From NCBI GenBank assembly GCA_001657295.1, contig LYSW01000009.1, forward strand, positions 1 to 64,000: a DNA stretch of 64,000 nt, read 5' to 3'. Shown here piece by piece: positions 1 to 64,000 of this stretch; position 1 is the stretch's first letter; every line of letters starts with the position of its first letter. Both the position numbers and the translations under genes were made by a program. The notes below the pieces were generated by a model that was given only the letters and a program-made list of their open reading frames with translations, did no database searches and was not told the origin of the DNA. The DNA is from Oceanicaulis sp. BBD 1991-10. Lineage in GTDB: Bacteria > Pseudomonadota > Alphaproteobacteria > Caulobacterales > Maricaulaceae.

Positions 1-360
1 TCGAACTTTAGCTTGTTGCTAAGGGTGCCGCAAACCCAGATTCGAATGCAACCATAAGAAAAAGTGAGCAAAAAACGTATTGTAAGGAGGCGTGACTGCA
101 CGCGATTTCTCCCCCCTTTACCCCATGCCGAGTCTTCCGCAGCGGGAAGCCGAGGGCGTCAAGGCGCTTCGCCCGCTTCGCGGCGACCGGGCGAGCCCGG
201 TCGGCCTTGACGCCCTCGGCTTGCTGCGACAATCGGCTGGCAAGGTGAAGGGGGTGGTGTGGCTCTTTCTTGTCCTTCCTCGCGTCCGCTCGGTCGGTCC
301 TCGCTGACGCTGCGGGCGGCTGTTCGCCTTGCGAAGCCTGACGGCTTCGGGGCGCTTCTT

Positions 361-512
361 CTGAGGGTCCTTCGAGACGCGCTTCGCGCTCCTCAGGATG
401 AGGGTTATGGGTAGCTCCTCCCTCCCTCATCCTGAGGTGCTTTTGCGCTAGCAAAAGCCTCGAAGGACGCACAGCCTCTCCCTCTCTTTCCCGGCGGAGG
501 CCGGGACCCAGG
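361..512. repeat. BIME/REP-like palindromic doublet, copy 1
   Basis: The unit starts with CTGAGGGTCCTTCGAG, runs through a hairpin-forming stretch to CTCAGGATGAGGG, and continues after about 20 nt with the inverted counterpart CCCTCATCCTGAGG and CTCGAAGGACGC. It is followed by a conserved tail ending near GGGACCCA. A near-copy in the same orientation lies at 1655-1807. Such CTCATCCTGAGG/TCGAAGGA palindromes are dispersed in many alphaproteobacterial genomes; the function here is unknown. Confidence 0.8.
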
Positions 513-873
513 GATCGTGGAGCGCGGCGTTTGAGGGCTCTGGGCCCCGGCCTTCGCCGGGGAAGAGAAGGGATGGGTTTCCTCCCCTGCTTGCGGGGGG
601 TGAGCTTGCCGAAATCGATCTGGGAGATCGATTGAACAAGCGAACGCTCCCGAAGGGATCGGAGGGGGGATGGGCACCGGTGCTCGCCCCCCTCGTCCCT
701 TCGGGACACTCCCCCCGCAGGCGGGGGGAGAAACCGGTGGTGCGCCTTGCGGCGGCTGACGCCCTCCCCCAGGGCCTGCCGGCCCGTTCGCGGGCTTCCA
801 TCCATCCACCGGAGGGATGGATCGGCTTGGCCGACCGCCGCTCACCCCTACCACCTCAGCGTCAATCCTGCTA

Positions 874-1112
874 AGTTGCTCTCGGGACAGGTGTTTGGGC
901 TTGTCCTGGGGACTGGAAAACCCCACCCAGAGCGGCTGGCGTCGGCCGCTTAACGACGCCTCCCTTGCCCTCTAGGGCCGGGGAGGCCATGGCGTATGTC
1001 CAGGGCCTTCCCGAGAGATCGGGCGGGCCTAAAGGCTATGGCGGTCGTCTCTGGGCGGCTTTTCCACTCCCCGGTCACCAGAGGCTCGCCTCTGGGACCG
1101 CAGGGCGGGGAG
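874..1112 (+). ncRNA. Candidate structured RNA or leader upstream of a small membrane protein
   Basis: The segment is unusually rich in nested complementarity. TCTCGGGA near 880 can pair with TCCCGAGA near 1012 and enclose smaller hairpins such as GGCGTC...GACGCC at about 939-961 and CCTCCC...GGGGAGG at about 960-987. A further stem, CTCCCCGG...CCAGAGG loop CCTCTGGG...CGGGGAG, spans about 1065-1112. It ends directly at the Shine-Dalgarno sequence of the gene at 1121. It matches no RNA class I can name (not RNase P, SRP or tmRNA). It could be a leader or a remnant of a repetitive element. Confidence 0.35.
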
Positions 1113-1120
1113 GTGAAGCC

Positions 1121-1405
1121 ATGAGCACGGGCGTTTCGATTTTATTGGTGGTGATTTTGGGGCTGACGGCGTCGGGCCTGGGCGTCGGCGTGCTGATCGG
1201 CTGGCTGGCGCGCGAGGCCGCGCGCGGGCCGGCGCCCTATCACATCCCGACAACGCCCGAGGCGCTGGCCTATGGCGTCAGCCGCGGCCTGAAGCGCGGC
1301 GCCCCGATCCCCAGCCGCCGGTATTGGCGCGCCGTCGAGCGCGGCGAGATCACGCCCGAGCCCTGGGTGAAGACGCCGGCGGAGATGGGGAGTGTGGGGC
1401 GGTGA
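1121..1405 (+). CDS. Small single-pass membrane protein of unknown function
   Basis: Encodes 94 residues. Residues 5-30 form one clear hydrophobic helix, followed by a basic, Pro-containing cytoplasmic-looking tail with an Arg/Tyr/Trp-rich middle (RRYWRAVERGE). I do not recognise the family. The ATG at 1121 is preferred over an upstream in-frame ATG at 965 because GGGGAGG lies just before it and the hydrophobic segment then starts near the N-terminus. The gene stands alone between repeat-rich stretches, next to the candidate structured RNA at 874-1112. Confidence 0.6.
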   Translation: MSTGVSILLVVILGLTASGLGVGVLIGWLAREAARGPAPYHIPTTPEALAYGVSRGLKRGAPIPSRRYWRAVERGEITPEPWVKTPAEMGSVGR

Positions 1406-1422
1406 AGGGAATAAGAAGTGTC

Positions 1423-1470
1423 CTCCCCTGCTTGCGGGGGAGGTGCCTGCGAAGCAGGCGGAGGGGGCGT
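1423..1470. repeat. C/G-rich dispersed inverted repeat, family B copy
   Basis: The first half CTCCCCTGCTTGCGGGGGAG forms a hairpin and is followed by a second small hairpin CCTGCGAAGCAGG and the trailer CGGAGGGGGCG. The same architecture, with changes that keep the second stem paired (GTCCGCGAAGCGGAC), is found at 48000-48050, and a partial version near 578-600. Confidence 0.75.
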
Positions 1471-1654
1471 GCAAGGTGAAGGGGGCGGTGTGGCTCAAGC
1501 TCCAACCTCGTCGCCCCAGCGAAGGCGGGGGTCCAGAGCCGGTAAGCTCAGCGTTTGATGATCCCCTCTCGCCAGTCAAACGCTCCCCCGGAGCGTTCTT
1601 TGTGGCTCAAGCCCGCCTGCGCGGGGATGACGATGGAGGTTCGGGCGCCTCTTC

Positions 1655-1807
1655 CTGAGGGTCCTTCGAGGCTCGCCTTTGGCTCGCACCTCAGGATGAG
1701 GGTGTCATAGAGCGCCTCCTTCCCTCATCCTGAGGGGCTTTGCGGGCGCAAAAGCCTCGAAGGACGCACAGCCTCTTTCTCTCTTTCCCAGCGAAAGCTG
1801 GGACCCA
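1655..1807. repeat. BIME/REP-like palindromic doublet, copy 2
   Basis: Same orientation and order of blocks as the copy at 361-512: CTGAGGGTCCTTCGAG, CTCAGGATGAGGG, CCCTCATCCTGAGG, CTCGAAGGACGCACAGCCTC and the trailing GGGACCCA. The hairpin tips differ between the copies while the stems stay paired, which suggests selection on structure or recent dispersal. Confidence 0.8.
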
Positions 1808-1942
1808 CAGATTATCGGGCGCGCAAGGCGAACCCCTGCCTTCGCAGGGGCAGGCAGCCGCACGCAGCGTCTGCTTGCCTCGCGTCAGCGAGCACCGGCT
1901 GAGCGGACGTGACGGAGGAAACGGAAAAAGGAGGGCGGCGCT

Positions 1943-2866
1943 TTAAGCGCTCAACCCGTCGACCGCATGGCGCGCCAGCGCCGCGACTTCATCCTTGCTG
2001 GCGCGCTTCATCTTGCGGGCGTTGAGGTCCATCAGGCAGGCGACCGCCTCCATGGACCATAGATTCGCGCCGGTGGCCGGATCGATGACCCAGTGGACCA
2101 GCGTGCGCACCTTGTCGTTCACCGCCTTGACGCCGGAGCGGATGACATAGCCCTCGCCTGCGCGCGGCCAGCGGCGCATGACGATGCGCGCTTCCAACAC
2201 CGCGCCGGAGACGGTGATCTCGCGCTGGTCGCGCAGGGCGGTCCAATGGTCCGGGAAGGCCTCTTGAAAATGGATCACGCCGTCGGAGATTTTGCCAAAC
2301 GCGAATTCGGCGCGCATATGGCCCAGCGCATCGACCTCGTCGGCGTTGACCAGGCCGCGCCCCACCAGCTTCAGGCCCAGCGCGTCGGCGCGCGTCAGGC
2401 CGGCGTCGCGCGCCGGCGGTCCGGTCTCCAGGCTGCGCGTGTCGCAGGCGGCCGGGCGCGCGATCATCAACGCGTCGAACGCCTCGCGGGTGCGGCTCGA
2501 CCAGGGAAAGGTGCGCTGGAAGGCGGGCGAATAATGCTCCAGCCGCACGGTGATCGCGGCGGCGGGAACGCCCAGCGCGCAATGATCCATGATCAGAGCG
2601 GCCGTCAGGCCCTTTTCGTCATGGTTCAGAATGCCGCCGCGAATCGCCAATGGCGCGCCGGGCCGGGCTTCGGCCAGAAAGCGGATGGTGATGTCGCGCG
2701 CGATCAGCGTGGCGTAGGGGCGGGCGGTGAAGGCGTCCGGCATGGCGAGCAGGTGGGCGAGCCCGCCGACCGCCTCGGCGGCTTTGGCCAGATAGAAGCG
2801 GACATTGAGATGGCCGAGCTCGTCGCATTCCCAGGCGTTCGCCACCCCGCGCCATAGCAGCTCCAT
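1943..2866 (-). CDS. Acyl-CoA thioesterase-like protein with two hotdog domains
   Basis: Encodes 307 residues. The chain shows an internal duplication: a hotdog signature with D-E-L-G-H-L at residues 15-20 is repeated as D-A-L-G-H-M near residues 179-184, each followed by an aromatic/acidic helix. Such tandem hotdog proteins usually hydrolyse acyl-CoA thioesters in the cytosol; the substrate cannot be read here. The start at 2866 is chosen because it lies 11 nt after the upstream zur stop and the protein then begins directly with the hotdog fold; an extended frame would overlap zur with low-complexity Arg-rich sequence. Probably co-transcribed with zur. Confidence 0.75.
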   Translation of the reverse strand: MELLWRGVANAWECDELGHLNVRFYLAKAAEAVGGLAHLLAMPDAFTARPYATLIARDITIRFLAEARPGAPLAIRGGILNHDEKGLTAALIMDHCALGVPAAAITVRLEHYSPAFQRTFPWSSRTREAFDALMIARPAACDTRSLETGPPARDAGLTRADALGLKLVGRGLVNADEVDALGHMRAEFAFGKISDGVIHFQEAFPDHWTALRDQREITVSGAVLEARIVMRRWPRAGEGYVIRSGVKAVNDKVRTLVHWVIDPATGANLWSMEAVACLMDLNARKMKRASKDEVAALARHAVDGLSA

Positions 2867-2877
2867 GCCCGCCGCCC

Positions 2878-3345
2878 CTATTGGTCCGGGCAGGCGGCGC
2901 AGCGCCCGTAATGTTCGATCACCGAGCGTGACGGCACAAAGCCCTCCGGCGCGCCGTCGCCGCTGATCTTGGGCACGTGCCGCTCCTCCACCGCGCCGCA
3001 AGTCTCGCAGATATAAAGCGCGGCCGTGTCGTCGGCATGCTGGTCGGCATGGTCGCCATGGCTGCAGGCGGTGTAGGCGTTCAGCGCCTCCACCTTGTGG
3101 GCCAGGCCGGCCTTGGTGAGAAAGTCGAGCGCGCGGTAGACCGTCGGCGGCTGGGCTGCGCCGTCCGGCTTGAGCGCGGCGAGCAGGTCATAGGCCTTCA
3201 CCGGACCGCCCGCCTCCAGCAGCAATTCCAGCACCCGGCGCCGCACGGGCGTCAGCGACAGGCCGCGCTCGGCGCAGCTGGCTTCGATCGCGGCAAGGGC
3301 GTCGGCGATCTCGGAGGTCGGGGCGGGAGCATCGGTCATGGCCAA
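2878..3345 (-). CDS. zur: Zur, Fur-family zinc-responsive repressor
   Basis: Encodes 155 residues, usual for Fur-family proteins. The N-terminal winged helix contains the typical T-P-V-R-R-R-V-L and P-T-V-Y-R-A-L-D-F-L recognition region. Metal-site features are a His/Asp-rich stretch CSHGDHADQH in the middle and two Cys pairs, C-E-T-C and C-A-A-C, near the C-terminus, as in Zur. Family knowledge says Zur-Zn represses zinc uptake genes. The divergent neighbour is a His-rich ZnuD-like receptor with a Zur-box-like palindrome in front, which strongly favours Zur over Fur. Confidence 0.88.
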   Translation of the reverse strand: MAMTDAPAPTSEIADALAAIEASCAERGLSLTPVRRRVLELLLEAGGPVKAYDLLAALKPDGAAQPPTVYRALDFLTKAGLAHKVEALNAYTACSHGDHADQHADDTAALYICETCGAVEERHVPKISGDGAPEGFVPSRSVIEHYGRCAACPDQ

Positions 3346-3459
3346 AGACTACTGACTCACGGGACGCGAGGCGAGGGTGTGTCTGCAGGGTCACGCGCCG
3401 CCTGGAACCGAATCAGGCGCTTGCGCGGCCATGCTGCGGGCGCTAATGAGGCCAGGACT

Positions 3460-3477
3460 GTGATAATATAACATTAC
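3460..3477 (+). promoter_or_regulatory. Zur-box-like operator in front of the ZnuD-like gene
   Basis: The AT-rich 18-mer GTGATAATATAACATTAC stands out in GC-rich surroundings, is imperfectly palindromic (12 of 18 positions symmetric) and resembles Zur boxes of the TGTTATATTATAAC type. It ends 9 nt before the start codon at 3487, so bound repressor would block transcription or initiation. The adjacent divergent gene encodes Zur. Confidence 0.7.
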
Positions 3478-3486
3478 GGAGCTGTC

Positions 3487-5610
3487 ATGCGCCCCCGTCT
3501 CACCGCCGCGACCAGCCTGATCGCGCTCATCGCCGCCTCCCCCGCCCTGGCCGAAGCCAATAGCGAAGCTCAGCCTTTCCGCACCGATGACGTGATCATC
3601 GTGTCCTCCTCGCCGCTCAATCTGACCTCCGACGAGGTGGTCGGTTCGGTGAGCGCGATCGGCGAAGATGAGATCTTCTCACTGTTCAACGGCAATATCG
3701 CCGACACGCTGAACGGCATTCCCGGGATCAGCACCAGCTATTTCGGCCCGGCCTCGGGCCGTCCGGTGATCCGGGGCCTGGGCGAGGACCGTGTCGCGGT
3801 GCTGATCAACGGGCTGACCGCCATGGACGCCTCCGCCTCCAGCCCGGACCACGCCGTGGCCGGCGAAGTGCTGGGCGCGCGCCAGATCGAAGTGCTGCGC
3901 GGCCCGGCGGCGATCGCCTATGGCGGCAACGCCATCGGCGGCGTGGTCAACATTCTGGACGGCCGCATCCCGACCGAGCCGGTCGACGGGACGTTTGACG
4001 GCTTCCTCTATCTGGGCGCCACCAGCGTCGATGAAGGCACGCAGGCCGCCGGCCGGGTCGCATTCGGGTCCGGCCCCTTCGTCTTCCAACTGGACGCCCT
4101 GCGCCGCGAAGCGGAGAATTTCGACATTCCCGGCTTTGCGGAATCGGCGGCTTTCCGTGCGGCCGAAGAGGACGAGCACGACGATGATCATGATGATGAT
4201 CACGACGACGACCACGAGGACGAAGAAGAGGATTTCGAAACCGTCTCGGATTCCTTCTACACCTTCGAAACGCTTTCCGGCGCGGTCTCGCTCATTGAAG
4301 ACTGGGGTTTTGTCGGCGTCGCCGTGAAATCCACCGACGCCGAATACGGCCTGCCCGGTCACAGCCATGCCCATGAGCATGAAGACGACGACCATGACGA
4401 AGATCATGATGATGCTCACGACGAGGATCATGATCATGAAGAGGAGGAAGAGGGCGCCCTTCTGGTCATGGAGCAGACCCGCATCGATCTGCGCGGCGAA
4501 GTGAATCTTGACGGCTTCTTCAACCGTCTGCGCTGGTCGCTGGCCTATGGCGATTACGAGCATTCTGAAATCGAAGGCGGCGGCGAGATCGGCGTCACCT
4601 TCTCCAGAGACGGGATCGAAGGCCGGATCGAGGTCGCGCACAATCATGAGGGCGCGCGCCGCGGGGCCTGGGGCGTGCAATTCCTCAACCAGGATTTCCA
4701 GGCGCTTGGCGAAGAAGCCTTCATCGAGCCTGTCGGCACCAAAGACTGGGCTGTCTTCGCGGTCGAACGCTGGGATTTTGAAAGCTGGGGCGTGGAAGCC
4801 GGCGCCCGTCTGGAAAACCGGGAGCTGAGCGGTCAGCGCGCGGTTCGCAATTTTGACACCGTCTCTGCGTCCGGCTCGCTGTTCTTCCGCCCGGCCGAGC
4901 AAGCCTTCCTGGCGGCGACCATCTCGCGCACCGAGCGCGCGCCGACCGACACCGAAGTCTTCTCCAACGGTCCGCATCTGGCCACCGAGACGTTCGAGAT
5001 CGGCGACCTGAATCTGGACACCGAAACCGCCTTATCGTTTGAAGGCACGGCGCGCTGGTCCGCCGAGCGCTGGTCCGGCGAAGCCAGCGTTTTCCATTCC
5101 GAATATGACGGTTTCATCGGTCTGTTCCCCACCGGCGCGGAAGAAGACGAGCTCGACGTGTTCGAATACCGCCAGGCGGACGCCTCGCTGACCGGGTTTG
5201 AAGTCGCCGGCGAGCTGGCGCTCGGCGAAGCGCTGGGCGCTCAATGGTCCGCGGACGCCTCGCTTGATTATGTTCAGGGCGAGCTTGACGGCGGCGGCGA
5301 CCTGCCGCGCATTCCGCCGCTCTCGAGCCTGATCGGCGTGGAGGCCGAATTCGGCGCCTGGTCGGCGCGCGGCGAAGCGCGCTTGGTGGCCGAGCAGGAC
5401 AATGTCTCCGAGTTCGAGCTCAGCACCGACGGCTACGCCCTTTTCAACGCCTCGGTGGAATGGCGCCCGCTGACGGAGAATAACGTCACCGTCATCGCCG
5501 GCGTGCGCAACATCACCGATGAAGAGGCCCGGGCCCATACCTCATTCCTGAAAGACCTCGTCCCGCTTCCGGGGCGCAATTTCAGGCTTGCGGTGGTCGC
5601 CGGCTTCTAA
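3487..5610 (+). CDS. znuD: TonB-dependent outer-membrane receptor, ZnuD-like (zinc uptake)
   Basis: Encodes 707 residues with a signal peptide (about 1-22), a plug domain (about 30-160, with the R-P-V-I-R-G-L and V-L-R-G-P-A-A-I-A-Y-G-G motifs) and a beta-barrel ending in phenylalanine. Two insertions extremely rich in His, Asp and Glu lie at about residues 225-252 and 292-325. ZnuD-type receptors carry His/acidic loops that capture Zn(II) and import it across the outer membrane with TonB/ExbBD. Position opposite zur and the AT-rich operator at 3460-3477 support zinc-limited expression. Other divalent metals cannot be excluded. Confidence 0.85.
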   Translation: MRPRLTAATSLIALIAASPALAEANSEAQPFRTDDVIIVSSSPLNLTSDEVVGSVSAIGEDEIFSLFNGNIADTLNGIPGISTSYFGPASGRPVIRGLGEDRVAVLINGLTAMDASASSPDHAVAGEVLGARQIEVLRGPAAIAYGGNAIGGVVNILDGRIPTEPVDGTFDGFLYLGATSVDEGTQAAGRVAFGSGPFVFQLDALRREAENFDIPGFAESAAFRAAEEDEHDDDHDDDHDDDHEDEEEDFETVSDSFYTFETLSGAVSLIEDWGFVGVAVKSTDAEYGLPGHSHAHEHEDDDHDEDHDDAHDEDHDHEEEEEGALLVMEQTRIDLRGEVNLDGFFNRLRWSLAYGDYEHSEIEGGGEIGVTFSRDGIEGRIEVAHNHEGARRGAWGVQFLNQDFQALGEEAFIEPVGTKDWAVFAVERWDFESWGVEAGARLENRELSGQRAVRNFDTVSASGSLFFRPAEQAFLAATISRTERAPTDTEVFSNGPHLATETFEIGDLNLDTETALSFEGTARWSAERWSGEASVFHSEYDGFIGLFPTGAEEDELDVFEYRQADASLTGFEVAGELALGEALGAQWSADASLDYVQGELDGGGDLPRIPPLSSLIGVEAEFGAWSARGEARLVAEQDNVSEFELSTDGYALFNASVEWRPLTENNVTVIAGVRNITDEEARAHTSFLKDLVPLPGRNFRLAVVAGF

Positions 5611-6010
5611 GCGGCGGCCCGCCTTCCCCTCCGCCTGGGACAAGGGGAAGGGGAGGCGCGATGACCTCGCCGCCCGGCGCCGCGTCCGCCTCCTCCCTCG
5701 CCTTGAGGGGGCGGGTGTCCGCGTCAGCGGAGCGGCGCGGTGGTGATCGTCAAGCGCGGGCGTAGACGGCAAGGTGGTTCCCCCACCCGACCCTTCGGGC
5801 CGTCGAACAGTTTCACTGTTCACCCCCCTAAAGGGGAAGGGATAGAAGCGGTTCGAGCTGAAGCGACACGCGTCCCATGTTCGGCTCTCCCACCAAGGTC
5901 TGCGGCGGGGCGCCGCGCGGCGGGCGGTCGCGCGGCGCCTTGCCGTATATCTTTCGCGCGAGGAGAGGCGCATTAAGCCCACAACAAAATTGTGGGAAAG
6001 GGCATTCGCC
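5611..6010. other. Intergenic region with inverted repeats
   Basis: About 400 nt without a credible gene. Just after the receptor gene there is a purine/pyrimidine inverted pair (CCTTCCCCT ... AGGGGAAGG, about 5622-5656) that could act as a weak terminator, then further GC-rich inverted pieces such as CCCCCTAAAGGGG near 5825. The last 50 nt before 6011 are more AT-rich and probably hold the ompW promoter. Confidence 0.6.
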
Positions 6011-6655
6011 ATGAAAACACTCCTCCTCGCCACCGCCGGCGCCCTCGCAGTCACCGGTTTCTCCGCTCCCGCTTTCGCTGACGCGGGCGACTGGCAATTC
6101 CGCCTGCGGGCGATCTCCGTCTCACCGGATGAAAGCGCCGACATCACGCCGATCGGCGGCGATGTCGACATCAGCACCTCCGTCGTGCCGGAGTTCGACA
6201 TCACCTATTTCTTCACCGACAACATCGCCGCGGAGCTGATCTTGGGCGTCACCCCGCACGATGTGACGGCGGTCGGCACCTCGCTGGGCGATGTGGATCT
6301 CGGCGATGTCACGCTGCTGCCGCCGACCCTGACGGTGCAGTATCATTTCAATCCGGAAGGCCAGGTTCGGCCCTATGCCGGCATCGGCGTGAACTACACC
6401 CTGTTCTTCAACGAAGACCTGCCGACCGGCACGGTGCTGGACTCCATCGATTATGACGCCAGCGTCGGCCTCGCCCTTCAAGCGGGCGTGGACTACATGC
6501 TCAATGAGCGTTGGTTCGTGAATTTCGATCTCAAAAAGGTCTGGATCAACACCGACGTGACCATTGATGCGACCACCAATCTGTCCGCTGTCGTCGAGGC
6601 GGATGTCGATATTGATCCGTGGATCTTCGGCGTCGGGATCGGCTGGCGCTACTAG
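6011..6655 (+). CDS. ompW: OmpW family outer-membrane protein
   Basis: Encodes 214 residues with a signal peptide ending near A-F-A. The mature part shows the OmpW pattern: W-x-F-R-L-R at the mature start, T-Y-F-F-T-D-N-I-A-A-E-L in the middle, an L-P-P-T-L-x-V-Q-Y-H-F block, P-Y-A-G-I-G-V-N-Y and a C-terminal G-I-G-W-R-Y ending in an aromatic residue, as expected for an eight-stranded barrel. The family forms narrow hydrophobic channels. The start at 6011 is chosen over 5990 because it gives a clean signal peptide. Confidence 0.85.
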   Translation: MKTLLLATAGALAVTGFSAPAFADAGDWQFRLRAISVSPDESADITPIGGDVDISTSVVPEFDITYFFTDNIAAELILGVTPHDVTAVGTSLGDVDLGDVTLLPPTLTVQYHFNPEGQVRPYAGIGVNYTLFFNEDLPTGTVLDSIDYDASVGLALQAGVDYMLNERWFVNFDLKKVWINTDVTIDATTNLSAVVEADVDIDPWIFGVGIGWRY

Positions 6656-6715
6656 GGCGCGCCGAGACCAAATCGGGGTCGGTCCTCGTCCTTCTCCATC
6701 GGCCCCGTTGACGGA

Positions 6716-6744
6716 AGCGCCCAGCGTCGCCCTCGCTGGGCGCT
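6716..6744 (+). terminator. Hairpin downstream of ompW
   Basis: A perfect 11-bp GC-rich stem (AGCGCCCAGCG / CGCTGGGCGCT) with a 7-nt loop, about 60 nt after the ompW stop. It lacks a long T-run, so termination efficiency is uncertain. Confidence 0.45.
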
Positions 6745-6843
6745 CTCCGTATGTATAGACAGGGTAAACGGGCGCCCAGCTTTGTTGCTTCGCGCGTCCG
6801 GGTGCGCTAACCAGCCCCGTCTGTTTTTCAGGGGGAAACCACC

Positions 6844-7683
6844 ATGGCTGACGCGCCCGCCGCCAAAATGACCGTCACCGGCAATCTGCCGCTCTACAAG
6901 TCGCCGGAAGCGATCAATCTCCAGGCGCATGCGGGCAAGGGTCTGAAATGGTCCGACCGTCCGTTTGAATTCCTTGCGGAGACCCATTTCGTGCCGGTCA
7001 CGCTGGGCGAGTTCGGCGTCACCTCCGCGCAGTATCCGATCATCTTCCTGGGCGACCAGAAGACGCCGGTGGCGGCCATGGGGCTGACGGCGGGTCAGAA
7101 TCTGTTCGTCGACCCGGAAACCGGCCAGTTTGAACCGCATGGCTATCTTCCCGGCTATGTCCGCCGCTACCCCTTCGTGGCCGCGTCTCATGCTGAGGAC
7201 CAGGACAAATTCACCGTCTGCGTGGACACCGGCTCCTATCTGTATTCCGACAATCCGGACGAGCCCTTCTTCAACGACAAGGGCGAAGCCAGCCCCTTCC
7301 TGGACCGGGCGATCGATTTCGTGCGCCGCTTTGAAGCCGACGTCCAGCAGACCCGCGATTTCGTCGCCCGTCTCGAAGAGCTGGAATTGTTCGACAGCCA
7401 GCAGGCGACTTTCCAGCCGCGCGATGCGCAGGGTCAGCCGCAGGGCGACCCGCAGGTGATCGCCAGCTATCAGGCCGTTTCCGGCGAAAAGCTGAAGGAA
7501 GTCGAGCCCAAAGTGCTCGCCGAGCTGCGCGACAACACCTATCTGGGCGCGATCTACTCGCACATGCTGTCCATGAACCGCTGGGAAGCGCTGATCAGCC
7601 GGGCGGCCCAGCGCAATAATCCGGGCGCCGCGCAGCAGCAGCCGGTGGCGAATATGGCTCCGCCGCCCGCCCCGGAAGCCTGA
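6844..7683 (+). CDS. SapC family protein
   Basis: Encodes 279 residues matching the SapC family as I know it: L-P-L-Y near the N-terminus, F-x-P-V-T-L-G-E-F, Y-P-I-I-F, G-Y-L-P-G-Y-V-R-R-Y-P-F and a run of D-R-A-I-D-F-V before an acidic helix. There is no signal peptide. In Campylobacter SapC is encoded near S-layer genes; in alphaproteobacteria the role is unclear. The C-terminal tail is Ala/Gln/Pro-rich and probably disordered. GGGGGAAA precedes the start. The gene is monocistronic, with a terminator right after it. Confidence 0.8.
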   Translation: MADAPAAKMTVTGNLPLYKSPEAINLQAHAGKGLKWSDRPFEFLAETHFVPVTLGEFGVTSAQYPIIFLGDQKTPVAAMGLTAGQNLFVDPETGQFEPHGYLPGYVRRYPFVAASHAEDQDKFTVCVDTGSYLYSDNPDEPFFNDKGEASPFLDRAIDFVRRFEADVQQTRDFVARLEELELFDSQQATFQPRDAQGQPQGDPQVIASYQAVSGEKLKEVEPKVLAELRDNTYLGAIYSHMLSMNRWEALISRAAQRNNPGAAQQQPVANMAPPPAPEA

Positions 7684-7712
7684 GGCGAGCGCGAGCGCTC
7701 CATCCACACCGG

Positions 7713-7747
7713 ACGGCCGGCCGCCATCGCGGCCGGCCGTTTTCGTT
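7713..7747 (+). terminator. Rho-independent terminator after the SapC gene
   Basis: A perfect 12-bp stem (ACGGCCGGCCGC / GCGGCCGGCCGT) with a 4-nt loop followed by TTTCGTTT. Confidence 0.85.
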
Positions 7748-7828
7748 TCAGGACGGTCCGGCGCGATTGCGTCACCAAGCGATCACAAGGCCGTCAGGTC
7801 GGTTTCACGCGGCGAGAGCCTTTGATAC

Positions 7829-10006
7829 ATGAGCGCCCTTCGCCGCGCTCTGCATCATCAAAGGTTCGCCTACGTGTTTCGTCTCGCCGCCCTGTTCGCC
7901 GCTCTCTTCGTCCTGATCCCGCCCGTTCAGGCGCAATTCGCCAGCGACGGCCCCATGGTGGACGCCGCCCTGGTGGCCGATCTTGAAAGCGTGGCGCCGG
8001 GCGAGACGGTGCATATCGCGCTGCATCAGGACATTACGCCGGGCTGGCACACCTATTGGCGCAATCCCGGCGACAGCGGCGAAGCCACGGAAGTCCGCCT
8101 TGACCTGCCGGAGGGCTGGCGCGCCGGCGAGATCATCTGGCCGGCCCCGAACGCCTATCCGATCGGGCCGCTGACCAATTACGGCTATTCCAATGAGGTC
8201 AGCCTGCCGGTGCCGGTGGAGGTGCCCGCCGACGCCCCGGCGGGCCGGGTCACGATCCCGGCGCGCGCGACCTGGCTGGTCTGCGAGGATGTCTGCATCC
8301 CCGAAGACGCCGATCTGGAGATCACGCTGGAGGTCGGCGACACGCGCCCTGACCGTCTCGGCGCGGCGCTGATCCAGACCGCCATCGACGCCGCCCCGGT
8401 TGCGGCGCCGGCCGGGTTTGAAGCCGGCCTGGCGCAGGGCGAGGACGGTCTGGTGCTGACCCTGTCCGGCGACGCTTTCGCGGGCGGCGCCGACCAGGTG
8501 CGCAATCTGTCCTTCTTCCCGCATACGCCGGGCGTCATCGACCATGCCGGCGCGCAGTCGGTCGCGTTGGGCGACGGCGCGGCGCGGATCGATTTGCCGG
8601 CCGGTTATCTGACCCGCGGCGGCGTCAGCGACGCGGCGGGCGGCGTGGTGGTGTTTGAAAGCCGCGCCAGCGGGGTCTGGCTGCAGACCGCGTTGGAATT
8701 CACCGCAGCGCCGGGCGTTGTGGTCAACGCGCTCGAGCGGGCCGCTGACACCGTGGCGGACATGGCGCCGCTCAGCTTTGATCCGGCCGCCGCGGCGCCG
8801 CAATCCATCGGCTTCGCGCAGGCTGCGCTGTTCGCGCTGATCGGCGGTCTGATCCTCAATCTGATGCCGTGCGTCTTCCCGGTCCTCTCCATGAAGGCGC
8901 TGACCATTGTCGAAAAACGTGGTGCGGAACGCGGAGAAGCGCGTCTGCTGGGCCTGGTCTTTGCGGCCGGCGTGATCGGAACCTTTCTCGCCCTTGGCGG
9001 GCTGTTGTTGGTGCTGCGCGTGGCGGGTCTGCCGGATCTGTGGGGCGTGCAGCTGCAAGTGCCCGGCGTGGTGATCGGTCTGGCGCTGTTGATGTTTCTG
9101 ATCGGGCTGAATTTCCTGGGCCTGTTCGAGATCGGGACCAGCCTGCAAAATGTCGGGTCCGGCGTGAAGGATAGCGGCCGGCGCGGCGCGTTTCTGACCG
9201 GCGTGCTCGCCGTTTTCGTCGCCGCGCCGTGCCTGGCGCCCTTCATGACCGGCGCGCTGGCCTTTGCGCTCGCTCAGCCGCCGATCGCCTCGCTCGCCGT
9301 CTTCGCTTTCCTGGGCGTCGGCCTGGCTCTGCCCTTCGTCCTCGTCAGCTTCTTTCCCGGCCTTTTGGGCTTTTTGCCCAAGCCGGGGCTGTGGATGGTG
9401 CGTTTCCGTCAGGCGCTGGCCTTTCCGATGTTCGCCACCGCCATCTGGCTGGTCTGGGTGCTGGTCTCCCAGGTCGGGCCCAACGGCGTGATCTGGTCGC
9501 TCGCCGCCTTCCTGGCCGCCGGCTTCGCGGCCTGGGCGTTCAGCCTGCGCGGCGCCGCGGCGCGCATCACAGCCGCCCTCGGCGTCCTGCTGACCGCAGG
9601 CGCCGTGGTGTCCGCCGCCCGTCTGGAGCCGGTGCAGATCGGCACGCCCGCCGGCGGCGCCTGGGCGGAATGGAGCCCGGAGGCGGTCGCCCAGGCTCAG
9701 GCCGACGGCCGCCCGGTCTTCATCGATTTCACCGCGGCCTGGTGCGTGACCTGCCAGGTCAACAAGCTGGGCGCGCTGTCGGAAGGCGATGTGAAGGCCA
9801 TGTTCGACGCCCATGACGTGGCGCTCTTCCGCGCCGATTTCACCAATCGGGACAGCGTCATCGCCCAGGAGCTCGCCCGCCACGGCGCGCCGGGCGTGCC
9901 GCTTTATCTGATGTATCCGGCGAATGGCGGCGCGCCGGAGGTTTTGCCGCCGCTTTTGACCGGCTCGATTGTGATCCAGGCGATCGAGCGCAGCGTAGAT
10001 ATCTAG
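7829..10006 (+). CDS. DsbD/ScsB-type thiol:disulfide interchange protein
   Basis: Encodes 725 residues. A signal segment (1-36) leads to a periplasmic domain with Cys152 and Cys156 (L-V-C-E-D-V-C-I-P). A multi-helix membrane domain from about residue 325 carries the conserved N-L-M-P-C-V-F-P and A-A-P-C-L-A-P segments, and a C-terminal thioredoxin domain has W-C-V-T-C at 638-642. This is the DsbD/ScsB layout, which moves electrons from cytosolic thioredoxin to periplasmic thiol proteins. The periplasmic domain is larger than in E. coli DsbD, favouring the ScsB-like group. The redoxin gene 22 nt downstream is a plausible partner. Confidence 0.85.
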   Translation: MSALRRALHHQRFAYVFRLAALFAALFVLIPPVQAQFASDGPMVDAALVADLESVAPGETVHIALHQDITPGWHTYWRNPGDSGEATEVRLDLPEGWRAGEIIWPAPNAYPIGPLTNYGYSNEVSLPVPVEVPADAPAGRVTIPARATWLVCEDVCIPEDADLEITLEVGDTRPDRLGAALIQTAIDAAPVAAPAGFEAGLAQGEDGLVLTLSGDAFAGGADQVRNLSFFPHTPGVIDHAGAQSVALGDGAARIDLPAGYLTRGGVSDAAGGVVVFESRASGVWLQTALEFTAAPGVVVNALERAADTVADMAPLSFDPAAAAPQSIGFAQAALFALIGGLILNLMPCVFPVLSMKALTIVEKRGAERGEARLLGLVFAAGVIGTFLALGGLLLVLRVAGLPDLWGVQLQVPGVVIGLALLMFLIGLNFLGLFEIGTSLQNVGSGVKDSGRRGAFLTGVLAVFVAAPCLAPFMTGALAFALAQPPIASLAVFAFLGVGLALPFVLVSFFPGLLGFLPKPGLWMVRFRQALAFPMFATAIWLVWVLVSQVGPNGVIWSLAAFLAAGFAAWAFSLRGAAARITAALGVLLTAGAVVSAARLEPVQIGTPAGGAWAEWSPEAVAQAQADGRPVFIDFTAAWCVTCQVNKLGALSEGDVKAMFDAHDVALFRADFTNRDSVIAQELARHGAPGVPLYLMYPANGGAPEVLPPLLTGSIVIQAIERSVDI

Positions 10007-10028
10007 TCACCGAGGGAGGACGCCTGAC

Positions 10029-10679
10029 ATGACCCGCACCAAGCCATTGTTTGACCGCCGCTCCATGGCGCATGCCGCCAGCGTTGTCGCGGCTTCGGTT
10101 CTAACCGTCGCAGCCTTCGCCGCCGGCGCCGTCGCCGCCGATGCGATCCCGGGCCAGCCCGCGCCCGCCTTCACCGGCCAGACCGCGGCGGGCGAGACCG
10201 TCTCCCTCGCCGATCTCGCCGGCCAGACGGTGGTCCTGGAATGGACCAATCATGACTGCCCCTATGTGCGCCGCCACTATCAGGGCAATATGCAGGGCCT
10301 GCAGTCCGCCGCCGCCGAGGACGGCGTGGTCTGGATTCAGGTGATCAGCTCCGCGCCCGGCGAGCAGGGCCATGTCGACGCCGCCACCGCTCTGTCCCTC
10401 AATGAAGAGCGCGGCGCGCCGGCCGCCCACACCATCCTTGATCCTGAGGGCGTGATCGGCCGCGCCTATGACGCGCGCACCACCCCGCACATATATGTCA
10501 TCGACGCCGAGGGCGTGCTGCAATACGCCGGCGGCATCGACGACATCCCGCGCCCGCGCGCCGATTCGCCTGAAGCGACGCCCTTCGTGACTATGGCGCT
10601 GGACGCGGTGGCCGAAGGCCGCACGCCGGACCCGGCCGCCACCGCGCCTTATGGCTGCTCGGTGAAATACGCCGGCTAG
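10029..10679 (+). CDS. Periplasmic thioredoxin-fold (redoxin/AhpC-TSA) protein
   Basis: Encodes 216 residues with an N-terminal signal or anchor (about 15-37) and a redoxin fold. The active region is N-H-D-C-P-Y-V with a single cysteine at about residue 77 instead of a CxxC pair; a second cysteine lies near the C-terminus (Y-G-C-S-V-K-Y). This suggests peroxiredoxin-like rather than disulfide-exchange chemistry. Conserved T-P-H-I-Y-V-I-D supplies the cis-proline. GGGAGGA precedes the start. The gene follows the DsbD/ScsB-like gene closely, so it is probably in the same operon and reduced by it. Confidence 0.8.
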   Translation: MTRTKPLFDRRSMAHAASVVAASVLTVAAFAAGAVAADAIPGQPAPAFTGQTAAGETVSLADLAGQTVVLEWTNHDCPYVRRHYQGNMQGLQSAAAEDGVVWIQVISSAPGEQGHVDAATALSLNEERGAPAAHTILDPEGVIGRAYDARTTPHIYVIDAEGVLQYAGGIDDIPRPRADSPEATPFVTMALDAVAEGRTPDPAATAPYGCSVKYAG

Positions 10680-10703
10680 GCCCAGGCCTCATGCCCGGAC
10701 AGG

Positions 10704-10740
10704 ACGGCGCTCCGGATCCCCGGGGCGCCGTTTGTCTTTG
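10704..10740 (+). terminator. Terminator after the redoxin gene
   Basis: Stem ACGGCGC / GCGCCGT with an inner CCGG pairing, followed by TTGTCTTTG. It closes the dsbD-like/redoxin operon. Confidence 0.7.
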
Positions 10741-10883
10741 TGCGCTTTTATGACGGCGTCTCCCCCTGCCGGCGCTCGGCCGGCGCAAGGGGTTGCGCAG
10801 GGTAAGGAAGGCGGGCTCGCTTAGTCTTGCCAGCGGCGGTTAATGCCTGGACCTTAACGCACGGGACGAAGCGGGAGAGGGTC

Positions 10884-12467
10884 ATGATGCGCATATGGGC
10901 CGCCGGCCTGGCCGGGCTGGCGCTGGCGGGATGCGGCGCGCCTTCAGCCGATATTTCAGAACGGGTGCTCCATCGCGGCAATGAATTGGAGCCGCTGAGC
11001 CTGGACCCGCATATCGCCTACATCACCGGCGAGCGCCAGATCGTCGTCGATCTGTTCGCCGGCCTGTATCAGCCCGATGCGCGCGGCCGCCCGGTCCTGG
11101 CGCTTGCGAGCGAGGCTGCGGTCTCCGACGACGGCTTACGCTGGACCTTCACCCTGGCCGATGCGGTCTGGTCGGACGGCGCGCCGATCACCGCGCAGGA
11201 TGTGGTCTTCGGCTTGCGCCGCGCGCTCGACCCTGCGACCCGCAATCCCTATCCCACCAAGCTTTTCGTCCTCCGGGGCGCTCAGGCGATCTCGGAGGGC
11301 CGCGCGCCGCTCGAGACGCTCGGCGCGGAGGCGCTGGACGCGCGCACGGTGGTGCTGCATCTCGAACATCCCGCGCCCTATCTGCCCAGCGTGCTGGCGG
11401 TCTGGGGCCAGCCGGTCCCGTCCCATGTCATCGAAACCCATGGCGAAGACTGGACCCGGCCCGAGCATATCGTGGTCAGCGGCGCCTTTGATCTGGTGCG
11501 CTGGCGCAGCAACGATCTTATCGAACTTGAGCGCAATGACCGCTTTTTCGACGCCGATCAGGTCTGCCTGGACCGGGTTTATTATTATCCCACGGTCGAC
11601 ACCGCGGCGGCCGAGCGCCGGGTCCGCAATGGCGAGCTGGACCTCAACACCGAATTCACCGGCGCGAACCTGGCTTTTCTGCGCGAGCGGCACGACGATC
11701 TGGTGGACATCAGCCCGGGCCTGGTGGTCCGTTCGATCAGCTTCAACACGGCGTCTGCGATCGGCGGGGATGCGCGCGTGCGCACCGCGCTGGGCATGGC
11801 GATCGATCGCCGCTTCATCGCCGGCGACATCCTGGCCGGCGCGGACGCCGCCGCGACCCGCTATGTGCCGGACGGCGTGACCGGCCGCGCCGGCGGGCCG
11901 CGCCTGTCCTACGCCGATCAGGCCATGGACGCGCGCCGGGCGGAGGCGCGCCGCCGGCTCGAAGCGGCCGGCTATGGCCCAAACGCGCCGCTGGCCCTGA
12001 CTTTGTATTACCAGCCCTCCGCCGGCTGGCCGCGCGTCGCCCCGGTGATCCAGCAGGACTGGAGCCTGATCGCCGACTGGGTCGAGGTGGAGATCGCCGT
12101 GCGCGACAGCCAGCTGCACTATGACGCCATGCGTTCGGGCGATTATGTCGCTGCGACCTCGGGCTGGGTCGGCGATTTCGACGACCCTTATGCGTATCTT
12201 CTGCAATTCGGCGCCGATGCGGGCGACATCAATTTCTCCCGCTGGAGCGATCCCGCCTATGACGCCGTCCTGCGGGCGGCCCTGATGAATCCCGATACGC
12301 AGGAACGCTCCGAGCAATTGGCGCGGGCCGAGCAGATTTTCCTCGACGCCGGGCCGGAGACCCCGGTCTTCATCGAAAGCACCAAGGCCCTGGTCAGCCC
12401 GGCCGTTAAGGGCTGGGGCTCCAGTCCCTGGCAAATCAATCCCAGCCGCCGGCTGTGCGTTGAGTAG
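10884..12467 (+). CDS. Oligopeptide-binding lipoprotein (OppA/SBP family 5), orphan
   Basis: Encodes 527 residues. The N-terminus is a lipoprotein signal with lipobox L-A-G-C at about residues 15-18, which selects the ATG at 10884. The body follows SBP_bac_5: L-D-P-H at the mature start, L-A-x-x-x-x-V-S-D-D-G-L-R-W-T-F, W-S-D-G-A-P-I-T-A-Q-D-V-V-F and N-P-Y-P-T. It should bind peptides or similar ligands in the periplasm. No permease or ATPase gene adjoins it, so it either serves a distant transporter or has a sensory or chaperone role. The convergent neighbour encodes a peptidase. Confidence 0.85.
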   Translation: MMRIWAAGLAGLALAGCGAPSADISERVLHRGNELEPLSLDPHIAYITGERQIVVDLFAGLYQPDARGRPVLALASEAAVSDDGLRWTFTLADAVWSDGAPITAQDVVFGLRRALDPATRNPYPTKLFVLRGAQAISEGRAPLETLGAEALDARTVVLHLEHPAPYLPSVLAVWGQPVPSHVIETHGEDWTRPEHIVVSGAFDLVRWRSNDLIELERNDRFFDADQVCLDRVYYYPTVDTAAAERRVRNGELDLNTEFTGANLAFLRERHDDLVDISPGLVVRSISFNTASAIGGDARVRTALGMAIDRRFIAGDILAGADAAATRYVPDGVTGRAGGPRLSYADQAMDARRAEARRRLEAAGYGPNAPLALTLYYQPSAGWPRVAPVIQQDWSLIADWVEVEIAVRDSQLHYDAMRSGDYVAATSGWVGDFDDPYAYLLQFGADAGDINFSRWSDPAYDAVLRAALMNPDTQERSEQLARAEQIFLDAGPETPVFIESTKALVSPAVKGWGSSPWQINPSRRLCVE

Positions 12468-12493
12468 GCGGGCGTCCTATTAGGACGCCCGCC
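12467..12493. terminator. Bidirectional hairpin between convergent genes
   Basis: A perfect 13-bp inverted repeat (GGCGGGCGTCCTA and its complement) begins in the oppA-like stop codon. There is no T-run on either side, so it may act as a transcript-stabilising 3' hairpin or a weak bidirectional terminator. Confidence 0.5.
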
Positions 12494-12575
12494 AGGGGCT
12501 CGCGCCTTAGAATGAAGAGCCAGTGCGCGTGACCACGCCCTCCGCCTGTTAGACACGGGGCAAAGGACGCAAGCC

Positions 12576-15215
12576 CTAATCCAAACGCCGTCTGGGATTG
12601 CGGAAATCGTCGCCGAAGAAGATGGCGTTGGTCACCAGGCGCTGGCTGCCCTTGTGGTAGCCGCGGAAGACCGGATTGTCGGCGAACAGGATGACCGAGC
12701 CCGAGCCGCGGCGCTCGGCATGCATCGCGCCGGCGCCTTCCAGCTCCTCGCGGTTTTCCTCGCTGGCGTAACCGGCCAGCAGCGGATCGTCCTGGGCGTA
12801 GCGAACCGGCAGAGCGAAGGGATTGTCCGAGTCCGCAAAGCCGTCGACGCCCAGCTTGGTTATGGCGAGCATGGAATCGCGCAGCCCGAACACCAGCGGG
12901 TGAGCGATGTCCGCCCGGGTTTCAAACAGCGCGCCGGAGATGCGCACCTCCGCGTCCCAGCGGTCGATATCGTCATAGGAGCCGGCCGCCTCGGTCTCGT
13001 CGGCGTCCGCCTCGTCAGCCTCGCCGCCGTCCGACGCCTCGCCTTCGCCCTCGTCCTCCTCATCGCTGAGGAATTCGGCGCTGGAGAGATCGTGCTCGGC
13101 GACCCAGCGCGACGCCGATTCGCTGGCGATCAGGACTCCGCCCGCGCGCACCCAGACGTCCAGGCGCTCGCGGAAGTCCGCGTCCAGGCTGCTATAATCG
13201 CCGCCGGGCATGATCATGTGGGTGTAGCGCTCCAGGGAGGCGCCGGGCATCTCGCTGACATCGATCAGGGAGACCGGGATATTCATCTCGTGGTCTAAGA
13301 GATGCCAGTATTCGCCCGCGTCGTTCGCCGAGACCGCGCGCCCGGTGGCGAGCAGGATTTCCGGCTTCTCGACATTCTCCAGATCGAAGCCGCCGAGATC
13401 CGAGCCGCGCGGCGTGATCCCGCTGACGGCGGCATGAACGGTGACGCTGTCCTCGCGCGCGGCGCGCACCATCAGCTCGTAAATCTCGTCCGCATCCAGC
13501 TCCTGGCCGGCGATCGGCACCATGATCGCGCCGCGGCCGGGCTCAACCTCGCCGCCGCGCGTGCGCACGGTGGTTTCGTCCGGAATGACGCGGGCGCGCA
13601 GGCCGGCGTCGAGCAGGCGGTAAAGCGCGCGCGGCGCATAATAGCTGTCCCACTCCATGACGTAGACATAGGGCGACCGGTCCGGGTCCGGCGCCGCGGC
13701 GTCAAAGCCGTCCACCACATCGCCGGCGAGATTGGGCGAGAAGGCGCGCCCGCGAAGCTCGGCATAATCCAGGTCCCAGGCCAGCGGCTGGGTCCAGCCG
13801 GAGACGTCGTAAAACTCGGTTCTGTCCTCGATGATCTCGGCCTGGAACAAGCCCTTGATCACCCGGTAATGGGTCTGGTTCGCCACGACGATGAAGGCGT
13901 CGCCCGGCTCGAAACTGCGCCCGTCGGCGCGCACCGCCCGGTCAAGCTCGCGGACCTCGATCTGGTGCACGTCGAGCATATCGAGGAAGTTGGCCAGCCG
14001 CGCGCGGTCCGTCGAGGAGAAGACATAGGCGCGCACCGGATCGCTGGCGGCCAGCTGCCGGCTTTCCTGATAAAAGCCCGCCAGATGCGCCTGCAGCTCG
14101 GAACGGCGGGCCTGTCCGGCGCGGATCACCGCCAGGCCGACGCGGGCCTGCTGCCCGATCTTGTCGTCATAGCGCAGGGTCCCAAACTCGGTTTCGCGAA
14201 CCAGGCCGCGCGTCGAGCTCTGTTCGAACAGATAGGGCACCGCGCCGATCAGGTTGGGATAGCTTGACCCGAAACCCAGATAAAAATGAGCGAAGAGCTC
14301 CTCGGTGACATAAAGCGCGCCTTCGCCGTCAAGCTGCTCGGCGACGACGCTGTTCATATCCAAATTCAGTTCCAGCGCGGCGTCGCTGAACAGCGGGTTG
14401 CGCCGCTCAATGGGCCCGGGGGAGAACATGAAGGTCGAATTGCTGCCCATCTCGTGGAAATCGCCGGCGATATTCGGCATCCACTCATGGGTGAACTCCA
14501 CCACGGCGCGCGATTCAGGTTGCTGCACCAACAGCTTCTGCCGGTTCAGGTCGAAATAATAGTGATTGGTGCGCCCCCAGGGCCATTCATAATAATGCTC
14601 CCGGCTTTGCGGGTCGGCGACCGGGGCGGAGGCGTGGTGCATATTCGTCCACTGGGCGAAGCGGTTCACGCCGTCCGGATTGACCGGGACGACGATATTG
14701 ATGACGGCTTCCTCCAGCAGGGTTTCGATCTCCTCGCCCTGGGCGGCGGCCAGGTGATAAAGCATCGCCGGCGCGGCGTCGTAGCTGGACGGCTCCGAGC
14801 CGTGAACGCCGAAGGTGAACTGCAGGATCACCGGGTGGTCGGCCGGCGGCGGCGGCGCGCCCGGCTCAAGCAGGCTGCGCTGCGTCGCTTTGATTTCGTC
14901 GAGCCGCGCAAGATTGGCCGGCGACGATATGGTCACCTGGTGGATCGGCCGCCCGAAATGGCTTTCCCCGATGACGCTGACGATCATCCGCTCGGACGCC
15001 TCGCCCAGCGCCTCGACATAGGCGGCGTGCATGTGCGGCGGATAAATGATCTCGCCGAGCCGGAAGCCGGTCACGTCTTCCGGCGCGGGAATGGCCGGGT
15101 CGTATTGCACGCCCTGATCGAGAAGCGTTTGGACCGGTTGAGGCTCGTAGGCCTGGGCGGTGAACGCGGCGGGCGCGGTCGACAAAAGCAAGGCGGCGGC
15201 AAGCGTGCGCAGCAT
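12576..15215 (-). CDS. Large secreted M14-family zinc carboxypeptidase-like protein
   Basis: Encodes 879 residues with a signal peptide (about 1-22). The M14 domain lies in the first 370 residues: the H-G-S-E zinc motif (HxxE), V-P-V-N-P-D-G-V-N-R and G-D-F-H-E-M-G. The C-terminal half has Rossmann/flavodoxin-like stretches and a strongly acidic linker (Asp/Glu-rich, around 12985-13060). It is much longer than classic carboxypeptidases and matches the long M14 proteins of marine alphaproteobacteria and Bacteroidetes. The start at 15215 is preceded by GGGGAG and gives a clean signal peptide. It probably trims peptides in the periplasm or outside the cell. Confidence 0.82.
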   Translation of the reverse strand: MLRTLAAALLLSTAPAAFTAQAYEPQPVQTLLDQGVQYDPAIPAPEDVTGFRLGEIIYPPHMHAAYVEALGEASERMIVSVIGESHFGRPIHQVTISSPANLARLDEIKATQRSLLEPGAPPPPADHPVILQFTFGVHGSEPSSYDAAPAMLYHLAAAQGEEIETLLEEAVINIVVPVNPDGVNRFAQWTNMHHASAPVADPQSREHYYEWPWGRTNHYYFDLNRQKLLVQQPESRAVVEFTHEWMPNIAGDFHEMGSNSTFMFSPGPIERRNPLFSDAALELNLDMNSVVAEQLDGEGALYVTEELFAHFYLGFGSSYPNLIGAVPYLFEQSSTRGLVRETEFGTLRYDDKIGQQARVGLAVIRAGQARRSELQAHLAGFYQESRQLAASDPVRAYVFSSTDRARLANFLDMLDVHQIEVRELDRAVRADGRSFEPGDAFIVVANQTHYRVIKGLFQAEIIEDRTEFYDVSGWTQPLAWDLDYAELRGRAFSPNLAGDVVDGFDAAAPDPDRSPYVYVMEWDSYYAPRALYRLLDAGLRARVIPDETTVRTRGGEVEPGRGAIMVPIAGQELDADEIYELMVRAAREDSVTVHAAVSGITPRGSDLGGFDLENVEKPEILLATGRAVSANDAGEYWHLLDHEMNIPVSLIDVSEMPGASLERYTHMIMPGGDYSSLDADFRERLDVWVRAGGVLIASESASRWVAEHDLSSAEFLSDEEDEGEGEASDGGEADEADADETEAAGSYDDIDRWDAEVRISGALFETRADIAHPLVFGLRDSMLAITKLGVDGFADSDNPFALPVRYAQDDPLLAGYASEENREELEGAGAMHAERRGSGSVILFADNPVFRGYHKGSQRLVTNAIFFGDDFRNPRRRLD

Positions 15216-15230
15216 GAAGATCTCCCCGAG

Positions 15231-15245
15231 AGTAATATTATTACT
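15231..15245. promoter_or_regulatory. Perfect 15-nt palindrome upstream of the M14 gene
   Basis: AGTAATATTATTACT is fully palindromic around one central base, AT-rich in GC-rich surroundings, and lies 15 nt upstream of the M14 start codon. It is a good candidate operator or promoter-overlapping site. Confidence 0.45.
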
Positions 15246-15509
15246 GCGCGAAGCTATCGCCGGCCGTGCGGGGTTCAAGGGGATTAAACCGGCACGCGAT
15301 TTCGGGTTTCTCGGCGGCGTCCGGGGTCGCAGCGGCGGAAATCCCGATCGTCATCCCGGCGGCAGCCGGGATGCAGCCGCGCAAACGATGAAGACTGGGT
15401 TCTGAATCAAGGTCAGGGTGACGGGGCCGGGGTGCGCGCGACCGGCCGTTTTCCCGCACGATCAAAAGGCAGGAATGACAATGGGCCGATCGGCGCCGGC
15501 GCGGTCGCC

Positions 15510-15971
15510 TCAGCCGTCGGATACAGTCCCGCAGCTCACGAATTCGGTCCCGCGCTGGGCGTCCGGGTCCGCCGCGATGCGTTCGGCCTGGCGGGCCAGG
15601 CGGGCGATTTCGGCATAGGCGCGCGATTGGTCGGCGCGGCTCGCCGCCGCCTCGATCTGGGCGATGCGCGCGGGCGCGTCGCGGCTCATGCCGAGGAAGA
15701 TGCATTTCAGGTCTTCCGGTCCGCCATTTGCTTCTATGGCGCGCGACAGGGTCCGGGCGGCCAGCGCGAATTCATCCAGCTCGGTGAGCAGCGGATCGTC
15801 GGCGGCGAACGGCGCGCCAGGTGCGGCCGGATTATGGCGCAGCGCCTCGGCGCGGCGCTCCGCCTCTTCAGCGATCGGCGCAGCCAGGCGGATGACGCGC
15901 TCAGCGTCGGCGGCGGCGGGCGCCGCCATGGTGAGGGCGAGCATTGCGGCTGTGATCCAGCGAAGCGCCAT
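15510..15971 (-). CDS. Secreted helical protein of unknown function
   Basis: Encodes 153 residues with a signal peptide ending at about A-A-A-D-A. The mature part is Ala/Glu/Arg-rich and mostly helical, with two cysteines (C-I-F-L-G-M and V-S-C-G-T-V) that could pair. I do not recognise the family. It is divergent from hisS with about 120 nt between them, and its 3' side is a 294-nt gap containing a small ATCCCGGC-type inverted repeat. Confidence 0.65.
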   Translation of the reverse strand: MALRWITAAMLALTMAAPAAADAERVIRLAAPIAEEAERRAEALRHNPAAPGAPFAADDPLLTELDEFALAARTLSRAIEANGGPEDLKCIFLGMSRDAPARIAQIEAAASRADQSRAYAEIARLARQAERIAADPDAQRGTEFVSCGTVSDG

Positions 15972-16091
15972 GAGAAAGCTCCTATCGCGTCCGTCTCGTG
16001 CGCATGCAAGGCCTGCGCCGCTTGATCGCGCGAGCCTTGGAGTTTAAGCCGCAAGGCCTTCCCGCCCGGTAAATGAGTTTCGGTGTCCGAC

Positions 16092-17558
16092 ATGGCCAAA
16101 CAAAAGGCGTTCAAGCCCAAAGCCCGCCGCCCGCGCGGCTTCGAAGACCGCGCCGCGAGCGCCCTGCGCGCCGAGCGCGCCCTGGTCGCCGCCGCCAGCC
16201 AGGTCTATGAGCGCTGGGGCTTTGAACCGCTGGAGACGCCGGCCTTTGAATATGCCGACGCGCTGGGCAAATTCCTGCCGGACGCGGACCGGCCCAATGA
16301 AGGCGTGTTCGCGCTTCAGGATGATGACGAGCAATGGATGGCGCTGCGCTATGACCTGACCGCGCCGCTCGCCCGTTTCGCCGCCGAGCATTTCCAGGAC
16401 CTGGCCAAACCCTTCCGGCGCTATCAGTACGGCGAGGTCTGGCGCAATGAAAAGCCGGGACCGGGCCGCTTCCGCCAATTCGTGCAGTGCGACGCCGACA
16501 GCGTCGGCGCGCCGGGACCGGCGGCGGACGCGGAGATGATCGCGCTCGCCAGCGAGGTGATGCAGGCGTCCGGCCTTGAGGCGGGCGAATATGTCGTGCG
16601 CGTCAATGACCGCCGCCTGCTCGACGGCGTGCTCGAGCGCCTGGGCGCGGCGGCGCAGGACAAGCGCCTGACCGTGCTGCGCGCCATCGACAAGATGGAC
16701 CGGCTGGGCCGCCAGGGCGTCGAGCTTCTGCTGGGCGCGGGCCGCAAGGATGACAGCGGCGACTTCACCCAAGGCGCCGGTCTTGAGCCTGAGCAGATCG
16801 CCTTGGTGCTGGACTTTCTGGAGGCCGCCGGCGAGACGCGCGGCGGCGTGATCGCGGCGCTGGAATCCCATGTCGGCGCGGGCGTCGGCAAGGCGGGCCT
16901 GGACGCGCTCGGCGAGATCGACGCGATCCTGTCGGCGCTCGGCGTGGATGAAGGCGGCGCGGTGTTCGATCCGTCCATCGTGCGCGGGCTGGGCTATTAT
17001 ACCGGCGCCGTGTTTGAGACCGAATTGCTGCTCACGCCGCACTATCCGGACGGCTCGCCCATGCAGTTCGGCTCGGTCGGCAGCGGCGGGCGCTATGACG
17101 ATCTGGTGGCGCGCTTCACCGGCCAGGCCGTGCCGGCGACCGGCTTTTCCTTCGGAGTCTCGCGCTTCGCCGCCGCCTTGACCGCGCTGGGCCGGCTCGA
17201 CGCGGCGGCGCCCGACCCGCTGGTCGTCGTGATCGCGGCGGAAAAAGACCGCATGGCGGAATATTTCCAGATCGCCTCCGAGCTGCGCGCCGCCGGGCTT
17301 CGCGCGGAAGCCTTCGTGGGCGGCGGCAATATGGGCAAGCAGCTCAAATACGCCGACCGCCGAGGGGCCGCCATGGCGGTGATCATCGGCTCGGAGGAGC
17401 GCGAAAAAGGCGAGGCGCAGATTAAGGATCTCGCGCTGGGCGCCCGGCTCGCCGCGCAGATCGAGGACAACAAGACCTGGCGCGAAGACCAGCCGGCGCA
17501 GTTCACGGTCAAGCGCGACGTCCTGGTGTCATCGATCCGCCGGAGGCTGGAGAGATAA
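16092..17558 (+). CDS. hisS: Histidyl-tRNA synthetase
   Basis: Encodes 488 residues. Class II synthetase motifs are clear: R-G-F-E-D at the N-terminus, the catalytic region with R-Y-D-L-T-A-P-L-A-R-F, motif 2 as F-R-R-Y-Q-Y-G-E-V-W-R-N-E-K-P-G with R-F-R-Q-F-V-Q-C-D, and the histidine-A motif R-G-L-G-Y-Y-T-G-A-V-F-E followed by G-S-G-G-R-Y-D-D-L. A C-terminal anticodon-binding domain follows. It charges tRNA-His in the cytosol. A GTG three codons upstream (16083) is an alternative start; neither has a strong Shine-Dalgarno sequence. Confidence 0.93.
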   Translation: MAKQKAFKPKARRPRGFEDRAASALRAERALVAAASQVYERWGFEPLETPAFEYADALGKFLPDADRPNEGVFALQDDDEQWMALRYDLTAPLARFAAEHFQDLAKPFRRYQYGEVWRNEKPGPGRFRQFVQCDADSVGAPGPAADAEMIALASEVMQASGLEAGEYVVRVNDRRLLDGVLERLGAAAQDKRLTVLRAIDKMDRLGRQGVELLLGAGRKDDSGDFTQGAGLEPEQIALVLDFLEAAGETRGGVIAALESHVGAGVGKAGLDALGEIDAILSALGVDEGGAVFDPSIVRGLGYYTGAVFETELLLTPHYPDGSPMQFGSVGSGGRYDDLVARFTGQAVPATGFSFGVSRFAAALTALGRLDAAAPDPLVVVIAAEKDRMAEYFQIASELRAAGLRAEAFVGGGNMGKQLKYADRRGAAMAVIIGSEEREKGEAQIKDLALGARLAAQIEDNKTWREDQPAQFTVKRDVLVSSIRRRLER

Positions 17559-17642
17559 CCGCGCGCTTTGCCGACTTTCCCCTTGCGGCGGGCGAGCGTA
17601 TGGTGCGCGCAACATACTTAACGACGTTGAGGGGACGCCGCC

Positions 17643-18224
17643 ATGATCCGTAGTTTCACCGCCCGATTCGGGGCCGCGCTGCCGGGTGCGCTTTGCCTGC
17701 TGGCGGCGCCCGCCCACGCTCAGCTGATCGAAGAGATTCGTGTCGGCGTGGTGGCTCATGACGTCGTCGATCATGCCGAGGACGGCCCGCAGATCGCGCT
17801 GGAGGCGCTGTTCGCGACGCCGGGCTTTCTAGAACCGCTGCTGAGCCCGCGACCTTATCTTTACGCCTCGATCAACACCCAAGGCTTCACCAATCTGGGC
17901 GCCGCCGGCCTCAACTGGACCTGGGCGCCGGTGGAGCGGGTCAGCTTCGAAGGCGCTTTCGGGGTCTCCTATAATGACGGGGTGAAAGACGTCACGGATC
18001 TGCCGCCCGACGACCCCTACCGGATCGAAACGGCCGCCACCCGCGCGCTTTTGGGCTCGAAATGGCTGTTTCATTCCCGTCTCGGCGCTGATTATGCGGT
18101 GACCGAGCGCTGGGCGGTCGGCGTGTTCTACGAACACTTCTCGCACGGTCAGATCATCGCTTCCGGCCGCAATCAGGCGCTGGACGAGTTCGGCGTGCGG
18201 ATCGGCTATCGCTTCGGGGGATAG
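17643..18224 (+). CDS. Acyloxyacyl hydrolase / lipid A 3-O-deacylase (PagL-like)
   Basis: Encodes 193 residues with a signal peptide ending at A-H-A-Q and a small beta-barrel. The C-terminal part has E-H-F-S-H-G, matching the His-x-Ser catalytic pair of PagL, followed by a conserved D-E-F-G-V-R-I-G-Y-R-F segment that supplies the acidic residue and the closing barrel strand. PagL-type enzymes in the outer membrane remove the 3-O acyl chain from lipid A. GAGGGGA precedes the start. Confidence 0.75.
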   Translation: MIRSFTARFGAALPGALCLLAAPAHAQLIEEIRVGVVAHDVVDHAEDGPQIALEALFATPGFLEPLLSPRPYLYASINTQGFTNLGAAGLNWTWAPVERVSFEGAFGVSYNDGVKDVTDLPPDDPYRIETAATRALLGSKWLFHSRLGADYAVTERWAVGVFYEHFSHGQIIASGRNQALDEFGVRIGYRFGG

Positions 18225-18274
18225 GTCAACCGGTCACCGCCCGGTCTTCCGGCGGCGCCGGCGCGGGCGGTCCG

Positions 18275-18760
18275 TCACACTCCCGCGAAGCCCAGCAAGC
18301 CGAGCCGGTCCGCCACGAAGATGAAGGCGATCCCAAAACCCAAAAAGGGTCCGAAGGCGATCATGGTGTCGCCCTTCACCTCGGCCCCGGTGGTCAAGCG
18401 CAGGGCCAAAACCCAGATCAGCGCCGAAACGCTTGCGGCCAGCAGCACCAAGGGCAAGGCGGTCAGTCCGCACCAGGCGCCGCCTGCGGCGAACAGCTTG
18501 GCGTCGCCGCGGCCCAGCCCGGGTTTGCCCCGGGCTTTCTCATAGGCTTTTTCCAGCAGCACCAATACGCCGTATCCGGTTGCGGCGCCCAGCGCGTTGA
18601 GCCAGACCAGCTCGCCCATCAGCCAGGCTGCGCCAAGGCCCGCGGGAATCAGGGGCAGGGTCAGCCAGTCGGGCAGCCGATAGGTGCGGATATCGATGAC
18701 CGACAGCGCGATCAGCGCGGCGACGAGAATCGCGGTCAGTGCAAGCTCGAGCCCGGTCAT
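18275..18760 (-). CDS. Prepilin peptidase-like A24 membrane protein (CpaA type)
   Basis: Encodes 161 residues with about five membrane helices. The two catalytic aspartate contexts of A24 peptidases are present: S-V-I-D-I-R-T-Y-R-L-P-D near residue 23 and G-R-G-D-A-K-L-F near residue 85. The N-terminal methylase domain of PilD is absent, as in the short CpaA/TadV forms that process Flp-type pilins. No tad/cpa genes lie nearby, so its substrate is not obvious. Confidence 0.8.
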   Translation of the reverse strand: MTGLELALTAILVAALIALSVIDIRTYRLPDWLTLPLIPAGLGAAWLMGELVWLNALGAATGYGVLVLLEKAYEKARGKPGLGRGDAKLFAAGGAWCGLTALPLVLLAASVSALIWVLALRLTTGAEVKGDTMIAFGPFLGFGIAFIFVADRLGLLGFAGV

Positions 18761-18829
18761 GGGCGAGATTTATCGCCCGGCTTCACGCCGCCGCCAAGTC
18801 TGCGACGCTGTCACCGGCAAGGCGGGGCG

Positions 18830-19015
18830 GTGTGGAGGACCCGATAAACCACCCTGAGATTGGGGGGTTGACGCCTTGGCGGACCTTGGTTCAGGGTTCT
18901 GACCAGACAGGGCCTGACCGTCTTGTCTCTTAAGCGGTGTCTCTGGGGAGGAGACGTCTCTTAATCGACCAACCAGATCTTATCGCCCGGCGTCTCGCGA
19001 CGCCGGGCTTTTTTT
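18830..19015 (+). ncRNA. Candidate small RNA with strong intrinsic terminator
   Basis: A + strand terminator at 18985-19015 has no + strand gene before it, which points to an independent short transcript. Upstream are a TTGACG element (18868-18873), a hairpin at about 18888-18906 (TGGTTCAG/CTGACCA) and a GTCTC/GAGAC hairpin at about 18939-18956 whose loop exposes GGGGAG. The 5' end is uncertain: if TTGACG is a -35 box, transcription starts near 18900; otherwise earlier. It matches no RNA family I can name. Confidence 0.5.
18985..19015 (+). terminator. Strong rho-independent terminator
   Basis: A perfect 10-bp stem (GCCCGGCGTC / GACGCCGGGC) with a TCGC loop and seven T residues. It is oriented for + strand transcription, while both neighbouring genes are on the minus strand. 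Confidence 0.85.
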
Positions 19016-19023
19016 ATTGGGCT

Positions 19024-19167
19024 TTAGAAGCTCGTCGGGCGGCGCCGTTCGCGGTCTTCCCGCTCTTCGCGCGGTTCGGCGCCTTCCTCGGGAACGGTTG
19101 CGCAGCCTGTAACGGCGAACGCGGCGAAAACGATCCCGAGGGCGGCGAAGAAGGACTTAATCGACAT
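19024..19167 (-). CDS. Small lipoprotein (47 residues)
   Basis: The product begins M-S-I-K-S-F-F followed by a hydrophobic helix and lipobox V-T-G-C at about residues 19-22. The short mature part is dominated by Glu and Arg and ends P-T-S-F. GGGAG lies 7-8 nt before the ATG at 19167. It resembles entericidin-size lipoproteins in format only; the function is unknown. It lies just downstream of the heptad-repeat lipoprotein on the same strand and may share its transcript. Confidence 0.65.
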   Translation of the reverse strand: MSIKSFFAALGIVFAAFAVTGCATVPEEGAEPREEREDRERRRPTSF

Positions 19168-19252
19168 AGACGTCTCCCAGAACTGCCCCGCTTCTAAGGC
19201 GCCAGGTCCCTGCGGGGCTCGGGACCTGGCGAAACAGGCGGGCCGGGCGCCG

Positions 19253-20218
19253 TTACGGCGCCTCGGGCGGCTCCGGCGGGCGCGGCGCTTCAGGCGCGCC
19301 CTCGAGCAATTCGTCCAGCGCGGAACCGGTGACTTCCTCGCCATTCACCCAGGCGCGCACCGAGCCGCTATGGCGTTCGATGCGGATGTCGCGGTTCGCC
19401 CCGCTTGCGCCGAGGCGCGCTTCCATTTCAGCGAGGTCTTCGCGCAGATCGACCAGATCATCGGCGAGGTCGGACCGGGCCTCTTCAAGTTCAGCGCGCT
19501 TGTCCGCGTCCAGCTCGACGCGTTCGCCGTCCTCCATGTACCAGCCGCGTTCCAGCACGCGGTCGATGCCTTCAATGCCCGCTTCCATGCCGCGCACGCC
19601 CGCGCGCAGACCGTGGACCGCCATGCGCTGGCCCATCAGTTCGCTGCGCATCGCGTCACGCTCAATGCGGATCGCCATGCGCTCGGCGTGACGCGCGGCC
19701 CGCTCGGCATGGCGCTCGGCCCGTTCCGCCAGCCGCTCGGCCTGACGCTCAGCGCGTTCCGCCATGCGTTCGGCATGGCGCGCGGCATGTTCGGCGTGAC
19801 GTTCGGCGCGCTCCACATGGATGCGGATGTCCTGCTCGTCCAGCTCGGAAAAGTCGAAATCGAACTCAAACTCGGTGTCGCCGTCGAAATCGAAGGAGAA
19901 GCCGTTGGCGAAGTTTTCGCCGAAATGCTCGCCGAGCTCGGCCATGGCTTCGGCGAAGGCTTCGCGCTGTTCCGGCGTCCACTGGCCGGCGCTGCGAAGC
20001 TCCAGCCGCAGACGGTCGCCGTCGCGCTCCAGGGCCTCTTCGATGGCGGAGGAGGCGTCGCCGCTGTCGTCCAGCACGATACGTTGGCCGTTGACGATCA
20101 GAATGCGGGTTTCCGCTTCATCGTCGGCGGCCGCAGCGGCGGCGCCGGTCTGGGCGCCGGCCGAAGCGCAGGCGATCAGAAGCGGCGCACAGGCGGCCGC
20201 GGCGAACAGGTGTTTCAT
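19253..20218 (-). CDS. Envelope protein with charged heptad repeats
   Basis: Encodes 321 residues. The N-terminus is a secretion signal with possible lipobox L-I-A-C. The centre (about residues 140-190) is a run of 7-residue units of the form A-E-R-x-x-R/E-H, rich in Ala, Glu, Arg and His, predicting a long single helix or coiled coil. It is preceded by a Phe/Asp-rich stretch and followed by an acidic helical region. No enzyme motif is seen. The start at 20218 is chosen to begin with the signal sequence. I do not recognise the family. Confidence 0.65.
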   Translation of the reverse strand: MKHLFAAAACAPLLIACASAGAQTGAAAAAADDEAETRILIVNGQRIVLDDSGDASSAIEEALERDGDRLRLELRSAGQWTPEQREAFAEAMAELGEHFGENFANGFSFDFDGDTEFEFDFDFSELDEQDIRIHVERAERHAEHAARHAERMAERAERQAERLAERAERHAERAARHAERMAIRIERDAMRSELMGQRMAVHGLRAGVRGMEAGIEGIDRVLERGWYMEDGERVELDADKRAELEEARSDLADDLVDLREDLAEMEARLGASGANRDIRIERHSGSVRAWVNGEEVTGSALDELLEGAPEAPRPPEPPEAP

Positions 20219-20350
20219 TACTGTGGTCCTCCCAAGTCTGTGGCGCACCTTGATCCCGCCAGCCTTACCGGGGGTGTTCTAACGCCTTAACAATCGGCAA
20301 GGCTGTCGCTGGACAGCCTTGTCGGCGAGCGCTAGCACAGGGTCCGAGGG

Positions 20351-21502
20351 ATGAGTTGGAGACCGCCTGTGATGATGGACCGACGCACTGTGCTCGGCGG
20401 GCTCGCCGCCGGCGCCGGCGCCAGCCTTGCGCCCAAGGCGAGCGCTGCGGAGAGCCGCTGGCGCGACGCGCCGCTGGAGGTGCTGGTCGGCCGCACGCTG
20501 ATTTTGGGATTCATCGGCTCCACGGCGGATGCCGAGGGCGGTGATCAGATCGAGCTCGATCTCGCCTCCGGGGCCATCGGAGGCGTGCTTTTCCTGCGCC
20601 ACAATGCGCGGTCCAAGGCGGGCGTCGAGGGCCTGGCCCGCCGCTTCCGGGACGCGGAGCCGAACGCCTGGCTGTCGATCGATCAGGAGGGCGGCTTCGT
20701 ACAGCGGCTGACGGCGGATATGGGCTATGGCGATATCCCGACCGCGCGGGAATTGACCGAGATGGGACCGGAGGGCGCGCGCCAGGTTTTCCGGATCGCG
20801 GCGGCGGAGCTGGCCGCCGCCGGCTTCTGCCTCAACCTTGCGCCGGTCGCCGATCTCCATTTGGACGGCAATGAGGTGATCGGGCGCTGGGACCGGGCCT
20901 TCGGCGACGATCCGGCGGTGGCCGCGCAATTCTGCTCGCTCTTCATCGAGGAGATGGAGGCGGCGGGCATCGCCTGCGCCATCAAGCATTTTCCCGGCCA
21001 TGGCCGCTCGTCGGGCGACAGCCATTACGGCTTTGTCGATCTGACGGAGACATGGAGCTTTGAAGAGGTCGAGCCCTTCGCCCGCCTGATCGCGGACGAC
21101 AAGGCGCATCTGGTCATGGGCGGTCATCTGATCAATCGGCGTCTGGATCCCTCGGGCGATCCGGTGACGCTGTCGCGGCCGGTCCTGCACGGTCTCCTGC
21201 GCCAGGCGATGCGCTATGACGGCGCGGTGATCACCGATGATCTGGATATGGGCGCCATTCGCGATCACTACACGCGAGAACAAGCGATCGTGGGCTCGCT
21301 GGCGGCGGGCAATGACTTGCTGCTGATCTCCAATTCGGCCGATCCGGACCCCGACCTGCCCCGCCGGGCGCTGGACTGGGTCGGCGAAGCGATCGAGCGC
21401 GGAGACCTGACCCTGGACCGCCTGATCGAGGCGAATATGCGCATCGATCAGCTCAATGGTCATGTCGGCCGGCACGCCGCCATGCTGACCCCGCCGCGCT
21501 GA
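20351..21502 (+). CDS. Glycoside hydrolase family 3 protein (NagZ-like beta-N-acetylhexosaminidase)
   Basis: Encodes 383 residues. A twin-arginine-type signal (D-R-R-T-V-L-G-G) lies near the N-terminus, so it is probably exported; in-frame ATGs at 20372/20375 are alternative starts. GH3 motifs are intact: S-I-D-Q-E-G-G-F-V-Q-R-L, the NagZ loop K-H-F-P-G-H-G-R-S-S-G-D-S-H and the nucleophile region I-T-D-D-L-D-M-G-A. NagZ-type enzymes release GlcNAc from muropeptides; a periplasmic form would differ from the cytosolic E. coli enzyme. It overlaps the next gene by 1 nt (TGATG), so translation is coupled. Confidence 0.83.
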   Translation: MSWRPPVMMDRRTVLGGLAAGAGASLAPKASAAESRWRDAPLEVLVGRTLILGFIGSTADAEGGDQIELDLASGAIGGVLFLRHNARSKAGVEGLARRFRDAEPNAWLSIDQEGGFVQRLTADMGYGDIPTARELTEMGPEGARQVFRIAAAELAAAGFCLNLAPVADLHLDGNEVIGRWDRAFGDDPAVAAQFCSLFIEEMEAAGIACAIKHFPGHGRSSGDSHYGFVDLTETWSFEEVEPFARLIADDKAHLVMGGHLINRRLDPSGDPVTLSRPVLHGLLRQAMRYDGAVITDDLDMGAIRDHYTREQAIVGSLAAGNDLLLISNSADPDPDLPRRALDWVGEAIERGDLTLDRLIEANMRIDQLNGHVGRHAAMLTPPR

Positions 21503-22362
21503 TGGCGGGGAAGGCCCACACCGCCGGCCTGACCGATCTGCTCAATGAAGCGCGGCCTTATCTCGCGCGCTATCTCGCCGCCTGGGCGCCGTTGGTGGCG
21601 GCTTATGTCACCGTATTCCTGTTCACCTCCAGCATTCCCTTCGGCTGGGCGTTGTTCACCGCGCTGGCGAATATCCTGGCGCCCCTGATCCTGGGCGTAC
21701 CGGTCTTCGCCATCGTCGCGCGCTATCTGTTCCGCGCCAGCCCGCTGGTGCAGCTGGCGGCGCACATGGCGCTGTCGCTGGTCTTCACCTTTGTCTGGTA
21801 CGCTCTTTTGATGCAGGAGCTGAGCCTGATCGGCTGGTGGCGCTTCGGGGAATACACGCCGACCGCCTTCGCCGGACCGGCGCTGACCTGGCAGCTTTTC
21901 CAGGGCCTGGTGGTGTATTTCCTGATCGTGGCGGGCGCCTATGTCATCGTCATGATGGTGCGCGGCAGCTATCTGATCGCCGGCCTGGTCCCGCCCCCGC
22001 GCGACGCTGAACCGCTGCCCGATCCGGAGCCCGGCGCGAGCCGCATCTTCGTGAAAAGCGCGGACGGCTATCTACCCCTGGATTTCGACGACATCGTGTC
22101 GATCAGCGGCGCGGACGACTATTGTGAAGTGAGGACGCCGGTCGCGACCCACCTCATCCGCATGACTCTGTCCGCCTTTGAAGAGCGGCTGGATCCGGAG
22201 CGCTTCGTGCGCGTGCACCGCTCTCACATCGTCGCCCTGTCGCGAATCCAGCGGGTCGAACCGCGCTCGGGCGGCGGGCTGACGCTGCACATGGTCGGCG
22301 GTCTCACCGTGCAAGCCAGCCGGGCGGGTGCGGCGGCCCTGCAGCCCTTTCTGGTCACCTGA
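21502..22362 (+). CDS. Membrane-anchored LytTR transcriptional regulator
   Basis: Encodes 286 residues. The first 165 contain about four transmembrane helices; a Pro-rich linker leads to a C-terminal LytTR DNA-binding domain (about 190-283) with I-F-V-K-S-A-D-G-Y, I-S-G-A-D-D-Y-C-E-V and F-V-R-V-H-R-S-H-I-V. LytTR proteins with membrane domains instead of receivers occur in alphaproteobacteria and bind direct-repeat promoters. Coupling to the GH3 gene suggests a cell-wall or glycan-related signal. Confidence 0.85.
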   Translation: MAGKAHTAGLTDLLNEARPYLARYLAAWAPLVAAYVTVFLFTSSIPFGWALFTALANILAPLILGVPVFAIVARYLFRASPLVQLAAHMALSLVFTFVWYALLMQELSLIGWWRFGEYTPTAFAGPALTWQLFQGLVVYFLIVAGAYVIVMMVRGSYLIAGLVPPPRDAEPLPDPEPGASRIFVKSADGYLPLDFDDIVSISGADDYCEVRTPVATHLIRMTLSAFEERLDPERFVRVHRSHIVALSRIQRVEPRSGGGLTLHMVGGLTVQASRAGAAALQPFLVT

Positions 22363-22492
22363 CCCGCCTCCATTCACCGTTCAGCACCGCTCATTCGCCG
22401 CCGGATGCGCCTTTCTCGCCGCAATTCGGGCGGGCGCAGCGGCGTGCGCGATAGCGTGGCGGCGTCGTTCAATCACGCCCATGGAGCCCGCC

Positions 22493-23899
22493 ATGCGTTC
22501 AAGCCTCGCCCTCATCGCCGCCATCGTGCTCGCCCTTGTCATCGCCGCGATCAGCCAGACCCGGGCCCAGGCGCCGGACCGGCTGCTCATCGATTCGGTC
22601 CATCTGGTGGATCCTGAGACCGGCGTAGTCACGCGAGACCGGGCGCTGGTGATCGAAGACGGGCGTCTGGCGGACATCCTTCCGGCCGGCGCGGCGCTGG
22701 AGGCGCGCGAGCGCATAGACGGCGCGGGGCGCTATGTCACGCCGGGGCTCTGGGACAGCCATGTCCATGCGCTTGGCGATGTGGAGGATGCGCTGGACCG
22801 GGTGCTGCCGATGTTCATCGCCTATGGCGTCACCCATGTGCGCGACATGGCCTCCAATCTGGACCGGCTGCAGACGGTGCGCGCGGCGATCGCCGAAGAC
22901 TCAAGCCGGATTGCGCCGACGATGCTCGCCGCCGGACCGCTGCTCATCGAGCAGGAGGTGCGCTGGTACGGCGATATTCAGCGCGCCGTGGGCGGACCCG
23001 GCGCGCCCGAGCAGGCGGTCGAGGAGCTGGCCGGGGCCGGGGTCGATTTCCTCAAGGCCTATACCGGTCTGAGCGCAGAAAGCTATGCGGCCGTAATGGC
23101 GGCGGCCGACGCGCGCGGTCTGCCCGTCGACGGCCACGTGCCCGATTCCATGGGGCTGATCGGCGTGATCGACGCCGGCCAGCGGACCATCGAGCATCTG
23201 GACATCTCCGCCTTTCTGAGCTGTGCGGGCGGGCCTGACGGCGCATTCGGCAATCATATCGCCATCCGCTTCAGCGTGGGCATGGAAGCCCATATGCGCA
23301 ATCTCGCCGCATTCTGGGACGCGTTCGATTGGCGGACCTGTGGTCCGGCTCTGGAGCGTTTCGGCGCGCGCGGCGGGGCGCTGACGCCGACCCTGTCCAT
23401 GGAGATGCGCGAGCGCGGCATGATCCCTGAGGGGGCGCTGAACCGACTGTCCGCAGGCTCGCGCGACTGGTGCCTGCAGGGGCTGGAGGAAATCGACGCG
23501 GCGCCCGAAGAGGTGCGCGCCGCCGCCTACGCGGCGCTGCGCGGCGCCCTCCTGCGGGTGAAGGCCGCGGGGGTGACCTTGCTCGCCGGCACGGACACGC
23601 CCAATCACTGCATCATCGCGGGTCTGGGGCTGGCCGCCGAGCTGGAGCTGCTCGCGCAGGCCGGGCTCAGCCCGCTGGAGGTCCTGCAATCCGCCACGGC
23701 GAACCCCGCGCGGCTCTTCGGTGCGCCGGGCGGCGTAGAGCGCGGCGCGCCGGCGGATTTCATTTTGCTGGACGCCAATCCCCTGGAAGACGTCACCGCC
23801 TATCGCGCGCCGAGCGGGGTCTACACGCAGGGCCGGTGGTTTGACGACGCGGCCCTTGAGGCCCTGCGCGAAGCGGGACGGACCGATCAGGGGGAGTGA
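22493..23899 (+). CDS. Secreted amidohydrolase
   Basis: Encodes 468 residues with a signal peptide (about 1-26). Metal-dependent amidohydrolase features: D-S-H-V-H-A at residues 88-93, D-G-H-V-P-D-S, I-E-H-L-D and the C-terminal L-A-G-T-D-T-P-N with the catalytic Asp, then the usual V-E-R-G-A-P-A-D-F-I-L-L-D ending. It resembles prolidase/imidazolonepropionase-like periplasmic hydrolases; the substrate cannot be told. The start at 22493 has GGAG 7 nt upstream and gives the signal peptide. Its 3' end overlaps the convergent TetR gene by 13 nt. Confidence 0.85.
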   Translation: MRSSLALIAAIVLALVIAAISQTRAQAPDRLLIDSVHLVDPETGVVTRDRALVIEDGRLADILPAGAALEARERIDGAGRYVTPGLWDSHVHALGDVEDALDRVLPMFIAYGVTHVRDMASNLDRLQTVRAAIAEDSSRIAPTMLAAGPLLIEQEVRWYGDIQRAVGGPGAPEQAVEELAGAGVDFLKAYTGLSAESYAAVMAAADARGLPVDGHVPDSMGLIGVIDAGQRTIEHLDISAFLSCAGGPDGAFGNHIAIRFSVGMEAHMRNLAAFWDAFDWRTCGPALERFGARGGALTPTLSMEMRERGMIPEGALNRLSAGSRDWCLQGLEEIDAAPEEVRAAAYAALRGALLRVKAAGVTLLAGTDTPNHCIIAGLGLAAELELLAQAGLSPLEVLQSATANPARLFGAPGGVERGAPADFILLDANPLEDVTAYRAPSGVYTQGRWFDDAALEALREAGRTDQGE

Positions 23900-24483
23900 A
23901 GCGGGGGTTTGACTTCATGGGGCGGGGCCAGCGCGTCACGCATTAGATGCTTGAGCGTGTCGGCGGCGCCGGACCAAGGCGCGATATGATGGCGCGCCAT
24001 CACCGCCCACTGGCTCAAAACGCCCTGCGGCACGGTGGACAGCATGACGGCGTCGATATCGCCGCGGATATCGCCGGACTTCTGACCCTCGCGAATCCAG
24101 GCGATCAGCAGGGCGGCGACCGTGTGGTCGCCATACTCCTCGCGCACTTTCGGCCAGAACACATTGTGCATCTCGTCCAGAAACAGCAGGGGCGAGGGTT
24201 TGATCCGGTGCAGATCCACGCAGGCGTCCAGATAAGCGTCGAGCTTGTCCAGCGCCGGCATGGATGTGCGCACCCGGCCTTCAACAGCTTCCAGAACCGC
24301 GTCATAGGCCTTGCGGTAAAGCGCCAGGCCCAGCGCCTCCTTGCTGGGATAATGGCGATAAAGCGCCGGATTGGTCAGACCGGCGTCCGCCGCGATATCG
24401 CGGATCGACACCCCGTCAAAGCCGCGCTCGGAAAACAGCTTGAAGGCCGAATTAAGGATCTTGATCTGACCGGCGGCGGGCAT
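23887..24483 (-). CDS. TetR/AcrR family transcriptional regulator
   Basis: Encodes 198 residues. The N-terminal helix-turn-helix is typical: I-L-N-S-A-F-K-L-F-S-E-R-G-F-D-G-V-S-I-R-D-I-A, then L-Y-R-H-Y-P-S-K-E-A-L. The C-terminal ligand domain is generic, so the inducer is unknown. A palindromic operator lies 12 nt upstream of the start, indicating autoregulation. Other possible targets are the + strand small secreted protein gene beginning at 24689 and distant genes. Confidence 0.87.
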   Translation of the reverse strand: MPAAGQIKILNSAFKLFSERGFDGVSIRDIAADAGLTNPALYRHYPSKEALGLALYRKAYDAVLEAVEGRVRTSMPALDKLDAYLDACVDLHRIKPSPLLFLDEMHNVFWPKVREEYGDHTVAALLIAWIREGQKSGDIRGDIDAVMLSTVPQGVLSQWAVMARHHIAPWSGAADTLKHLMRDALAPPHEVKPPLHSP

Positions 24484-24494
24484 GCGGACACTCC

Positions 24495-24510
24495 ATTAGC
24501 GAGCGCTAAT
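24495..24510. promoter_or_regulatory. TetR-type palindromic operator
   Basis: ATTAGCGAGCGCTAAT: arms ATTAGCG and CGCTAAT flank a 2-nt centre, the spacing typical of TetR-family sites. It lies immediately upstream of the tetR gene at 23887-24483. Confidence 0.75.
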
Positions 24511-24626
24511 TTGGGCGTGATTGCCCGTATCCGGTCAAGCGCACGCCGGCTCAGGGGCGCATAAAACCGCATCCATCATTCGTTAAGCCTAATATATACT
24601 TCATAATACGGGAATTATCTTCGACC

Positions 24627-24656
24627 TTGACGCGATTTGGCGCGGTCCTTGATAGT
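24627..24656 (+). promoter_or_regulatory. Sigma70-like promoter of the small secreted protein gene
   Basis: TTGACG at 24627-24632 and GATAGT at 24651-24656 with an 18-nt spacer; the predicted start near 24663 leaves a leader of about 26 nt before the ATG at 24689, which includes the AAGGAG ribosome site. Confidence 0.45.
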
Positions 24657-24688
24657 TGCGCTCCCCTCAACTTTGAAAGGAGCTTCTC

Positions 24689-24934
24689 ATGAAGCGCATT
24701 GTTCTTGCCGCCGCGTCGGCGCTTGGCCTGTCCGTCGCCTTCACGCCGATCGCGGCTGCTGAAACCTTCAGTGAATGCCGCGAGCGCTGGGAAGATGATT
24801 GCGCGCTCTTCGTGCCGCGCGGCTCGGCGAGCTGGGCGACCTGCGTCGAAACCGGGATCGCCATTGAATGCCAATTCCTGCCGGGCGCGGCGACGATTGA
24901 TGTTGAAGATGTCCTGGGCAAGCTGAACGAGTAG
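24689..24934 (+). CDS. Small secreted cysteine-containing protein
   Basis: Encodes 81 residues: a signal peptide (about 1-24) and a short acidic mature part with four cysteines spaced as C-R-E-R-W-E-D-D-C and C-V-E-T-G-I-A-I-E-C, suggesting two disulfides. An AAGGAG box precedes the start, a promoter is visible upstream and a terminator follows, so it is a complete small transcription unit. The family is not recognised. Confidence 0.75.
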   Translation: MKRIVLAAASALGLSVAFTPIAAAETFSECRERWEDDCALFVPRGSASWATCVETGIAIECQFLPGAATIDVEDVLGKLNE

Positions 24935-24958
24935 ATTTCAACAATCGGCGTTCAAGCG

Positions 24959-24988
24959 AGGGCGGCCCTGACGGCCGCCCTTTGTCTT
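24959..24988 (+). terminator. Terminator after the small secreted protein gene
   Basis: Stem GGGCGGCC / GGCCGCCC with a short CTGAC loop, followed by TTTGTCTT. Confidence 0.75.
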
Positions 24989-25201
24989 GGGCCTGAAGCG
25001 GAAATCGTCAGGGGCGATCCCAAGGCGATCGGCGCCGCATCCGAGCGGAAAGAAGAGGCGGTGGGTTTGAGCCGCCGATCACCGCCTCAAGGCAGTCTTT
25101 CGCCGCGCAGTCCCGGCTCGCTCCACCTGTCCCACACGGTTTTGCTCCCGGTCCGGACGGGTTTTTAGTAGCGTTCCTGCGTCTCCGTCACGACGCTGGG
25201 A

Positions 25202-25870
25202 ATGGTCATGAAACGCGAATGGATTGAGAGCCTGAAGAACAACACGCGGCTGGACGTGCGTTTGCCCGACCAGCTCAAAGACGAGTTTCTCGCCCGCTGC
25301 CGCGCCGAAGGCGTGTCGAGCGGGGCGGTCATCCGGTCGCTGATCATCGACTATCTCAAATCACCGCCGACGCAGGTCGCGACCTGGCTGAGGCAGATCA
25401 AGGAGACGATAGTGAAACGATCAAAATGGATTGCGGGATTGACCGGCGGCGCTGCGGCGGCGGGGCTGGCGGCGATGTCCGTCCTGTTTGCGCCGATGGC
25501 GAGCGCGGAGGAGGTGCGGGTCGATTATCAATTACGGGTCAGCGTCGACGGCGAGCTGCAGTCTTTCTCGGGCATGGCGGAGATGGGCCTCGGCGACGGC
25601 TTGATCGACGCGCCTGTAAACGCGGACGGCGAGGTGGTCGTCAGGATCGTCATCCTGCCCCGCGCGTGCGACGCGGCCGCCTTAAGTCTCGATCCCGCCT
25701 GTGAAGTCGCATTCCAGCTTCACGTATTCCAGGTCAGCGGCGAGGAGCTTGGAACGCTTCTGGCGAGCTTCAACCTGTTCGGCCAGGTCGGCGAAGCGAT
25801 GAATTTCGCCAATTTCAACAATGACGGCGCGCCGACGCTGGCGCTTCAAATTCGGGCGCATCCGGTCTGA
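25202..25870 (+). CDS. Membrane-anchored ribbon-helix-helix-like protein with periplasmic domain
   Basis: Encodes 222 residues. Residues 14-60 look like a ribbon-helix-helix domain: T-R-L-D-V-R-L-P-D-Q-L-K-D-E-F, a turn, then G-V-S-S-G-A-V-I-R-S-L-I-I-D-Y-L. A transmembrane segment at about 78-100 follows, then a beta-rich periplasmic domain with two cysteines. A cytosolic DNA-binding-like domain tethered to an exported sensor-like domain is unusual. Alternative start at 25208. No partner gene is obvious; groEL is convergent. Confidence 0.65.
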   Translation: MVMKREWIESLKNNTRLDVRLPDQLKDEFLARCRAEGVSSGAVIRSLIIDYLKSPPTQVATWLRQIKETIVKRSKWIAGLTGGAAAAGLAAMSVLFAPMASAEEVRVDYQLRVSVDGELQSFSGMAEMGLGDGLIDAPVNADGEVVVRIVILPRACDAAALSLDPACEVAFQLHVFQVSGEELGTLLASFNLFGQVGEAMNFANFNNDGAPTLALQIRAHPV

Positions 25871-25904
25871 GCCTGACGCCGCGCCATCGAAACACGGCGT
25901 GAAA

Positions 25905-25938
25905 ACAAAAAAAGGGCGGCTCGATCGAGCCGCCCTTT
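25905..25938 (-). terminator. Rho-independent terminator of groESL
   Basis: A perfect 12-bp-arm palindrome (AGGGCGGCTCGA and its complement, 25913-25936), followed in the minus direction by seven T residues. It can also close the + strand gene ending at 25870. Confidence 0.85.
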
Positions 25939-25967
25939 CCAGTCTGAGTGCGTGGATCAGCGCGGGC

Positions 25968-27644
<1,677 letters not shown>

Positions 27645-27669
27645 TCAGGCGGAAAAAAAGCGGCGCGCG

Positions 27670-27981
27670 TTACGCGGCGGCCGCTTTGCTTTCACCCTCG
27701 AGGATGCCGAGAATGTCGGACTCTTTCATGATCAGCAGCTCGTCGCCGTTGATCGTGACTTCGGTGCCGGACCACTTGGCGAACAGCACGCGGTCGCCCG
27801 CGGCCACGTCCAGCGGACGCACAGAGCCGTCTTCCTTGATGGCGCCGCCGCCGACCGCGACGATCTCGCCTTCCTGCGGCTTCTCCTTGGCGGTGTCGGG
27901 GATGATGATCCCGCCTTTGGTGGTGGTCTCTTCTTCCACGCGCTTCACCAGCACGCGGTCATGCAGAGGACGAAAAGTCAT
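27670..27981 (-). CDS. groS: Co-chaperonin GroES
   Basis: Encodes 103 residues, slightly longer than usual because of an Ala-rich C-terminal tail. It contains the canonical [12 protein letters not shown] start, the mobile loop [12 protein letters not shown] and G-D[12 protein letters not shown]. It caps GroEL. First gene of the groESL operon. Confidence 0.97.
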
Positions 27982-28469
27982 TGCCGTTTCTCCGTAAGTG
28001 AGCGATCCGCTCTCTGGATTAGGTGTTCATGCGTTGCGCACCGGGCGGAGGGGGAGGGCGCGTTAGCACTCGCCCAGCCCGGCTGCTAACGGCGCGGGAG
28101 GTAGGAGATGGCGGGCGGGGCGTCAAGGGGTGGCGAAGCGCGCAAGCGAGTCTTTTTGCCTGTCCTGCCTCGCTTGGGCTCAGCCGGTCCTTGTTTTTGG
28201 TGAGGCGGGCCCGCCAAGCGCAAGCACGGCGATATCGGCCGTCTTGCTGTCATGGCCCGGTATTTCCAGGCCATCCATGCGCCTGGCGGCGGTCTCGAGC
28301 GGAGGGGCGGGCGCACGAAATGCGCCCCTGGCGGGGGGCAGGCGGATCGAAGGCGCCATTCAGAAAACATTCATGCGCTTTCTGACCGAATGACTTAGAC
28401 TGGTTTCAAACTCGCTCGCCGTATGGACGCCATCGGCGCCGTTCAACCGAAACACAAGGGACGACTGAC
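27982..28469. other. Divergent intergenic region between groES and the OmpA lipoprotein gene
   Basis: 488 nt with no gene that can be supported. It holds the CIRCE element at 28063-28089 and, on the minus strand, a TTGACG box (28121-28126) that could be part of the groESL promoter, although no convincing -10 box follows it. The part towards 28470 should contain the promoter for the OmpA-type gene. Confidence 0.6.
28063..28089 (-). promoter_or_regulatory. CIRCE element (HrcA operator)
   Basis: TTAGCACTC, 9-nt spacer, GGCTGCTAA. The left arm is the exact consensus and the right arm differs from GAGTGCTAA at two positions. It lies about 82 nt upstream of groES, the usual place for HrcA-mediated heat-shock control in alphaproteobacteria. 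Confidence 0.88.
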
Positions 28470-29123
28470 ATGATGTTTCGCAAGCTGACGATCGCCGCCA
28501 TGGCCCTGGGCCTGGCCGCGGCCTGCACCACCACCGACCAATACGGCAATGTTCAGCAAAACCGGACCGGCACCGGAATTCTGGCCGGCGCGGCGGCCGG
28601 CGCGTTGCTGGGCACTCTGGCGGGCGGCGATGACCGCCGCAACGCGTTGATCGGCGCGGGCATCGGCGCCCTCGCGGGCGGCGCGGTCGGCAATTATATG
28701 GACCGCCAGGAAGAGGCCTTCCGCAACCGCCTGCGCGGCTCCGGCGTCTCCGTGCGCCGGGTCGGCAACGAGCTGATCCTGACCATGCCCAGCGATGTCA
28801 CATTCGCCACCGGGTCCGCCCAGCTCGATCCGCGCTTCGGTCCGGTCCTCAATGATGTCGCGGATGTGCTCCAGACCTATCCGGCCACCTATGTGAACGT
28901 CATCGGTCACGCCGATTCCGTCGGCGCGGCGGACTTCAACCAGCGCCTGTCCGAGCGCCGCGCCAGCGCGGTCGCCGGCGATCTGATCGCCCGCGGCGTG
29001 ATGCGCGACCGCCTCTTCGTGGCCGGCATGGGCGAGACCCAGCCGATCGCGTCGAACGATAATGACGCCGGCCGCGCCGCCAATCGCCGCGTGGAGATCA
29101 CCATCGCGCCGCACACGTCCTAA
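28470..29123 (+). CDS. OmpA family lipoprotein (YiaD/Pal-like)
   Basis: Encodes 217 residues with a lipoprotein signal (lipobox L-A-A-A-C at about 15-19). A Gly/Ala-rich double glycine-zipper region (about 30-75) precedes the C-terminal OmpA domain: F-A-T-G-S-A-Q-L-D, V-I-G-H-A-D-S-V-G, N-Q-R-L-S-E-R-R-A and N-R-R-V-E-I, which bind peptidoglycan. It anchors the outer membrane to the wall. Two adjacent ATG codons (28470, 28473) are possible starts; AAGGGACG lies upstream. Confidence 0.88.
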   Translation: MMFRKLTIAAMALGLAAACTTTDQYGNVQQNRTGTGILAGAAAGALLGTLAGGDDRRNALIGAGIGALAGGAVGNYMDRQEEAFRNRLRGSGVSVRRVGNELILTMPSDVTFATGSAQLDPRFGPVLNDVADVLQTYPATYVNVIGHADSVGAADFNQRLSERRASAVAGDLIARGVMRDRLFVAGMGETQPIASNDNDAGRAANRRVEITIAPHTS

Positions 29124-29468
29124 CACGGGCGCATACGGCTTCAGGAAAGGCGCGTCGGGCAGGCTCGGCGCGCCTTTTCGTTGTCCTGCCTGACATCCTT
29201 TCGGTCGGGGGCGATCTCCGCCCCCTCGCCAAGCCCCGTACGCTTGAGACCAGCGCTAAGCGCTGACGGCGCCGGCTCAGGCGGTCGAGTCAGCTCGAGC
29301 GCGCAGCGCCCGCAAGGCGAAGAGCCGCCCGCAGCGCGAGTGAGCGGGCTCGCGGCGATCGCGGACAGGGAAAGCCCAAATTTACCCCCTCTCAACTTTC
29401 CTTAACGCAGCCTATGCTCCCGAGCTGGGCGCGAGTGATTCGCGCCCGGCCGCAGGACGGGAGGGCGA
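29124..29468. other. Intergenic region after the OmpA lipoprotein gene
   Basis: 345 nt. Apart from the terminator at 29147-29176 and a GC-rich segment at about 29230-29360 with local inverted pieces, nothing coding or clearly regulatory is visible. Confidence 0.6.
29147..29176 (+). terminator. Terminator after the OmpA lipoprotein gene
   Basis: Stem AAGGCGCG / CGCGCCTT with a GC-rich loop, followed by TTCG. It closes the single-gene unit. Confidence 0.6.
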
Positions 29469-30677
29469 ATGCCGCGCGCGGGCGACATATTGGTGGTCCT
29501 CACTTACGCCATGGTGGCCGTCGTGGCCGCGCTCGGCTTTGACCGTTTCGGCTTGATGTCGACCGAGCTCGCCTGGCTGATGGGCGCGGTGGTCTTTCTC
29601 ATCGCCGGCCAGGTGCACGCGGCCGCGGCGCGCGCTGAAGAGCGATCAATGTTCGAAGACGAGCTGCACCAGCTCAAAGCCGCCAATCTGTCCATGCTCG
29701 AAGAGCTGCAGATCGCCCAGGAGCGGATCGACGAGATCGCCATCTCCGGCGTTGACGCCGTGCCGGCCGGTGAGGCGCCCGCCGCCAGGCCGGACGATCA
29801 GCTGGTCGCCGAACTGCTTGCGCGCCTGCAGACCGGCGACGCGAACACCGCCGAGGACGCCGCGCCCCGGCGCAGCCGCGTCGACGCGGCGCATCTGGTC
29901 CGCGAGGCGCTGGAGGCCAACCGGGTCGATCTGTATCTGCAACCGGTCGTCGGCCTGCCCCAGCGGCGCACCTATTTCTATGAGGGCTTCACCCGGATCC
30001 GCGAAAGCAACGGCGCGGTCGTCGCGCCCGGTGATTTCCTCGCGGCGGCCGAGGAAGCCGGCCTGATCACCGATGTCGACAATCTCCTGCTGCTGCGCTG
30101 CGTACAGATCGTGCGGCGTTTGACCAAGGCGGATCGGCGCGTTGGCGTGTTCTGCAACGTGTCGATCAACTCCCTGGCGGATGAAGACTTCTTCCCGGCC
30201 TTCCTGGATTTCCTGCGCCGTAATTCCGACCTCGCCGGCGCCTTGATCTTCGAATTGCCGCGCGCCGCCTTTGAGGCGCGCTCGGCGACCGCGGCGCGCA
30301 ATATGGCGCGGCTGGCCGATTATGGATTCCGCTTCTCCATCGATCAGGTCAGCGATTTGTCGCTCGACCTCGCCGAGCTGCAGCGCGCCGGCGTCCGCTT
30401 CCTGAAAGTGCCCGGCGTGCGTCTGATCGAGGCGGCGAATGGCGGCGAACCGATCGCCGGCCGGGAGCCGGGCGCCATCCGCCCGGAAGACATCGCCGGC
30501 CTGTTCGCCCGCTATGGCGTGGATCTGATCGCCGAGAAGATCGAATCCGAAGGCACGGTGGTCGAGGTCCTCGATCTCGACATCGCCTACGCCCAGGGCC
30601 ACCTCTTCGGCGCCCCGCGCCCGGTGCGCGACGACGTGATCACCGAAGCCGACGCGAAGCTCAGGCAGACCGGCTAG
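29469..30677 (+). CDS. tipF: Degenerate EAL-domain protein, TipF-like
   Basis: Encodes 402 residues: two membrane segments (about 9-25 and 34-50), a coiled coil (about 55-92), a linker and an EAL fold (about 135-395). The catalytic E-A/V-L signature is replaced by Y-E-G-F-T-R, and the usual metal-binding D-D pair is altered to S-I-D-Q, so it is likely a c-di-GMP binder rather than a phosphodiesterase. This layout matches TipF, which in Caulobacter needs c-di-GMP to recruit early flagellar parts to the pole. No flagellar genes lie nearby in this window. Confidence 0.65.
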   Translation: MPRAGDILVVLTYAMVAVVAALGFDRFGLMSTELAWLMGAVVFLIAGQVHAAAARAEERSMFEDELHQLKAANLSMLEELQIAQERIDEIAISGVDAVPAGEAPAARPDDQLVAELLARLQTGDANTAEDAAPRRSRVDAAHLVREALEANRVDLYLQPVVGLPQRRTYFYEGFTRIRESNGAVVAPGDFLAAAEEAGLITDVDNLLLLRCVQIVRRLTKADRRVGVFCNVSINSLADEDFFPAFLDFLRRNSDLAGALIFELPRAAFEARSATAARNMARLADYGFRFSIDQVSDLSLDLAELQRAGVRFLKVPGVRLIEAANGGEPIAGREPGAIRPEDIAGLFARYGVDLIAEKIESEGTVVEVLDLDIAYAQGHLFGAPRPVRDDVITEADAKLRQTG

Positions 30678-31345
30678 AGCGCCCGGGACGGCGCCGCCGG
30701 CGCGCGCTGGTTCATTTTCCAGGGAAACAGGCAGAGCGCGATGAGGATCGGCGCGAGCATGTTCAACGGCACCACGATGAGATCGGTCAGGCCGTGGGCC
30801 TCGCCCGTGCGCTCCAACACGGTCACGGCGAGCAGATAAGCGACGAATCCGATCGCGAAGACGCCGTTGAGCGAGGACCAGCCGGCGCGCGCGGCGCCCG
30901 CTTCCGGCCGCACGCTCTCCCTCAGCGCCCAGGCGCACGCCAGCAGGAACATCAGCCCCGTGATGATCGGCGACAGGAGCGTCCAGTCATACGCGACGCC
31001 GCCTGTATCGCCGTAAAAGATGTTGCGCTGGCCCGCGATCAGCGGCCGGTAAAGATCGTTGGCGAAATTCAATCCATGCCAGATCACCAGGAGCGCCGGG
31101 AAGGGCGCGCGGGGATTGCGAAAGCCCATATAGATCAGTGACACGCCCAATATGAGTTGCAGGATCAGGAAGAGATAATCGCCCTCAAGCCCGGCGCCTC
31201 GATACATCTCGTTGAAGAAATCCACGCCCCATTGATAACTCCCGCCGCCGGTCAGCGTGCGGGTCAGCGGCAGCCAGACGACCCAAAGGCTCGCAGCGGT
31301 CAGGAAGGTGACGGCGTAGCGCTGCCCGGTTCGTGATTTCAGCAT
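30674..31345 (-). CDS. Multi-pass membrane protein of unknown function
   Basis: Encodes 223 residues with about six hydrophobic helices and a Trp-rich periplasmic-looking loop between helices 1 and 2 (Y-Q-W-G-V-D-F-F-N-E-M-Y). The family is not recognised. It is the third gene of a minus-strand operon after a MerR regulator and a TPR protein (18 nt gap), and its stop overlaps the convergent EAL gene by 4 nt. Confidence 0.65.
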   Translation of the reverse strand: MLKSRTGQRYAVTFLTAASLWVVWLPLTRTLTGGGSYQWGVDFFNEMYRGAGLEGDYLFLILQLILGVSLIYMGFRNPRAPFPALLVIWHGLNFANDLYRPLIAGQRNIFYGDTGGVAYDWTLLSPIITGLMFLLACAWALRESVRPEAGAARAGWSSLNGVFAIGFVAYLLAVTVLERTGEAHGLTDLIVVPLNMLAPILIALCLFPWKMNQRAPAAPSRAL

Positions 31346-31363
31346 GGCGGCCTCCCGCAGCCT

Positions 31364-32251
31364 TCAAGGTGAGGTGAGCCGCGACAGGCCTTCGGCCGCG
31401 CGGCGATTGTCCGGCTCCAGGTCTTGAGCGCGCCCATAGGCCGCCCGCGCGCCCTCGAGGTCTCCAAGCCCCTCGCGCGCGCTTCCCAACAGGGCCCAGG
31501 CGCCGGCGCGGGGCGGCCAGCGATCCGACGCGTCCGCGTCACGTTCGATCTCGATCGATCGCATCAGCAGGCTTTCGGCGGCCGCCAGGTCAAACTCGCC
31601 CAGCACCCGAAGCGCGCCGCGAAGATAAGCGCGTTCCGCTTCACGCCGCGCGTCGCCGTCCGGCCATGCGGTCAGCTCGGCCTCGGCCCGATCATAGGCG
31701 CCGTCGATGATCAGGCGGCGCGCATATTCCGAGCGTAGCCGGTCATTTCCCGCGTCGAGCGCGATGAGCGCCGCCAGGGCCGAGAGAAGCGCCGCATCGT
31801 CGCCTTCGGCGCGGGCGAGTTCGAGCCGCATTTCCGCGCCCGGCCGCGCCGCCAGCGCTTCAAGCTCATCGATCAGATCCGCCGCGCGACGCCGGTCGCC
31901 GCCGGCGATGCCGGGCGCATGGATCAGATAGCCGATTTCCGCGGTCCGCGCGTCGATATTGTCGGGATCGATCTCAAGCGCATCGGCGACGGCGCGCCGA
32001 TATCGCCGCGAGAGGCCTAATGCGGAAAGCCGGCCCGCGCCTTCAAGCCGCGCCTGCAACGCACGCACCAGCATGAGATGGGCGTCGACGCAGCCGGGCG
32101 CGCTGTCGGCCGCATCTTCGGCCAGGGATTGAGCCTGGCGCAGCTCGCCGCCCTCAAGCCTGCCTTGAGCCGATTGCAATTGCGCCGCGACCGGGGCGCA
32201 GCCGGGATCCGCGCCAAGCGACAGAGCGACGGCGATCGACAAGAGCGTCAT
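31364..32251 (-). CDS. Periplasmic TPR-repeat protein
   Basis: Encodes 295 residues with a short signal sequence (M-T-L-L-S-I-A-V-A-L-S-L-G). Several tetratricopeptide-like helical pairs follow, the clearest at the C-terminus (W-A-L-L-G-S-A-R-E-G-L-G-D-L-E-G-A-R-A-A-Y-G-R-A). The start at 32251 overlaps the merR stop as ATGA, indicating translational coupling. It is probably a scaffold; partners are unknown. Confidence 0.75.
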   Translation of the reverse strand: MTLLSIAVALSLGADPGCAPVAAQLQSAQGRLEGGELRQAQSLAEDAADSAPGCVDAHLMLVRALQARLEGAGRLSALGLSRRYRRAVADALEIDPDNIDARTAEIGYLIHAPGIAGGDRRRAADLIDELEALAARPGAEMRLELARAEGDDAALLSALAALIALDAGNDRLRSEYARRLIIDGAYDRAEAELTAWPDGDARREAERAYLRGALRVLGEFDLAAAESLLMRSIEIERDADASDRWPPRAGAWALLGSAREGLGDLEGARAAYGRAQDLEPDNRRAAEGLSRLTSP

Positions 32252-32973
32252 TGCGGTGTCTCCACGTTGCGGTCGGCCGTTTCGCCAAGTCCGTGCTGTT
32301 CGATATCGGCCAGACGGAAGCGCGCGAATAAATAGGCGTGCCAGAAATTCGCCCAATCCTGCATCTGGCGGCTGATCTCTGCGGCGCCCTGGCTGGTCTG
32401 GCCTTTCGAGGCCTCATTGCGCAGCGCCATCTCCAGCGCGGAGGCGCGCCGGATCAGGCTGGCGATTTCGCCGACCTTGCTGATCGATCCCGGCGCCATC
32501 GCCTCCAGCAGCGCCATGGCCCCCAAAGTCTCCAGATCGGCGGCGTCAAAGCGGTCATGGCCGGGTATCGGAGCCAGGATATTGCGCTCGATCAGCGTAT
32601 TGACGAAGTCGGCGTTGACGCCGGCTTTCGCCGCCAATTCCTCCAGCGTCAGGCTGACCGGCGCCTGTCCCTGCGCCGGCAATCCGCCGGCGACGGACCG
32701 GTGGAGCGACAGGGCGACGTCCGGCTCGACGCCTTGCCCGATGAGCTCCATCACCCGCTTGACCTGGGCGAGCGGCAATTCCGGGGCGAGACGCTTTATG
32801 GATTTCAACGCCGCCAGCCCCTGCAGGTGACGCTCGTCATACAGGGCGGAGTTCGCTGTCGGCCGCTCGGGCGGCGGCAGCAATCCCTGCTTGAGATAGT
32901 AGCGCACCGCGCTGGCTCGAAAGCCCGACCGGCGCGCGAGCTCCTGCATGCGAATGTAGGAAGTATCATGCAT
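32248..32973 (-). CDS. MerR family transcriptional regulator
   Basis: Encodes 241 residues. The N-terminal helix-turn-helix is typical for MerR: M-Q-E-L-A-R-R-S-G-F-R-A-S-A-V-R-Y-Y-L-K-Q-G-L-L-P-P. A second MerR-like helical region at about residues 110-150 (L-E-E-L-A-A-K-A-G-V-N-A-D-F) follows. No Cys metal site is present, so the effector is not a thiophilic metal. A promoter sits so close that the message may be leaderless. It heads the operon with the TPR and membrane genes. Confidence 0.8.
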   Translation of the reverse strand: MHDTSYIRMQELARRSGFRASAVRYYLKQGLLPPPERPTANSALYDERHLQGLAALKSIKRLAPELPLAQVKRVMELIGQGVEPDVALSLHRSVAGGLPAQGQAPVSLTLEELAAKAGVNADFVNTLIERNILAPIPGHDRFDAADLETLGAMALLEAMAPGSISKVGEIASLIRRASALEMALRNEASKGQTSQGAAEISRQMQDWANFWHAYLFARFRLADIEQHGLGETADRNVETPQ

Positions 32974-32979
32974 TACCTC

Positions 32980-33008
32980 ATACTTTGCACAAAAACCCTC
33001 ACTGTCAA
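32980..33008 (-). promoter_or_regulatory. Promoter of merR, possibly giving a leaderless mRNA
   Basis: On the minus strand TTGACA (33003-33008) is followed after exactly 17 nt by AAGTAT (32980-32985). The expected transcription start, 6-8 nt downstream, coincides with the merR ATG at 32973. The -10 box is weak, as is common for MerR-controlled promoters. Confidence 0.5.
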
Positions 33009-33080
33009 TAGGGCTTTGAGGCGCGGGCGCGGCTCGCTTCCGGATTGACGCGCCGCGCCCTTCGCCCTAGCTCCGCGGCC

Positions 33081-33926
33081 ATGACCGAGCCCGCGCGCCT
33101 TTCCGCCATCGCCGAACGTTATGACGCCATCCTGTGTGATGTCTGGGGCGTGATACGGGACGGGCGGGCGCTCATTCCCGCCGCCATCGATGCGCTGCAA
33201 CGCTATCGCGCCCAGGGCGGCGCCGTCGTCCTGCTGTCCAATTCGCCGCGGCGCGGGGCTTCATTGCAGAGCTTTCTCGCGCAAATGGGCGCGCCGGCCA
33301 ACGCCTGGGACGACGTGGTCAGTTCGGGAGAGGCGACGTTCGCGCTTCTGTCCGCGCGCGCGCCCGGCCCGGCCTATAAGCTGGGACCGGACTGGGACGA
33401 CGGGCTCTATGAAGGATCCGGTCTTGAGTTCGCGCCGCTCACCGAGGCCCGCTTCATTTCCTGCACCGGGCTGGTGGATTATCCCGACGATCATCCCGAT
33501 CGCTATGAGGACCTGCTGCGCGAGGCGCAGCTGCGCCGCCTGCCGATGATCTGCGCCAATCCGGACATTGTCGTTCAGCATATGGGCCAGCTGGCCTGGT
33601 GCGCCGGCGCCCTGGCCCAGCGCTATGAGCAGATCGGCGGGGAGGTCCTCCTGGCCGGCAAGCCCCATGCGCCGATCTATGATCTGGCCTATCAGCGCAT
33701 TGAAGCCCTCCGCGGCGTCACGGAAAAATCCCGGATTCTCGCGATCGGCGACGGGCCCGCGACAGACATCGCCGGCGCGGTCAGCGAGGATCTCGACGCC
33801 TTCTTCATCGCCGACGGCGTCGTCGCCGACCAGATGGGCGAAGGCTTCAGCGCCGACGCCGCTGCGGCGCTGCTCGCCGAACTGGGTCTGGCGGCGCGCT
33901 ACGCCGCGCCAGCATTGGCGTGGTAG
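33081..33926 (+). CDS. HAD hydrolase of the TIGR01459/NagD-like type
   Basis: Encodes 281 residues. HAD motifs: I-L-C-D-V-W-G-V-I-R-D-G (motif I), V-V-L-L-S-N-S-P-R-R (motif II), the conserved C-A-N-P-D, L-L-A-G-K-P-H-A-P-I-Y (motif III Lys) and I-A-I-G-D-G-P-A-T-D-I-A-G-A (motif IV). The cap is of the NagD class. It is probably a cytosolic phosphatase of a sugar or nucleotide phosphate. ATG at 33081 is the likely start. Divergent from merR. Confidence 0.87.
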   Translation: MTEPARLSAIAERYDAILCDVWGVIRDGRALIPAAIDALQRYRAQGGAVVLLSNSPRRGASLQSFLAQMGAPANAWDDVVSSGEATFALLSARAPGPAYKLGPDWDDGLYEGSGLEFAPLTEARFISCTGLVDYPDDHPDRYEDLLREAQLRRLPMICANPDIVVQHMGQLAWCAGALAQRYEQIGGEVLLAGKPHAPIYDLAYQRIEALRGVTEKSRILAIGDGPATDIAGAVSEDLDAFFIADGVVADQMGEGFSADAAAALLAELGLAARYAAPALAW

Positions 33927-33929
33927 CGT

Positions 33930-35483
33930 CTAACCAACGATTTCGTCTGCGAGCAGCTCCGACTCAACATCTGCCGGCGCACTAGAGTACAGCGACGCCA
34001 AAGACGTAGCAGTCAGAATAGGCGCCGACCGCATCTTTTCCTTTGCAAGCTTATCTGAAACGTCAATTTCATTAAATCGGTTCATGTGCTTCCGCAGGTG
34101 AGCGTAGCACCCAATGTCAATCGCAAAAGCCTGATAGGTGCCCTCTTGCGATTTATGAGTAAGAGCATTCGCGCAATTGTGTACAATTCGATAATCAAGT
34201 AACCTATAGAAAAGTGCTCGCCAGGCGTCGTCTTCTTTAAGCATGCGCTCTTCGATAAGGAAGATATTAGTCTTCTTGTCTAAACAAAAGCGCCATATAG
34301 TATAAATCCCGCGAATCAAGTCATTTTGCTCGTCGTATCTTGAATCATGCTTGAGCTCTTCAATTCGGCGCTCAAAGTTAGCTTTGCTCAGAATTCTAAC
34401 TTCGTCTTTGCCAATCTTGCCTCCGTCCTTTGCACCCACGTCGTTTAGAATCTCGAGAAATAAAGACAAAATATCCCTTGGCACGCCGCCTCCAGCCATG
34501 ACAAGGCGCGCGAACCCTTCCCCTTTGAAAAGCGAGTCGAGTTCTTCCCGTGTCATGTCTGCCTTCTCAGCGAATCGATACAAAATTTGACGATTTTGTC
34601 GCTCAGTCCTAGAGAAGTCGCCAAATGAATAATCTATGCTGATCGGCTGGTAGTCGTGCCGCTCTTGGGCTCCAATTGGTTGGCCCTCGCGGTCAGCATA
34701 GAGGGTTGAGGCATGTCTGAGAGTTGCAATTTTAAAGAATAGTGGCAAATCTTTGCATAATCGATGTATATAATCAACCACGAATGCTTGATCACTCTTT
34801 CTCAAGTGATATAAATCGTCGATTTGAATAAATATTGTTTTTACTTTTTTGCTTTGCTCAAAAAAGATTCGAATTCTTTCTTTCAGTCTAGGTAGCCATG
34901 TGTCCAGTCGTTGGAGCTTTTCATGGTGTAGTTCATATGACTTTTCGATTTCTGATGACGTTGCACGTTGGCTCTCGATAGAGGCGCCGATCGCCGCCCC
35001 GGAAGCGCTTAGCTCGCCTTTGGCTCCGGTCGAAATCTGTGCTTCCTGGGCCGAACGCTCTCGCACGATCTCTGACCTCTGATCGGCTTCTTTAGTCATT
35101 TGATCCAAGTCACTAATTATTGAATTCAGGCCCTCCTTTATATTTTTCTTTCGCCCAAACCAGCCAGTCTGATGTTTTTCCATTTCTCTAAATAGAGAGG
35201 CCAGTATTTCAATAAGCACGTTTGGAAACGAGTGCTGCTTGAAATCTTCGCAGTTTAAGTATACAATCTTGATCTCTTCTGGAGCGTTTTCTGAAGATTT
35301 ATGTAGTAGTAGTGTTTTTCCGCAACCGCGTCGGGCAAATATAGCGTGATTTTGGCGTGCGAGTGCATCATTAAGAGCGTCGCCGACGTCAACATACTCT
35401 ATGCGACCGCTTCCAATTTGGACGCGAAGATTCTCCTGGATTACGCGCCTGAGGGCAGAAAGCTTCTGAGGGTCTACTGACAT
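33930..35483 (-). CDS. AT-rich, horizontally acquired AAA/ORC-CDC6-like P-loop ATPase
   Basis: Encodes 517 residues. Walker A is A-R-R-G-C-G-K-T at residues 50-57; a Walker B-like strand reads I-F-I-Q-I-D-D-L-Y-H-L, and a sensor-like A-T-L-R-H follows. A long helical insertion (about 125-210) separates them, and the C-terminus looks like a winged helix. This resembles ORC/CDC6-type ATPases found in defence islands, but no nuclease or other effector domain is seen. Base composition is far more AT-rich than all neighbours. The ATG at 35483 is the first in frame; an upstream TTG would run into the preceding gene. The stop is only 3 nt from the convergent HAD stop. Confidence 0.7.
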   Translation of the reverse strand: MSVDPQKLSALRRVIQENLRVQIGSGRIEYVDVGDALNDALARQNHAIFARRGCGKTLLLHKSSENAPEEIKIVYLNCEDFKQHSFPNVLIEILASLFREMEKHQTGWFGRKKNIKEGLNSIISDLDQMTKEADQRSEIVRERSAQEAQISTGAKGELSASGAAIGASIESQRATSSEIEKSYELHHEKLQRLDTWLPRLKERIRIFFEQSKKVKTIFIQIDDLYHLRKSDQAFVVDYIHRLCKDLPLFFKIATLRHASTLYADREGQPIGAQERHDYQPISIDYSFGDFSRTERQNRQILYRFAEKADMTREELDSLFKGEGFARLVMAGGGVPRDILSLFLEILNDVGAKDGGKIGKDEVRILSKANFERRIEELKHDSRYDEQNDLIRGIYTIWRFCLDKKTNIFLIEERMLKEDDAWRALFYRLLDYRIVHNCANALTHKSQEGTYQAFAIDIGCYAHLRKHMNRFNEIDVSDKLAKEKMRSAPILTATSLASLYSSAPADVESELLADEIVG

Positions 35484-35560
35484 TAACTGTTCCAGAGCAT
35501 CTACAATTTGATTCCAGCTTGAATTGTAGTGGGAATTGTATTGGGTGCAATGTCCGGGTG

Positions 35561-36271
35561 TTACTCGCGGATTTCCCAAACCGCGCTGACGCTGGCGCGC
35601 ACGACCAGCTCGCCGGCTGCGACCGGGGTTGAGGCGTCGAAGCTCTCCGCCCTCGCCATCATCGGGACCGGCATCGGCTGGAAGCCGCCGGATTCGGCGA
35701 AATTCATCAAGCGCACGATCTCGAATCCGGCCGCCTGTGCATAAAGATCGCGGCGCGCGTAAAGCGCCGCCACGGCCAGCCGGCGGGCTTCGTCGCGGGC
35801 GGCGTCCGCTTGCGAAGAGGAGAAGTTGACGCCGTCGAGCGTGTTGGCGCCGGCGTCGAACACGGCGTCGATCACCGCGCCCACCTCATCGATTTCGCGC
35901 ACCATCGCCGAGACGGTGTTGCGCGCTTCATAGCCGGTGATGCGCGGCGAGGCGCCGGAGCTGCGCTCCGGGCGCGAATAGATGGGGTTCACCGATAGCC
36001 GGCTGGTCTGCATGTCGCGCTCGGCGACGCCGGCGCGGCGCAGCTCGCGGAACACCCGGCTCATGGCGTTTGCATTGGCGCGCACGGCTTCGGCGGCGGT
36101 TTCGCCCTGGGTGACGACGCCGGCTGAAACCGTGGCTTGATCGGGGACCAGGCGCACCTCGCCGTCCGCGGACAGGCTGAGGTGCGCCGCGCGTGGCTCG
36201 GCGTCCTGCGCCAGGCTCGGCGCAACCGGCAGGGCGATGAGGGCGAGGGCGAGGGCGGCGGTGCGGATCAT
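35561..36271 (-). CDS. SIMPL domain (DUF541) periplasmic protein
   Basis: Encodes 236 residues with a signal peptide ending at S-L-A-Q. It shows the SIMPL pattern: L-S-A-D-G-E-V-R-L-V-P-D-Q-A-T-V-S-A-G-V, N-A-N-A-M-S-R-V, the D-M-Q-T-S-R-L-S-V-N-P-I-Y block, Y-E-A-R-N-T-V and L-D-G-V-N-F. Family members (YggE-like) are linked to oxidative-stress protection, with no known enzymatic role. Confidence 0.87.
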   Translation of the reverse strand: MIRTAALALALIALPVAPSLAQDAEPRAAHLSLSADGEVRLVPDQATVSAGVVTQGETAAEAVRANANAMSRVFRELRRAGVAERDMQTSRLSVNPIYSRPERSSGASPRITGYEARNTVSAMVREIDEVGAVIDAVFDAGANTLDGVNFSSSQADAARDEARRLAVAALYARRDLYAQAAGFEIVRLMNFAESGGFQPMPVPMMARAESFDASTPVAAGELVVRASVSAVWEIRE

Positions 36272-36424
36272 GGCGGGGCTCCTGCAAACAAGTTCGACGA
36301 AAGCGTTCCCGCCCTTGTCATCATGCGGCGATGGCGAAATTGAGGTCGGCTCGCCGGGCGGCCGGTTTGCGCCTGTCGGCGTCGTTTCGCCAGCGGGCGG
36401 GCGATCAAGGCGCGGCCGCAGATT

Positions 36425-36490
36425 TCTGCTTTTCAGAGATTATTATAAACCTTAAGGTGTTTTCGCTCACGATAAATATCTTATTGGGAG
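36425..36490 (+). promoter_or_regulatory. AT-rich promoter region of the peptide operon
   Basis: A sharply AT-rich stretch (TTATTATAAACC near 36441 and GATAAATATC near 36471) in otherwise GC-rich DNA lies 35-100 nt upstream of the small peptide gene at 36524. Exact -35/-10 boxes cannot be fixed by eye. Confidence 0.4.
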
Positions 36491-36523
36491 TGTAGACAAC
36501 AACCAATCCGCTGGGAGAGCTCC

Positions 36524-36688
36524 ATGGCTGATAACGCAAAACCTACCCCGGAAGAGCTGCTTGAGCAGCTCAAAAAGGAAGGCATCCACTCGCTCGAAGA
36601 CCTCGCGAAGGTCGCGTCGGAGAAAATCGGCGCCGCGTCGACGGCTGAATCCGTCTTCATCACGCCGCACTTCGTCGGCAGCCACTAA
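36524..36688 (+). CDS. 54-residue peptide, candidate RiPP precursor
   Basis: The start ATG at 36524 has GGGAGAG a few nucleotides upstream. The N-terminal part (7-36) is a charged amphipathic helix with E-E-L-L-E-Q-L-K-K-E-G and H-S-L-E-D-L-A-K-V-A, as in leader peptides. After a G-A-A-S segment the C-terminal part is unlike it: S-V-F-I-T-P-H-F-V-G-S-H, rich in Ser/Thr/His/Phe and ending in His. There is no signal peptide or double-Gly site of the GG type. Three downstream genes (two DUF6895-like proteins and a dioxygenase) form a tight operon, so I infer that this is a modified peptide precursor. Alternatively it could be a small regulatory subunit. Confidence 0.65.
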   Translation: MADNAKPTPEELLEQLKKEGIHSLEDLAKVASEKIGAASTAESVFITPHFVGSH

Positions 36689-36697
36689 CCGTAAAGC

Positions 36698-36730
36698 GAT
36701 CCTTCCGGTCATGTATCGACCGGAAGGATC
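36698..36730 (+). promoter_or_regulatory. Perfect intercistronic hairpin after the peptide gene
   Basis: GATCCTTCCGGTC is repeated as an exact inverted copy after a 7-nt loop, giving a 13-bp stem, 10 nt after the peptide stop. There is no T-run. Such hairpins downstream of precursor genes commonly stabilise or attenuate the transcript so that the precursor outnumbers its enzymes. Confidence 0.7.
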
Positions 36731-36749
36731 GCCTTGCCGTGTCTTTGTG

Positions 36750-37691
36750 ATGGATTGCTCACTTCAGGACACAGACACCCTGGCGTCGATGCAAGACGCC
36801 ATATTGGCGCGCTGCGCCGATTGGGTGATCGCCAATCTTGCGGCGTTCTCGCCGCCGACCCGGCGTGAAGACGAGGCCTGCGGCGATCCCGGACTCGGTC
36901 CCAAGCGCAAAGCCCTCGGCGAGCTCTGCGTCGCCTTCGATGTCCTGCAGCTTTACGCCGCCCGCCGATTGCCTGACGCCAGGGATGCGATCCTTGACTG
37001 GATCACCGCGCAGACGAAAGCCCCATATTTCTTTGAGCACATGTATCGGAAGCCTGAGAGCTTTGCGTTCTACAATTCGGTCCACGCGTCTTTGCGCAAG
37101 GCCGGCCGGCGCCAGGCCGAGATCGAGCATTGGTTGAAGCTTCAATGCGCCGGCGGTCTTTTGGAATATATTGAACGCACCCCCTGGCAGACGATCGCAA
37201 CCAAGTTCGGGCTGGAGCAATCGGGCTTGCCGGACGCCCTGCCGCCTTACCCTGAACTCGTCGCGCGCTCGATTGTCGCCCGCTTTCCCTACCTGTCGCA
37301 GGCGCGGGAGATGGATATTTACGCCCTGACGCATGTCATCATGTTCACGACGAATTTCGGTGCCCGGCCGTTCGACGACCGCTATCGCGCCGCCATGGCT
37401 GAAACGGTCCTGCATTTAATCTTGATGTCGATTATCCGCGGCGACGCCGATATCGTCGGCGAGCTGTTGATTTGCGCGCTTTGCCTTAATGTTTCGGAAG
37501 ACTGGCGCGTCGCCGAAGGCTGGCGCTTCCTGTATGGCGCGCTGCACGCTACCGGCGCGATCCTCGACCATCGCTATGTGGCCGGCGAGCGTTTGGACGA
37601 TTCCCCTTTCGAGCCGTTTTTCGCATCGAATTATCACCCCACGCTGGTGGCCTTGATGGCCGCCTGTCTGGCCGTGGCGAGGCGGGCATGA
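36750..37691 (+). CDS. Helical protein resembling DUF6895, peptide-operon protein 1
   Basis: Encodes 313 residues, nearly all helical, without signal peptide or metal motif. The N-terminal C-A-D-W-V-I-A-N-L-A-A-F and K-R-K-A-L-G-E-L-C-V-A-F-D pattern resembles DUF6895 proteins as I remember them; this was not checked. Starting at 36750 keeps the hairpin at 36698-36730 outside the gene; an ATG inside the hairpin loop (36711) is an alternative. It overlaps the next gene by 4 nt (ATGA). The enzymatic role is unknown. Confidence 0.6.
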   Translation: MDCSLQDTDTLASMQDAILARCADWVIANLAAFSPPTRREDEACGDPGLGPKRKALGELCVAFDVLQLYAARRLPDARDAILDWITAQTKAPYFFEHMYRKPESFAFYNSVHASLRKAGRRQAEIEHWLKLQCAGGLLEYIERTPWQTIATKFGLEQSGLPDALPPYPELVARSIVARFPYLSQAREMDIYALTHVIMFTTNFGARPFDDRYRAAMAETVLHLILMSIIRGDADIVGELLICALCLNVSEDWRVAEGWRFLYGALHATGAILDHRYVAGERLDDSPFEPFFASNYHPTLVALMAACLAVARRA

Positions 37692-38548
37692 GCGAGCCGG
37701 CGTCGGCCGGTCCTGTCGGCGAGGTGCATGACGCCTTGCGCCGGCTGGCGCAGCGTCCGGACGCGCTCTTAACGCCCGATCTGTCCAATGCCGTTTGTAT
37801 TCTGGGGCTGTGTTGCGATCAGGCGGCGCGCCTGGAAGACGCGGTCGCGGACTTGATCCGGGTGTTCGGGGCGTTGCTCGAAGACCGGCTTGCCAAGGAT
37901 GACCCGGCGCCACAGGAGTTCTGGTCGCTGCTTATGGCTGCGCATTATCTGCAAGCGCTCTCAGGAAAGATCCCGCCGGCGCTCAATAAACGCGTGGCGC
38001 TGATCGCCGCCGCCCTTCCGGCGGATCGTGTGGAGGACAGCTATGCGGTCTATCTGCAGATCCTAGTCATGATGGGCCGCATTGAGCGCCGTGCGGCGCT
38101 TGCCTGGAATGCGCCGCCGCCACGTGAGTTTAGTGCGGTGCTGACGTCTAAGGAGCGGGCGGGCGATCTGCTGCAAAGCCTGGAGGCCGCGACCCGTTTC
38201 GGATGCGAGCGCCCCTTGGACGTCCAGGACGCGCTGGTCGCCATAATCCAGGCGATCATGTCGACCCGCATCAGCGCGGACAATATCGAGGAGGCCGCCC
38301 GCCTGGTGCGGATCGCCGCCCATCTTGACCCCGCCCGCAACCGATGTGTCGAAGAGGCCTACGCCTTCCTGCTCGCGCAGCAAAATTATGACGGGCTTTG
38401 GGGGCGCGACCCCAAGGGCGCCTTGAGCCGGCGCCTGCGCGAGACACGGGCCGTGCTTTGGATGGCTGCGGAATATCAAGACCCTGGCTTCAGGGCGTTG
38501 CGCGATGCAGGTCGATATTTTTCCAGGATCAATCATGCTGACGGATAA
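37688..38548 (+). CDS. Helical protein, peptide-operon protein 2
   Basis: Encodes 286 residues, all-helical like its upstream neighbour and of similar length, suggesting divergent paralogues or two subunits. Blocks such as V-E-E-A-Y-A-F-L-L-A-Q-Q-N-Y-D-G-L-W-G (about residues 220-240) recall alpha/alpha-toroid proteins of the terpene-cyclase/prenyltransferase type, but no D-x-D-D motif is present. Translation is coupled on both sides (ATGA overlap upstream; 14-nt overlap with the dioxygenase gene downstream). Function unknown. Confidence 0.6.
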   Translation: MSEPASAGPVGEVHDALRRLAQRPDALLTPDLSNAVCILGLCCDQAARLEDAVADLIRVFGALLEDRLAKDDPAPQEFWSLLMAAHYLQALSGKIPPALNKRVALIAAALPADRVEDSYAVYLQILVMMGRIERRAALAWNAPPPREFSAVLTSKERAGDLLQSLEAATRFGCERPLDVQDALVAIIQAIMSTRISADNIEEAARLVRIAAHLDPARNRCVEEAYAFLLAQQNYDGLWGRDPKGALSRRLRETRAVLWMAAEYQDPGFRALRDAGRYFSRINHADG

Positions 38549-39326
38549 GCAGATCGACGCGTTCAAGGAAGACGGCTTCCTGATCCTGAAAGACTATTTC
38601 AGCGAGGCGTGCGTCGCGCACTGGAGGGAAGCCTGCGCAAGACGATATGGCATCGGCTCCATCGATGATTGGAGGCCGGGCTATACGCCGCCGGGCGGGA
38701 TCAGGCCCCTTCAAATCGAGCCCCGCTTCCAACTCGCACGCTATGGCGATTTTCCCGGCATTCTGGCTCAGCTGGGCAGCGGCGCTGAGGACGGGCGGCC
38801 CAACCTGATCTTCAAATATCCCAACACCGAGCCGGGCGCGCACCGGCTGCCCGAGACCGGGCATGTCGACCTCATCTTTCAGGGCAGCCGCCGGCGCTTC
38901 ACGCTGGGCGCGCTGTCCTATCTCAATGAGACCGTTCCGGGCCAGGGCGCAACCTGCGCATGGCCGGGCTCGCACAAGCCGGTCTGGCGCTTCTTCCAGG
39001 CCAATCCGGACGCATACGCGGTCGGCTTTGATAATGATCTACGCCACAAAATGGAAAGCCGGCTTAATGCGTTCACCGATTATGGCGCGCCTGTGGAGCT
39101 GACCGCGTCTCCCCGCGATCTGATCTTGTGGCATGCCTTCCTCTTGCACGAGGCCTCGCCGAATGCGGGGACCCGGCCCCGCCTGGCGGTCTTTCACCGC
39201 TTCGGTCAGGCGCTGCGCGAGGGCGAACCGTTTGAGACCTTTGGCGATATCTGGGAGCATTGGGCGATCGGCGGCGGCGAAAAGGCGCGAGGGCCGGCGG
39301 CCTGCGCGCCGGCCGGGCCGCGTTAA
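38535..39326 (+). CDS. PhyH-type Fe(II)/2-oxoglutarate dioxygenase
   Basis: Encodes 263 residues. The phytanoyl-CoA dioxygenase fold is recognised by the N-terminal F-K-E-D-G-F-L-I-L-K-D-Y-F, the metal ligands H110 and D112 (G-H-V-D) and the distal L-L-H-E-A-S-P-N with H205, followed by R214 for 2-oxoglutarate. It should hydroxylate an unactivated carbon; next to the peptide gene the substrate may be the modified peptide. The start at 38535 has AGGA upstream and overlaps the previous gene. The 3' end overlaps the convergent tetR by 4 nt. Confidence 0.82.
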   Translation: MLTDKQIDAFKEDGFLILKDYFSEACVAHWREACARRYGIGSIDDWRPGYTPPGGIRPLQIEPRFQLARYGDFPGILAQLGSGAEDGRPNLIFKYPNTEPGAHRLPETGHVDLIFQGSRRRFTLGALSYLNETVPGQGATCAWPGSHKPVWRFFQANPDAYAVGFDNDLRHKMESRLNAFTDYGAPVELTASPRDLILWHAFLLHEASPNAGTRPRLAVFHRFGQALREGEPFETFGDIWEHWAIGGGEKARGPAACAPAGPR

Positions 39327-39889
39327 ACCAGTCTGATCCGCGCTTTAAGCTGCGCGGTCGCGAGGTCGAACTTCAACACATCGCCGGCGGCGCGTGCGAT
39401 CAGCTGGGCGCCTTCCACCAGCGCCAGCGCGGCGGCGGCCTCCAGGCCGGGCTCCTCCACACCCTTTATCGAGCCATCGGACCGAGCCAGCTTGAAGGTG
39501 GCGGTCAGCCAATCCAGGCTCGCGGCGTTGAACGCGTCCAGCTCGGCCAGCGTATCGGGGTTCAGGCTGTCGCGCCCGGCGCTGAGCGCGACGCACAGAC
39601 AGACCTGCTCGCCGCCCGCCAGCGCCTCGCGATAAAGATCAAGATATTCCGCCAGCCGGTCGGCGGCGCGGGTGCGCCGCGCCGCGACCGCGCCGAGCTT
39701 GCCGACCACCTGGCCGCGATAGCGGGCGGTCAGCGCCAGACCCAATTCGGCCTTGGAGGGAAAATGGTGGTGGATGCTGGCCTTGCGGATGCCGATCTCC
39801 GCTTCCAGATCGCCATAGCTGAAGCCGTCAAACCCGCGCGCGCGCACCAGGCGTTCGGCGGCGTCCAGGATTTGCTGTTTGCGGTCCAT
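39323..39889 (-). CDS. TetR/AcrR family regulator of the glutaredoxin/cupin regulon
   Basis: Encodes 188 residues beginning M-D-R-K-Q-Q-I-L-D-A-A-E-R-L-V. The HTH is clear (F-S-Y-G-D-L-E-A-E-I-G-I-R-K-A-S-I-H-H-H-F-P-S-K). One central region has C-L-C-V-A, and a redox-sensitive cysteine is possible. It is the last gene of the operon grx - disulfide reductase - tetR. Two matching palindromes in the divergent region 41738-41856 are its probable operators. Confidence 0.85.
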   Translation of the reverse strand: MDRKQQILDAAERLVRARGFDGFSYGDLEAEIGIRKASIHHHFPSKAELGLALTARYRGQVVGKLGAVAARRTRAADRLAEYLDLYREALAGGEQVCLCVALSAGRDSLNPDTLAELDAFNAASLDWLTATFKLARSDGSIKGVEEPGLEAAAALALVEGAQLIARAAGDVLKFDLATAQLKARIRLV

Positions 39890-39924
39890 ATCCGGCTCCG
39901 TCTTTTGGGGGCGAACCCGGCGCG

Positions 39925-41358
39925 CTAAGCGCCGGGGCCGCAATCGATGCAGCGCAGAGGCGGGTTGGGGCCGAAGCCAAGCTTGGCGTTGAGGTCCCGA
40001 AGGGCGGTGCGCACGCCTTCCTCCACCACCGGATGGTAGAAGGGATTTTGCAGCGTGCGCGAGACGCTGTGTCCCGCGTCGATCTGCCAGGCGAGCAGGT
40101 GCGCCAGATGCTCGGCGTCCGGGCCGATCATCTCAGCGCCCAGGAGTTGGCCGGTCCCGGCTTCGCCATAGACGCGCAACAGGCCCTGATTGCGTCCGGT
40201 CACCCGCGCGCGGCCCTGGTCTTCGAAGGAGACCTCGCCGATCTCGAACTCGGCGCCGGCGTCGACCAGCGCCTGATAGCTCTGTCCGGCCAGGCCGATC
40301 TGAGGATCGGTGAAGACCACGCCCAGCCCGGTCCGCCGGCCGCGCCGATAGGCGTCGGGCAGGCGCGCGGCGTTCTCCCCGGCCAGCCGGCCTTCATCGG
40401 CCGCCTCGTGCAGGATGGGCAGATCATTGGAGGCGTCGCCGGCGATGAAGATGTGCGTGTCGCCGACCCGGGCGGACAGCGGATCATAATCGGGCGCGCC
40501 GTTGGGGTTCAGCGTCAAGGAGGTGCTCTCAAGACCGATCCGGTCCAGATTGGACCGGCGCCCCGCCGCGCTCAGCAGGTAGTCGAAGCGGGATTCGCCG
40601 CGGTCCTCGCCGTCCGCCCAGCGCACCACGACGTCGTCGCCCTCACGCGTGATCTGAGTGTCCGCGCGCCAATGGATCGGAAACTCCGCCGCGAAGCTTT
40701 TCGCCGCATAGGCTTTAACACTCGGATCGCTGAGCGGCCCCACGAAGCCGTCCCGCCCGAACAGCTCCACCCTCACGCCCAGCCGATGCAGCGCCTGGCC
40801 CAGCTCCAGGCCGATCACCCCGCCGCCGAACACGGCGACGGAGCGCGGCAGATCATCGAGGTCGAACACGTCGTCATTGATGATCAAACGGTCCCCGGCC
40901 GCCTTGAAGGCCGCCGGCGCATTGGGGCGCGATCCCACGGCGATGACGATGGCGCGCGCCGTGATGTTTCGGCCGGAGCCGAGCTTCAGCGTGTGATCAT
41001 CAACGAATTGCGCGTGCTCGCGGATGACATGGCCGGGCTCGAATTCGTCGACCGCGTCCAGAACAAAGCCGACAAAGCGGTCGCGCTCCGCCTTCACCCG
41101 CGCCATGACGGCCTTGCCGTCAACGGTCGGGGCCGGCGTGTTCACGCCGAATTGCGCGGTGGTTTTGGCGGCGTGCGCCGCGTCGGCGGCGGCGATCAAA
41201 AGCTTGGACGGCATGCAGCCGACCCGTGCGCAGGTCGTGCCCAGCGGTCCGCCGTCGATAAGGGCGATCCGGTCGGTGTATTTGCGGGCTTCGCGATAGG
41301 CGCTCATTCCGGCGGTGCCGGCGCCCAGAATGGCGACATCCACGTCATAGTCGGCCAT
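39925..41358 (-). CDS. Dihydrolipoyl dehydrogenase-like flavoprotein disulfide reductase
   Basis: Encodes 477 residues. It has an FAD-binding motif V-A-I-L-G-A-G-T-A-G-M-S, the redox-active pair C-A-R-V-G-C-M-P-S-K, an NAD(P)-binding V-A-V-F-G-G-G-V-I-G-L-E, a second FAD motif F-I-A-G-D-A-S and the dimer-interface active-site H-P-V-V-E-E. Unlike lipoamide dehydrogenase of dehydrogenase complexes it stands with glutaredoxin and TetR genes, so a detoxifying or glutathione-like reductase role is likelier. It ends with a C-I-D-C motif, an extra cysteine pair near the C-terminus as in mercuric-reductase relatives. Confidence 0.85.
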   Translation of the reverse strand: MADYDVDVAILGAGTAGMSAYREARKYTDRIALIDGGPLGTTCARVGCMPSKLLIAAADAAHAAKTTAQFGVNTPAPTVDGKAVMARVKAERDRFVGFVLDAVDEFEPGHVIREHAQFVDDHTLKLGSGRNITARAIVIAVGSRPNAPAAFKAAGDRLIINDDVFDLDDLPRSVAVFGGGVIGLELGQALHRLGVRVELFGRDGFVGPLSDPSVKAYAAKSFAAEFPIHWRADTQITREGDDVVVRWADGEDRGESRFDYLLSAAGRRSNLDRIGLESTSLTLNPNGAPDYDPLSARVGDTHIFIAGDASNDLPILHEAADEGRLAGENAARLPDAYRRGRRTGLGVVFTDPQIGLAGQSYQALVDAGAEFEIGEVSFEDQGRARVTGRNQGLLRVYGEAGTGQLLGAEMIGPDAEHLAHLLAWQIDAGHSVSRTLQNPFYHPVVEEGVRTALRDLNAKLGFGPNPPLRCIDCGPGA

Positions 41359-41416
41359 GGCCGATCCTTTCTGCTCGCTCAAGCCTTACGGTCTGAGACT
41401 GCGTCTGCGCCGCCCG

Positions 41417-41686
41417 TCAGCGGGCGGGCTCCAGATTGAGAAGCGGCGCCAGGGCGCCGGAGCGGTCCAGCGCCGCCAGGTCATCGAAGCCGCCATGAGG
41501 CTGGCCGTCGATCAGGATTTGCGGCACGGTCTGGCCGCCTTGGGAGCGGCGCACCATCTCGTCACGAAGCTCAGGGCGTTCGACCAGATCGTATTCGACA
41601 TAATCAACGCCGTACCCATCGAGCAGCGCCTTCGCGCGGTGACAATAGGGGCAGTAATTCTTGGTGTAGATCTGCACTTTGGACAT
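41417..41686 (-). CDS. grxC: Glutaredoxin 3
   Basis: Encodes 89 residues with the active site C-P-Y-C, the cis-Pro segment Q-T-V-P-Q-I-L-I-D and G-G-F-D-D-L, matching GrxC in length and sequence. It reduces disulfides with glutathione. First gene of the minus-strand operon with the disulfide reductase and TetR genes. The start at 41686 is preceded by GGAGGGA. Confidence 0.92.
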   Translation of the reverse strand: MSKVQIYTKNYCPYCHRAKALLDGYGVDYVEYDLVERPELRDEMVRRSQGGQTVPQILIDGQPHGGFDDLAALDRSGALAPLLNLEPAR

Positions 41687-41737
41687 GGTGTCCCTCCATT
41701 GCCGGGGACCGCGGCGGCGGTCGCATTTCCGTGTTGA

Positions 41738-41753
41738 TCTACCAAGTGGTAGA
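41738..41753. promoter_or_regulatory. Palindromic operator 1 (grx side)
   Basis: TCTACCAAGTGGTAGA: perfect 7-bp arms around a 2-nt centre. It lies 52 nt upstream of the grxC start and is almost identical to the site at 41841-41856. Confidence 0.8.
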
Positions 41754-41840
41754 CGTGACTCTAAAATCAAGGTCGGTTGATCTCAAGATCTTCACGTATG
41801 CGTGAACCGCGCAAGCTTGAATTCCGGCATCGCAACGATA

Positions 41841-41856
41841 TCTACCAACTGGTAGA
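41841..41856. promoter_or_regulatory. Palindromic operator 2 (cupin side)
   Basis: TCTACCAACTGGTAGA: the same arms as operator 1 with a different centre, 14 nt before the cupin start. Centre-to-centre spacing of 103 nt is close to ten helical turns, so looping or independent control of both promoters is possible. Confidence 0.8.
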
Positions 41857-41870
41857 CACGGGAGCTGCTC

Positions 41871-42551
41871 ATGGACCTCAACGCCGATTTCAGCCGGCCG
41901 GCGCGCGTGCGCGATGCGGACAATCCCTGGCGCGCCTCGCCCTCCGCCGGCGTGGAGCGCAAAATGCTCGACCGCATCGGTGAGGAGGTCGCCCGCGCCA
42001 CCACCATCGTGCGTTTCGCCAAAGGCAGCGCGTTCGCGCCGCACACCCATGGCGGCGGCGAGGAATTCATCGTGCTGGACGGCGTGTTTCAGGACGAGCA
42101 TGCCGATTATCCCGCCGGCAGCTATGTGCGCAATCCGCCGACGTCCAGCCACACGCCGCGCTCGGAGCCAGGCTGCACCATCTTCGTCAAGCTCTGGCAG
42201 ATGCGGCCGGATGACCGGCGCCAGGTGGTGATCGACATGAATGCGGTCGCGCTGGAGCCGGCGCCGGATCGCGATGGCGTGGCGCAGGCGGTGTTGTTTC
42301 AGGACGCCGATGAGACCGTGCGCAAGGAGCGCTGGGCGCCGGGCGCCCAGGTGGCGCTGGACGCGCTCGGCGGGGCCGAGCTTCTGGTCCTGTCCGGGGC
42401 GCTGACAGACGGCGCGCATCGTCTGACCGTCCGGGATTGGCTGCGCGTGCCCGATGGAGACCGCCGCACGCTGACGGCCGATCCGGGCGGCGCGGAGATC
42501 TGGATCAAGACCGGCCATCTGATCCACGCCCGCGCGCCCGGGGCGGCCTGA
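41871..42551 (+). CDS. ChrR-like double cupin protein
   Basis: Encodes 226 residues. The first cupin motif is H-T-H-G-G-G-E-E-F-I-V-L-D-G-V-F with a conserved D-Y-P-A-G-S-Y-V-R-N-P-P, like the metal-binding cupin of ChrR anti-sigma factors; the second half is a degenerate cupin. The zinc-finger anti-sigma part of ChrR is missing. Likely an enzyme or sensor for peroxides or electrophiles. An operator lies in its leader, and it is followed after 3 nt by the amine oxidase gene. Confidence 0.8.
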   Translation: MDLNADFSRPARVRDADNPWRASPSAGVERKMLDRIGEEVARATTIVRFAKGSAFAPHTHGGGEEFIVLDGVFQDEHADYPAGSYVRNPPTSSHTPRSEPGCTIFVKLWQMRPDDRRQVVIDMNAVALEPAPDRDGVAQAVLFQDADETVRKERWAPGAQVALDALGGAELLVLSGALTDGAHRLTVRDWLRVPDGDRRTLTADPGGAEIWIKTGHLIHARAPGAA

Positions 42552-42554
42552 GCC

Positions 42555-43628
42555 ATGGATGCGGACACGATCATCATCGGCGCCGGGATCAGCGGTCTTG
42601 CGGCGGGGCTGCGCCTTGAGGCGGCCGGACGCGACTATCTGATCCTGGAGGCGCGCGACCGGGTCGGGGGCCGCGCGCACGGGGTGGAGATCGGCGAAGA
42701 CGGCGGGATTGATCTGGGCCCCAGCTGGGTCTGGCCGAAATACCAGCCGCGCGTGCGCGGCCTCATCAACGCGCTCGCGCTGCGTCATTTCGAGCAGCAC
42801 GAGACCGGCGACATCCTCTATGACGCCGATGACGGCGTGCAGCGCCTTCGCCATCCGCACCGCTACGCCGACGCGCGCCGCATCGCGGGCGGGCCCGCAG
42901 CGTTGGCGCTCGGCATGGCGGAGCAGCTCGACGCGGCGCGGCTGCGCCTCGGCGCGCAGGTGGTCGGGCTGGATTTTTCCGGTGCGCCAAGCGTCCGGCT
43001 CGACGGAGGCGAACAGCTGACGGCGCATCAGATCATCGCGGCGGCGCCGCCGCGCCTGATCGCTGGCTGGACGGTCACCCCGGCCCTGCCGCCCGCGCTG
43101 ATCGAAGGCCTGGCCCGCTGGCCGACCTGGATGGCGGCCCACGCAAAATTCGTCGCCCGCTATGATCGCCCCTTCTGGCGGCGGGCGGGGCTGTCCGGAT
43201 CGGCGCTCAGCCCGCGCGGCCCCTTGATGGAGGTGGTCGATCATTCCGACGATGAGGCGGAGATTTTCGCCCTGTTCGGATTTGTCGGCTGGCCGGCCCG
43301 GCGCCGCCGGCGGCGCGGCGAAGACGGTCTGGTCGCCGACGCTCTGGACCAGCTTGAGCGCCTGTTCGGCGCCGCGGCGCAATCACCGCTGGAGACCCAT
43401 TTCAAGGATTGGGCGCAGGATGGGTTCACCGCCGCGCCCGGCGATGAAGCCGGCCCGGACGGTCATCCGCCCTATGGCGAACGCGCGCTCCAGCAGCTCT
43501 GGTTCGACGACCGTCTGGCGATCGCCGGCGCGGAAGCCGACCCGCAAAACGGCGGTCTGATCGAAGGCGCGCTCGCCGCCGCCGACGCCGCGGTCAAACG
43601 CCTCGGACTGATGCACGCTGCGGCCTGA
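42555..43628 (+). CDS. FAD-dependent flavin monoamine oxidase family protein
   Basis: Encodes 357 residues. The N-terminal dinucleotide-binding motif I-I-I-G-A-G-I-S-G-L-A-A-G and the following E-A-R-D-R-V-G-G-R-A-H are classic for amine oxidases; the C-terminal end has F-D-D-R-L-A-I-A-G-A-E and G-G-L-I-E-G-A-L. It is shorter than typical MAOs (about 450) because the substrate domain is reduced. Co-regulated with the cupin gene. The substrate is unknown. Confidence 0.83.
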   Translation: MDADTIIIGAGISGLAAGLRLEAAGRDYLILEARDRVGGRAHGVEIGEDGGIDLGPSWVWPKYQPRVRGLINALALRHFEQHETGDILYDADDGVQRLRHPHRYADARRIAGGPAALALGMAEQLDAARLRLGAQVVGLDFSGAPSVRLDGGEQLTAHQIIAAAPPRLIAGWTVTPALPPALIEGLARWPTWMAAHAKFVARYDRPFWRRAGLSGSALSPRGPLMEVVDHSDDEAEIFALFGFVGWPARRRRRRGEDGLVADALDQLERLFGAAAQSPLETHFKDWAQDGFTAAPGDEAGPDGHPPYGERALQQLWFDDRLAIAGAEADPQNGGLIEGALAAADAAVKRLGLMHAAA

Positions 43629-43651
43629 TGGACCGCCGACACGCACAAGAG

Positions 43652-43690
43652 AGCCCCGCTGACGCAGATGCGCCGCGGGGCTGTCTTTCG
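43652..43690 (+). terminator. Terminator after the amine oxidase gene
   Basis: Stem AGCCCCGC / GCGGGGCT with a 15-nt loop, followed by GTCTTTC. Confidence 0.65.
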
Positions 43691-43707
43691 GGTCGCGCTG
43701 AGCGGGT

Positions 43708-44259
43708 CTAGGCGGCGCGGGTCGCAGCGTGGACCGGGAAGTCGATCTGCGTGCCGAACGCCTCGTTGATATAGTTGGTCAGAACGTTCAGAGCGACATG
43801 GCCGACAATCTCAACCAGCTCGGCGTCGGAATAGCCGGCCAGGCGCACCTCGGCGAAGTCCTGCTCGCTGACCCGGCCCCGGTTCTCGGCCACCTTCACG
43901 GCGAAGCGGACGGCGGCGTCGGCCTTCGCGTCGGTCGAGCGGCCGGCGCGGTTGGCGGCGAGCTCGGCGGAATCCAGCTTCGCGAGGTTTTGGCCCAGAT
44001 AGGTGTGCGCGCTGTTGCAGTAATCGCAGCCGTTATAATTCGCGATCGCCAGCGCGATCCGTTCACGGGTCGCGGCGGTGAGCTTGCCTTTGCCCAGCGC
44101 CCCGCTGAGGGACAGATAGCCGTCCAGCGTGTGCGGGCTGTTGGCGATCAGGCGGAACATGTTCGGGGCGGAACCGAGCATTTTTTCAACGCCTTGCAAG
44201 AGCGGCCGGCTGGCCTCGGGAGCGTCGGCGACGGTGGCGGGGGTCGGGATGCGGGACAT
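43708..44259 (-). CDS. Carboxymuconolactone decarboxylase/AhpD-like peroxidase
   Basis: Encodes 183 residues with the AhpD-type active site C-D-Y-C-N-S-A-H after L-T-A-A-T-R-E-R-I-A-L-A-I-A-N-Y-N-G. Such proteins reduce peroxides through the Cys pair and a nearby His. It is divergent from a LysR gene that probably controls it. Confidence 0.87.
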   Translation of the reverse strand: MSRIPTPATVADAPEASRPLLQGVEKMLGSAPNMFRLIANSPHTLDGYLSLSGALGKGKLTAATRERIALAIANYNGCDYCNSAHTYLGQNLAKLDSAELAANRAGRSTDAKADAAVRFAVKVAENRGRVSEQDFAEVRLAGYSDAELVEIVGHVALNVLTNYINEAFGTQIDFPVHAATRAA

Positions 44260-44393
44260 GGTGATTTCCTTTCGCGTTGGGTTTTCAGATCAGCCCTCCT
44301 GGCTGCGAGAGGAAAGTTACGCCCCTTCAATTTATGAATGAATATACTCTTTTGGTAATTGATTATTCCGTAAAATGTAAGCAATCATGCGCC

Positions 44394-45287
44394 ATGGATC
44401 GCTTGCAATCGATCGAGGTCTTCATCGCGGTGGCGGACGCGGAAAGCTTCGCCGGGGCGGCGCGCCGCCTGGGGCTCAGTCCGCCGTCCGTGACGCGCGG
44501 CGTGAACGCCCTGGAAGACCGGCTGGGCGTGCGATTATTCACGCGCACCACGCGGCGCGTTCAGCTCACCGATGTGGGCCGCCATTATCTTGATGATGCG
44601 CGCCATGCCCTGGCGCAGCTCCAGGCGGCGGACGATTCCGCGCGGGGGGCGGCGAGCACGGCTGCGGGCCAGCTGCGCATCACCTGCTCCACGGAGTTTG
44701 GCCGCATCTATATGAGCGGAATCATCGCCGATTATCTTGACGCACATCCGGCCGTCACCGCCGATGTGCTGATGGTCGACCGCGTCGTGAACATGGTTGA
44801 AGAGGGCTTCGACGTGGCGGTGCGGATCGGCCCGCTCCCTTCATCGGGCCTGATGGCGGTGCAAGTGGGCCGGGTGCGCCGGATCGTCTGCGGCGCGCCG
44901 CATTACTTCAAAGCCCACGGCCTGCCCCAGACGCCGGCCGAACTTGCCGCGCACACTATTGTCTCCGCCACCGCCGTGACGCCGAGCGCCGACTGGCGGT
45001 TCGGCGAGGACACCGGCGGCGTGCGCGTGGCGGCGCGCCTGAAAGTCTCAAGCGTCGCGTCCGCGATCTCGATCGCCCGGCAGGGCTGGGGCCTGACCCG
45101 CGTGCTGTCCTATCAGGTGGGCCCGGATCTGGAATCGGGCGCGTTGCAGACCGTGCTGGAGACCCATGAACCCGACGCGCTGCCGGTCCACCTCGTCTTC
45201 GTGGAAGGCCGCCGCACCCCGGCCAAGGTGCGCAGCTTCATCGATTTCGCCAAGGCCCGCTTGAAGGCCGTCGCGGTGCTGAACTAG
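44394..45287 (+). CDS. LysR family transcriptional regulator
   Basis: Encodes 297 residues. The HTH is M-D-R-L-Q-S-I-E-V-F-I-A-V-A-D-A-E-S-F-A-G-A-A-R-R-L, then S-P-P-S-V-T-R-G-V-N-A-L-E, followed by a periplasmic-binding-like effector domain. It is close to the CrgA/AaeR-like group. Divergent arrangement with the AhpD-like gene and an AT-rich gap (44320-44390) indicate direct control. The true start at 44394 is chosen because it begins the HTH. Confidence 0.88.
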   Translation: MDRLQSIEVFIAVADAESFAGAARRLGLSPPSVTRGVNALEDRLGVRLFTRTTRRVQLTDVGRHYLDDARHALAQLQAADDSARGAASTAAGQLRITCSTEFGRIYMSGIIADYLDAHPAVTADVLMVDRVVNMVEEGFDVAVRIGPLPSSGLMAVQVGRVRRIVCGAPHYFKAHGLPQTPAELAAHTIVSATAVTPSADWRFGEDTGGVRVAARLKVSSVASAISIARQGWGLTRVLSYQVGPDLESGALQTVLETHEPDALPVHLVFVEGRRTPAKVRSFIDFAKARLKAVAVLN

Positions 45288-45359
45288 CGTGAGGTCAGCG
45301 GTCGCGCGCCTGACGCTGCGGCGGCCGCCCCGATCAATCGATGCAGAGGGCTCACGCCG

Positions 45360-46241
45360 ATGGACGCCGTCGCTGAGGAAAGCTGGATGCTGGAGACGGC
45401 GCCGGGCGTGGCGCTGCGGGTCGAGCGCTTCGGCGCGCCGGGCGATCCCGTCGTCATTCTGATCTCCGGCGCCGGCGCGCCCGCCGCCTTCTGGCCGACC
45501 GCCGTCTGCCGAGACCTGGCCTCTGACGGGCTGCAGATCGTGCGTTTCGACCATCGCGACACGGGGGCCTCAACCCATCTGGATCATCCCTATCCGATCG
45601 AGACTCTGCTCTGTGATGTTTGGCGCGTCGTCGCGGAGATCGGCGCCGTTGAGACCCATCTCGTCGGCCATTCCATGGGCGGATATCTCGTCGCGATGGC
45701 GCTGGCGGACGATCGCCGGTCTCAGATCGCGTCAGGAATCGCGATTTCGGCTGGTCCCGCCAGCGATCCGGAACGCTATGCCGAGCTGGGCATGACGCGC
45801 GCGTCGGAGGCGACCTGGTCGCGCTTGATGGAAAACACGCCCGGCGGCGCGTTTGAGGCGGATTTGCAGGGCTGGCTGGCCATTTGGCGCTTCTTGAATG
45901 CAAGCCGGCCCTTCAGCGCGGGTTTGGCGACCGCCTATACCCGCGCGCTTTACACCGGCGATCCGCGAAATGCTCAGGTCGCGGTCAACCATGTCCACGC
46001 CATGACGACCCTGCCGCGCGATTTGCCCGAGCGCCTGGCCGGGATCCAGGCGCCTCTTCTGGTCGTTCACGGCGGCGAGGACCCGTTGGCGCCGCCGGAC
46101 AACGGCGCCGCGCTCAACCGTCTCACGCCCGGTTCGCGCCTGCACATGCTGGACAGGGCGGGACATATGTTCTTCTCCGAACAGACCTGGGCCGAGCTCG
46201 CCGCGCTCATCACCGAGGCGGTCCGGCGCGAACGCCCTTGA
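45360..46241 (+). CDS. Alpha/beta hydrolase
   Basis: Encodes 293 residues. The nucleophile elbow is V-G-H-S-M-G-G-Y, the oxyanion region I-L-I-S-G-A-G-A-P and the R-F-D-H-R-D-T-G-A-S-T block are typical of the DhmA/aclacinomycin-methylesterase-like group; the catalytic Asp (G-E-D-P-L) and His (D-R-A-G-H-M-F) follow. It lacks a signal peptide. The substrate is unknown. It lies 72 nt after the LysR gene on the same strand. Confidence 0.85.
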   Translation: MDAVAEESWMLETAPGVALRVERFGAPGDPVVILISGAGAPAAFWPTAVCRDLASDGLQIVRFDHRDTGASTHLDHPYPIETLLCDVWRVVAEIGAVETHLVGHSMGGYLVAMALADDRRSQIASGIAISAGPASDPERYAELGMTRASEATWSRLMENTPGGAFEADLQGWLAIWRFLNASRPFSAGLATAYTRALYTGDPRNAQVAVNHVHAMTTLPRDLPERLAGIQAPLLVVHGGEDPLAPPDNGAALNRLTPGSRLHMLDRAGHMFFSEQTWAELAALITEAVRRERP

Positions 46242-46286
46242 GCTCCATGAGGCCGGCGGCTCCGTTCGCCGGGCCGGCGCGCGTGC

Positions 46287-47519
46287 TTAGCAGCCCCCGC
46301 CGCACTTGCATGCCGGGCCGCAGGGGCAGCCGCCGCTCAGGATCGCCATGGGCGTGCCGTAATGGCGATAGCTGGCGTCCAGATAAAGATGCGGCTTCGC
46401 CTTCTCCTGGAAGAGAATGATGATGTCCGAACCGCCAAACAGGAAGTATCCGAACTCGTCCCCCTTCATCAGATCGGCGCCGAGCTGGGCGGTCATATTC
46501 ACCGAGGAGACCTGCGCCATGCCGATCGGCAAGACGGCGACGACGCCGACATCGCCGAAGGGAGAGCCGGCCGTATCCAGCGTGATCAGGCCGCGGGACT
46601 GACTGAATTCATAACCGTCGGTGGAGGTGTCCGGCGCATCGAACTGACCTTCCGACAGCGTGACGTCCAGATAGACATCGCCCTTAATCGCGCGGCGCTC
46701 GACCACCCGGCCCGCCACCGGCGTGTGGAAGCGGTGATAGGAATAGGGCCCGAGGAAATAGTGCACGAAAGTACCGTTCGCGAAAGCGTCGCTGTACGGA
46801 CCGCCGTCCAGCAACTGCCCGATGCTCGCGAAGCTGTGCGTGCCCTTCAGCTTGATCTCCGGAATCTCGGAATTCTCATTGATCGCGTAGGTGGCTTTGA
46901 AGGTGCAATCGGCCGGCGCGACTGCGACCCGATTGTCGGCCGGCGCATGAATCGGCCGCAGGCCCGGATTCAGCTCGCGCGCGAAGAACTGATTGAATGT
47001 CAGCCAGCCGCTCGGCGCATTCGGACGACCGTCAATCATGGAATCGCCGACCGCATATTCCGGCGAGTTCTTAATGAAGGAGGCGAGGATGTCGTCATTA
47101 AACGAGTCTGGCGTGTTCAGAAAACTGCCCCAGCCCTTGGCGTAGGCGACGAGGAATTTCGCAAATGCGGGAATGCTCTGAACCCGCACGCCATTTGGCC
47201 CGACAGGCTGATCGACAAGGAAGTAGAAATGGCACAGGCGGTCATAGACTTCCTGAAATCCATTCGTGCCCGGCTTGGTCCAGGCCGGGATCGGATCCTG
47301 TTGCGGCCGCCAGCGCCAGAATTTGAGCAGATAGTCGACATAGCCGGGGATGTCGGTGGGCCAGTCGAGCGCCTTGTAGAGCGCCGGCTCGAGATCCTTT
47401 TGCGCCGCCGCCTTGGCTTTGTTCAAGGATTGCGTGAGCAGGTCGCCCAGATCCGGCTCGGACTGAACCGCCGCACTGAGCGCATCGACGTGCGGGACGG
47501 AGAAAGGGGCGTCGCTCAT
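46287..47519 (-). CDS. Phosphatidylserine decarboxylase-like protein with Cys-rich tail
   Basis: Encodes 410 residues. PSD features: T-F-N-Q-F-F-A-R-E-L, R-P-I-H-A-P-A-D-N-R-V-A-V-A-P-A-D-C, H-Y-F-L-G-P-Y-S-Y-H-R-F-H-T-P-V-A-G and G-D-E-F-G-Y-F-L-F-G-G-S-D. The classic self-cleavage LGST is replaced by F-G-G-S-D, still with a Ser for pyruvoyl formation. The last 15 residues hold five cysteines (G-G-C-P-C-G-P-A-C-K-C-G-G-G-C), resembling a metal-binding tail. Soluble PSD homologues decarboxylate amino-acid-like substrates; the substrate here is uncertain. Confidence 0.78.
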   Translation of the reverse strand: MSDAPFSVPHVDALSAAVQSEPDLGDLLTQSLNKAKAAAQKDLEPALYKALDWPTDIPGYVDYLLKFWRWRPQQDPIPAWTKPGTNGFQEVYDRLCHFYFLVDQPVGPNGVRVQSIPAFAKFLVAYAKGWGSFLNTPDSFNDDILASFIKNSPEYAVGDSMIDGRPNAPSGWLTFNQFFARELNPGLRPIHAPADNRVAVAPADCTFKATYAINENSEIPEIKLKGTHSFASIGQLLDGGPYSDAFANGTFVHYFLGPYSYHRFHTPVAGRVVERRAIKGDVYLDVTLSEGQFDAPDTSTDGYEFSQSRGLITLDTAGSPFGDVGVVAVLPIGMAQVSSVNMTAQLGADLMKGDEFGYFLFGGSDIIILFQEKAKPHLYLDASYRHYGTPMAILSGGCPCGPACKCGGGC

Positions 47520-47810
47520 AGGGGCCTCGCGATCAAAATGGCTGCGGAATTCCGGGAAATTTACCCTAATTGGCGTTCATTGCACAATTAGAGGTGCGTG
47601 CGGCCCAACGCCGCCGCCCGGCGCGCGCCGGGCCCTACGTCCAGCCTCGACCTGTTCGCCGGCCGCCTCTCCAGGGCGGACGACCGCCCGGCCCCCACCC
47701 CGCCGCGCAGCCGGCGGCGGCGATGCGGCGGCGCGGCTGAGCGCCCGGTCTTCACCCGCCTACCCAGCCGCGCTATGACATGACTCTGACTGCTCGTTCG
47801 GCGAGCAAGC

Positions 47811-47887
47811 GGGCCTGTAGCTCAATTGGTTAGAGCCGGCGGCTCATAACCGCTTGGTTGGGGGTTCGAGTCCCTCCGGGCCCACCA
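47811..47887 (+). tRNA. tRNA with CAT anticodon, probably tRNA-Ile2
   Basis: 77 nt including an encoded CCA. The acceptor stem GGGCCTG / CGGGCCC, the D-loop with GCTCAATTGGTTAGAGC, the anticodon stem GGCGG / CCGCT around CTCATAA and a T-stem with GGTTCGAGTCC all fit. The anticodon arm GGCGGCTCATAACCGCTTGG closely resembles tRNA-Ile(k2C) genes, where TilS converts CAT to lysidine, rather than elongator Met. The Met alternative cannot be excluded without profile scoring. Confidence 0.85.
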
Positions 47888-47999
47888 TTTTCCAGTCCTC
47901 TCTCACCTCCGGTCGGTCAGGCGCGATGACCGCCCGCCCCAGCCTTCATCAACCGCTTGAGACCATCGCTAAGCTCTTGCAGCCTCGCGCGACGGGTGT

Positions 48000-48050
48000 C
48001 CTCCCCGGCTTGCAGGGGAGGTGTCCGCGAAGCGGACGGAGGGGGCGTTG
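48000..48050. repeat. C/G-rich dispersed inverted repeat, family B copy
   Basis: Architecture identical to 1423-1470: a CTCCCCGGCTTGCAGGGGAG hairpin, then GTCCGCGAAGCGGAC and GGAGGGGGCG. The second stem carries compensatory changes relative to the other copy. Located in the 210-nt gap between the tRNA and the ATP-grasp gene. Confidence 0.75.
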
Positions 48051-48098
48051 AGCGGTTCGCGCTTGCGCCTCCCCGCGCCACCATGTTCCGGTCCTCGC

Positions 48099-49646
48099 TC
48101 ACTGCCTCGGGCCTGGTGCGGCCTGCGCCGGGCCGGGCTGGGCGCCGGCTCCGCCGATGCTCGCCTGAAGGACGCGTTCGGCCAGGGCGAGCGCCTCGGC
48201 CTCGCGTCCAGCAAGGCATGCAAAGATGAGCCGGCCGCGGTCCGTGGGTGAGAGAAAGACCACGCCATTGCGCGGATCAGATGAACGTATAAGCGCGTCG
48301 CCGACGCGGGCGAGGACGGAATTCAGGCTCAGATCCGCTGCGCTGGACGCGATCTCCTGGACGATCACGATCGCCGGAACGGGCGCCGTGGAATAGAGGC
48401 GGTTGGCGACCGTCATGGGAATTGAAACGCCGCCCCACCGCGCATTGCATTCAATCCAGTGGATCGAGGCCTTCGCTAGATCCTCCCCAACGAGTACGGC
48501 GTCCAGGCTCAGACGTCCAAAATAACCCAGCGCCTGAAAAAACAGCGCCAGACGCTGGGCCTGGTTCACGAAGCGGTCTGCGGCCGGGGCGGGCAGATCG
48601 GCGCGCCGCGCGCCGACAAAGCGGCCCGCCCGTCCGGCGAGACTTTGGGTGAACACCCCTTCGAGAACCGGGGGCGCGTCCGTGCTTGCGGGAATCCAGA
48701 ATTGGGCGGACGGGCTCTCCGCGATGGGATGCTCCCAAACCCCGACCAATAAGGGAAAGCGGCTCCGCCAGGTGATGCGGCGCAGATTGGCGGCCAATGC
48801 GCCGCGGATGGCGCTGAGCGAGCGGCCGCGAAACTCGTCGGCGGCGAAGCGCAGATTGCCGGCCGAGCCCGCGCTGGCCGGACATTTCAGCACGATCCTG
48901 TCATGGCGAGCGGCGAGCTGGCGGATGCGCGCCGCCGCGGCGGCGAGACCGTGGACCGATACGGTCGGCGGCGCCGCTTCACGACCAAGCAATTCAGTCG
49001 CCCGCGCCGTGAACCAGAGCTTGTCATTGGCCCGTCGCGCAAGCCGGGGCGAGGGACCCACGACCCGAACCGGACGCGCGGCGCGCCGGGCGATTTCTGC
49101 GGCGAGCGACCAGACGCGTCCAGTCGCGATGAAGGGTGCGATATTCAAGCCCGGCGCGGCGCGCGCCGCCTTCACCAGCCGGTTCATCAGCCCGGCGTCT
49201 TTTGCGATCAGCCCGGCGATCGTCCGGTGTTCAAGCGGCGCGGGCGCGCCGCGCACCCGCCGCACCGTCGGGGCGCCGAGACCAACGGTGTCGCGCAGAT
49301 AGGCTTCGAAATCCGGCGCGCGCGGCTTGGAGACGATATAGTGGTCGCCGTCGCCGGCCAGGGCGAGCGAGCGGTATTCATAAATCGATGCGGCGTCGTC
49401 GGAGATCAGCTCGATCGGACGATGATCTTCAAGATAGACGCTGGGACCGGGCGCCCAGCCGGGCGCCGCGCCGATGGCCCGGAACCAGGCCGGATCGAGC
49501 GCCGGCTCCGCAGCAAGCGTCCGGCGCGCCAACGCCTTCGCCGCTCTGCATTCGGCGCGGTTCAGCGTGAACGGGAAACCGGCTCGAACGGGCCAGGGCG
49601 CAGGTATCTCGGCCGAACCGTTCGCCGGACGCCCCGACGCCGTCAT
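48099..49646 (-). CDS. ATP-grasp-like protein
   Basis: Encodes 515 residues. The C-terminal half reads as ATP-grasp: I-V-L-K-C-P-A-S-A-G-S-A-G-N-L-R, L-L-V-G-V-W-E and the metal-binding end S-I-H-W-I-E-C-N-A-R-W-G-G. The N-terminal half looks like a pre-ATP-grasp domain as in peptide ligases related to PGM1. The predicted reaction is ATP-dependent ligation, with unknown substrates. The ATG at 49646 overlaps the hemerythrin stop (ATGA), giving a coupled pair; an upstream in-frame ATG would lie inside the hemerythrin gene. Confidence 0.68.
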   Translation of the reverse strand: MTASGRPANGSAEIPAPWPVRAGFPFTLNRAECRAAKALARRTLAAEPALDPAWFRAIGAAPGWAPGPSVYLEDHRPIELISDDAASIYEYRSLALAGDGDHYIVSKPRAPDFEAYLRDTVGLGAPTVRRVRGAPAPLEHRTIAGLIAKDAGLMNRLVKAARAAPGLNIAPFIATGRVWSLAAEIARRAARPVRVVGPSPRLARRANDKLWFTARATELLGREAAPPTVSVHGLAAAAARIRQLAARHDRIVLKCPASAGSAGNLRFAADEFRGRSLSAIRGALAANLRRITWRSRFPLLVGVWEHPIAESPSAQFWIPASTDAPPVLEGVFTQSLAGRAGRFVGARRADLPAPAADRFVNQAQRLALFFQALGYFGRLSLDAVLVGEDLAKASIHWIECNARWGGVSIPMTVANRLYSTAPVPAIVIVQEIASSAADLSLNSVLARVGDALIRSSDPRNGVVFLSPTDRGRLIFACLAGREAEALALAERVLQASIGGAGAQPGPAQAAPGPRQ

Positions 49647-50143
49647 GGCGATGGTCGCGGACGGGCGAGCGCATGATCCGTCCAACGCGGCGCCGCCGCT
49701 CTCCAGTCCTGAAGCCGCTGCAAAAGCGTCTTGATTTCATCAGGCGACAGTCCGCCCATCGCGCCGAACAACTCGCCGCATTCGGAGACATGCGTCTGCA
49801 TCGCATCGATCCGGTTCAGAAGGCCGCGCGCCGCGTCGGTTTCGGTCAACTCCGCGTCCGACGCCGCGGCCAGGTCGCCGATCAATAATCGCGCATCCTC
49901 GTGCGCGCGATACATCGCCGCGACCTCTTCGCCGTCGAGGAAGCGTTTGAGTGCGGGATAGAAATCCTCTTCCTCAAATGCGATGTGGGCGCCCGCTTCC
50001 CGGTCGATCCGGCGCGCCTGCCGGCGGGCGCCGGCGGGGGCGCCGGCCGCCCCGCGTTCGCGCAGAATGTGAAAGCCCTGTCCCAGCATGGCGTGGTCCG
50101 CGCGGAAGGCCTTGAACAGCTCTGCTTTGTCGGCCTCGGTCAC
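49643..50143 (-). CDS. Hemerythrin HHE-domain protein
   Basis: Encodes 166 residues, helical, with the His ligands of HHE domains: D-H-A-M-L (about 16), H-I-A-F-E-E-E-D-F-Y-P (about 53), H-E-D-A-R-L and H-V-S-E-C-G-E-L. Such di-iron proteins bind oxygen, NO or act in iron-sulfur repair. Divergent from the class II amidotransferase gene, with a GGTATTAT motif in the shared 66-nt gap. Confidence 0.85.
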   Translation of the reverse strand: MTEADKAELFKAFRADHAMLGQGFHILRERGAAGAPAGARRQARRIDREAGAHIAFEEEDFYPALKRFLDGEEVAAMYRAHEDARLLIGDLAAASDAELTETDAARGLLNRIDAMQTHVSECGELFGAMGGLSPDEIKTLLQRLQDWRAAAPRWTDHALARPRPSP

Positions 50144-50159
50144 CTACGGCTCCATAATT

Positions 50160-50169
50160 GGGGTATTAT
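50160..50169. promoter_or_regulatory. GGTATTA motif, site A, in divergent promoter region
   Basis: The sequence GGGGTATTATAAAG at about 50160-50173 shares GGTATTA with sites upstream of phaC (about 54665) and of the histidine kinase gene (reverse complement near 56889). It could be a shared regulator site or partly a -10 box. Confidence 0.35.
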
Positions 50170-50209
50170 AAAGACACAGCCGTCTCGACCATGACTGGAA
50201 GAGTATAGC

Positions 50210-51028
50210 ATGTGCCGCCTTTACGGATTTCGCGCCACCGAGCCGACGAAAGTGGAATGCACGCTGGTGCATGCGCAAAACGCGCTGATGGCGCAAAGCC
50301 GGAGCGATCTCGCCGGCGTCAGCCACGCCCATGGCTGGGGCGTGTCGACCTATGAGGACGAGGGCGACGGACCCCATGTCGAACGGCAGGCCTGGGCGGC
50401 CTATCACGGCGAGCACTTCCAACGCGCGGCCGCGCGCATTTACGCGGAATCCGTTGTCGCCCACGTGCGCCGCGCGACGGTCGGCCCGGCGCGGGTCGAA
50501 AACACCCATCCCTTCGTCCACGAGCGTTGGACCTTCGCGCATAACGGCACGGCGCCGCATTTTGACAAGCTGCGTGACCGCCTGCTCGCCGCCACGGCCC
50601 CCTCCCACAGAGCGGCGATACGCGGTGAAACCGACAGCGAGCACTTGTTTCGCTATGCGCTGACGCTGCTGGACGCCGGCGAAGCGGCGGAGCTGCGCGA
50701 CATTGTCGCCCGGGTGGTGCGCGACGTGCTGGCCTGGGCCCGCGAGATCGCGCCTGAGGCAAGGGCCGGCCTGAATCTGATGCTCACCGACGGCGAAACG
50801 CTTGCCGGATCCCGGCTGGGCCGTCCGCTGGTCTATGTGGCGCGCGACGGGGTCTATGATTGCGAAATCTGCGGATTTCCGCACATCCATCATGATCCCA
50901 GGACGGACTATCGCGCCGTCGTGGTCGCGTCTGAGCCGATCACGCATGAGGCCTGGCGAGAGGTTCCCGAAGCCTCGGTCTGGACTGTGGATCTGGACAG
51001 GCCGGGTCTGGAGATCGCGCCGCTCTGA
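50210..51028 (+). CDS. Class II glutamine amidotransferase (YafJ/Gn-AT II type)
   Basis: Encodes 272 residues. It starts M-C-R-L-Y-G with the N-terminal nucleophile Cys2; N-T-H-P-F-V-H-E-R-W-T-F-A-H-N-G-T and G-E-T-D-S-E-H-L-F complete the Ntn glutaminase active site. It hydrolyses glutamine to ammonia; an acceptor domain is absent. The start is fixed by the requirement for Cys2; GAAGAG precedes it. Confidence 0.87.
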   Translation: MCRLYGFRATEPTKVECTLVHAQNALMAQSRSDLAGVSHAHGWGVSTYEDEGDGPHVERQAWAAYHGEHFQRAAARIYAESVVAHVRRATVGPARVENTHPFVHERWTFAHNGTAPHFDKLRDRLLAATAPSHRAAIRGETDSEHLFRYALTLLDAGEAAELRDIVARVVRDVLAWAREIAPEARAGLNLMLTDGETLAGSRLGRPLVYVARDGVYDCEICGFPHIHHDPRTDYRAVVVASEPITHEAWREVPEASVWTVDLDRPGLEIAPL

Positions 51029-51119
51029 CACCGAAGGGGCGGCCGCCGACCCGGCGCACCCGGCGCGAAGGTCGCGCTTGGCGCTGACGCCGCTCAGCCG
51101 GCGCCGTCATGTCCAGCCG

Positions 51120-51623
51120 CTAGGCCGATTTGACCTTGATCTTCCGCGTATTGTCTTTCGCGCGCTGCGACTTGGGCAAGGTGATGGTCAGGACACCCTT
51201 GTCGAGCTTGGCGTCGACTTTGTCGGCCGCGACTTCACATGGCAGGGCGATATAACGGTGGAACGCCCCGAATGAGCGCTCCATGCGGTGATAATTGTCC
51301 GCCTCGGTCTCGTCTTCCGCCTCCCTGTGGCCGGTGATCGTAAGGCCGCCCTCGGTCAATGAAATGTCGATGTCTTCTTCCGCGACGCCCGGGGCATCAA
51401 GGCGGATCTGAAGATGCTGGCCGGTTTCGCTGACATCCATGCTCGTCGCCATCGACGCGTCGCGGCCAAGACCGGCCTCGCGGAAGACCGGCAGATTGAA
51501 CGGCCGCAGATACTGACTGAACACGCGATCGAGATCGTCACGCATGCGGTGCATCGGATCCGGCTCGCCGGACAGGCCCCAGCGGCGATGACGGCGCCGG
51601 GGCGCGGGGGGATTTTGGGTCAT
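51120..51623 (-). CDS. Small heat-shock protein Hsp20
   Basis: Encodes 167 residues. The alpha-crystallin domain is clear: M-D-V-S-E-T-G-Q-H-L-Q-I-R-L-D-A-P-G-V, L-T-I-T-G-H-R-E-A-E, E-R-S-F-G-A-F-H-R and the C-terminal G-V-L-T-I-T-L-P-K. It acts as a holdase. Last gene of the phaC-gldA-hsp20 operon; Hsp20 proteins can sit on PHA granules. Confidence 0.92.
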   Translation of the reverse strand: MTQNPPAPRRRHRRWGLSGEPDPMHRMRDDLDRVFSQYLRPFNLPVFREAGLGRDASMATSMDVSETGQHLQIRLDAPGVAEEDIDISLTEGGLTITGHREAEDETEADNYHRMERSFGAFHRYIALPCEVAADKVDAKLDKGVLTITLPKSQRAKDNTRKIKVKSA

Positions 51624-51691
51624 GGTCTTGCCTCCTCTTGGGGTTTGCGGCGGGCGAACGCCCGTCCCGGATCAGTAAGCGCGTCACGGGC

Positions 51692-52795
51692 TCAGGCGGA
51701 TGACCGGGCCTCCATCCGGCGGCGGCCCTCGGCATCAGCAACCTTCAGCGCCCAGAACACCGTCTCGGGCGTCGCGTCGAGCGGCTCGTTATGGATCGTC
51801 TCGCCGGGCGCGCAGGCGCCCTGGGCGGCTTGCATGAGATCCTCGTCGCTCACATCGCTCAGGCCGATCTGAGCCAGGGTGACCGGCAGTCCGACATCCA
51901 GGCAGAACTCATAGACCTCGTCGACGCGTGCGGACGGCTGGTCGGACAGGAACAAGCCGGCGAGCACGCCGATGGCCACCTTTTCCCCGTGCCAATAGCT
52001 GTGCGTCGCTTCAAGCCGGGTCAGGCCGTTATGGATCGCGTGACAGGCGGCCAGTCCGCCGGACTCAAAGCCCAAGCCCGACAAAAGCGTGTTCGCCTCC
52101 ACCACATGCTCAAGCGCCGGTGTGACGACGTCCAGCTCCGCCGCGGTCCGGGCGAGCCGCCCATACTCCATCAGCGTGTCGTAGCAGAGCCGTCCAAGCG
52201 CGAACGCGCTCATGGTTCCCGGCCGGCCTGTCATATTCGCCGCGCCTTTGATCCGGCAGCTTTCCGCTTCGAACCAGGTGGCCAGCGCATCGCCCATGCC
52301 GGCGACCAGGAAGCGGACCGGCGCCTTGGCGCAAACCGCCGTGTCCACCAGGACAACGTCGGGATTCTTCGGCAGGACGAGATAGCGCTCGAACGCGCCG
52401 TCGGGGGTATAAATCACCGAGAGCGCCGAGCAGGGCGCATCGGTCGAGGCGATCGTCGGCGCGATCAGAACCGGACGGCCAAGCGCGTGCGCGACTGCTT
52501 TGGCGGTGTCCATGGTTTTGCCGCCGCCGACCCCGACGATGACGTCGGCGTCGACATCCCGGGCCGCCTCCGTCACCCGATCAATCTCGTTCTGACTGCA
52601 TTCGCCTTCAAAGCGCAGGATCAAGGGTTCTCGCTCCGCCATATCGGCCGCGATCGCATCATGCATCGCATCGTCGACATGGGGGTCGATCAGAACCAAG
52701 GCCTGGTCGCCAAGGCGATGCGCTTCCGTTCCGAGCTGATCAAGCGCGTTGGCGCCCTGAACATAACGACCGGGAAAAATGGCGGTGGTCAGCAT
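51692..52795 (-). CDS. gldA: Glycerol dehydrogenase-type iron/zinc alcohol dehydrogenase
   Basis: Encodes 367 residues. Family III ADH features: G-V-G-G-G-K-T-M-D-T-A-K-A-V-A (cofactor loop), A-P-T-I-A-S-T-D-A-P-C-S-A-L-S-V-I-Y, M-G-D-A-L-A-T-W-F-E-A with the metal Asp and the two His ligands in A-C-H-A-I-H-N-G-L and H-G-E-K-V-A-I-G. This is closest to GldA, which interconverts glycerol and dihydroxyacetone with NAD. It could reoxidise NADH under oxygen limitation. 16 nt after phaC. Confidence 0.85.
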   Translation of the reverse strand: MLTTAIFPGRYVQGANALDQLGTEAHRLGDQALVLIDPHVDDAMHDAIAADMAEREPLILRFEGECSQNEIDRVTEAARDVDADVIVGVGGGKTMDTAKAVAHALGRPVLIAPTIASTDAPCSALSVIYTPDGAFERYLVLPKNPDVVLVDTAVCAKAPVRFLVAGMGDALATWFEAESCRIKGAANMTGRPGTMSAFALGRLCYDTLMEYGRLARTAAELDVVTPALEHVVEANTLLSGLGFESGGLAACHAIHNGLTRLEATHSYWHGEKVAIGVLAGLFLSDQPSARVDEVYEFCLDVGLPVTLAQIGLSDVSDEDLMQAAQGACAPGETIHNEPLDATPETVFWALKVADAEGRRRMEARSSA

Positions 52796-52811
52796 GAACC
52801 CTTCCTTTCAT

Positions 52812-54626
52812 TCAACGCATGTGGACATAGCGCCCCGGCGCCGCCTCGATCGGCTTGAAGCCGCTCGCCGGCGCTCCCATGGACGGCGCGGGCGCCCTCG
52901 CGGCGGTTCCCCGCGCGGCGAGCCAGCCGCCCCAGGCGGTCCACCAGGAGCCGTCCTGCGGAGCAACGCCGTCGCGCCAGGCGTCAGGGCTCTGATAAAG
53001 CGCGTCGGGCTCGCGGGTTGCGATGCGATAGCGGCGTCCGGGGTGGCCCGGCTCGGAGATGATGCCGGCATTATGGCCGCCGGAGGTCAGCACGAATGTG
53101 ATCGGCGCGGCGGTGAACAGGTGGAGCTTGTAGACCGAGCGCCACGGCGCGATGTGATCCTTCCGTGCGCCCACCAGAAAGATCGGCGTGGTGATGTCGG
53201 ACAGCGCCACGACGCGTCCGTCCACGGCGAACCGACCGGCGGTCAGACGGTTTTCCAGAAACAGCCCGCGCAGATATTGCGAATGCATGCGGGCGGGCAT
53301 GCGGGTCCGATCTGAATTCCAGACTGCGAGGTCGAAAGGCGCGTCGCGCTCGCCCAGCCAGTATTCGCGGGCCGCCTTGGAGAACACCAGCTCGTCGGCG
53401 CGCAGCAAGGTGAAGGCGCCCGACATCTGGTCGCCCTCCAGCACGCCCTGGTCCCACATCATATCCTCCAGATAGGCGATCTGAAGCTCATCGACGAACA
53501 ACATCAAATCGCCCGCCTCGGCGAAATCGACCTGCGCGGCGAGCAGGCTGAGGGAGGCGAGCCTGTCATCGCCCTCGCGCGCCATCACCGCCGCCGCAAT
53601 GGTCAAAAGCGTGCCGCCGAGGCAATAGCCGCAGGCGTGGATCCGGCGTTCGGGAAGCACCGCGCTCACCGCATCCAGCGCGGCCATGACCCCCTTGAGG
53701 CGGTAATCGTCGAGCGACAGCGCACGGTGTTCCGGTCCCGGATTGATCCAGGAGATCATGAAGACCGTGAAGCCGCGTTCGACGAGCCAGCGCACCAGCG
53801 AGTTATGGTTGGAAAGATCAAGAATATAGTATTTCATGATCCAGGCCGGCACGATCAAAACCGGCTCGGCGTGCACGGTGTCGGTCGTTGGCGCGTACTG
53901 AATGAGCTCCATGATCTCATTGCGGTAGATGACCTCGCCGGGGGTCGCCGCGAGCGTGTCGCCCACGGCTTCGGCTGCGCCGCGCGCCGCGCCCTCGTCC
54001 CTGACCAGCGCAGAGACGTCGTCTAGAAGATTGCGCGCGCCGGCGACAAGATTCCCGCCGCCGGTTTCGAGCGTGCGCTGAGTGATGACCGGGTTCGACC
54101 AGGGCGCATTCGCCGGGCAGGCGGCGTCGAGCGCCAGATCGGTCATGAATGCGACCCGCTCCGCGTCCCGCTTGCGCATGCCGCGTATCGGGCGCGCCGC
54201 CTCCCGCCACCAATCGTCCGCCGCCGCCCAGGCCTGCGCATAGAAGTCATAGGGCGGCGCGCGCCAGCTCGGATCCTTGAACCGCGAGTCCTCGAACACC
54301 TGCTCGAACGGCGCCGCGGGCGCGCCGCCGAAGGCGCGCGCGGCCGCGTAAGCGCCCAGGGCGCTCGCGTCCTTGACGGCTTTTTCTCCCAGGTCCAGCC
54401 ATCGGCCAGGCGAAATCGACAGATGGAGCGCCCAGTCCATCCATGGCGTGATCATGGCGGCGGGCGACAATCCGTGCGTCAGACGGGCCGCCGCGGCTCT
54501 GGACGCTCGATCCATCGCAGCGTGCGATGAGCCGTCCTGAAGCGCGCCGCTTCGGGGATCGGGAAGCGCTGCCGCGTCCTCGCCGGCCGGGCGCTGAGCG
54601 CGCAAGAAGGAGTTCGCTGAATCCAT
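52812..54626 (-). CDS. phaC: Class I poly(3-hydroxyalkanoate) synthase
   Basis: Encodes 604 residues. The lipase-like box is G-Y-C-L-G-G with nucleophile Cys335; V-G-A-R-K-D-H-I-A-P-W holds the catalytic Asp and S-G-G-H-N-A-G-I the His. The N-terminal P-W-S-N-P-V region and P-A-W-I-M-K-Y-Y-I-L-D-L are conserved in PhaC. It polymerises hydroxyacyl-CoA to PHA granules. Its first 40 residues are low in similarity to anything I recognise. First gene of its operon; a phasin-like gene lies 2.4 kb upstream on the same strand. Confidence 0.93.
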   Translation of the reverse strand: MDSANSFLRAQRPAGEDAAALPDPRSGALQDGSSHAAMDRASRAAAARLTHGLSPAAMITPWMDWALHLSISPGRWLDLGEKAVKDASALGAYAAARAFGGAPAAPFEQVFEDSRFKDPSWRAPPYDFYAQAWAAADDWWREAARPIRGMRKRDAERVAFMTDLALDAACPANAPWSNPVITQRTLETGGGNLVAGARNLLDDVSALVRDEGAARGAAEAVGDTLAATPGEVIYRNEIMELIQYAPTTDTVHAEPVLIVPAWIMKYYILDLSNHNSLVRWLVERGFTVFMISWINPGPEHRALSLDDYRLKGVMAALDAVSAVLPERRIHACGYCLGGTLLTIAAAVMAREGDDRLASLSLLAAQVDFAEAGDLMLFVDELQIAYLEDMMWDQGVLEGDQMSGAFTLLRADELVFSKAAREYWLGERDAPFDLAVWNSDRTRMPARMHSQYLRGLFLENRLTAGRFAVDGRVVALSDITTPIFLVGARKDHIAPWRSVYKLHLFTAAPITFVLTSGGHNAGIISEPGHPGRRYRIATREPDALYQSPDAWRDGVAPQDGSWWTAWGGWLAARGTAARAPAPSMGAPASGFKPIEAAPGRYVHMR

Positions 54627-54659
54627 GGCGCACGATGGCGCGACCGGGCCTGACCGCTC

Positions 54660-54680
54660 AAGCTGGTGGTATTACTGAAC
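54660..54680 (-). promoter_or_regulatory. GGTATTA motif, site B, upstream of phaC
   Basis: GGTGGTATTACTGAAC lies about 40 nt upstream of the phaC start in the gap between phaC and the response regulator gene, in the opposite orientation to the gene. See site A at 50160. Confidence 0.35.
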
Positions 54681-54699
54681 CGCTACGGCGCGCGGTGCG

Positions 54700-55329
54700 T
54701 CAGGTCGGTTGGACGCCGTCGCGTTCCGCGGCTTTCAACCAGACCAGTTCGGCCACCGAACTGCACCCGGTCTTCTCGAAAATGCGGGCGCGATAATGCT
54801 CGACCGTCCGCGGGCTCAGACCGAGTTTGCGGGCGACGACCTTGTTCGCCGCTCCGCTGGTGAGGGCATTGAACACTTCGGTTTCGCGGCGCGTCAGGTG
54901 GGCGAGGCTGCCCCTGGCTTTGGCGCGGGTCTGCGCAGCCTTGGCGCGCCTGCGAGCCTGATCGGACGCCTCATCAATCGCATCGAAAAGCGTCTTGGTC
55001 GCCCAGGGTTTGCGGACGAAATCGACCGCGCCGGCCTTCATCGCGGTCAGCGCCGTGTCGATGTCGGCGTAGGCGGTGATCATCACAACGGTCAGGGCCG
55101 GATAGCGAACCTGCAGCATCGGCAACGCCGCCAAGCCGCTTGTGCCCGGCATGCGATTGTCCAGCAGAAGGCAGCCGACCGTCGTCTCAGGCAAGGCCGC
55201 GCAGAAGGCTTCAACGCTGGGAAACGTCCGGACCAAACGGCCATGGGCCTGGAGCAGGGCGGTCAAGGAGGCGAGAATGTCCGCATCGTCGTCGACGAGA
55301 AAGAGGCCGGGCTCGTCAGCATAGGTCAT
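54700..55329 (-). CDS. FixJ/NarL-type response regulator
   Basis: Encodes 209 residues. Receiver: acidic pocket D13-D15, phosphoacceptor D57 (L-L-L-D-N-R-M-P-G), T85 and K107. A helical linker leads to a LuxR-type HTH (L-T-R-R-E-T-E-V-F-N-A-L-T-S-G, then V-A-R-K-L-G-L-S-P-R-T-V-E-H-Y-R-A-R-I). FixJ-type regulators respond to low oxygen via a FixL kinase. The kinase gene ends 3 nt upstream, so the two form a pair. Confidence 0.9.
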   Translation of the reverse strand: MTYADEPGLFLVDDDADILASLTALLQAHGRLVRTFPSVEAFCAALPETTVGCLLLDNRMPGTSGLAALPMLQVRYPALTVVMITAYADIDTALTAMKAGAVDFVRKPWATKTLFDAIDEASDQARRRAKAAQTRAKARGSLAHLTRRETEVFNALTSGAANKVVARKLGLSPRTVEHYRARIFEKTGCSSVAELVWLKAAERDGVQPT

Positions 55330-55332
55330 CGC

Positions 55333-56841
55333 TCAGCGCCCGACCGGAAGCCGCACCAGAAAGCGGGCCCCGCCCCCGTCGGAGCGCCCCGCCTCAATGG
55401 CGCCGCCATGGGCGTCGATGATGCGCCGGGTCACGGACAGGCCGAGCCCCGCGCCATTACGCCGATGCGTGACGAAAGACTGGAAGATGTCTTCGGCTTG
55501 ACCCTCCGGGATGCCCGGGCCGGAATCGCTGACGATCAGGCGGATATGGTCGCCCGCCGCCTGCGTCGTCACCGTGATGCGCTTGTCATCGGACGTCCGA
55601 ACCGCCTCGAGCGCGTTGCGGACCAGATTGCTGACCACCTGCTGGAGCTGAATGCGGTCGGCCTTGATGCTCGGCAGGTCGGGATCGAAGCGGCGCTCGA
55701 TCGCGCAGCCGAGCCCGTCCGCGATCGCCTTGAAGGAATCGACCGTCTCGCTGATGACGGCGTTGGCTTCGATCGGAGCCTTCTCCGCCGTCTCATGGCG
55801 AACCAGCCGATTGAGTTTCACCATGATCGCGCCGCAGTCCGAAATCATCCGGCGCGCGGAGGTCAGAAGCGCGCGGGCCTGGTCCGGCGCCCCGCCGCCG
55901 TTCAGGGTCGCGATCGCCGCATCCACATAATTGCCCGCTGCGGTGAGCGGTTGATTGGTCTCGTGTGCGATCGACGCGGCCATCTCTCCAAGCGCGCTCA
56001 AACGCGACGCGTCCTCAAGCGCCGCGCGCAACGCTTCGATACGCGCTCTTTCGGAGGCTTGCTTGGTTTGATCCCGCACGACGATGACGAAACGGCTATG
56101 ACCGCCGAGAGTGACGCCATGGGCTCTAAGCCCGACGGGAAATGCGCCGCCGTCCGCCGTCTGGGCGGTCGCAACAACGTCGCGGCCCCCGTTCTCGGAG
56201 TCGTCCTGAAGGACGCGAACCGAGGCGATCCCTGGAAGCAGCGTTGAGAAATGCGCGCCCGCCAGGTCGCGGACCGACCGGCCGAACAGTCTTTCCACGG
56301 CGAGATTGGCGCGCGTGATCCGGCCGTCGCCGCCGACCACGAGCACGGCGTCGGGGATCGTCTCAAGGATGGCGGTCAGTTCGTCGGCGCGCGCGCGTTG
56401 ACGGTCCTGCGCCGCTCGGTCATCGAGCATTAATGCGATGATCCTCATGAGCGCCAGGACATCGTCGGTGAGGCGCGGCGGGTCCGCGTGCGGCGATCCG
56501 GTAAGGACGACCGCGCCGATCAGCCGACTGTCCGATACGATCAAAGGCGCGGCCAGGCGCGCAGCCTCCCCGTCACGCGCCGGCAAAGCTGCGAAATCGG
56601 GGCGACCCTGCTTCATCTGCGCCTGCACCGTCGTCTCGATCGTTTTCGAGGGTTTCGACGGAGCGGCGAAGCTTTCGATGCGCGCTGTCCAACCCGGCGA
56701 AAGGCTCTCGATGACCAGGAGCAAAGGCGCAAGCGCCGCATCCAGATCGCAGTCGCCCGCGAATGCGGTGAGCGCCTGCTCAGCGGCGTCAGTCCAATTC
56801 GCCCCGGATTCCTTCAACGCGGCCAAGCTCCACGCTCCCAT
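55333..56841 (-). CDS. GAF-PAS sensor histidine kinase, FixL-like
   Basis: Encodes 502 residues. An N-terminal GAF-like domain (about 1-140), a PAS domain (about 155-270, I-P-D-A-V-L-V-V-G-G-D-G-R-I-T-R-A-N), a HisKA helix with A-S-I-A-H-E-T-N-Q-P-L-T-A and an ATPase domain (S-N-L-V-R-N-A-L-E-A, S-D-S-G-P-G-I-P, G-L-G-L-S-V-T). FixL-type PAS domains bind heme through a His, but no equivalent His is seen in the expected loop, so the signal may differ. Partner of the adjacent FixJ-type regulator. Confidence 0.87.
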   Translation of the reverse strand: MGAWSLAALKESGANWTDAAEQALTAFAGDCDLDAALAPLLLVIESLSPGWTARIESFAAPSKPSKTIETTVQAQMKQGRPDFAALPARDGEAARLAAPLIVSDSRLIGAVVLTGSPHADPPRLTDDVLALMRIIALMLDDRAAQDRQRARADELTAILETIPDAVLVVGGDGRITRANLAVERLFGRSVRDLAGAHFSTLLPGIASVRVLQDDSENGGRDVVATAQTADGGAFPVGLRAHGVTLGGHSRFVIVVRDQTKQASERARIEALRAALEDASRLSALGEMAASIAHETNQPLTAAGNYVDAAIATLNGGGAPDQARALLTSARRMISDCGAIMVKLNRLVRHETAEKAPIEANAVISETVDSFKAIADGLGCAIERRFDPDLPSIKADRIQLQQVVSNLVRNALEAVRTSDDKRITVTTQAAGDHIRLIVSDSGPGIPEGQAEDIFQSFVTHRRNGAGLGLSVTRRIIDAHGGAIEAGRSDGGGARFLVRLPVGR

Positions 56842-56892
56842 AATCGCTCACGCGACCAAGGAGGGTTCGCCTAGCCGACGAGAATGGAATAA

Positions 56893-56938
56893 TACCATAG
56901 ACTTCGTCCGTCGGGCGAATTCTTCTATGTCTATGGTA
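56893..56938. promoter_or_regulatory. Perfect 10-bp inverted repeat upstream of the kinase gene
   Basis: TACCATAGAC at 56893-56902 and GTCTATGGTA at 56929-56938 are exact complements separated by 26 nt, 52-97 nt upstream of the kinase start. It fits a widely spaced dimer-of-dimers site for a regulator, or a cruciform. The left arm overlaps the reverse complement of the GGTATTA motif (site C). Confidence 0.6.
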
Positions 56939-57044
56939 AGGCGCGTGAATATGCTGGAGCGCTCAACGCCGTCGGCGGTCCGCCGCGCCGGGCGTGCCCG
57001 GCATTTGCACGTTCAAGCCCGATTGCGCGCAGGCGGAATACGGC

Positions 57045-57449
57045 TCATTTCCTGGTCGAGGCGTGCGCCGGCGAGCCTTCAGGGTCGCTGTTGACCGCCA
57101 TTTGGCCCATACGGCCGAATTCATCGAGATAGTCTTGCATCGCCGCCTGCGCGGCGCGGGCCGCGGCTTGCCCGGCCTCCGCCGGGTTCCGGCAGCCGGC
57201 CAAGTCCTCATAATATTCGCGATACCGGTCCGCGCGGCGGGCCGCGAAACGCGCCGCTTCCGCGCCGAAGGCGAACGAGTTCTCCCACATGGTCGCTCCG
57301 GCCTGCGCGATGGCCTCCTGCGCTTCGGCGCCGGCGGTCGCAGGTTCATGCGAAGCGGTCTGACCCGGCTGTCGGTCAGGCTTGGAGCTTGATTTCTTCA
57401 CGGACGCGGCGCCGGCGTCTCGCGCCGGATTTTCAGCAGCTTGGGCCAT
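57045..57449 (-). CDS. Phasin-like protein
   Basis: Encodes 134 residues. The N-terminal 45 residues are Ala/Lys/Pro-rich and disordered, the rest is an amphipathic helix (A-T-M-W-E-N-S-F-A-F-G-A-E-A-A-R-F-A-A-R-R and Q-A-A-M-Q-D-Y-L-D-E-F-G-R-M), as in PHA-granule-binding phasins. AAGGAAG precedes the start. Genomic context with phaC supports the call. A separate unit from the kinase operon. Confidence 0.65.
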   Translation of the reverse strand: MAQAAENPARDAGAASVKKSSSKPDRQPGQTASHEPATAGAEAQEAIAQAGATMWENSFAFGAEAARFAARRADRYREYYEDLAGCRNPAEAGQAAARAAQAAMQDYLDEFGRMGQMAVNSDPEGSPAHASTRK

Positions 57450-57759
57450 GACCAGTGCTTCCTTCTTTCGCAGACGCGCTCCTGATTTCCGGGGCGCGAC
57501 TTAAAGTGAGGCATTAATGCTTCGCCATGGCCAGTCCGCAAAAATACGGGCGCGACGCGAATTCGCTTCCCAGGCACGCTTGTGCGGATAGGACGAAGCG
57601 GCCGGCCCCTGCCGGGCGATCTGCGCTGACCCGCCGCAATCCGGTGCGAGTACGGGCGCCTTGCGAGCCGGCCACGCAAGGTGTTGAATTGTTTGGCGCT
57701 GCTATGTGGTCACCGCCCGGATCGGGCGGTTTCGGTTCTGTAATCGGAGGCGTTCGACG
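57450..57759. other. Divergent promoter region between phasin-like and PRPP synthetase genes
   Basis: 310 nt. A Shine-Dalgarno GGAGG precedes the ATG at 57760, and a CCGCCCGG ATC(GG)GCGG inverted piece lies near 57715-57730. No gene, repeat or clear operator is seen otherwise. Confidence 0.6.
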
Positions 57760-58647
57760 ATGCGGTTGGCTATTCCCTTGCCAGGCAATGAGGGGTTCGC
57801 CGACGCGCTCGCCGCCTCAGGTGACGTTGAGCTCGGCGGGCTTGAAGCGCGCCGGTTTCCAGACGGGGAGAGCTATATTCGGCTCGACTGCGATGTTGAA
57901 GGCCGGGATGTGGATTTCGTCTGCACCCTGGCGGATCCGGACCCCGGCTTCCTTCGGCTGATTTTCGCGGCTGACGCCGCCCGGGATCTGGGCGCCCGGA
58001 GCGTCAATCTGATTGCGCCCTATCTGGCCTATATGCGCCAGGACAAGCGGTTTCGCCCCGGCGGGGCGGTGAGCTCGTTCAGCTTTGCACGCTTGCTGTC
58101 CTCCAGCTTCGACCACCTCGTCACCGTCGACCCGCATCTGCATCGCCATAAATCCCTTGATGCGCTCTACACGCTGTCGTCCATGACGCTGCACGCCGCT
58201 CCGCTCCTGGCCGAATGGGTCGGGCGGGAGATCCCGGCGCCGCTTCTGATCGGCCCGGACGCGGAAAGCGAACAATGGGTGAGCGAGAGCGCGCGCGCCA
58301 TCAACGCGCCCTACGCTGTTTTGAGCAAAACCCGGCTCGGGGACCGGCGCGTCGAGATCACCGTGCCGGAGCTGTCCGCCTGGGCCGGGCGTCAGCCGGT
58401 TCTCATCGACGATATCGCCTCGTCCGGGCGCACGCTCATCGAGGCCGCGCGCCAGCTTTGCGCCGCCGGTTTCGCGCCGCCGGTCTGCGCTGTCGTGCAT
58501 GCCCTGTTCGCCGGCGACGCCTACGCCACGCTCGGCGAGGTCAGCGCCGACATCATCTCCACGGATTCCGTGCCGCATCCGACCAATCGCGTCACGCTTG
58601 CGCCATTGATCGCGCGCGCGCTCGCCGATCTGGGAGCGGCGCGATGA
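57760..58647 (+). CDS. Ribose-phosphate diphosphokinase (PRPP synthetase) homologue
   Basis: Encodes 295 residues. Phosphoribosyltransferase family traits: F-P-D-G-E-S-Y-I near residue 35, Y-L-A-Y-M-R-Q-D-K-R-F, the metal-binding D-P-H-L-H-R-H-K-S-L and the PRPP loop V-L-I-D-D-I-A-S-S-G-R-T-L. It is shorter than the housekeeping Prs (about 310-315) and divergent, like the second PRPP synthetase found beside thymidine-phosphorylase-like genes. First gene of an operon of four with ATGA overlaps or near overlaps. Confidence 0.85.
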   Translation: MRLAIPLPGNEGFADALAASGDVELGGLEARRFPDGESYIRLDCDVEGRDVDFVCTLADPDPGFLRLIFAADAARDLGARSVNLIAPYLAYMRQDKRFRPGGAVSSFSFARLLSSSFDHLVTVDPHLHRHKSLDALYTLSSMTLHAAPLLAEWVGREIPAPLLIGPDAESEQWVSESARAINAPYAVLSKTRLGDRRVEITVPELSAWAGRQPVLIDDIASSGRTLIEAARQLCAAGFAPPVCAVVHALFAGDAYATLGEVSADIISTDSVPHPTNRVTLAPLIARALADLGAAR

Positions 58648-61004
58648 CGCGCCCGCCCGCCGGTCACTGGGCCGAGGGCTACGGCCCGATCGTTCACCGG
58701 CCGGACACCGTCCGGCGCGCCGACGCGCTGACGCGCCGTCTCGGGCTCGACGACGCGACCTTCTACACCCGGCTCGCCGCGGCGGACCGTCTCGCCTGCG
58801 CGGCGATGTGGACGGTTGCGCACATGACCTATGCCCGGCGGGTCGATCTGTCCGGAAAACCCTTGCCGCGCGAGGCGTTCAAACCTGATCCCCAGGGTCA
58901 TACCGGCGGATCGCTCAACATGGTCCCGGCCTTCGTGGGATACCTGCTGGCCAATGTGCTCAGCGGTCATACGCGGGCCTGGTTGATGGGCCAGGGCCAT
59001 TGCGTGGCTGCGATCGAGGCGGTCAACGCGCTCACCGGGGACGTCTCGCCGCGCCAGCGCGGCCGTTATGACCGCAGCGAGGCCGGGCTGTCGCGCCTGG
59101 CGTCGGACTTCTACAGCTATGCGATCAGCCCGGCAGGCCGGCCGGCCGTTCCGCTCGGCAGCCATGCAGGCCCGGACACCGCCGGCGCGATCTCGGAGGG
59201 TGGGTATCTCGGCTTTGCAGGCCTGCAATACATTCACATGCCCCTGCCCGGGGAACGCCTGGTCGCCTTTCTCAGCGACGGCGCGTTTGAAGAGCAGCGC
59301 GGCTCGGACTGGTCGCCGCGCTGGTGGCGGGCGGAGGATTGCGGCCTGGCTGCGCCGGTGATGATCCTGAACGGGCGGCGGATCGAGGAACGCACCCAGA
59401 TCGCCCAGGAAGGCGGCGCCGAGTGGTTCGCCGCCGACCTCGCCCATAACGGCTTCGACCCGATCCTGATCGACGGCCGGGACCCGGCCGCCTTCGCGTG
59501 GGCGATCCTGGAGGCGGAGACGCGCCTTGAGGCGTTCGCCGCAAATCCCGAACGGCGCTATCCGGCTCGCCTGCCTTACATCATCGCGGAAACCGAAAAA
59601 GGCTTCGGCTTTCCGGGTGCGGACGCCAATGAAGCCCATAACCTGCCGCTGAAGGCGAATCCATTCGAAGACGCCGAGGCGCGCGACGCCTTCAACGCCG
59701 GCGCCGAGGGGCTCTTCGTGCCGCCGGACAGGCTGGACGCGGCGGTCAGCTCCCTGGCGACCCATGACGGCCAGTCGCGCCCGCTGGAGAGCGCGCATCC
59801 GCTGGCTTCACGGCGGCCGGCCGGGCCGGCCTTGCCGGAACCGGCCTGGAGCTCGCTGCACGATCCACCGGCCAGCCCGATGCAGGCGCTCGACGCCTGG
59901 TTCGTGCGCCTGGTGGATGCAAACCCGGAGCTGCGCGTCCGCGTCGGTAATCCGGACGAATTGCGCAGCAACAAGATGGGCGCGACGCTGGACCGGTTGC
60001 GCCACCGCGTGAACCAGCCGGAAGCCGGCATCGCTGAGTCCGTCGACGGCGCGGTGATCACCGCGCTCAACGAGGAAGCCGTCGCCGGCGCCGCGCTGGG
60101 CAATAAAGGCGGGCTGAATCTCATCGTCAGCTATGAGGCGTTCGCCGTGAAGATGCTCGGCCTGCTGCGCCAGGAGATTATTTTCGCCCGGCGCCAAAAG
60201 GAGACCGGCCTGTCGCCGGGCTGGCTCTCCGTGCCGCTGGTGGTCAGCTCGCACACTTGGGAGAACGCGAAGAACGAGCAATCCCATCAAGATCCGACCA
60301 TCGGCGAAGCGCTGCTGGGCGAAATGTCCGACACGTCACGGGTTCTGTTCCCCGTAGACGCCAATTCGGCCCTGGCCTGCCTGAAGACCGTGTATGACGG
60401 GCGGAGTGAAATCGCCTGTCTTGTCGTTCCAAAGCGCCCGCTGCCGCATCGGCTCGACGCCGCCGCCGCGCAAGCGCTGGCCGCGCACGGCGCCGTGCAC
60501 GTCCAGGGCGGGGCGGGCGCGGCGGACATCCAGCTGGTCGCGATCGGCGCCTATCAGCTCAGCGAAGCCTTAAAGGCGGCCGACCGGTTCAAGGCGCGCG
60601 GGGTCGACGCTTTGGTGACGGCGCTGGCCGAGCCCGGCCGCTTCCGCCACCCGCGCGACGACATTGAAGCTAAGTTCGTGGTCGATGACGATGGTCTCGA
60701 CGCGCTGTTTCCCGCCGGCCTTCCGCGTGTCATCGCTTGCCACACCCGGCCTGAGCCCATGCTCGGCGTGCTGCGACGGCTTGATGGCGGACCCGCGCGG
60801 GCGGCCGCGCGCGGCTATATCAGCCGCGGCGGCACTCTGGACGTTGCCGGCTTGTTGTTCGCCAACCATTGCAGCTGGGCCCATCTCGTCGAGGCGGCGT
60901 CGTCCGTGTTGCGTCGGCCGGCGAGCGAATTTCTGTCCGATCGGGAGGTGGCGGCCCTGGCGGGGCGCGGCGACCCATCCGCCCTGCATCAGCTTGAGGA
61001 GTGA
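58644..61004 (+). CDS. Divergent phosphoketolase family protein
   Basis: Encodes 786 residues, full Xfp length. It retains the overall domain order and blocks such as H-T-G-G-S-L-N-M, G-Q-G-H-C-V-A-A-I-E-A, G-A-I-S-E-G-G-Y-L-G, S-S-H-T-W-E-N-A-K-N-E-Q-S-H-Q-D-P and P-V-D-A-N-S-A-L. The classical G-P-G-H-G-G-P and G-D-G-E-A-E-T-G-P motifs are replaced (G-Q-G-H-C-V and S-D-G-A-F-E-E-Q). Either it cleaves xylulose-5-P/fructose-6-P to acetyl-P or it belongs to the subgroup called xylulose-5-phosphate 3-epimerase. ATGA overlap with the PRPP synthetase gene. Confidence 0.8.
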   Translation: MTRPPAGHWAEGYGPIVHRPDTVRRADALTRRLGLDDATFYTRLAAADRLACAAMWTVAHMTYARRVDLSGKPLPREAFKPDPQGHTGGSLNMVPAFVGYLLANVLSGHTRAWLMGQGHCVAAIEAVNALTGDVSPRQRGRYDRSEAGLSRLASDFYSYAISPAGRPAVPLGSHAGPDTAGAISEGGYLGFAGLQYIHMPLPGERLVAFLSDGAFEEQRGSDWSPRWWRAEDCGLAAPVMILNGRRIEERTQIAQEGGAEWFAADLAHNGFDPILIDGRDPAAFAWAILEAETRLEAFAANPERRYPARLPYIIAETEKGFGFPGADANEAHNLPLKANPFEDAEARDAFNAGAEGLFVPPDRLDAAVSSLATHDGQSRPLESAHPLASRRPAGPALPEPAWSSLHDPPASPMQALDAWFVRLVDANPELRVRVGNPDELRSNKMGATLDRLRHRVNQPEAGIAESVDGAVITALNEEAVAGAALGNKGGLNLIVSYEAFAVKMLGLLRQEIIFARRQKETGLSPGWLSVPLVVSSHTWENAKNEQSHQDPTIGEALLGEMSDTSRVLFPVDANSALACLKTVYDGRSEIACLVVPKRPLPHRLDAAAAQALAAHGAVHVQGGAGAADIQLVAIGAYQLSEALKAADRFKARGVDALVTALAEPGRFRHPRDDIEAKFVVDDDGLDALFPAGLPRVIACHTRPEPMLGVLRRLDGGPARAAARGYISRGGTLDVAGLLFANHCSWAHLVEAASSVLRRPASEFLSDREVAALAGRGDPSALHQLEE

Positions 61005-61008
61005 CGCC

Positions 61009-62370
61009 TTGCTGACCTTGTCCTGCCTGGGTGGCGCGGGCACCGTGACCGGCTCAAAACACCTCTTCACGCACAAGGGGCGGCGCATTCTTGTCGATTG
61101 CGGCATGTTCCAGGGGCTGAAGAATCTGCGCGAGCTGAATTGGGAGCCGTTGCCGATCGCGCCGAGCAGCATCGACGCCGTCATTCTCACCCACGCCCAT
61201 CTGGATCATTGCGGCTATTTGCCGAAGCTCGTGGCTGACGGCTTTCGCGGATCGATTCACGCGACGCGGGCCACGGCCGACGTCGCCGAACTCATTCTGC
61301 GGGACGCCGCTTATCTGCAGGAAAAAGACGCCGAGTACGCCAACCAGAAGGGATTCTCCCGCCATTCGCCAGCCTTGCCGCTTTATGACAGCGACGACGC
61401 AGAGCGCGCCTTAGCCCTGTTCGCACCCGCTGATTTCCATGAGGCGGCGGCCCTGCCCGGCGGGGCGTCGCTGACCTTCCGGCGCGCCGGTCACATCCTC
61501 GGGGCGGCGACCGTCGAGATCGACTGGGCGGGCCGCAAGATCGTCGTCTCCGGCGATCTCGGGCGTTACGACGATCCGATGATGGTCGACCCCGAGCCGG
61601 TCGCGGAAGCCGACTATGTGCTTCTTGAATCGACCTATGGAGACCGGCTGCACGAAGCCGGCGACCCGATCGATCAGCTTGGCGACATCGTCGAACGCAC
61701 GATCCGGCGCGGCGGGACCCTGCTGATCCCGGCCTTCGCGGTCGGGCGCGCGCAACTGTTGTTATATTATCTGTGGCGCTTGAAGCGCGCCGGGCGGCTG
61801 AACTCGGTCCCGATCTATCTGGACAGCCCGATGGCGATCGACGCGACGGGTTTGCTGCACGCTCATATCGCTGATCACCGGCTGGACGCGGAAAGCTGCC
61901 GGGAGATGTGCGCGATCGCGGAATACTCGCGCGACGTCGAACAGTCCAAGGCGATCACGGCCAGCCCCTTTCCCAAAGTGGTCATCTCCGCCAGCGGCAT
62001 GGCGACCGGGGGGCGCATCCTGCATCATCTGAAGACCTTCGGACCGGATCCGCGCAGCACCATCTTGTTCGCTGGATATCAGGCCGCCGGAACGCGCGGA
62101 CGCGCCTTGCTGCGCGGCAGGCGTGAGGTGAAGATCCATGGCCGATGGATTCCGATCGAAGCGGAGATCGCCGACATGTCCCAGCTTTCCGCGCACGCCG
62201 ACGCTGACGAATTGATGCGATGGCTCTCCGGTTTCCGGCGCGCGCCGGAATGCGTTTTCGTCGTGCATGGCGAGCCGGAAGCGTCCGATGCGCTTCGCGT
62301 GCGCATTCAAGGTGAGGCGCTGGGCTGGCGTGCGCGCGTTCCGCGCCCTGAACAGGTGTTTGATCTATGA
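61009..62370 (+). CDS. MBL-fold RNase/exonuclease-like protein, TTG start
   Basis: Encodes 453 residues. The metallo-beta-lactamase/beta-CASP fold is recognised by T-H-A-H-L-D-H-C-G-Y, S-G-D-L-G-R-Y-D-D, L-I-P-A-F-A-V-G-R-A-Q and the C-terminal RNA-specificity motifs A-S-G-M-A-T-G-G-R-I-L-H-H and S-A-H-A-D. Relatives cut RNA (CPSF-like). No ATG gives the conserved L-T-L-S-C-L-G-G-A-G-T-V-T-G start; TTG at 61009 does, with GAGGAG upstream. 4 nt after the phosphoketolase stop. Confidence 0.85.
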   Translation: MLTLSCLGGAGTVTGSKHLFTHKGRRILVDCGMFQGLKNLRELNWEPLPIAPSSIDAVILTHAHLDHCGYLPKLVADGFRGSIHATRATADVAELILRDAAYLQEKDAEYANQKGFSRHSPALPLYDSDDAERALALFAPADFHEAAALPGGASLTFRRAGHILGAATVEIDWAGRKIVVSGDLGRYDDPMMVDPEPVAEADYVLLESTYGDRLHEAGDPIDQLGDIVERTIRRGGTLLIPAFAVGRAQLLLYYLWRLKRAGRLNSVPIYLDSPMAIDATGLLHAHIADHRLDAESCREMCAIAEYSRDVEQSKAITASPFPKVVISASGMATGGRILHHLKTFGPDPRSTILFAGYQAAGTRGRALLRGRREVKIHGRWIPIEAEIADMSQLSAHADADELMRWLSGFRRAPECVFVVHGEPEASDALRVRIQGEALGWRARVPRPEQVFDL

Positions 62371-63908
62371 GCACGCCCCCGCCCGACGCCGCGTCCGACC
62401 CGCGGCGCCCGACATTGCGCGCCAAGCGGCTGCGCCTGCAGACGCAGAGCGAGCCCGTGGTCATCTTGCGGTCCGATTGCCATGTCAGTCGTTCGGAAGG
62501 CTTCGCGGCCCGCTCCCAGATTTTATTGTCGAACAACGGCCATGAAGTGCAGGCGACGCTCTACCAGATCGATGACGAAGAGCTGCTCGCGCTCGACGAA
62601 GCGGGGCTTTCGGAAAGCGCTTGGGAGATCCTGAATGTCAGCGAGGGCGAGGCGGTGCAGGTCAGCCATGCGCCGACGCTGGAATCGCTCGCAAGCGTGC
62701 GCCGGCGCATATATGGCGCCCGCCTGGACGGCGCGGCCTTCGACGCCATCGTTCACGACGTCGTCGCCGGCCGGTACACCGAAGTCCATCTGGCCGCCTT
62801 CCTGACTGCGGGCGCCGCCTTCCCGCTGGATGAAGCTGAAATCTACGAACTGACCCGCGCGATGGTCGAGGTCGGCGACCGCCTTGAGTGGGACGCCTCG
62901 ATCGTGGTCGACAAACACTGCGTCGGCGGTCTGCCCGGCAACCGAACCACTCCCATCGTCGTCCCGATCGTTGCGGCGCACGGATTGTCGATACCCAAGA
63001 CGTCGTCGCGGGCCATCACGTCGCCGGCGGGGACCGCCGACACGATGGAGACGCTGGCCCCGGTGGAGCTGGACCTGGCGACCTTGAAGCATGTCGTGGA
63101 CACCGAAGGCGGATGCATCGCCTGGGGCGGCGCGGTTCATCTCAGCCCCGCGGACGACCGCTTTGTGAAGATCGAACGGGAAATGGACGTCGACACCGAG
63201 GGTCAGCTGATCGCCTCGGTGCTGTCCAAAAAGCTCGCAGCCGGCGCCACCCATGTGGTTTTCGACATCCCGATCGGGGCGACCGCCAAGGTGCGCACGC
63301 AGGAGGACGGCGACCGGCTGGCCCGGCTCGCTGAAGCCGTTGCAGCCCGCTTCGGCTTGAGAATCTGTTGTCTGAAGACCGACGGCTCGCAACCGGTCGG
63401 CCGGGGCATCGGTCCGGCGCTGGAGGCCTTTGATGTCCTGGCCGTGCTGAAGAATGAGGCCGACGCCCCGGATGATCTCAGGCAACGCGCCGCGCTGATC
63501 GCGGGCGCCGCCCTTGAGATCGGCGGCAAGGCGCGCGCCGGAACCGGGGCGCAGCTGGCGCTGGAGACGATCCTCGACGGACGGGCTTGGGCGAAATTTC
63601 AAAGCATCTGCGCGGCGCAGGGGGGGCTGCGCACGCCGCCGCGCGCGTGCTGCAGCGAAGCGCTGACCGCGCCCGTTTCCGGCCGGGTGGTGCATATCAA
63701 CAGCCGAAAGCTGGCGCGGCTCGCCAAGCTGGCCGGCGCCCCGGCCGCTCCGGCGGCCGGCGTGGTGATGGATATTCGCCTGGGCAGCGAGATCGAGCGT
63801 GGCCAGCCGATGCTGCACGTTCACGCCGAGACCCAGGCGGAACTCGACTATGCGCTGGACTACGCCGCGCGCAGTCCCGACATCATTGAGGTCGAGCTGC
63901 CGACCTGA
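62367..63908 (+). CDS. Thymidine phosphorylase family protein, long AMP-phosphorylase-like form
   Basis: Encodes 513 residues. The phosphorylase core has V-D-K-H-C-V-G-G-L-P-G-N-R-T-T, K-T-S-S-R-A-I-T-S-P-A-G-T-A-D-T-M-E and R-T-Q-E-D-G-D-R-L. Compared with DeoA (about 440), an extra N-terminal domain of about 85 residues is present, as in archaeal AMP phosphorylases and the proteobacterial type-2 group. Predicted reaction: nucleoside or NMP plus phosphate to base plus ribose(-5-P)-1-phosphate. Overlaps the MBL gene by ATGA. Confidence 0.85.
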   Translation: MSTPPPDAASDPRRPTLRAKRLRLQTQSEPVVILRSDCHVSRSEGFAARSQILLSNNGHEVQATLYQIDDEELLALDEAGLSESAWEILNVSEGEAVQVSHAPTLESLASVRRRIYGARLDGAAFDAIVHDVVAGRYTEVHLAAFLTAGAAFPLDEAEIYELTRAMVEVGDRLEWDASIVVDKHCVGGLPGNRTTPIVVPIVAAHGLSIPKTSSRAITSPAGTADTMETLAPVELDLATLKHVVDTEGGCIAWGGAVHLSPADDRFVKIEREMDVDTEGQLIASVLSKKLAAGATHVVFDIPIGATAKVRTQEDGDRLARLAEAVAARFGLRICCLKTDGSQPVGRGIGPALEAFDVLAVLKNEADAPDDLRQRAALIAGAALEIGGKARAGTGAQLALETILDGRAWAKFQSICAAQGGLRTPPRACCSEALTAPVSGRVVHINSRKLARLAKLAGAPAAPAAGVVMDIRLGSEIERGQPMLHVHAETQAELDYALDYAARSPDIIEVELPT

Positions 63909-64000
63909 TCCGCGCGCGAACCAGTTTCACGGCTTCGGGGATGACCAGAATCGGAATTGCGGCGGCGCCCACGAGCAGCCAGACGTTTAATGGCAGAGCT
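63883..64000 (-). CDS. C-terminal fragment of a P-type ATPase-like membrane protein (cut by window edge)
   Basis: The minus strand has an open frame of 39 codons from the edge to a TGA at 63883-63885. It reads A-L-P-L-N-V-W-L-L-V-G-A-A-A-I-P-I-L-V-I and then P-E-A-V-K-L-V-R-A-R, the pattern of the last membrane helix and basic tail of cation-transporting P-type ATPases. It overlaps the end of the convergent phosphorylase gene by 26 nt. The assignment rests on a short segment only. Confidence 0.5.
   Translation of the reverse strand, partial: ALPLNVWLLVGAAAIPILVIPEAVKLVRARIRSAARPQ

Follow-up and report, generated by a model that had tools for sequence, protein, structure and literature searches.

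Does the short gene row at this locus encode a pathway that matures a peptide, and if so, which of its genes take part? The row lies within a 64,000-nucleotide stretch of Oceanicaulis sp. BBD 1991-10 (contig LYSW01000009.1 of assembly GCA_001657295.1), referred to here as the window. It is operon-like, with all genes in the same direction, and runs from a 54-residue peptide through a hairpin to P2 (a DUF6895 protein), P3 and a PhyH-type dioxygenase. Coordinates are given in Table 1. A sequence-only reading had described a 54-residue peptide, a perfect hairpin, two helical proteins and a PhyH-type dioxygenase carrying H110, D112 and H205, and each of these parts was found in place. Its further claim that all starts and stops overlap holds for P2/P3 (4 nt) and P3/PhyH (14 nt), but not for the peptide and P2, which are separated by the hairpin. 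A consensus scan of the cassette found no sigma-70 promoter, and no protease or transporter was found among the four cassette genes and eight flanking genes scanned. We rejected a phage or defence origin for the cassette; none of the four proteins matched PHROGs, a scan of viral sequences gave no locus, and PADLOC gave a single sub-credible match, to the peptide (E 0.054).

Table 1. Features of the cassette, in window positions.
Feature	Position	Strand	Basis or remark
Precursor-like peptide, 54 aa	36524..36688	+	Ranked first with a profile made from peptides that precede DUF6895 in other genomes
Leader-like helix, about aa 10-35; core-like end, about aa 42-54	within 36524..36688	+	
Core-like C-terminus ESVFITPHFVGSH	36647..36685	+	MAFFT alignment with C-termini of other precursors; putative boundary
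Hairpin, 15 perfect pairs, 7-nt loop	36696..36732	+	Between peptide and P2 genes; possibly limits read-through
P2, DUF6895	36750..37691 (start alternatives 36711/36789)	+	Pfam; predicted (alpha/alpha)6 barrel; probable catalytic protein
P3, second barrel-type protein, diverged P2 paralogue	37688..38548	+	Profile and hhalign comparison
PhyH-type Fe(II)/2-oxoglutarate dioxygenase, accessory	38535..39326	+	Pfam; overlaps P3

The peptide was assessed with a profile built from other loci only. This profile ranks it first among 611 window ORFs, and the peptide outscores 2000 of 2000 shuffles of its own sequence. The match itself is weak (E 0.0084, against 0.034 for the next window ORF), so we place the weight on rank, position and the same outcome at other loci. 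In left-out tests, with 101-611 ORFs ranked per locus, the top ORF was the precursor-like one upstream of DUF6895 at all nine loci (eight lineages, the window included). Two tandem peptides at L017 took ranks 1 and 2, and the match at L042 was weak too (E 0.032). We accordingly rejected a chance ORF. Loci beyond the training set also match the precursor profile (E 2.2e-10 at L031 and 1.9e-10 at L087), and at L018 and L020 the leader-core unit is present twice. The precursors matched no model in Pfam or NCBIfam. A conserved leader with a variable core, as expected of such peptides, is seen between lineages; inside the fused Streptomycetaceae group the peptide end is conserved too, so the contrast is valid between lineages only.

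The precursor type occurs at 18 of the 23 DUF6895 loci, which were collected by similarity and so give no unbiased rate; nine of the 18 form one Streptomycetaceae group, and the support is therefore that of about ten lineages. These loci span Proteobacteria, Actinomycetota and Bacillota, and they place a leader-type precursor beside the enzymes, the arrangement by which a RiPP locus is recognized. The sequence-only reading had looked to exactly this co-occurrence of peptide homologues with the neighbouring genes, and the opposite pattern, a peptide conserved over its full length but unlinked to the rest of the cassette, was not what we found. The precursor is absent at L026, L049, L088, L089 and L090, the last three of which have a different gene layout. 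Sub-cut-off matches in genomes G147, G135, G575, G591 and G684 (L027, L028, L032-L034) stand outside the 23, and seven DUF6902-type loci were counted apart. A genome-contig search with P2 alone gave no match; one that used an alignment of three rows returned 11 loci, two of them in the Rhizobium and Gilvimarinus genomes. P2-like matches occur in 2 of 61 genomes (the window's own and, as a DUF6902 protein, G033) and a P3 match in 1 of 137 family genomes, namely its own. Family searches around G165 (1/151) and G242 (1/120) returned only those genomes themselves, and none of these searches turned up a closer relative of the window cassette. Near other members, L017 has a C39/C70-like peptidase and an MFS protein nearby, and L048 an ABC/SpoIIM pair.

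P2 matches DUF6895 (PF21836) over positions 3-289 of 289 with E 2.6e-51 and 175.2 bits (cut-off 23.8), and is 18-30% identical to its relatives. Its predicted fold is an (alpha/alpha)6 barrel (model pLDDT 87.1), with VIA Z scores of 18.0 to squalene-hopene cyclase and 16.1 to cellobiose 2-epimerase; Foldseek gave P2 no match with E at or below 0.001. Conserved polar residues, numbered from the ATG at 36750, are E58, Y191, H195, D234, E238, Y295 and H296. DUF6895-like proteins had been taken as functionally uncharacterised, which is overtaken by the title of Shi et al. (ACS Catal. 2026, 16:1757, cited in PMC13352647), reporting a DUF6895 lasso-peptide epimerase. By analogy with this one title, P2 is probably a peptide epimerase. 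It is also possible, if rather unlikely, that the same precursor/P2/P3 cassette operates with DUF6895 catalysing a different cofactor-free reaction, such as cyclisation or cleavage. The (alpha/alpha)6 fold is also found in terpene cyclases, glycoside hydrolases and a polysaccharide lyase, and the lasso result comes from another member of a family to which P2 has the low identity given above; AGE-type sugar epimerases, however, have the same fold, and the sole function found for DUF6895, by that title, is peptide epimerization.

P3 gave no family above cut-off. By sequence comparison it is a distant, diverged paralogue of P2 (hhalign E 5.7e-6, probability 85.5) in which four of the conserved polar residues of P2 are replaced. 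The two helical proteins of the sequence-only reading are thus both present, and to that description we add their distant paralogy and a conserved polar set in P2, not P3. P3 is a conserved partner of DUF6895 proteins: leave-out profiles, in which the Streptomycetaceae were kept, rank it first in six of six lineages, with E 3.9e-16 in the window. P3 matches are absent at L020, L031 and L087. At ten loci, nine from Streptomycetaceae and one from Gilvimarinus, P2 and P3 form one chain; the predicted structure of a Streptomyces fusion has 12 helices in its C-terminal half, and PDB matching covered residues 3-309. Since P2 and P3 are paralogues, phmmer matches of P3 to the fusions fall partly in their DUF6895 half, and we base the partner claim on the leave-out profiles.

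The link of DUF6895 to lasso peptides raises the question of whether the cassette belongs to a lasso pathway. No lasso B2 protein scored above cut-off in this genome, the best sub-threshold place being P3 itself (E 0.012), and two Asn-synthase-type matches lie on contigs C21 and C52, the window being on C4. On these grounds a lasso-peptide cluster was rejected. The sub-threshold B2 match and the title cited in PMC13352647, which ties the family to lasso modification, could be read as traces of a decayed or incomplete cluster; given the findings just listed, and with no lasso product named in the annotated loci viewed, we consider this very improbable.

The dioxygenase matches PF05721 with E 2.7e-8 and 34.8 bits (cut-off 22). 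Using tblastn, we found no relative of it at 31 other loci (26, L027 and L028 among them, with best E 0.13; five with best E 0.61), comprising DUF6895 loci, DUF6902 loci and two sub-cut-off loci. Relatives occur in 9 of 289 genomes of the class, its own included, the others at 34% identity or less over at least 100 residues, and plasmid matches fall in three records (two Halomontanus, one Halorussus). What links PhyH to the cassette is consequently its overlapping start. Whether it is unconnected with the peptide and merely shares a transcript is evenly balanced: the lack of relatives at those 31 loci favours this, and the same-direction overlap with P3 speaks against it. The dioxygenase thus keeps the start overlap that the sequence-only reading assigned it, without recurrence at other loci. 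The proposal of a RiPP-like unit is supported, for the peptide and the two helical proteins, by co-occurrence across unrelated phyla, fusion and a common leader.

The hairpin has a stability of -35.0 kcal/mol (z -8.1), equalled by 0 of 200 shuffles. A stable structure (z -3 or below) is present at the same place in three of eight other loci folded; the hairpin is missing in four of the nine folded and weak in a fifth. It lacks a following T-run and was not listed by a consensus terminator scan. These structures bear on another reading, that P2, P3 and PhyH form a small-molecule pathway, a terpene-cyclase-like and dioxygenase pair, in which the peptide serves as a small regulatory or structural subunit. 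Small molecules are substrates of many PhyH enzymes, and a 37-residue stretch of the P3 profile matches squalene-hopene cyclase (E 5.4e-9). We nonetheless hold this reading to be improbable, as PhyH is not conserved, stable RNA structure follows the peptide gene in several lineages, and duplicated, multi-core or repeat peptides beside DUF6895 and DUF6902 enzymes are what is expected of a substrate rather than a subunit.

Building on the observed genes, conserved leader, co-occurrence, and P2/P3 homology and fusion, we favour, with moderate confidence, a stand-alone cassette of RiPP type, where the peptide C-terminus is modified by P2, probably a peptide epimerase, together with an inactive P3. 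The hairpin would damp expression of the enzyme genes, so that the precursor would be made in excess. The P2/P3 pair would recognise the helical N-terminal leader, and the conserved Glu/Tyr/His/Asp/Glu/Tyr-His set on the inner helices of P2 would act on the core at the C-terminus; the most probable reaction is inversion at the alpha-carbon of at least one core residue by acid/base catalysis. P3, as a catalytically dead paralogue, would present the substrate or complete the active complex, which would explain the P2/P3 fusions. In this genome PhyH may hydroxylate the peptide. Protease and exporter would come from outside the cassette, and the order of steps is our proposal.

Recurrence in several bacterial phyla makes the cassette look like a little-known route to modified peptides. 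There is about an even chance that it represents a RiPP class undescribed in the sources searched. Such a class would pair or fuse an (alpha/alpha)6-barrel enzyme with an inactive paralogue, have a distinct leader family and aromatic cores of beta-strand-like character (GPWYxY, FVxxNYVYKG, FITPHFVGSH), have spread from phylum to phylum and sometimes include tailoring by a hydroxylase; the multi-core DUF6902 loci would form its second branch. DUF6895, known from one lasso report, becomes a peptide family that can be recognised and searched for in Proteobacteria, Actinomycetota and Bacillota, its minimal unit being two or three genes. If P2 is a peptide epimerase, it would introduce D-residues into peptides by a route that needs neither radical SAM nor lanthipeptide chemistry, and how a pair of enzyme and inactive partner reads the leader becomes a clear question.

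Among known systems, squalene-hopene cyclase and AGE sugar epimerases resemble the P2 model in fold (VIA Z 16-18), and P3 has its cyclase-like stretch; identity is about 10%, and what we claim is a likeness of fold. MslH has a calcineurin-like fold, unlike the predicted helical barrel of P2. It is the lasso-peptide epimerase of MS-271, described as metal-dependent in PMC10406935; if P2 is an epimerase, the two would share the role of a dedicated RiPP epimerase working on the precursor C-terminus. In the sister family, all seven proteins (L019, L021-L025, L029) match DUF6902 best and DUF6895 second in Pfam. Small peptides lie next door as in the window, with 3-7 repeat copies at six of the seven loci, and their cores, of the type GxGxxxFSTSSF, are unlike that of the window. 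An adjacent P3 match was found at none of the seven; an EamA transporter gene lies near L019, L025 and, by sequence, L023. We found no paper on DUF6902 in the open-access PMC literature searched, where DUF6895 occurs in one paper. The DUF6895 lasso epimerase of Shi et al., known by its title (PMC13352647), belongs to the same Pfam family as P2, and the window differs from it in having no lasso B2 and in its own precursor family, P3 partner and PhyH dioxygenase.

The gene layout of the cassette is given in the table, together with the flanking and comparison loci. All its starts and stops had been read as overlapping, which holds for P2/P3 (4 nt) and P3/PhyH (14 nt) and fails for the peptide and P2, which do not overlap. 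The perfect hairpin and the dioxygenase with its three named residues are both present as the sequence-only reading had them. By RNA folding the hairpin has a stability of -35.0 kcal/mol (z -8.1), and it is missing from the terminator scan output because it lacks a T-run. Folding also predicts stable structure downstream of the peptide gene, ahead of the enzyme genes, in a Gilvimarinus locus (L045, z -6.2), L020 (-4.2) and L044 (-3.2, several stems); it is weak in L048 (z -2.0) and was not found in L041 (Rhizobium), L031, L035 or L087. The in-frame P2 ATG at 36711 falls exactly in the hairpin loop, and the hairpin may therefore also influence where P2 translation starts.

Coordinates of the cassette, its surroundings and comparison loci
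Feature	Location	Strand	Basis or content
Peptide ORF, 54 aa	window 36524-36688	+	sequence
Perfect hairpin, 15 bp	window 36696-36732	+	sequence, folding
P2, DUF6895 protein	window 36750-37691; in-frame alternative starts 36711, 36789	+	full-length DUF6895 match, E 2.6e-51
P3	window 37688-38548	+	no family match over cut-off
PhyH-type dioxygenase	window 38535-39326	+	PF05721 E 2.7e-8; H110, D112, H205 present
P-loop ATPase gene	window 33933-35486	-	ORC-CDC6-like, E 3.1e-7; weak PADLOC mads_8 match, E 8.7e-5
Segment absent from G002	window 36272-41870		the cassette, and genes assigned by family search to TetR, pyridine-nucleotide oxidoreductase and glutaredoxin
Peptidase and unknown protein	L017 4771-5989		C70/C39-like cysteine peptidase
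ORF, 84 aa	L029 7310-7564		before DUF6902 gene
Plasmid layout	L088 5037-8892		two DUF6895 proteins
Plasmid layout	L090 5611-8606		one DUF6895 protein

Small ORFs also lie upstream of other DUF6895 genes, and a precursor profile was built from twelve such peptides or repeats in other loci. The window peptide ranks first of 611 window ORFs by this profile, with a weak E-value (0.0084; runner-up 0.034), and outscores 2000 of 2000 of its own shuffles. In leave-one-lineage-out tests, the top ORF was the precursor-like one upstream of DUF6895 at 9/9 loci from eight lineages: the window, L017 (Rhizobium), L018 (Gilvimarinus), L020 (genome G404), L042 (Geodermatophilus), L044 (Burkholderiales MAG), L048 (Pseudalkalibacillus) and two Streptomycetaceae loci, L035 and L047. 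E-values ran from 3.5e-23 (L020) to 0.032 (L042), and the tandem peptides of L017 took ranks 1 and 2. Outside the training set, L031 (E 2.2e-10) and L087 from Streptomyces (E 1.9e-10; matching ORF encloses an annotated 68-aa gene) also match. The precursors share a leader pattern, L..L..SG(I/L)(V/I/L)(D/N)....(T/P)L..L (window version LLEQLKKEGIHSLEDLAKVASEKIG), and their C-terminal ends have a common aromatic, beta-strand-like pattern (window FITPHFVGSH; L044 FIHSHFIYKHESK; L020 FVSPNYVYKGS and FISHNYVYKGS; L018 GPWYIYKE and GPWFVLKE; L017 GPWFVLAG; L087 GPWYAYH). Two precursors (L018, L020) each contain two complete leader-core repeats. The window peptide has no match, either above a curated cut-off or otherwise credible, in Pfam, NCBIfam, PHROGs or PADLOC, and the related peptides scanned have no Pfam or NCBIfam match. 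The peptidase just upstream of the two Rhizobium precursors is perhaps their leader peptidase.

The conserved co-occurrence that the sequence-only reading proposed to look for was found for the peptide and for P3. The precursor lies upstream of DUF6895 at 18 of 23 loci, in about ten lineages (none found by the profile at L026, L049, L088, L089 and L090), and P3 is present at 15 of these 18. The P3 match is absent at L020, L087 and L031, the last with only about 1 kb covered downstream. With profiles of other lineages, P3 ranks first in 6/6 leave-out tests (window E 3.9e-16). It is a separate gene in the window, L017, L042, L044 and L048; in Gilvimarinus and at nine Streptomycetaceae loci (L035-L040, L043, L046, L047) it and DUF6895 form a single fused protein. 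By profile comparison (E 5.7e-6, probability 85.5, 151 columns), P3 is a paralogue of P2.

The P2 model (pLDDT 87.1, pTM 0.88, 12 input sequences) is nearly all helical and aligns with (alpha/alpha)6 barrels along most of its length. Structure comparison gives Z 18.0 (rmsd 3.6, 265 residues) with squalene-hopene cyclase and Z 16.1 (rmsd 4.0, 271 residues) with cellobiose 2-epimerase; Foldseek returned no match at E 0.001 or better. The P3 profile matches squalene-hopene cyclase across 37 residues (E 5.4e-9), and a P2/P3 fusion model (pLDDT 87.4) has 12 helices in the P3 half too. Residues invariant across the 12 aligned P2 sequences, seven of them close Streptomycetaceae, include E58, Y191, H195, D234, E238, Y295 and H296 (numbered from ATG 36750). 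With helices counted pairwise, the model would place these seven residues on inner helices, the second in each pair. In an alignment read by eye, window P3 has G, Q, E and R opposite Y191, H195, D234 and E238, with Y295 and H296 outside the aligned region. P3 is probably catalytically dead, since these four P2 residues are lost.

Seven further loci encode proteins that all match DUF6902, a sister family of DUF6895, best and DUF6895 second; six of the loci belong to family f16, and L029 to that of the window. Six (L019, L021-L025) adjoin a peptide with three to seven copies of a motif (for example GEGTQFSTSSF, GDGVDMFTTSC, GDAVEAFTSWSG), the L023 frame extending past the contig end; the L029 ORF opens like a signal peptide and carries KGDGASLMFTI once. 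No P3 match was found next to the DUF6902 gene at any of the seven. Such repeats are better explained as substrates acted on by an iterative enzyme than as subunits. An EamA transporter gene adjoins in L019 and L025, and in L023 by sequence only. A different DUF6895 layout occurs on Streptomyces and Kitasatospora plasmids (L088, L089, L090). It includes a helper of 230-250 aa, one DUF6895 protein (L090) or two (L088 and, judged from sequence, L089) and, in L088 and L090, both a small peptide ending GLLLSPP- or GLLLSPK-like and an annotated serine hydrolase.

Few genomes close to the source encode a P2-like protein (2/61, own included). Matches to PF21836 at E 0.001 occur in 13/398 genomes of the phylum (11 over cut-off) and 9/385 of the class (6 over cut-off), counts that take in DUF6902-type proteins as well as the own genome. 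P3 was found in 1/137 genomes of the family, the own genome only. In G002, of the same genus, the order HAD-SIMPL-ChrR cupin-amine oxidase is uninterrupted (L052), and the cassette-bearing segment is therefore absent; among 12 SIMPL loci of relatives that were compared, this one alone showed the junction. The P-loop ATPase gene separates the HAD and SIMPL genes, which converge; in 6/12 of those loci (L051, L052, L053, L057, L059, L061) the two are directly adjacent. Eight scanned flanking genes include no protease and, as previously read, no transporter.

DUF6895 had been called functionally uncharacterised; the sole printed function we found, the title of Shi et al. 2026 (cited in PMC13352647), names a lasso-peptide epimerase. 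From this title and the cassette anatomy we infer that P2 would be an epimerase inverting one or more alpha-carbons in the C-terminal core of the peptide, with P3 as a putative partner that binds the leader or has a structural role. In this strain PhyH may add a hydroxyl group to the product. The PhyH role is the least certain part, since tblastn found no relative at 31 other loci. The stable RNA structure between peptide and enzyme genes would hold the peptide in excess. The own genome has no lasso B2 protein over cut-off and two Asn-synthase-type matches, both on contigs other than the window's. The open-access literature yielded no description of the cassette, subscription journals being mostly outside the search. 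We regard it as a RiPP-type system whose enzyme family has only recently been reported, from lasso peptides. Unlike the DUF6895 lasso-peptide epimerase, as far as its title describes it, the cassette has its own precursor family and pairs the enzyme with a probably inactive partner.
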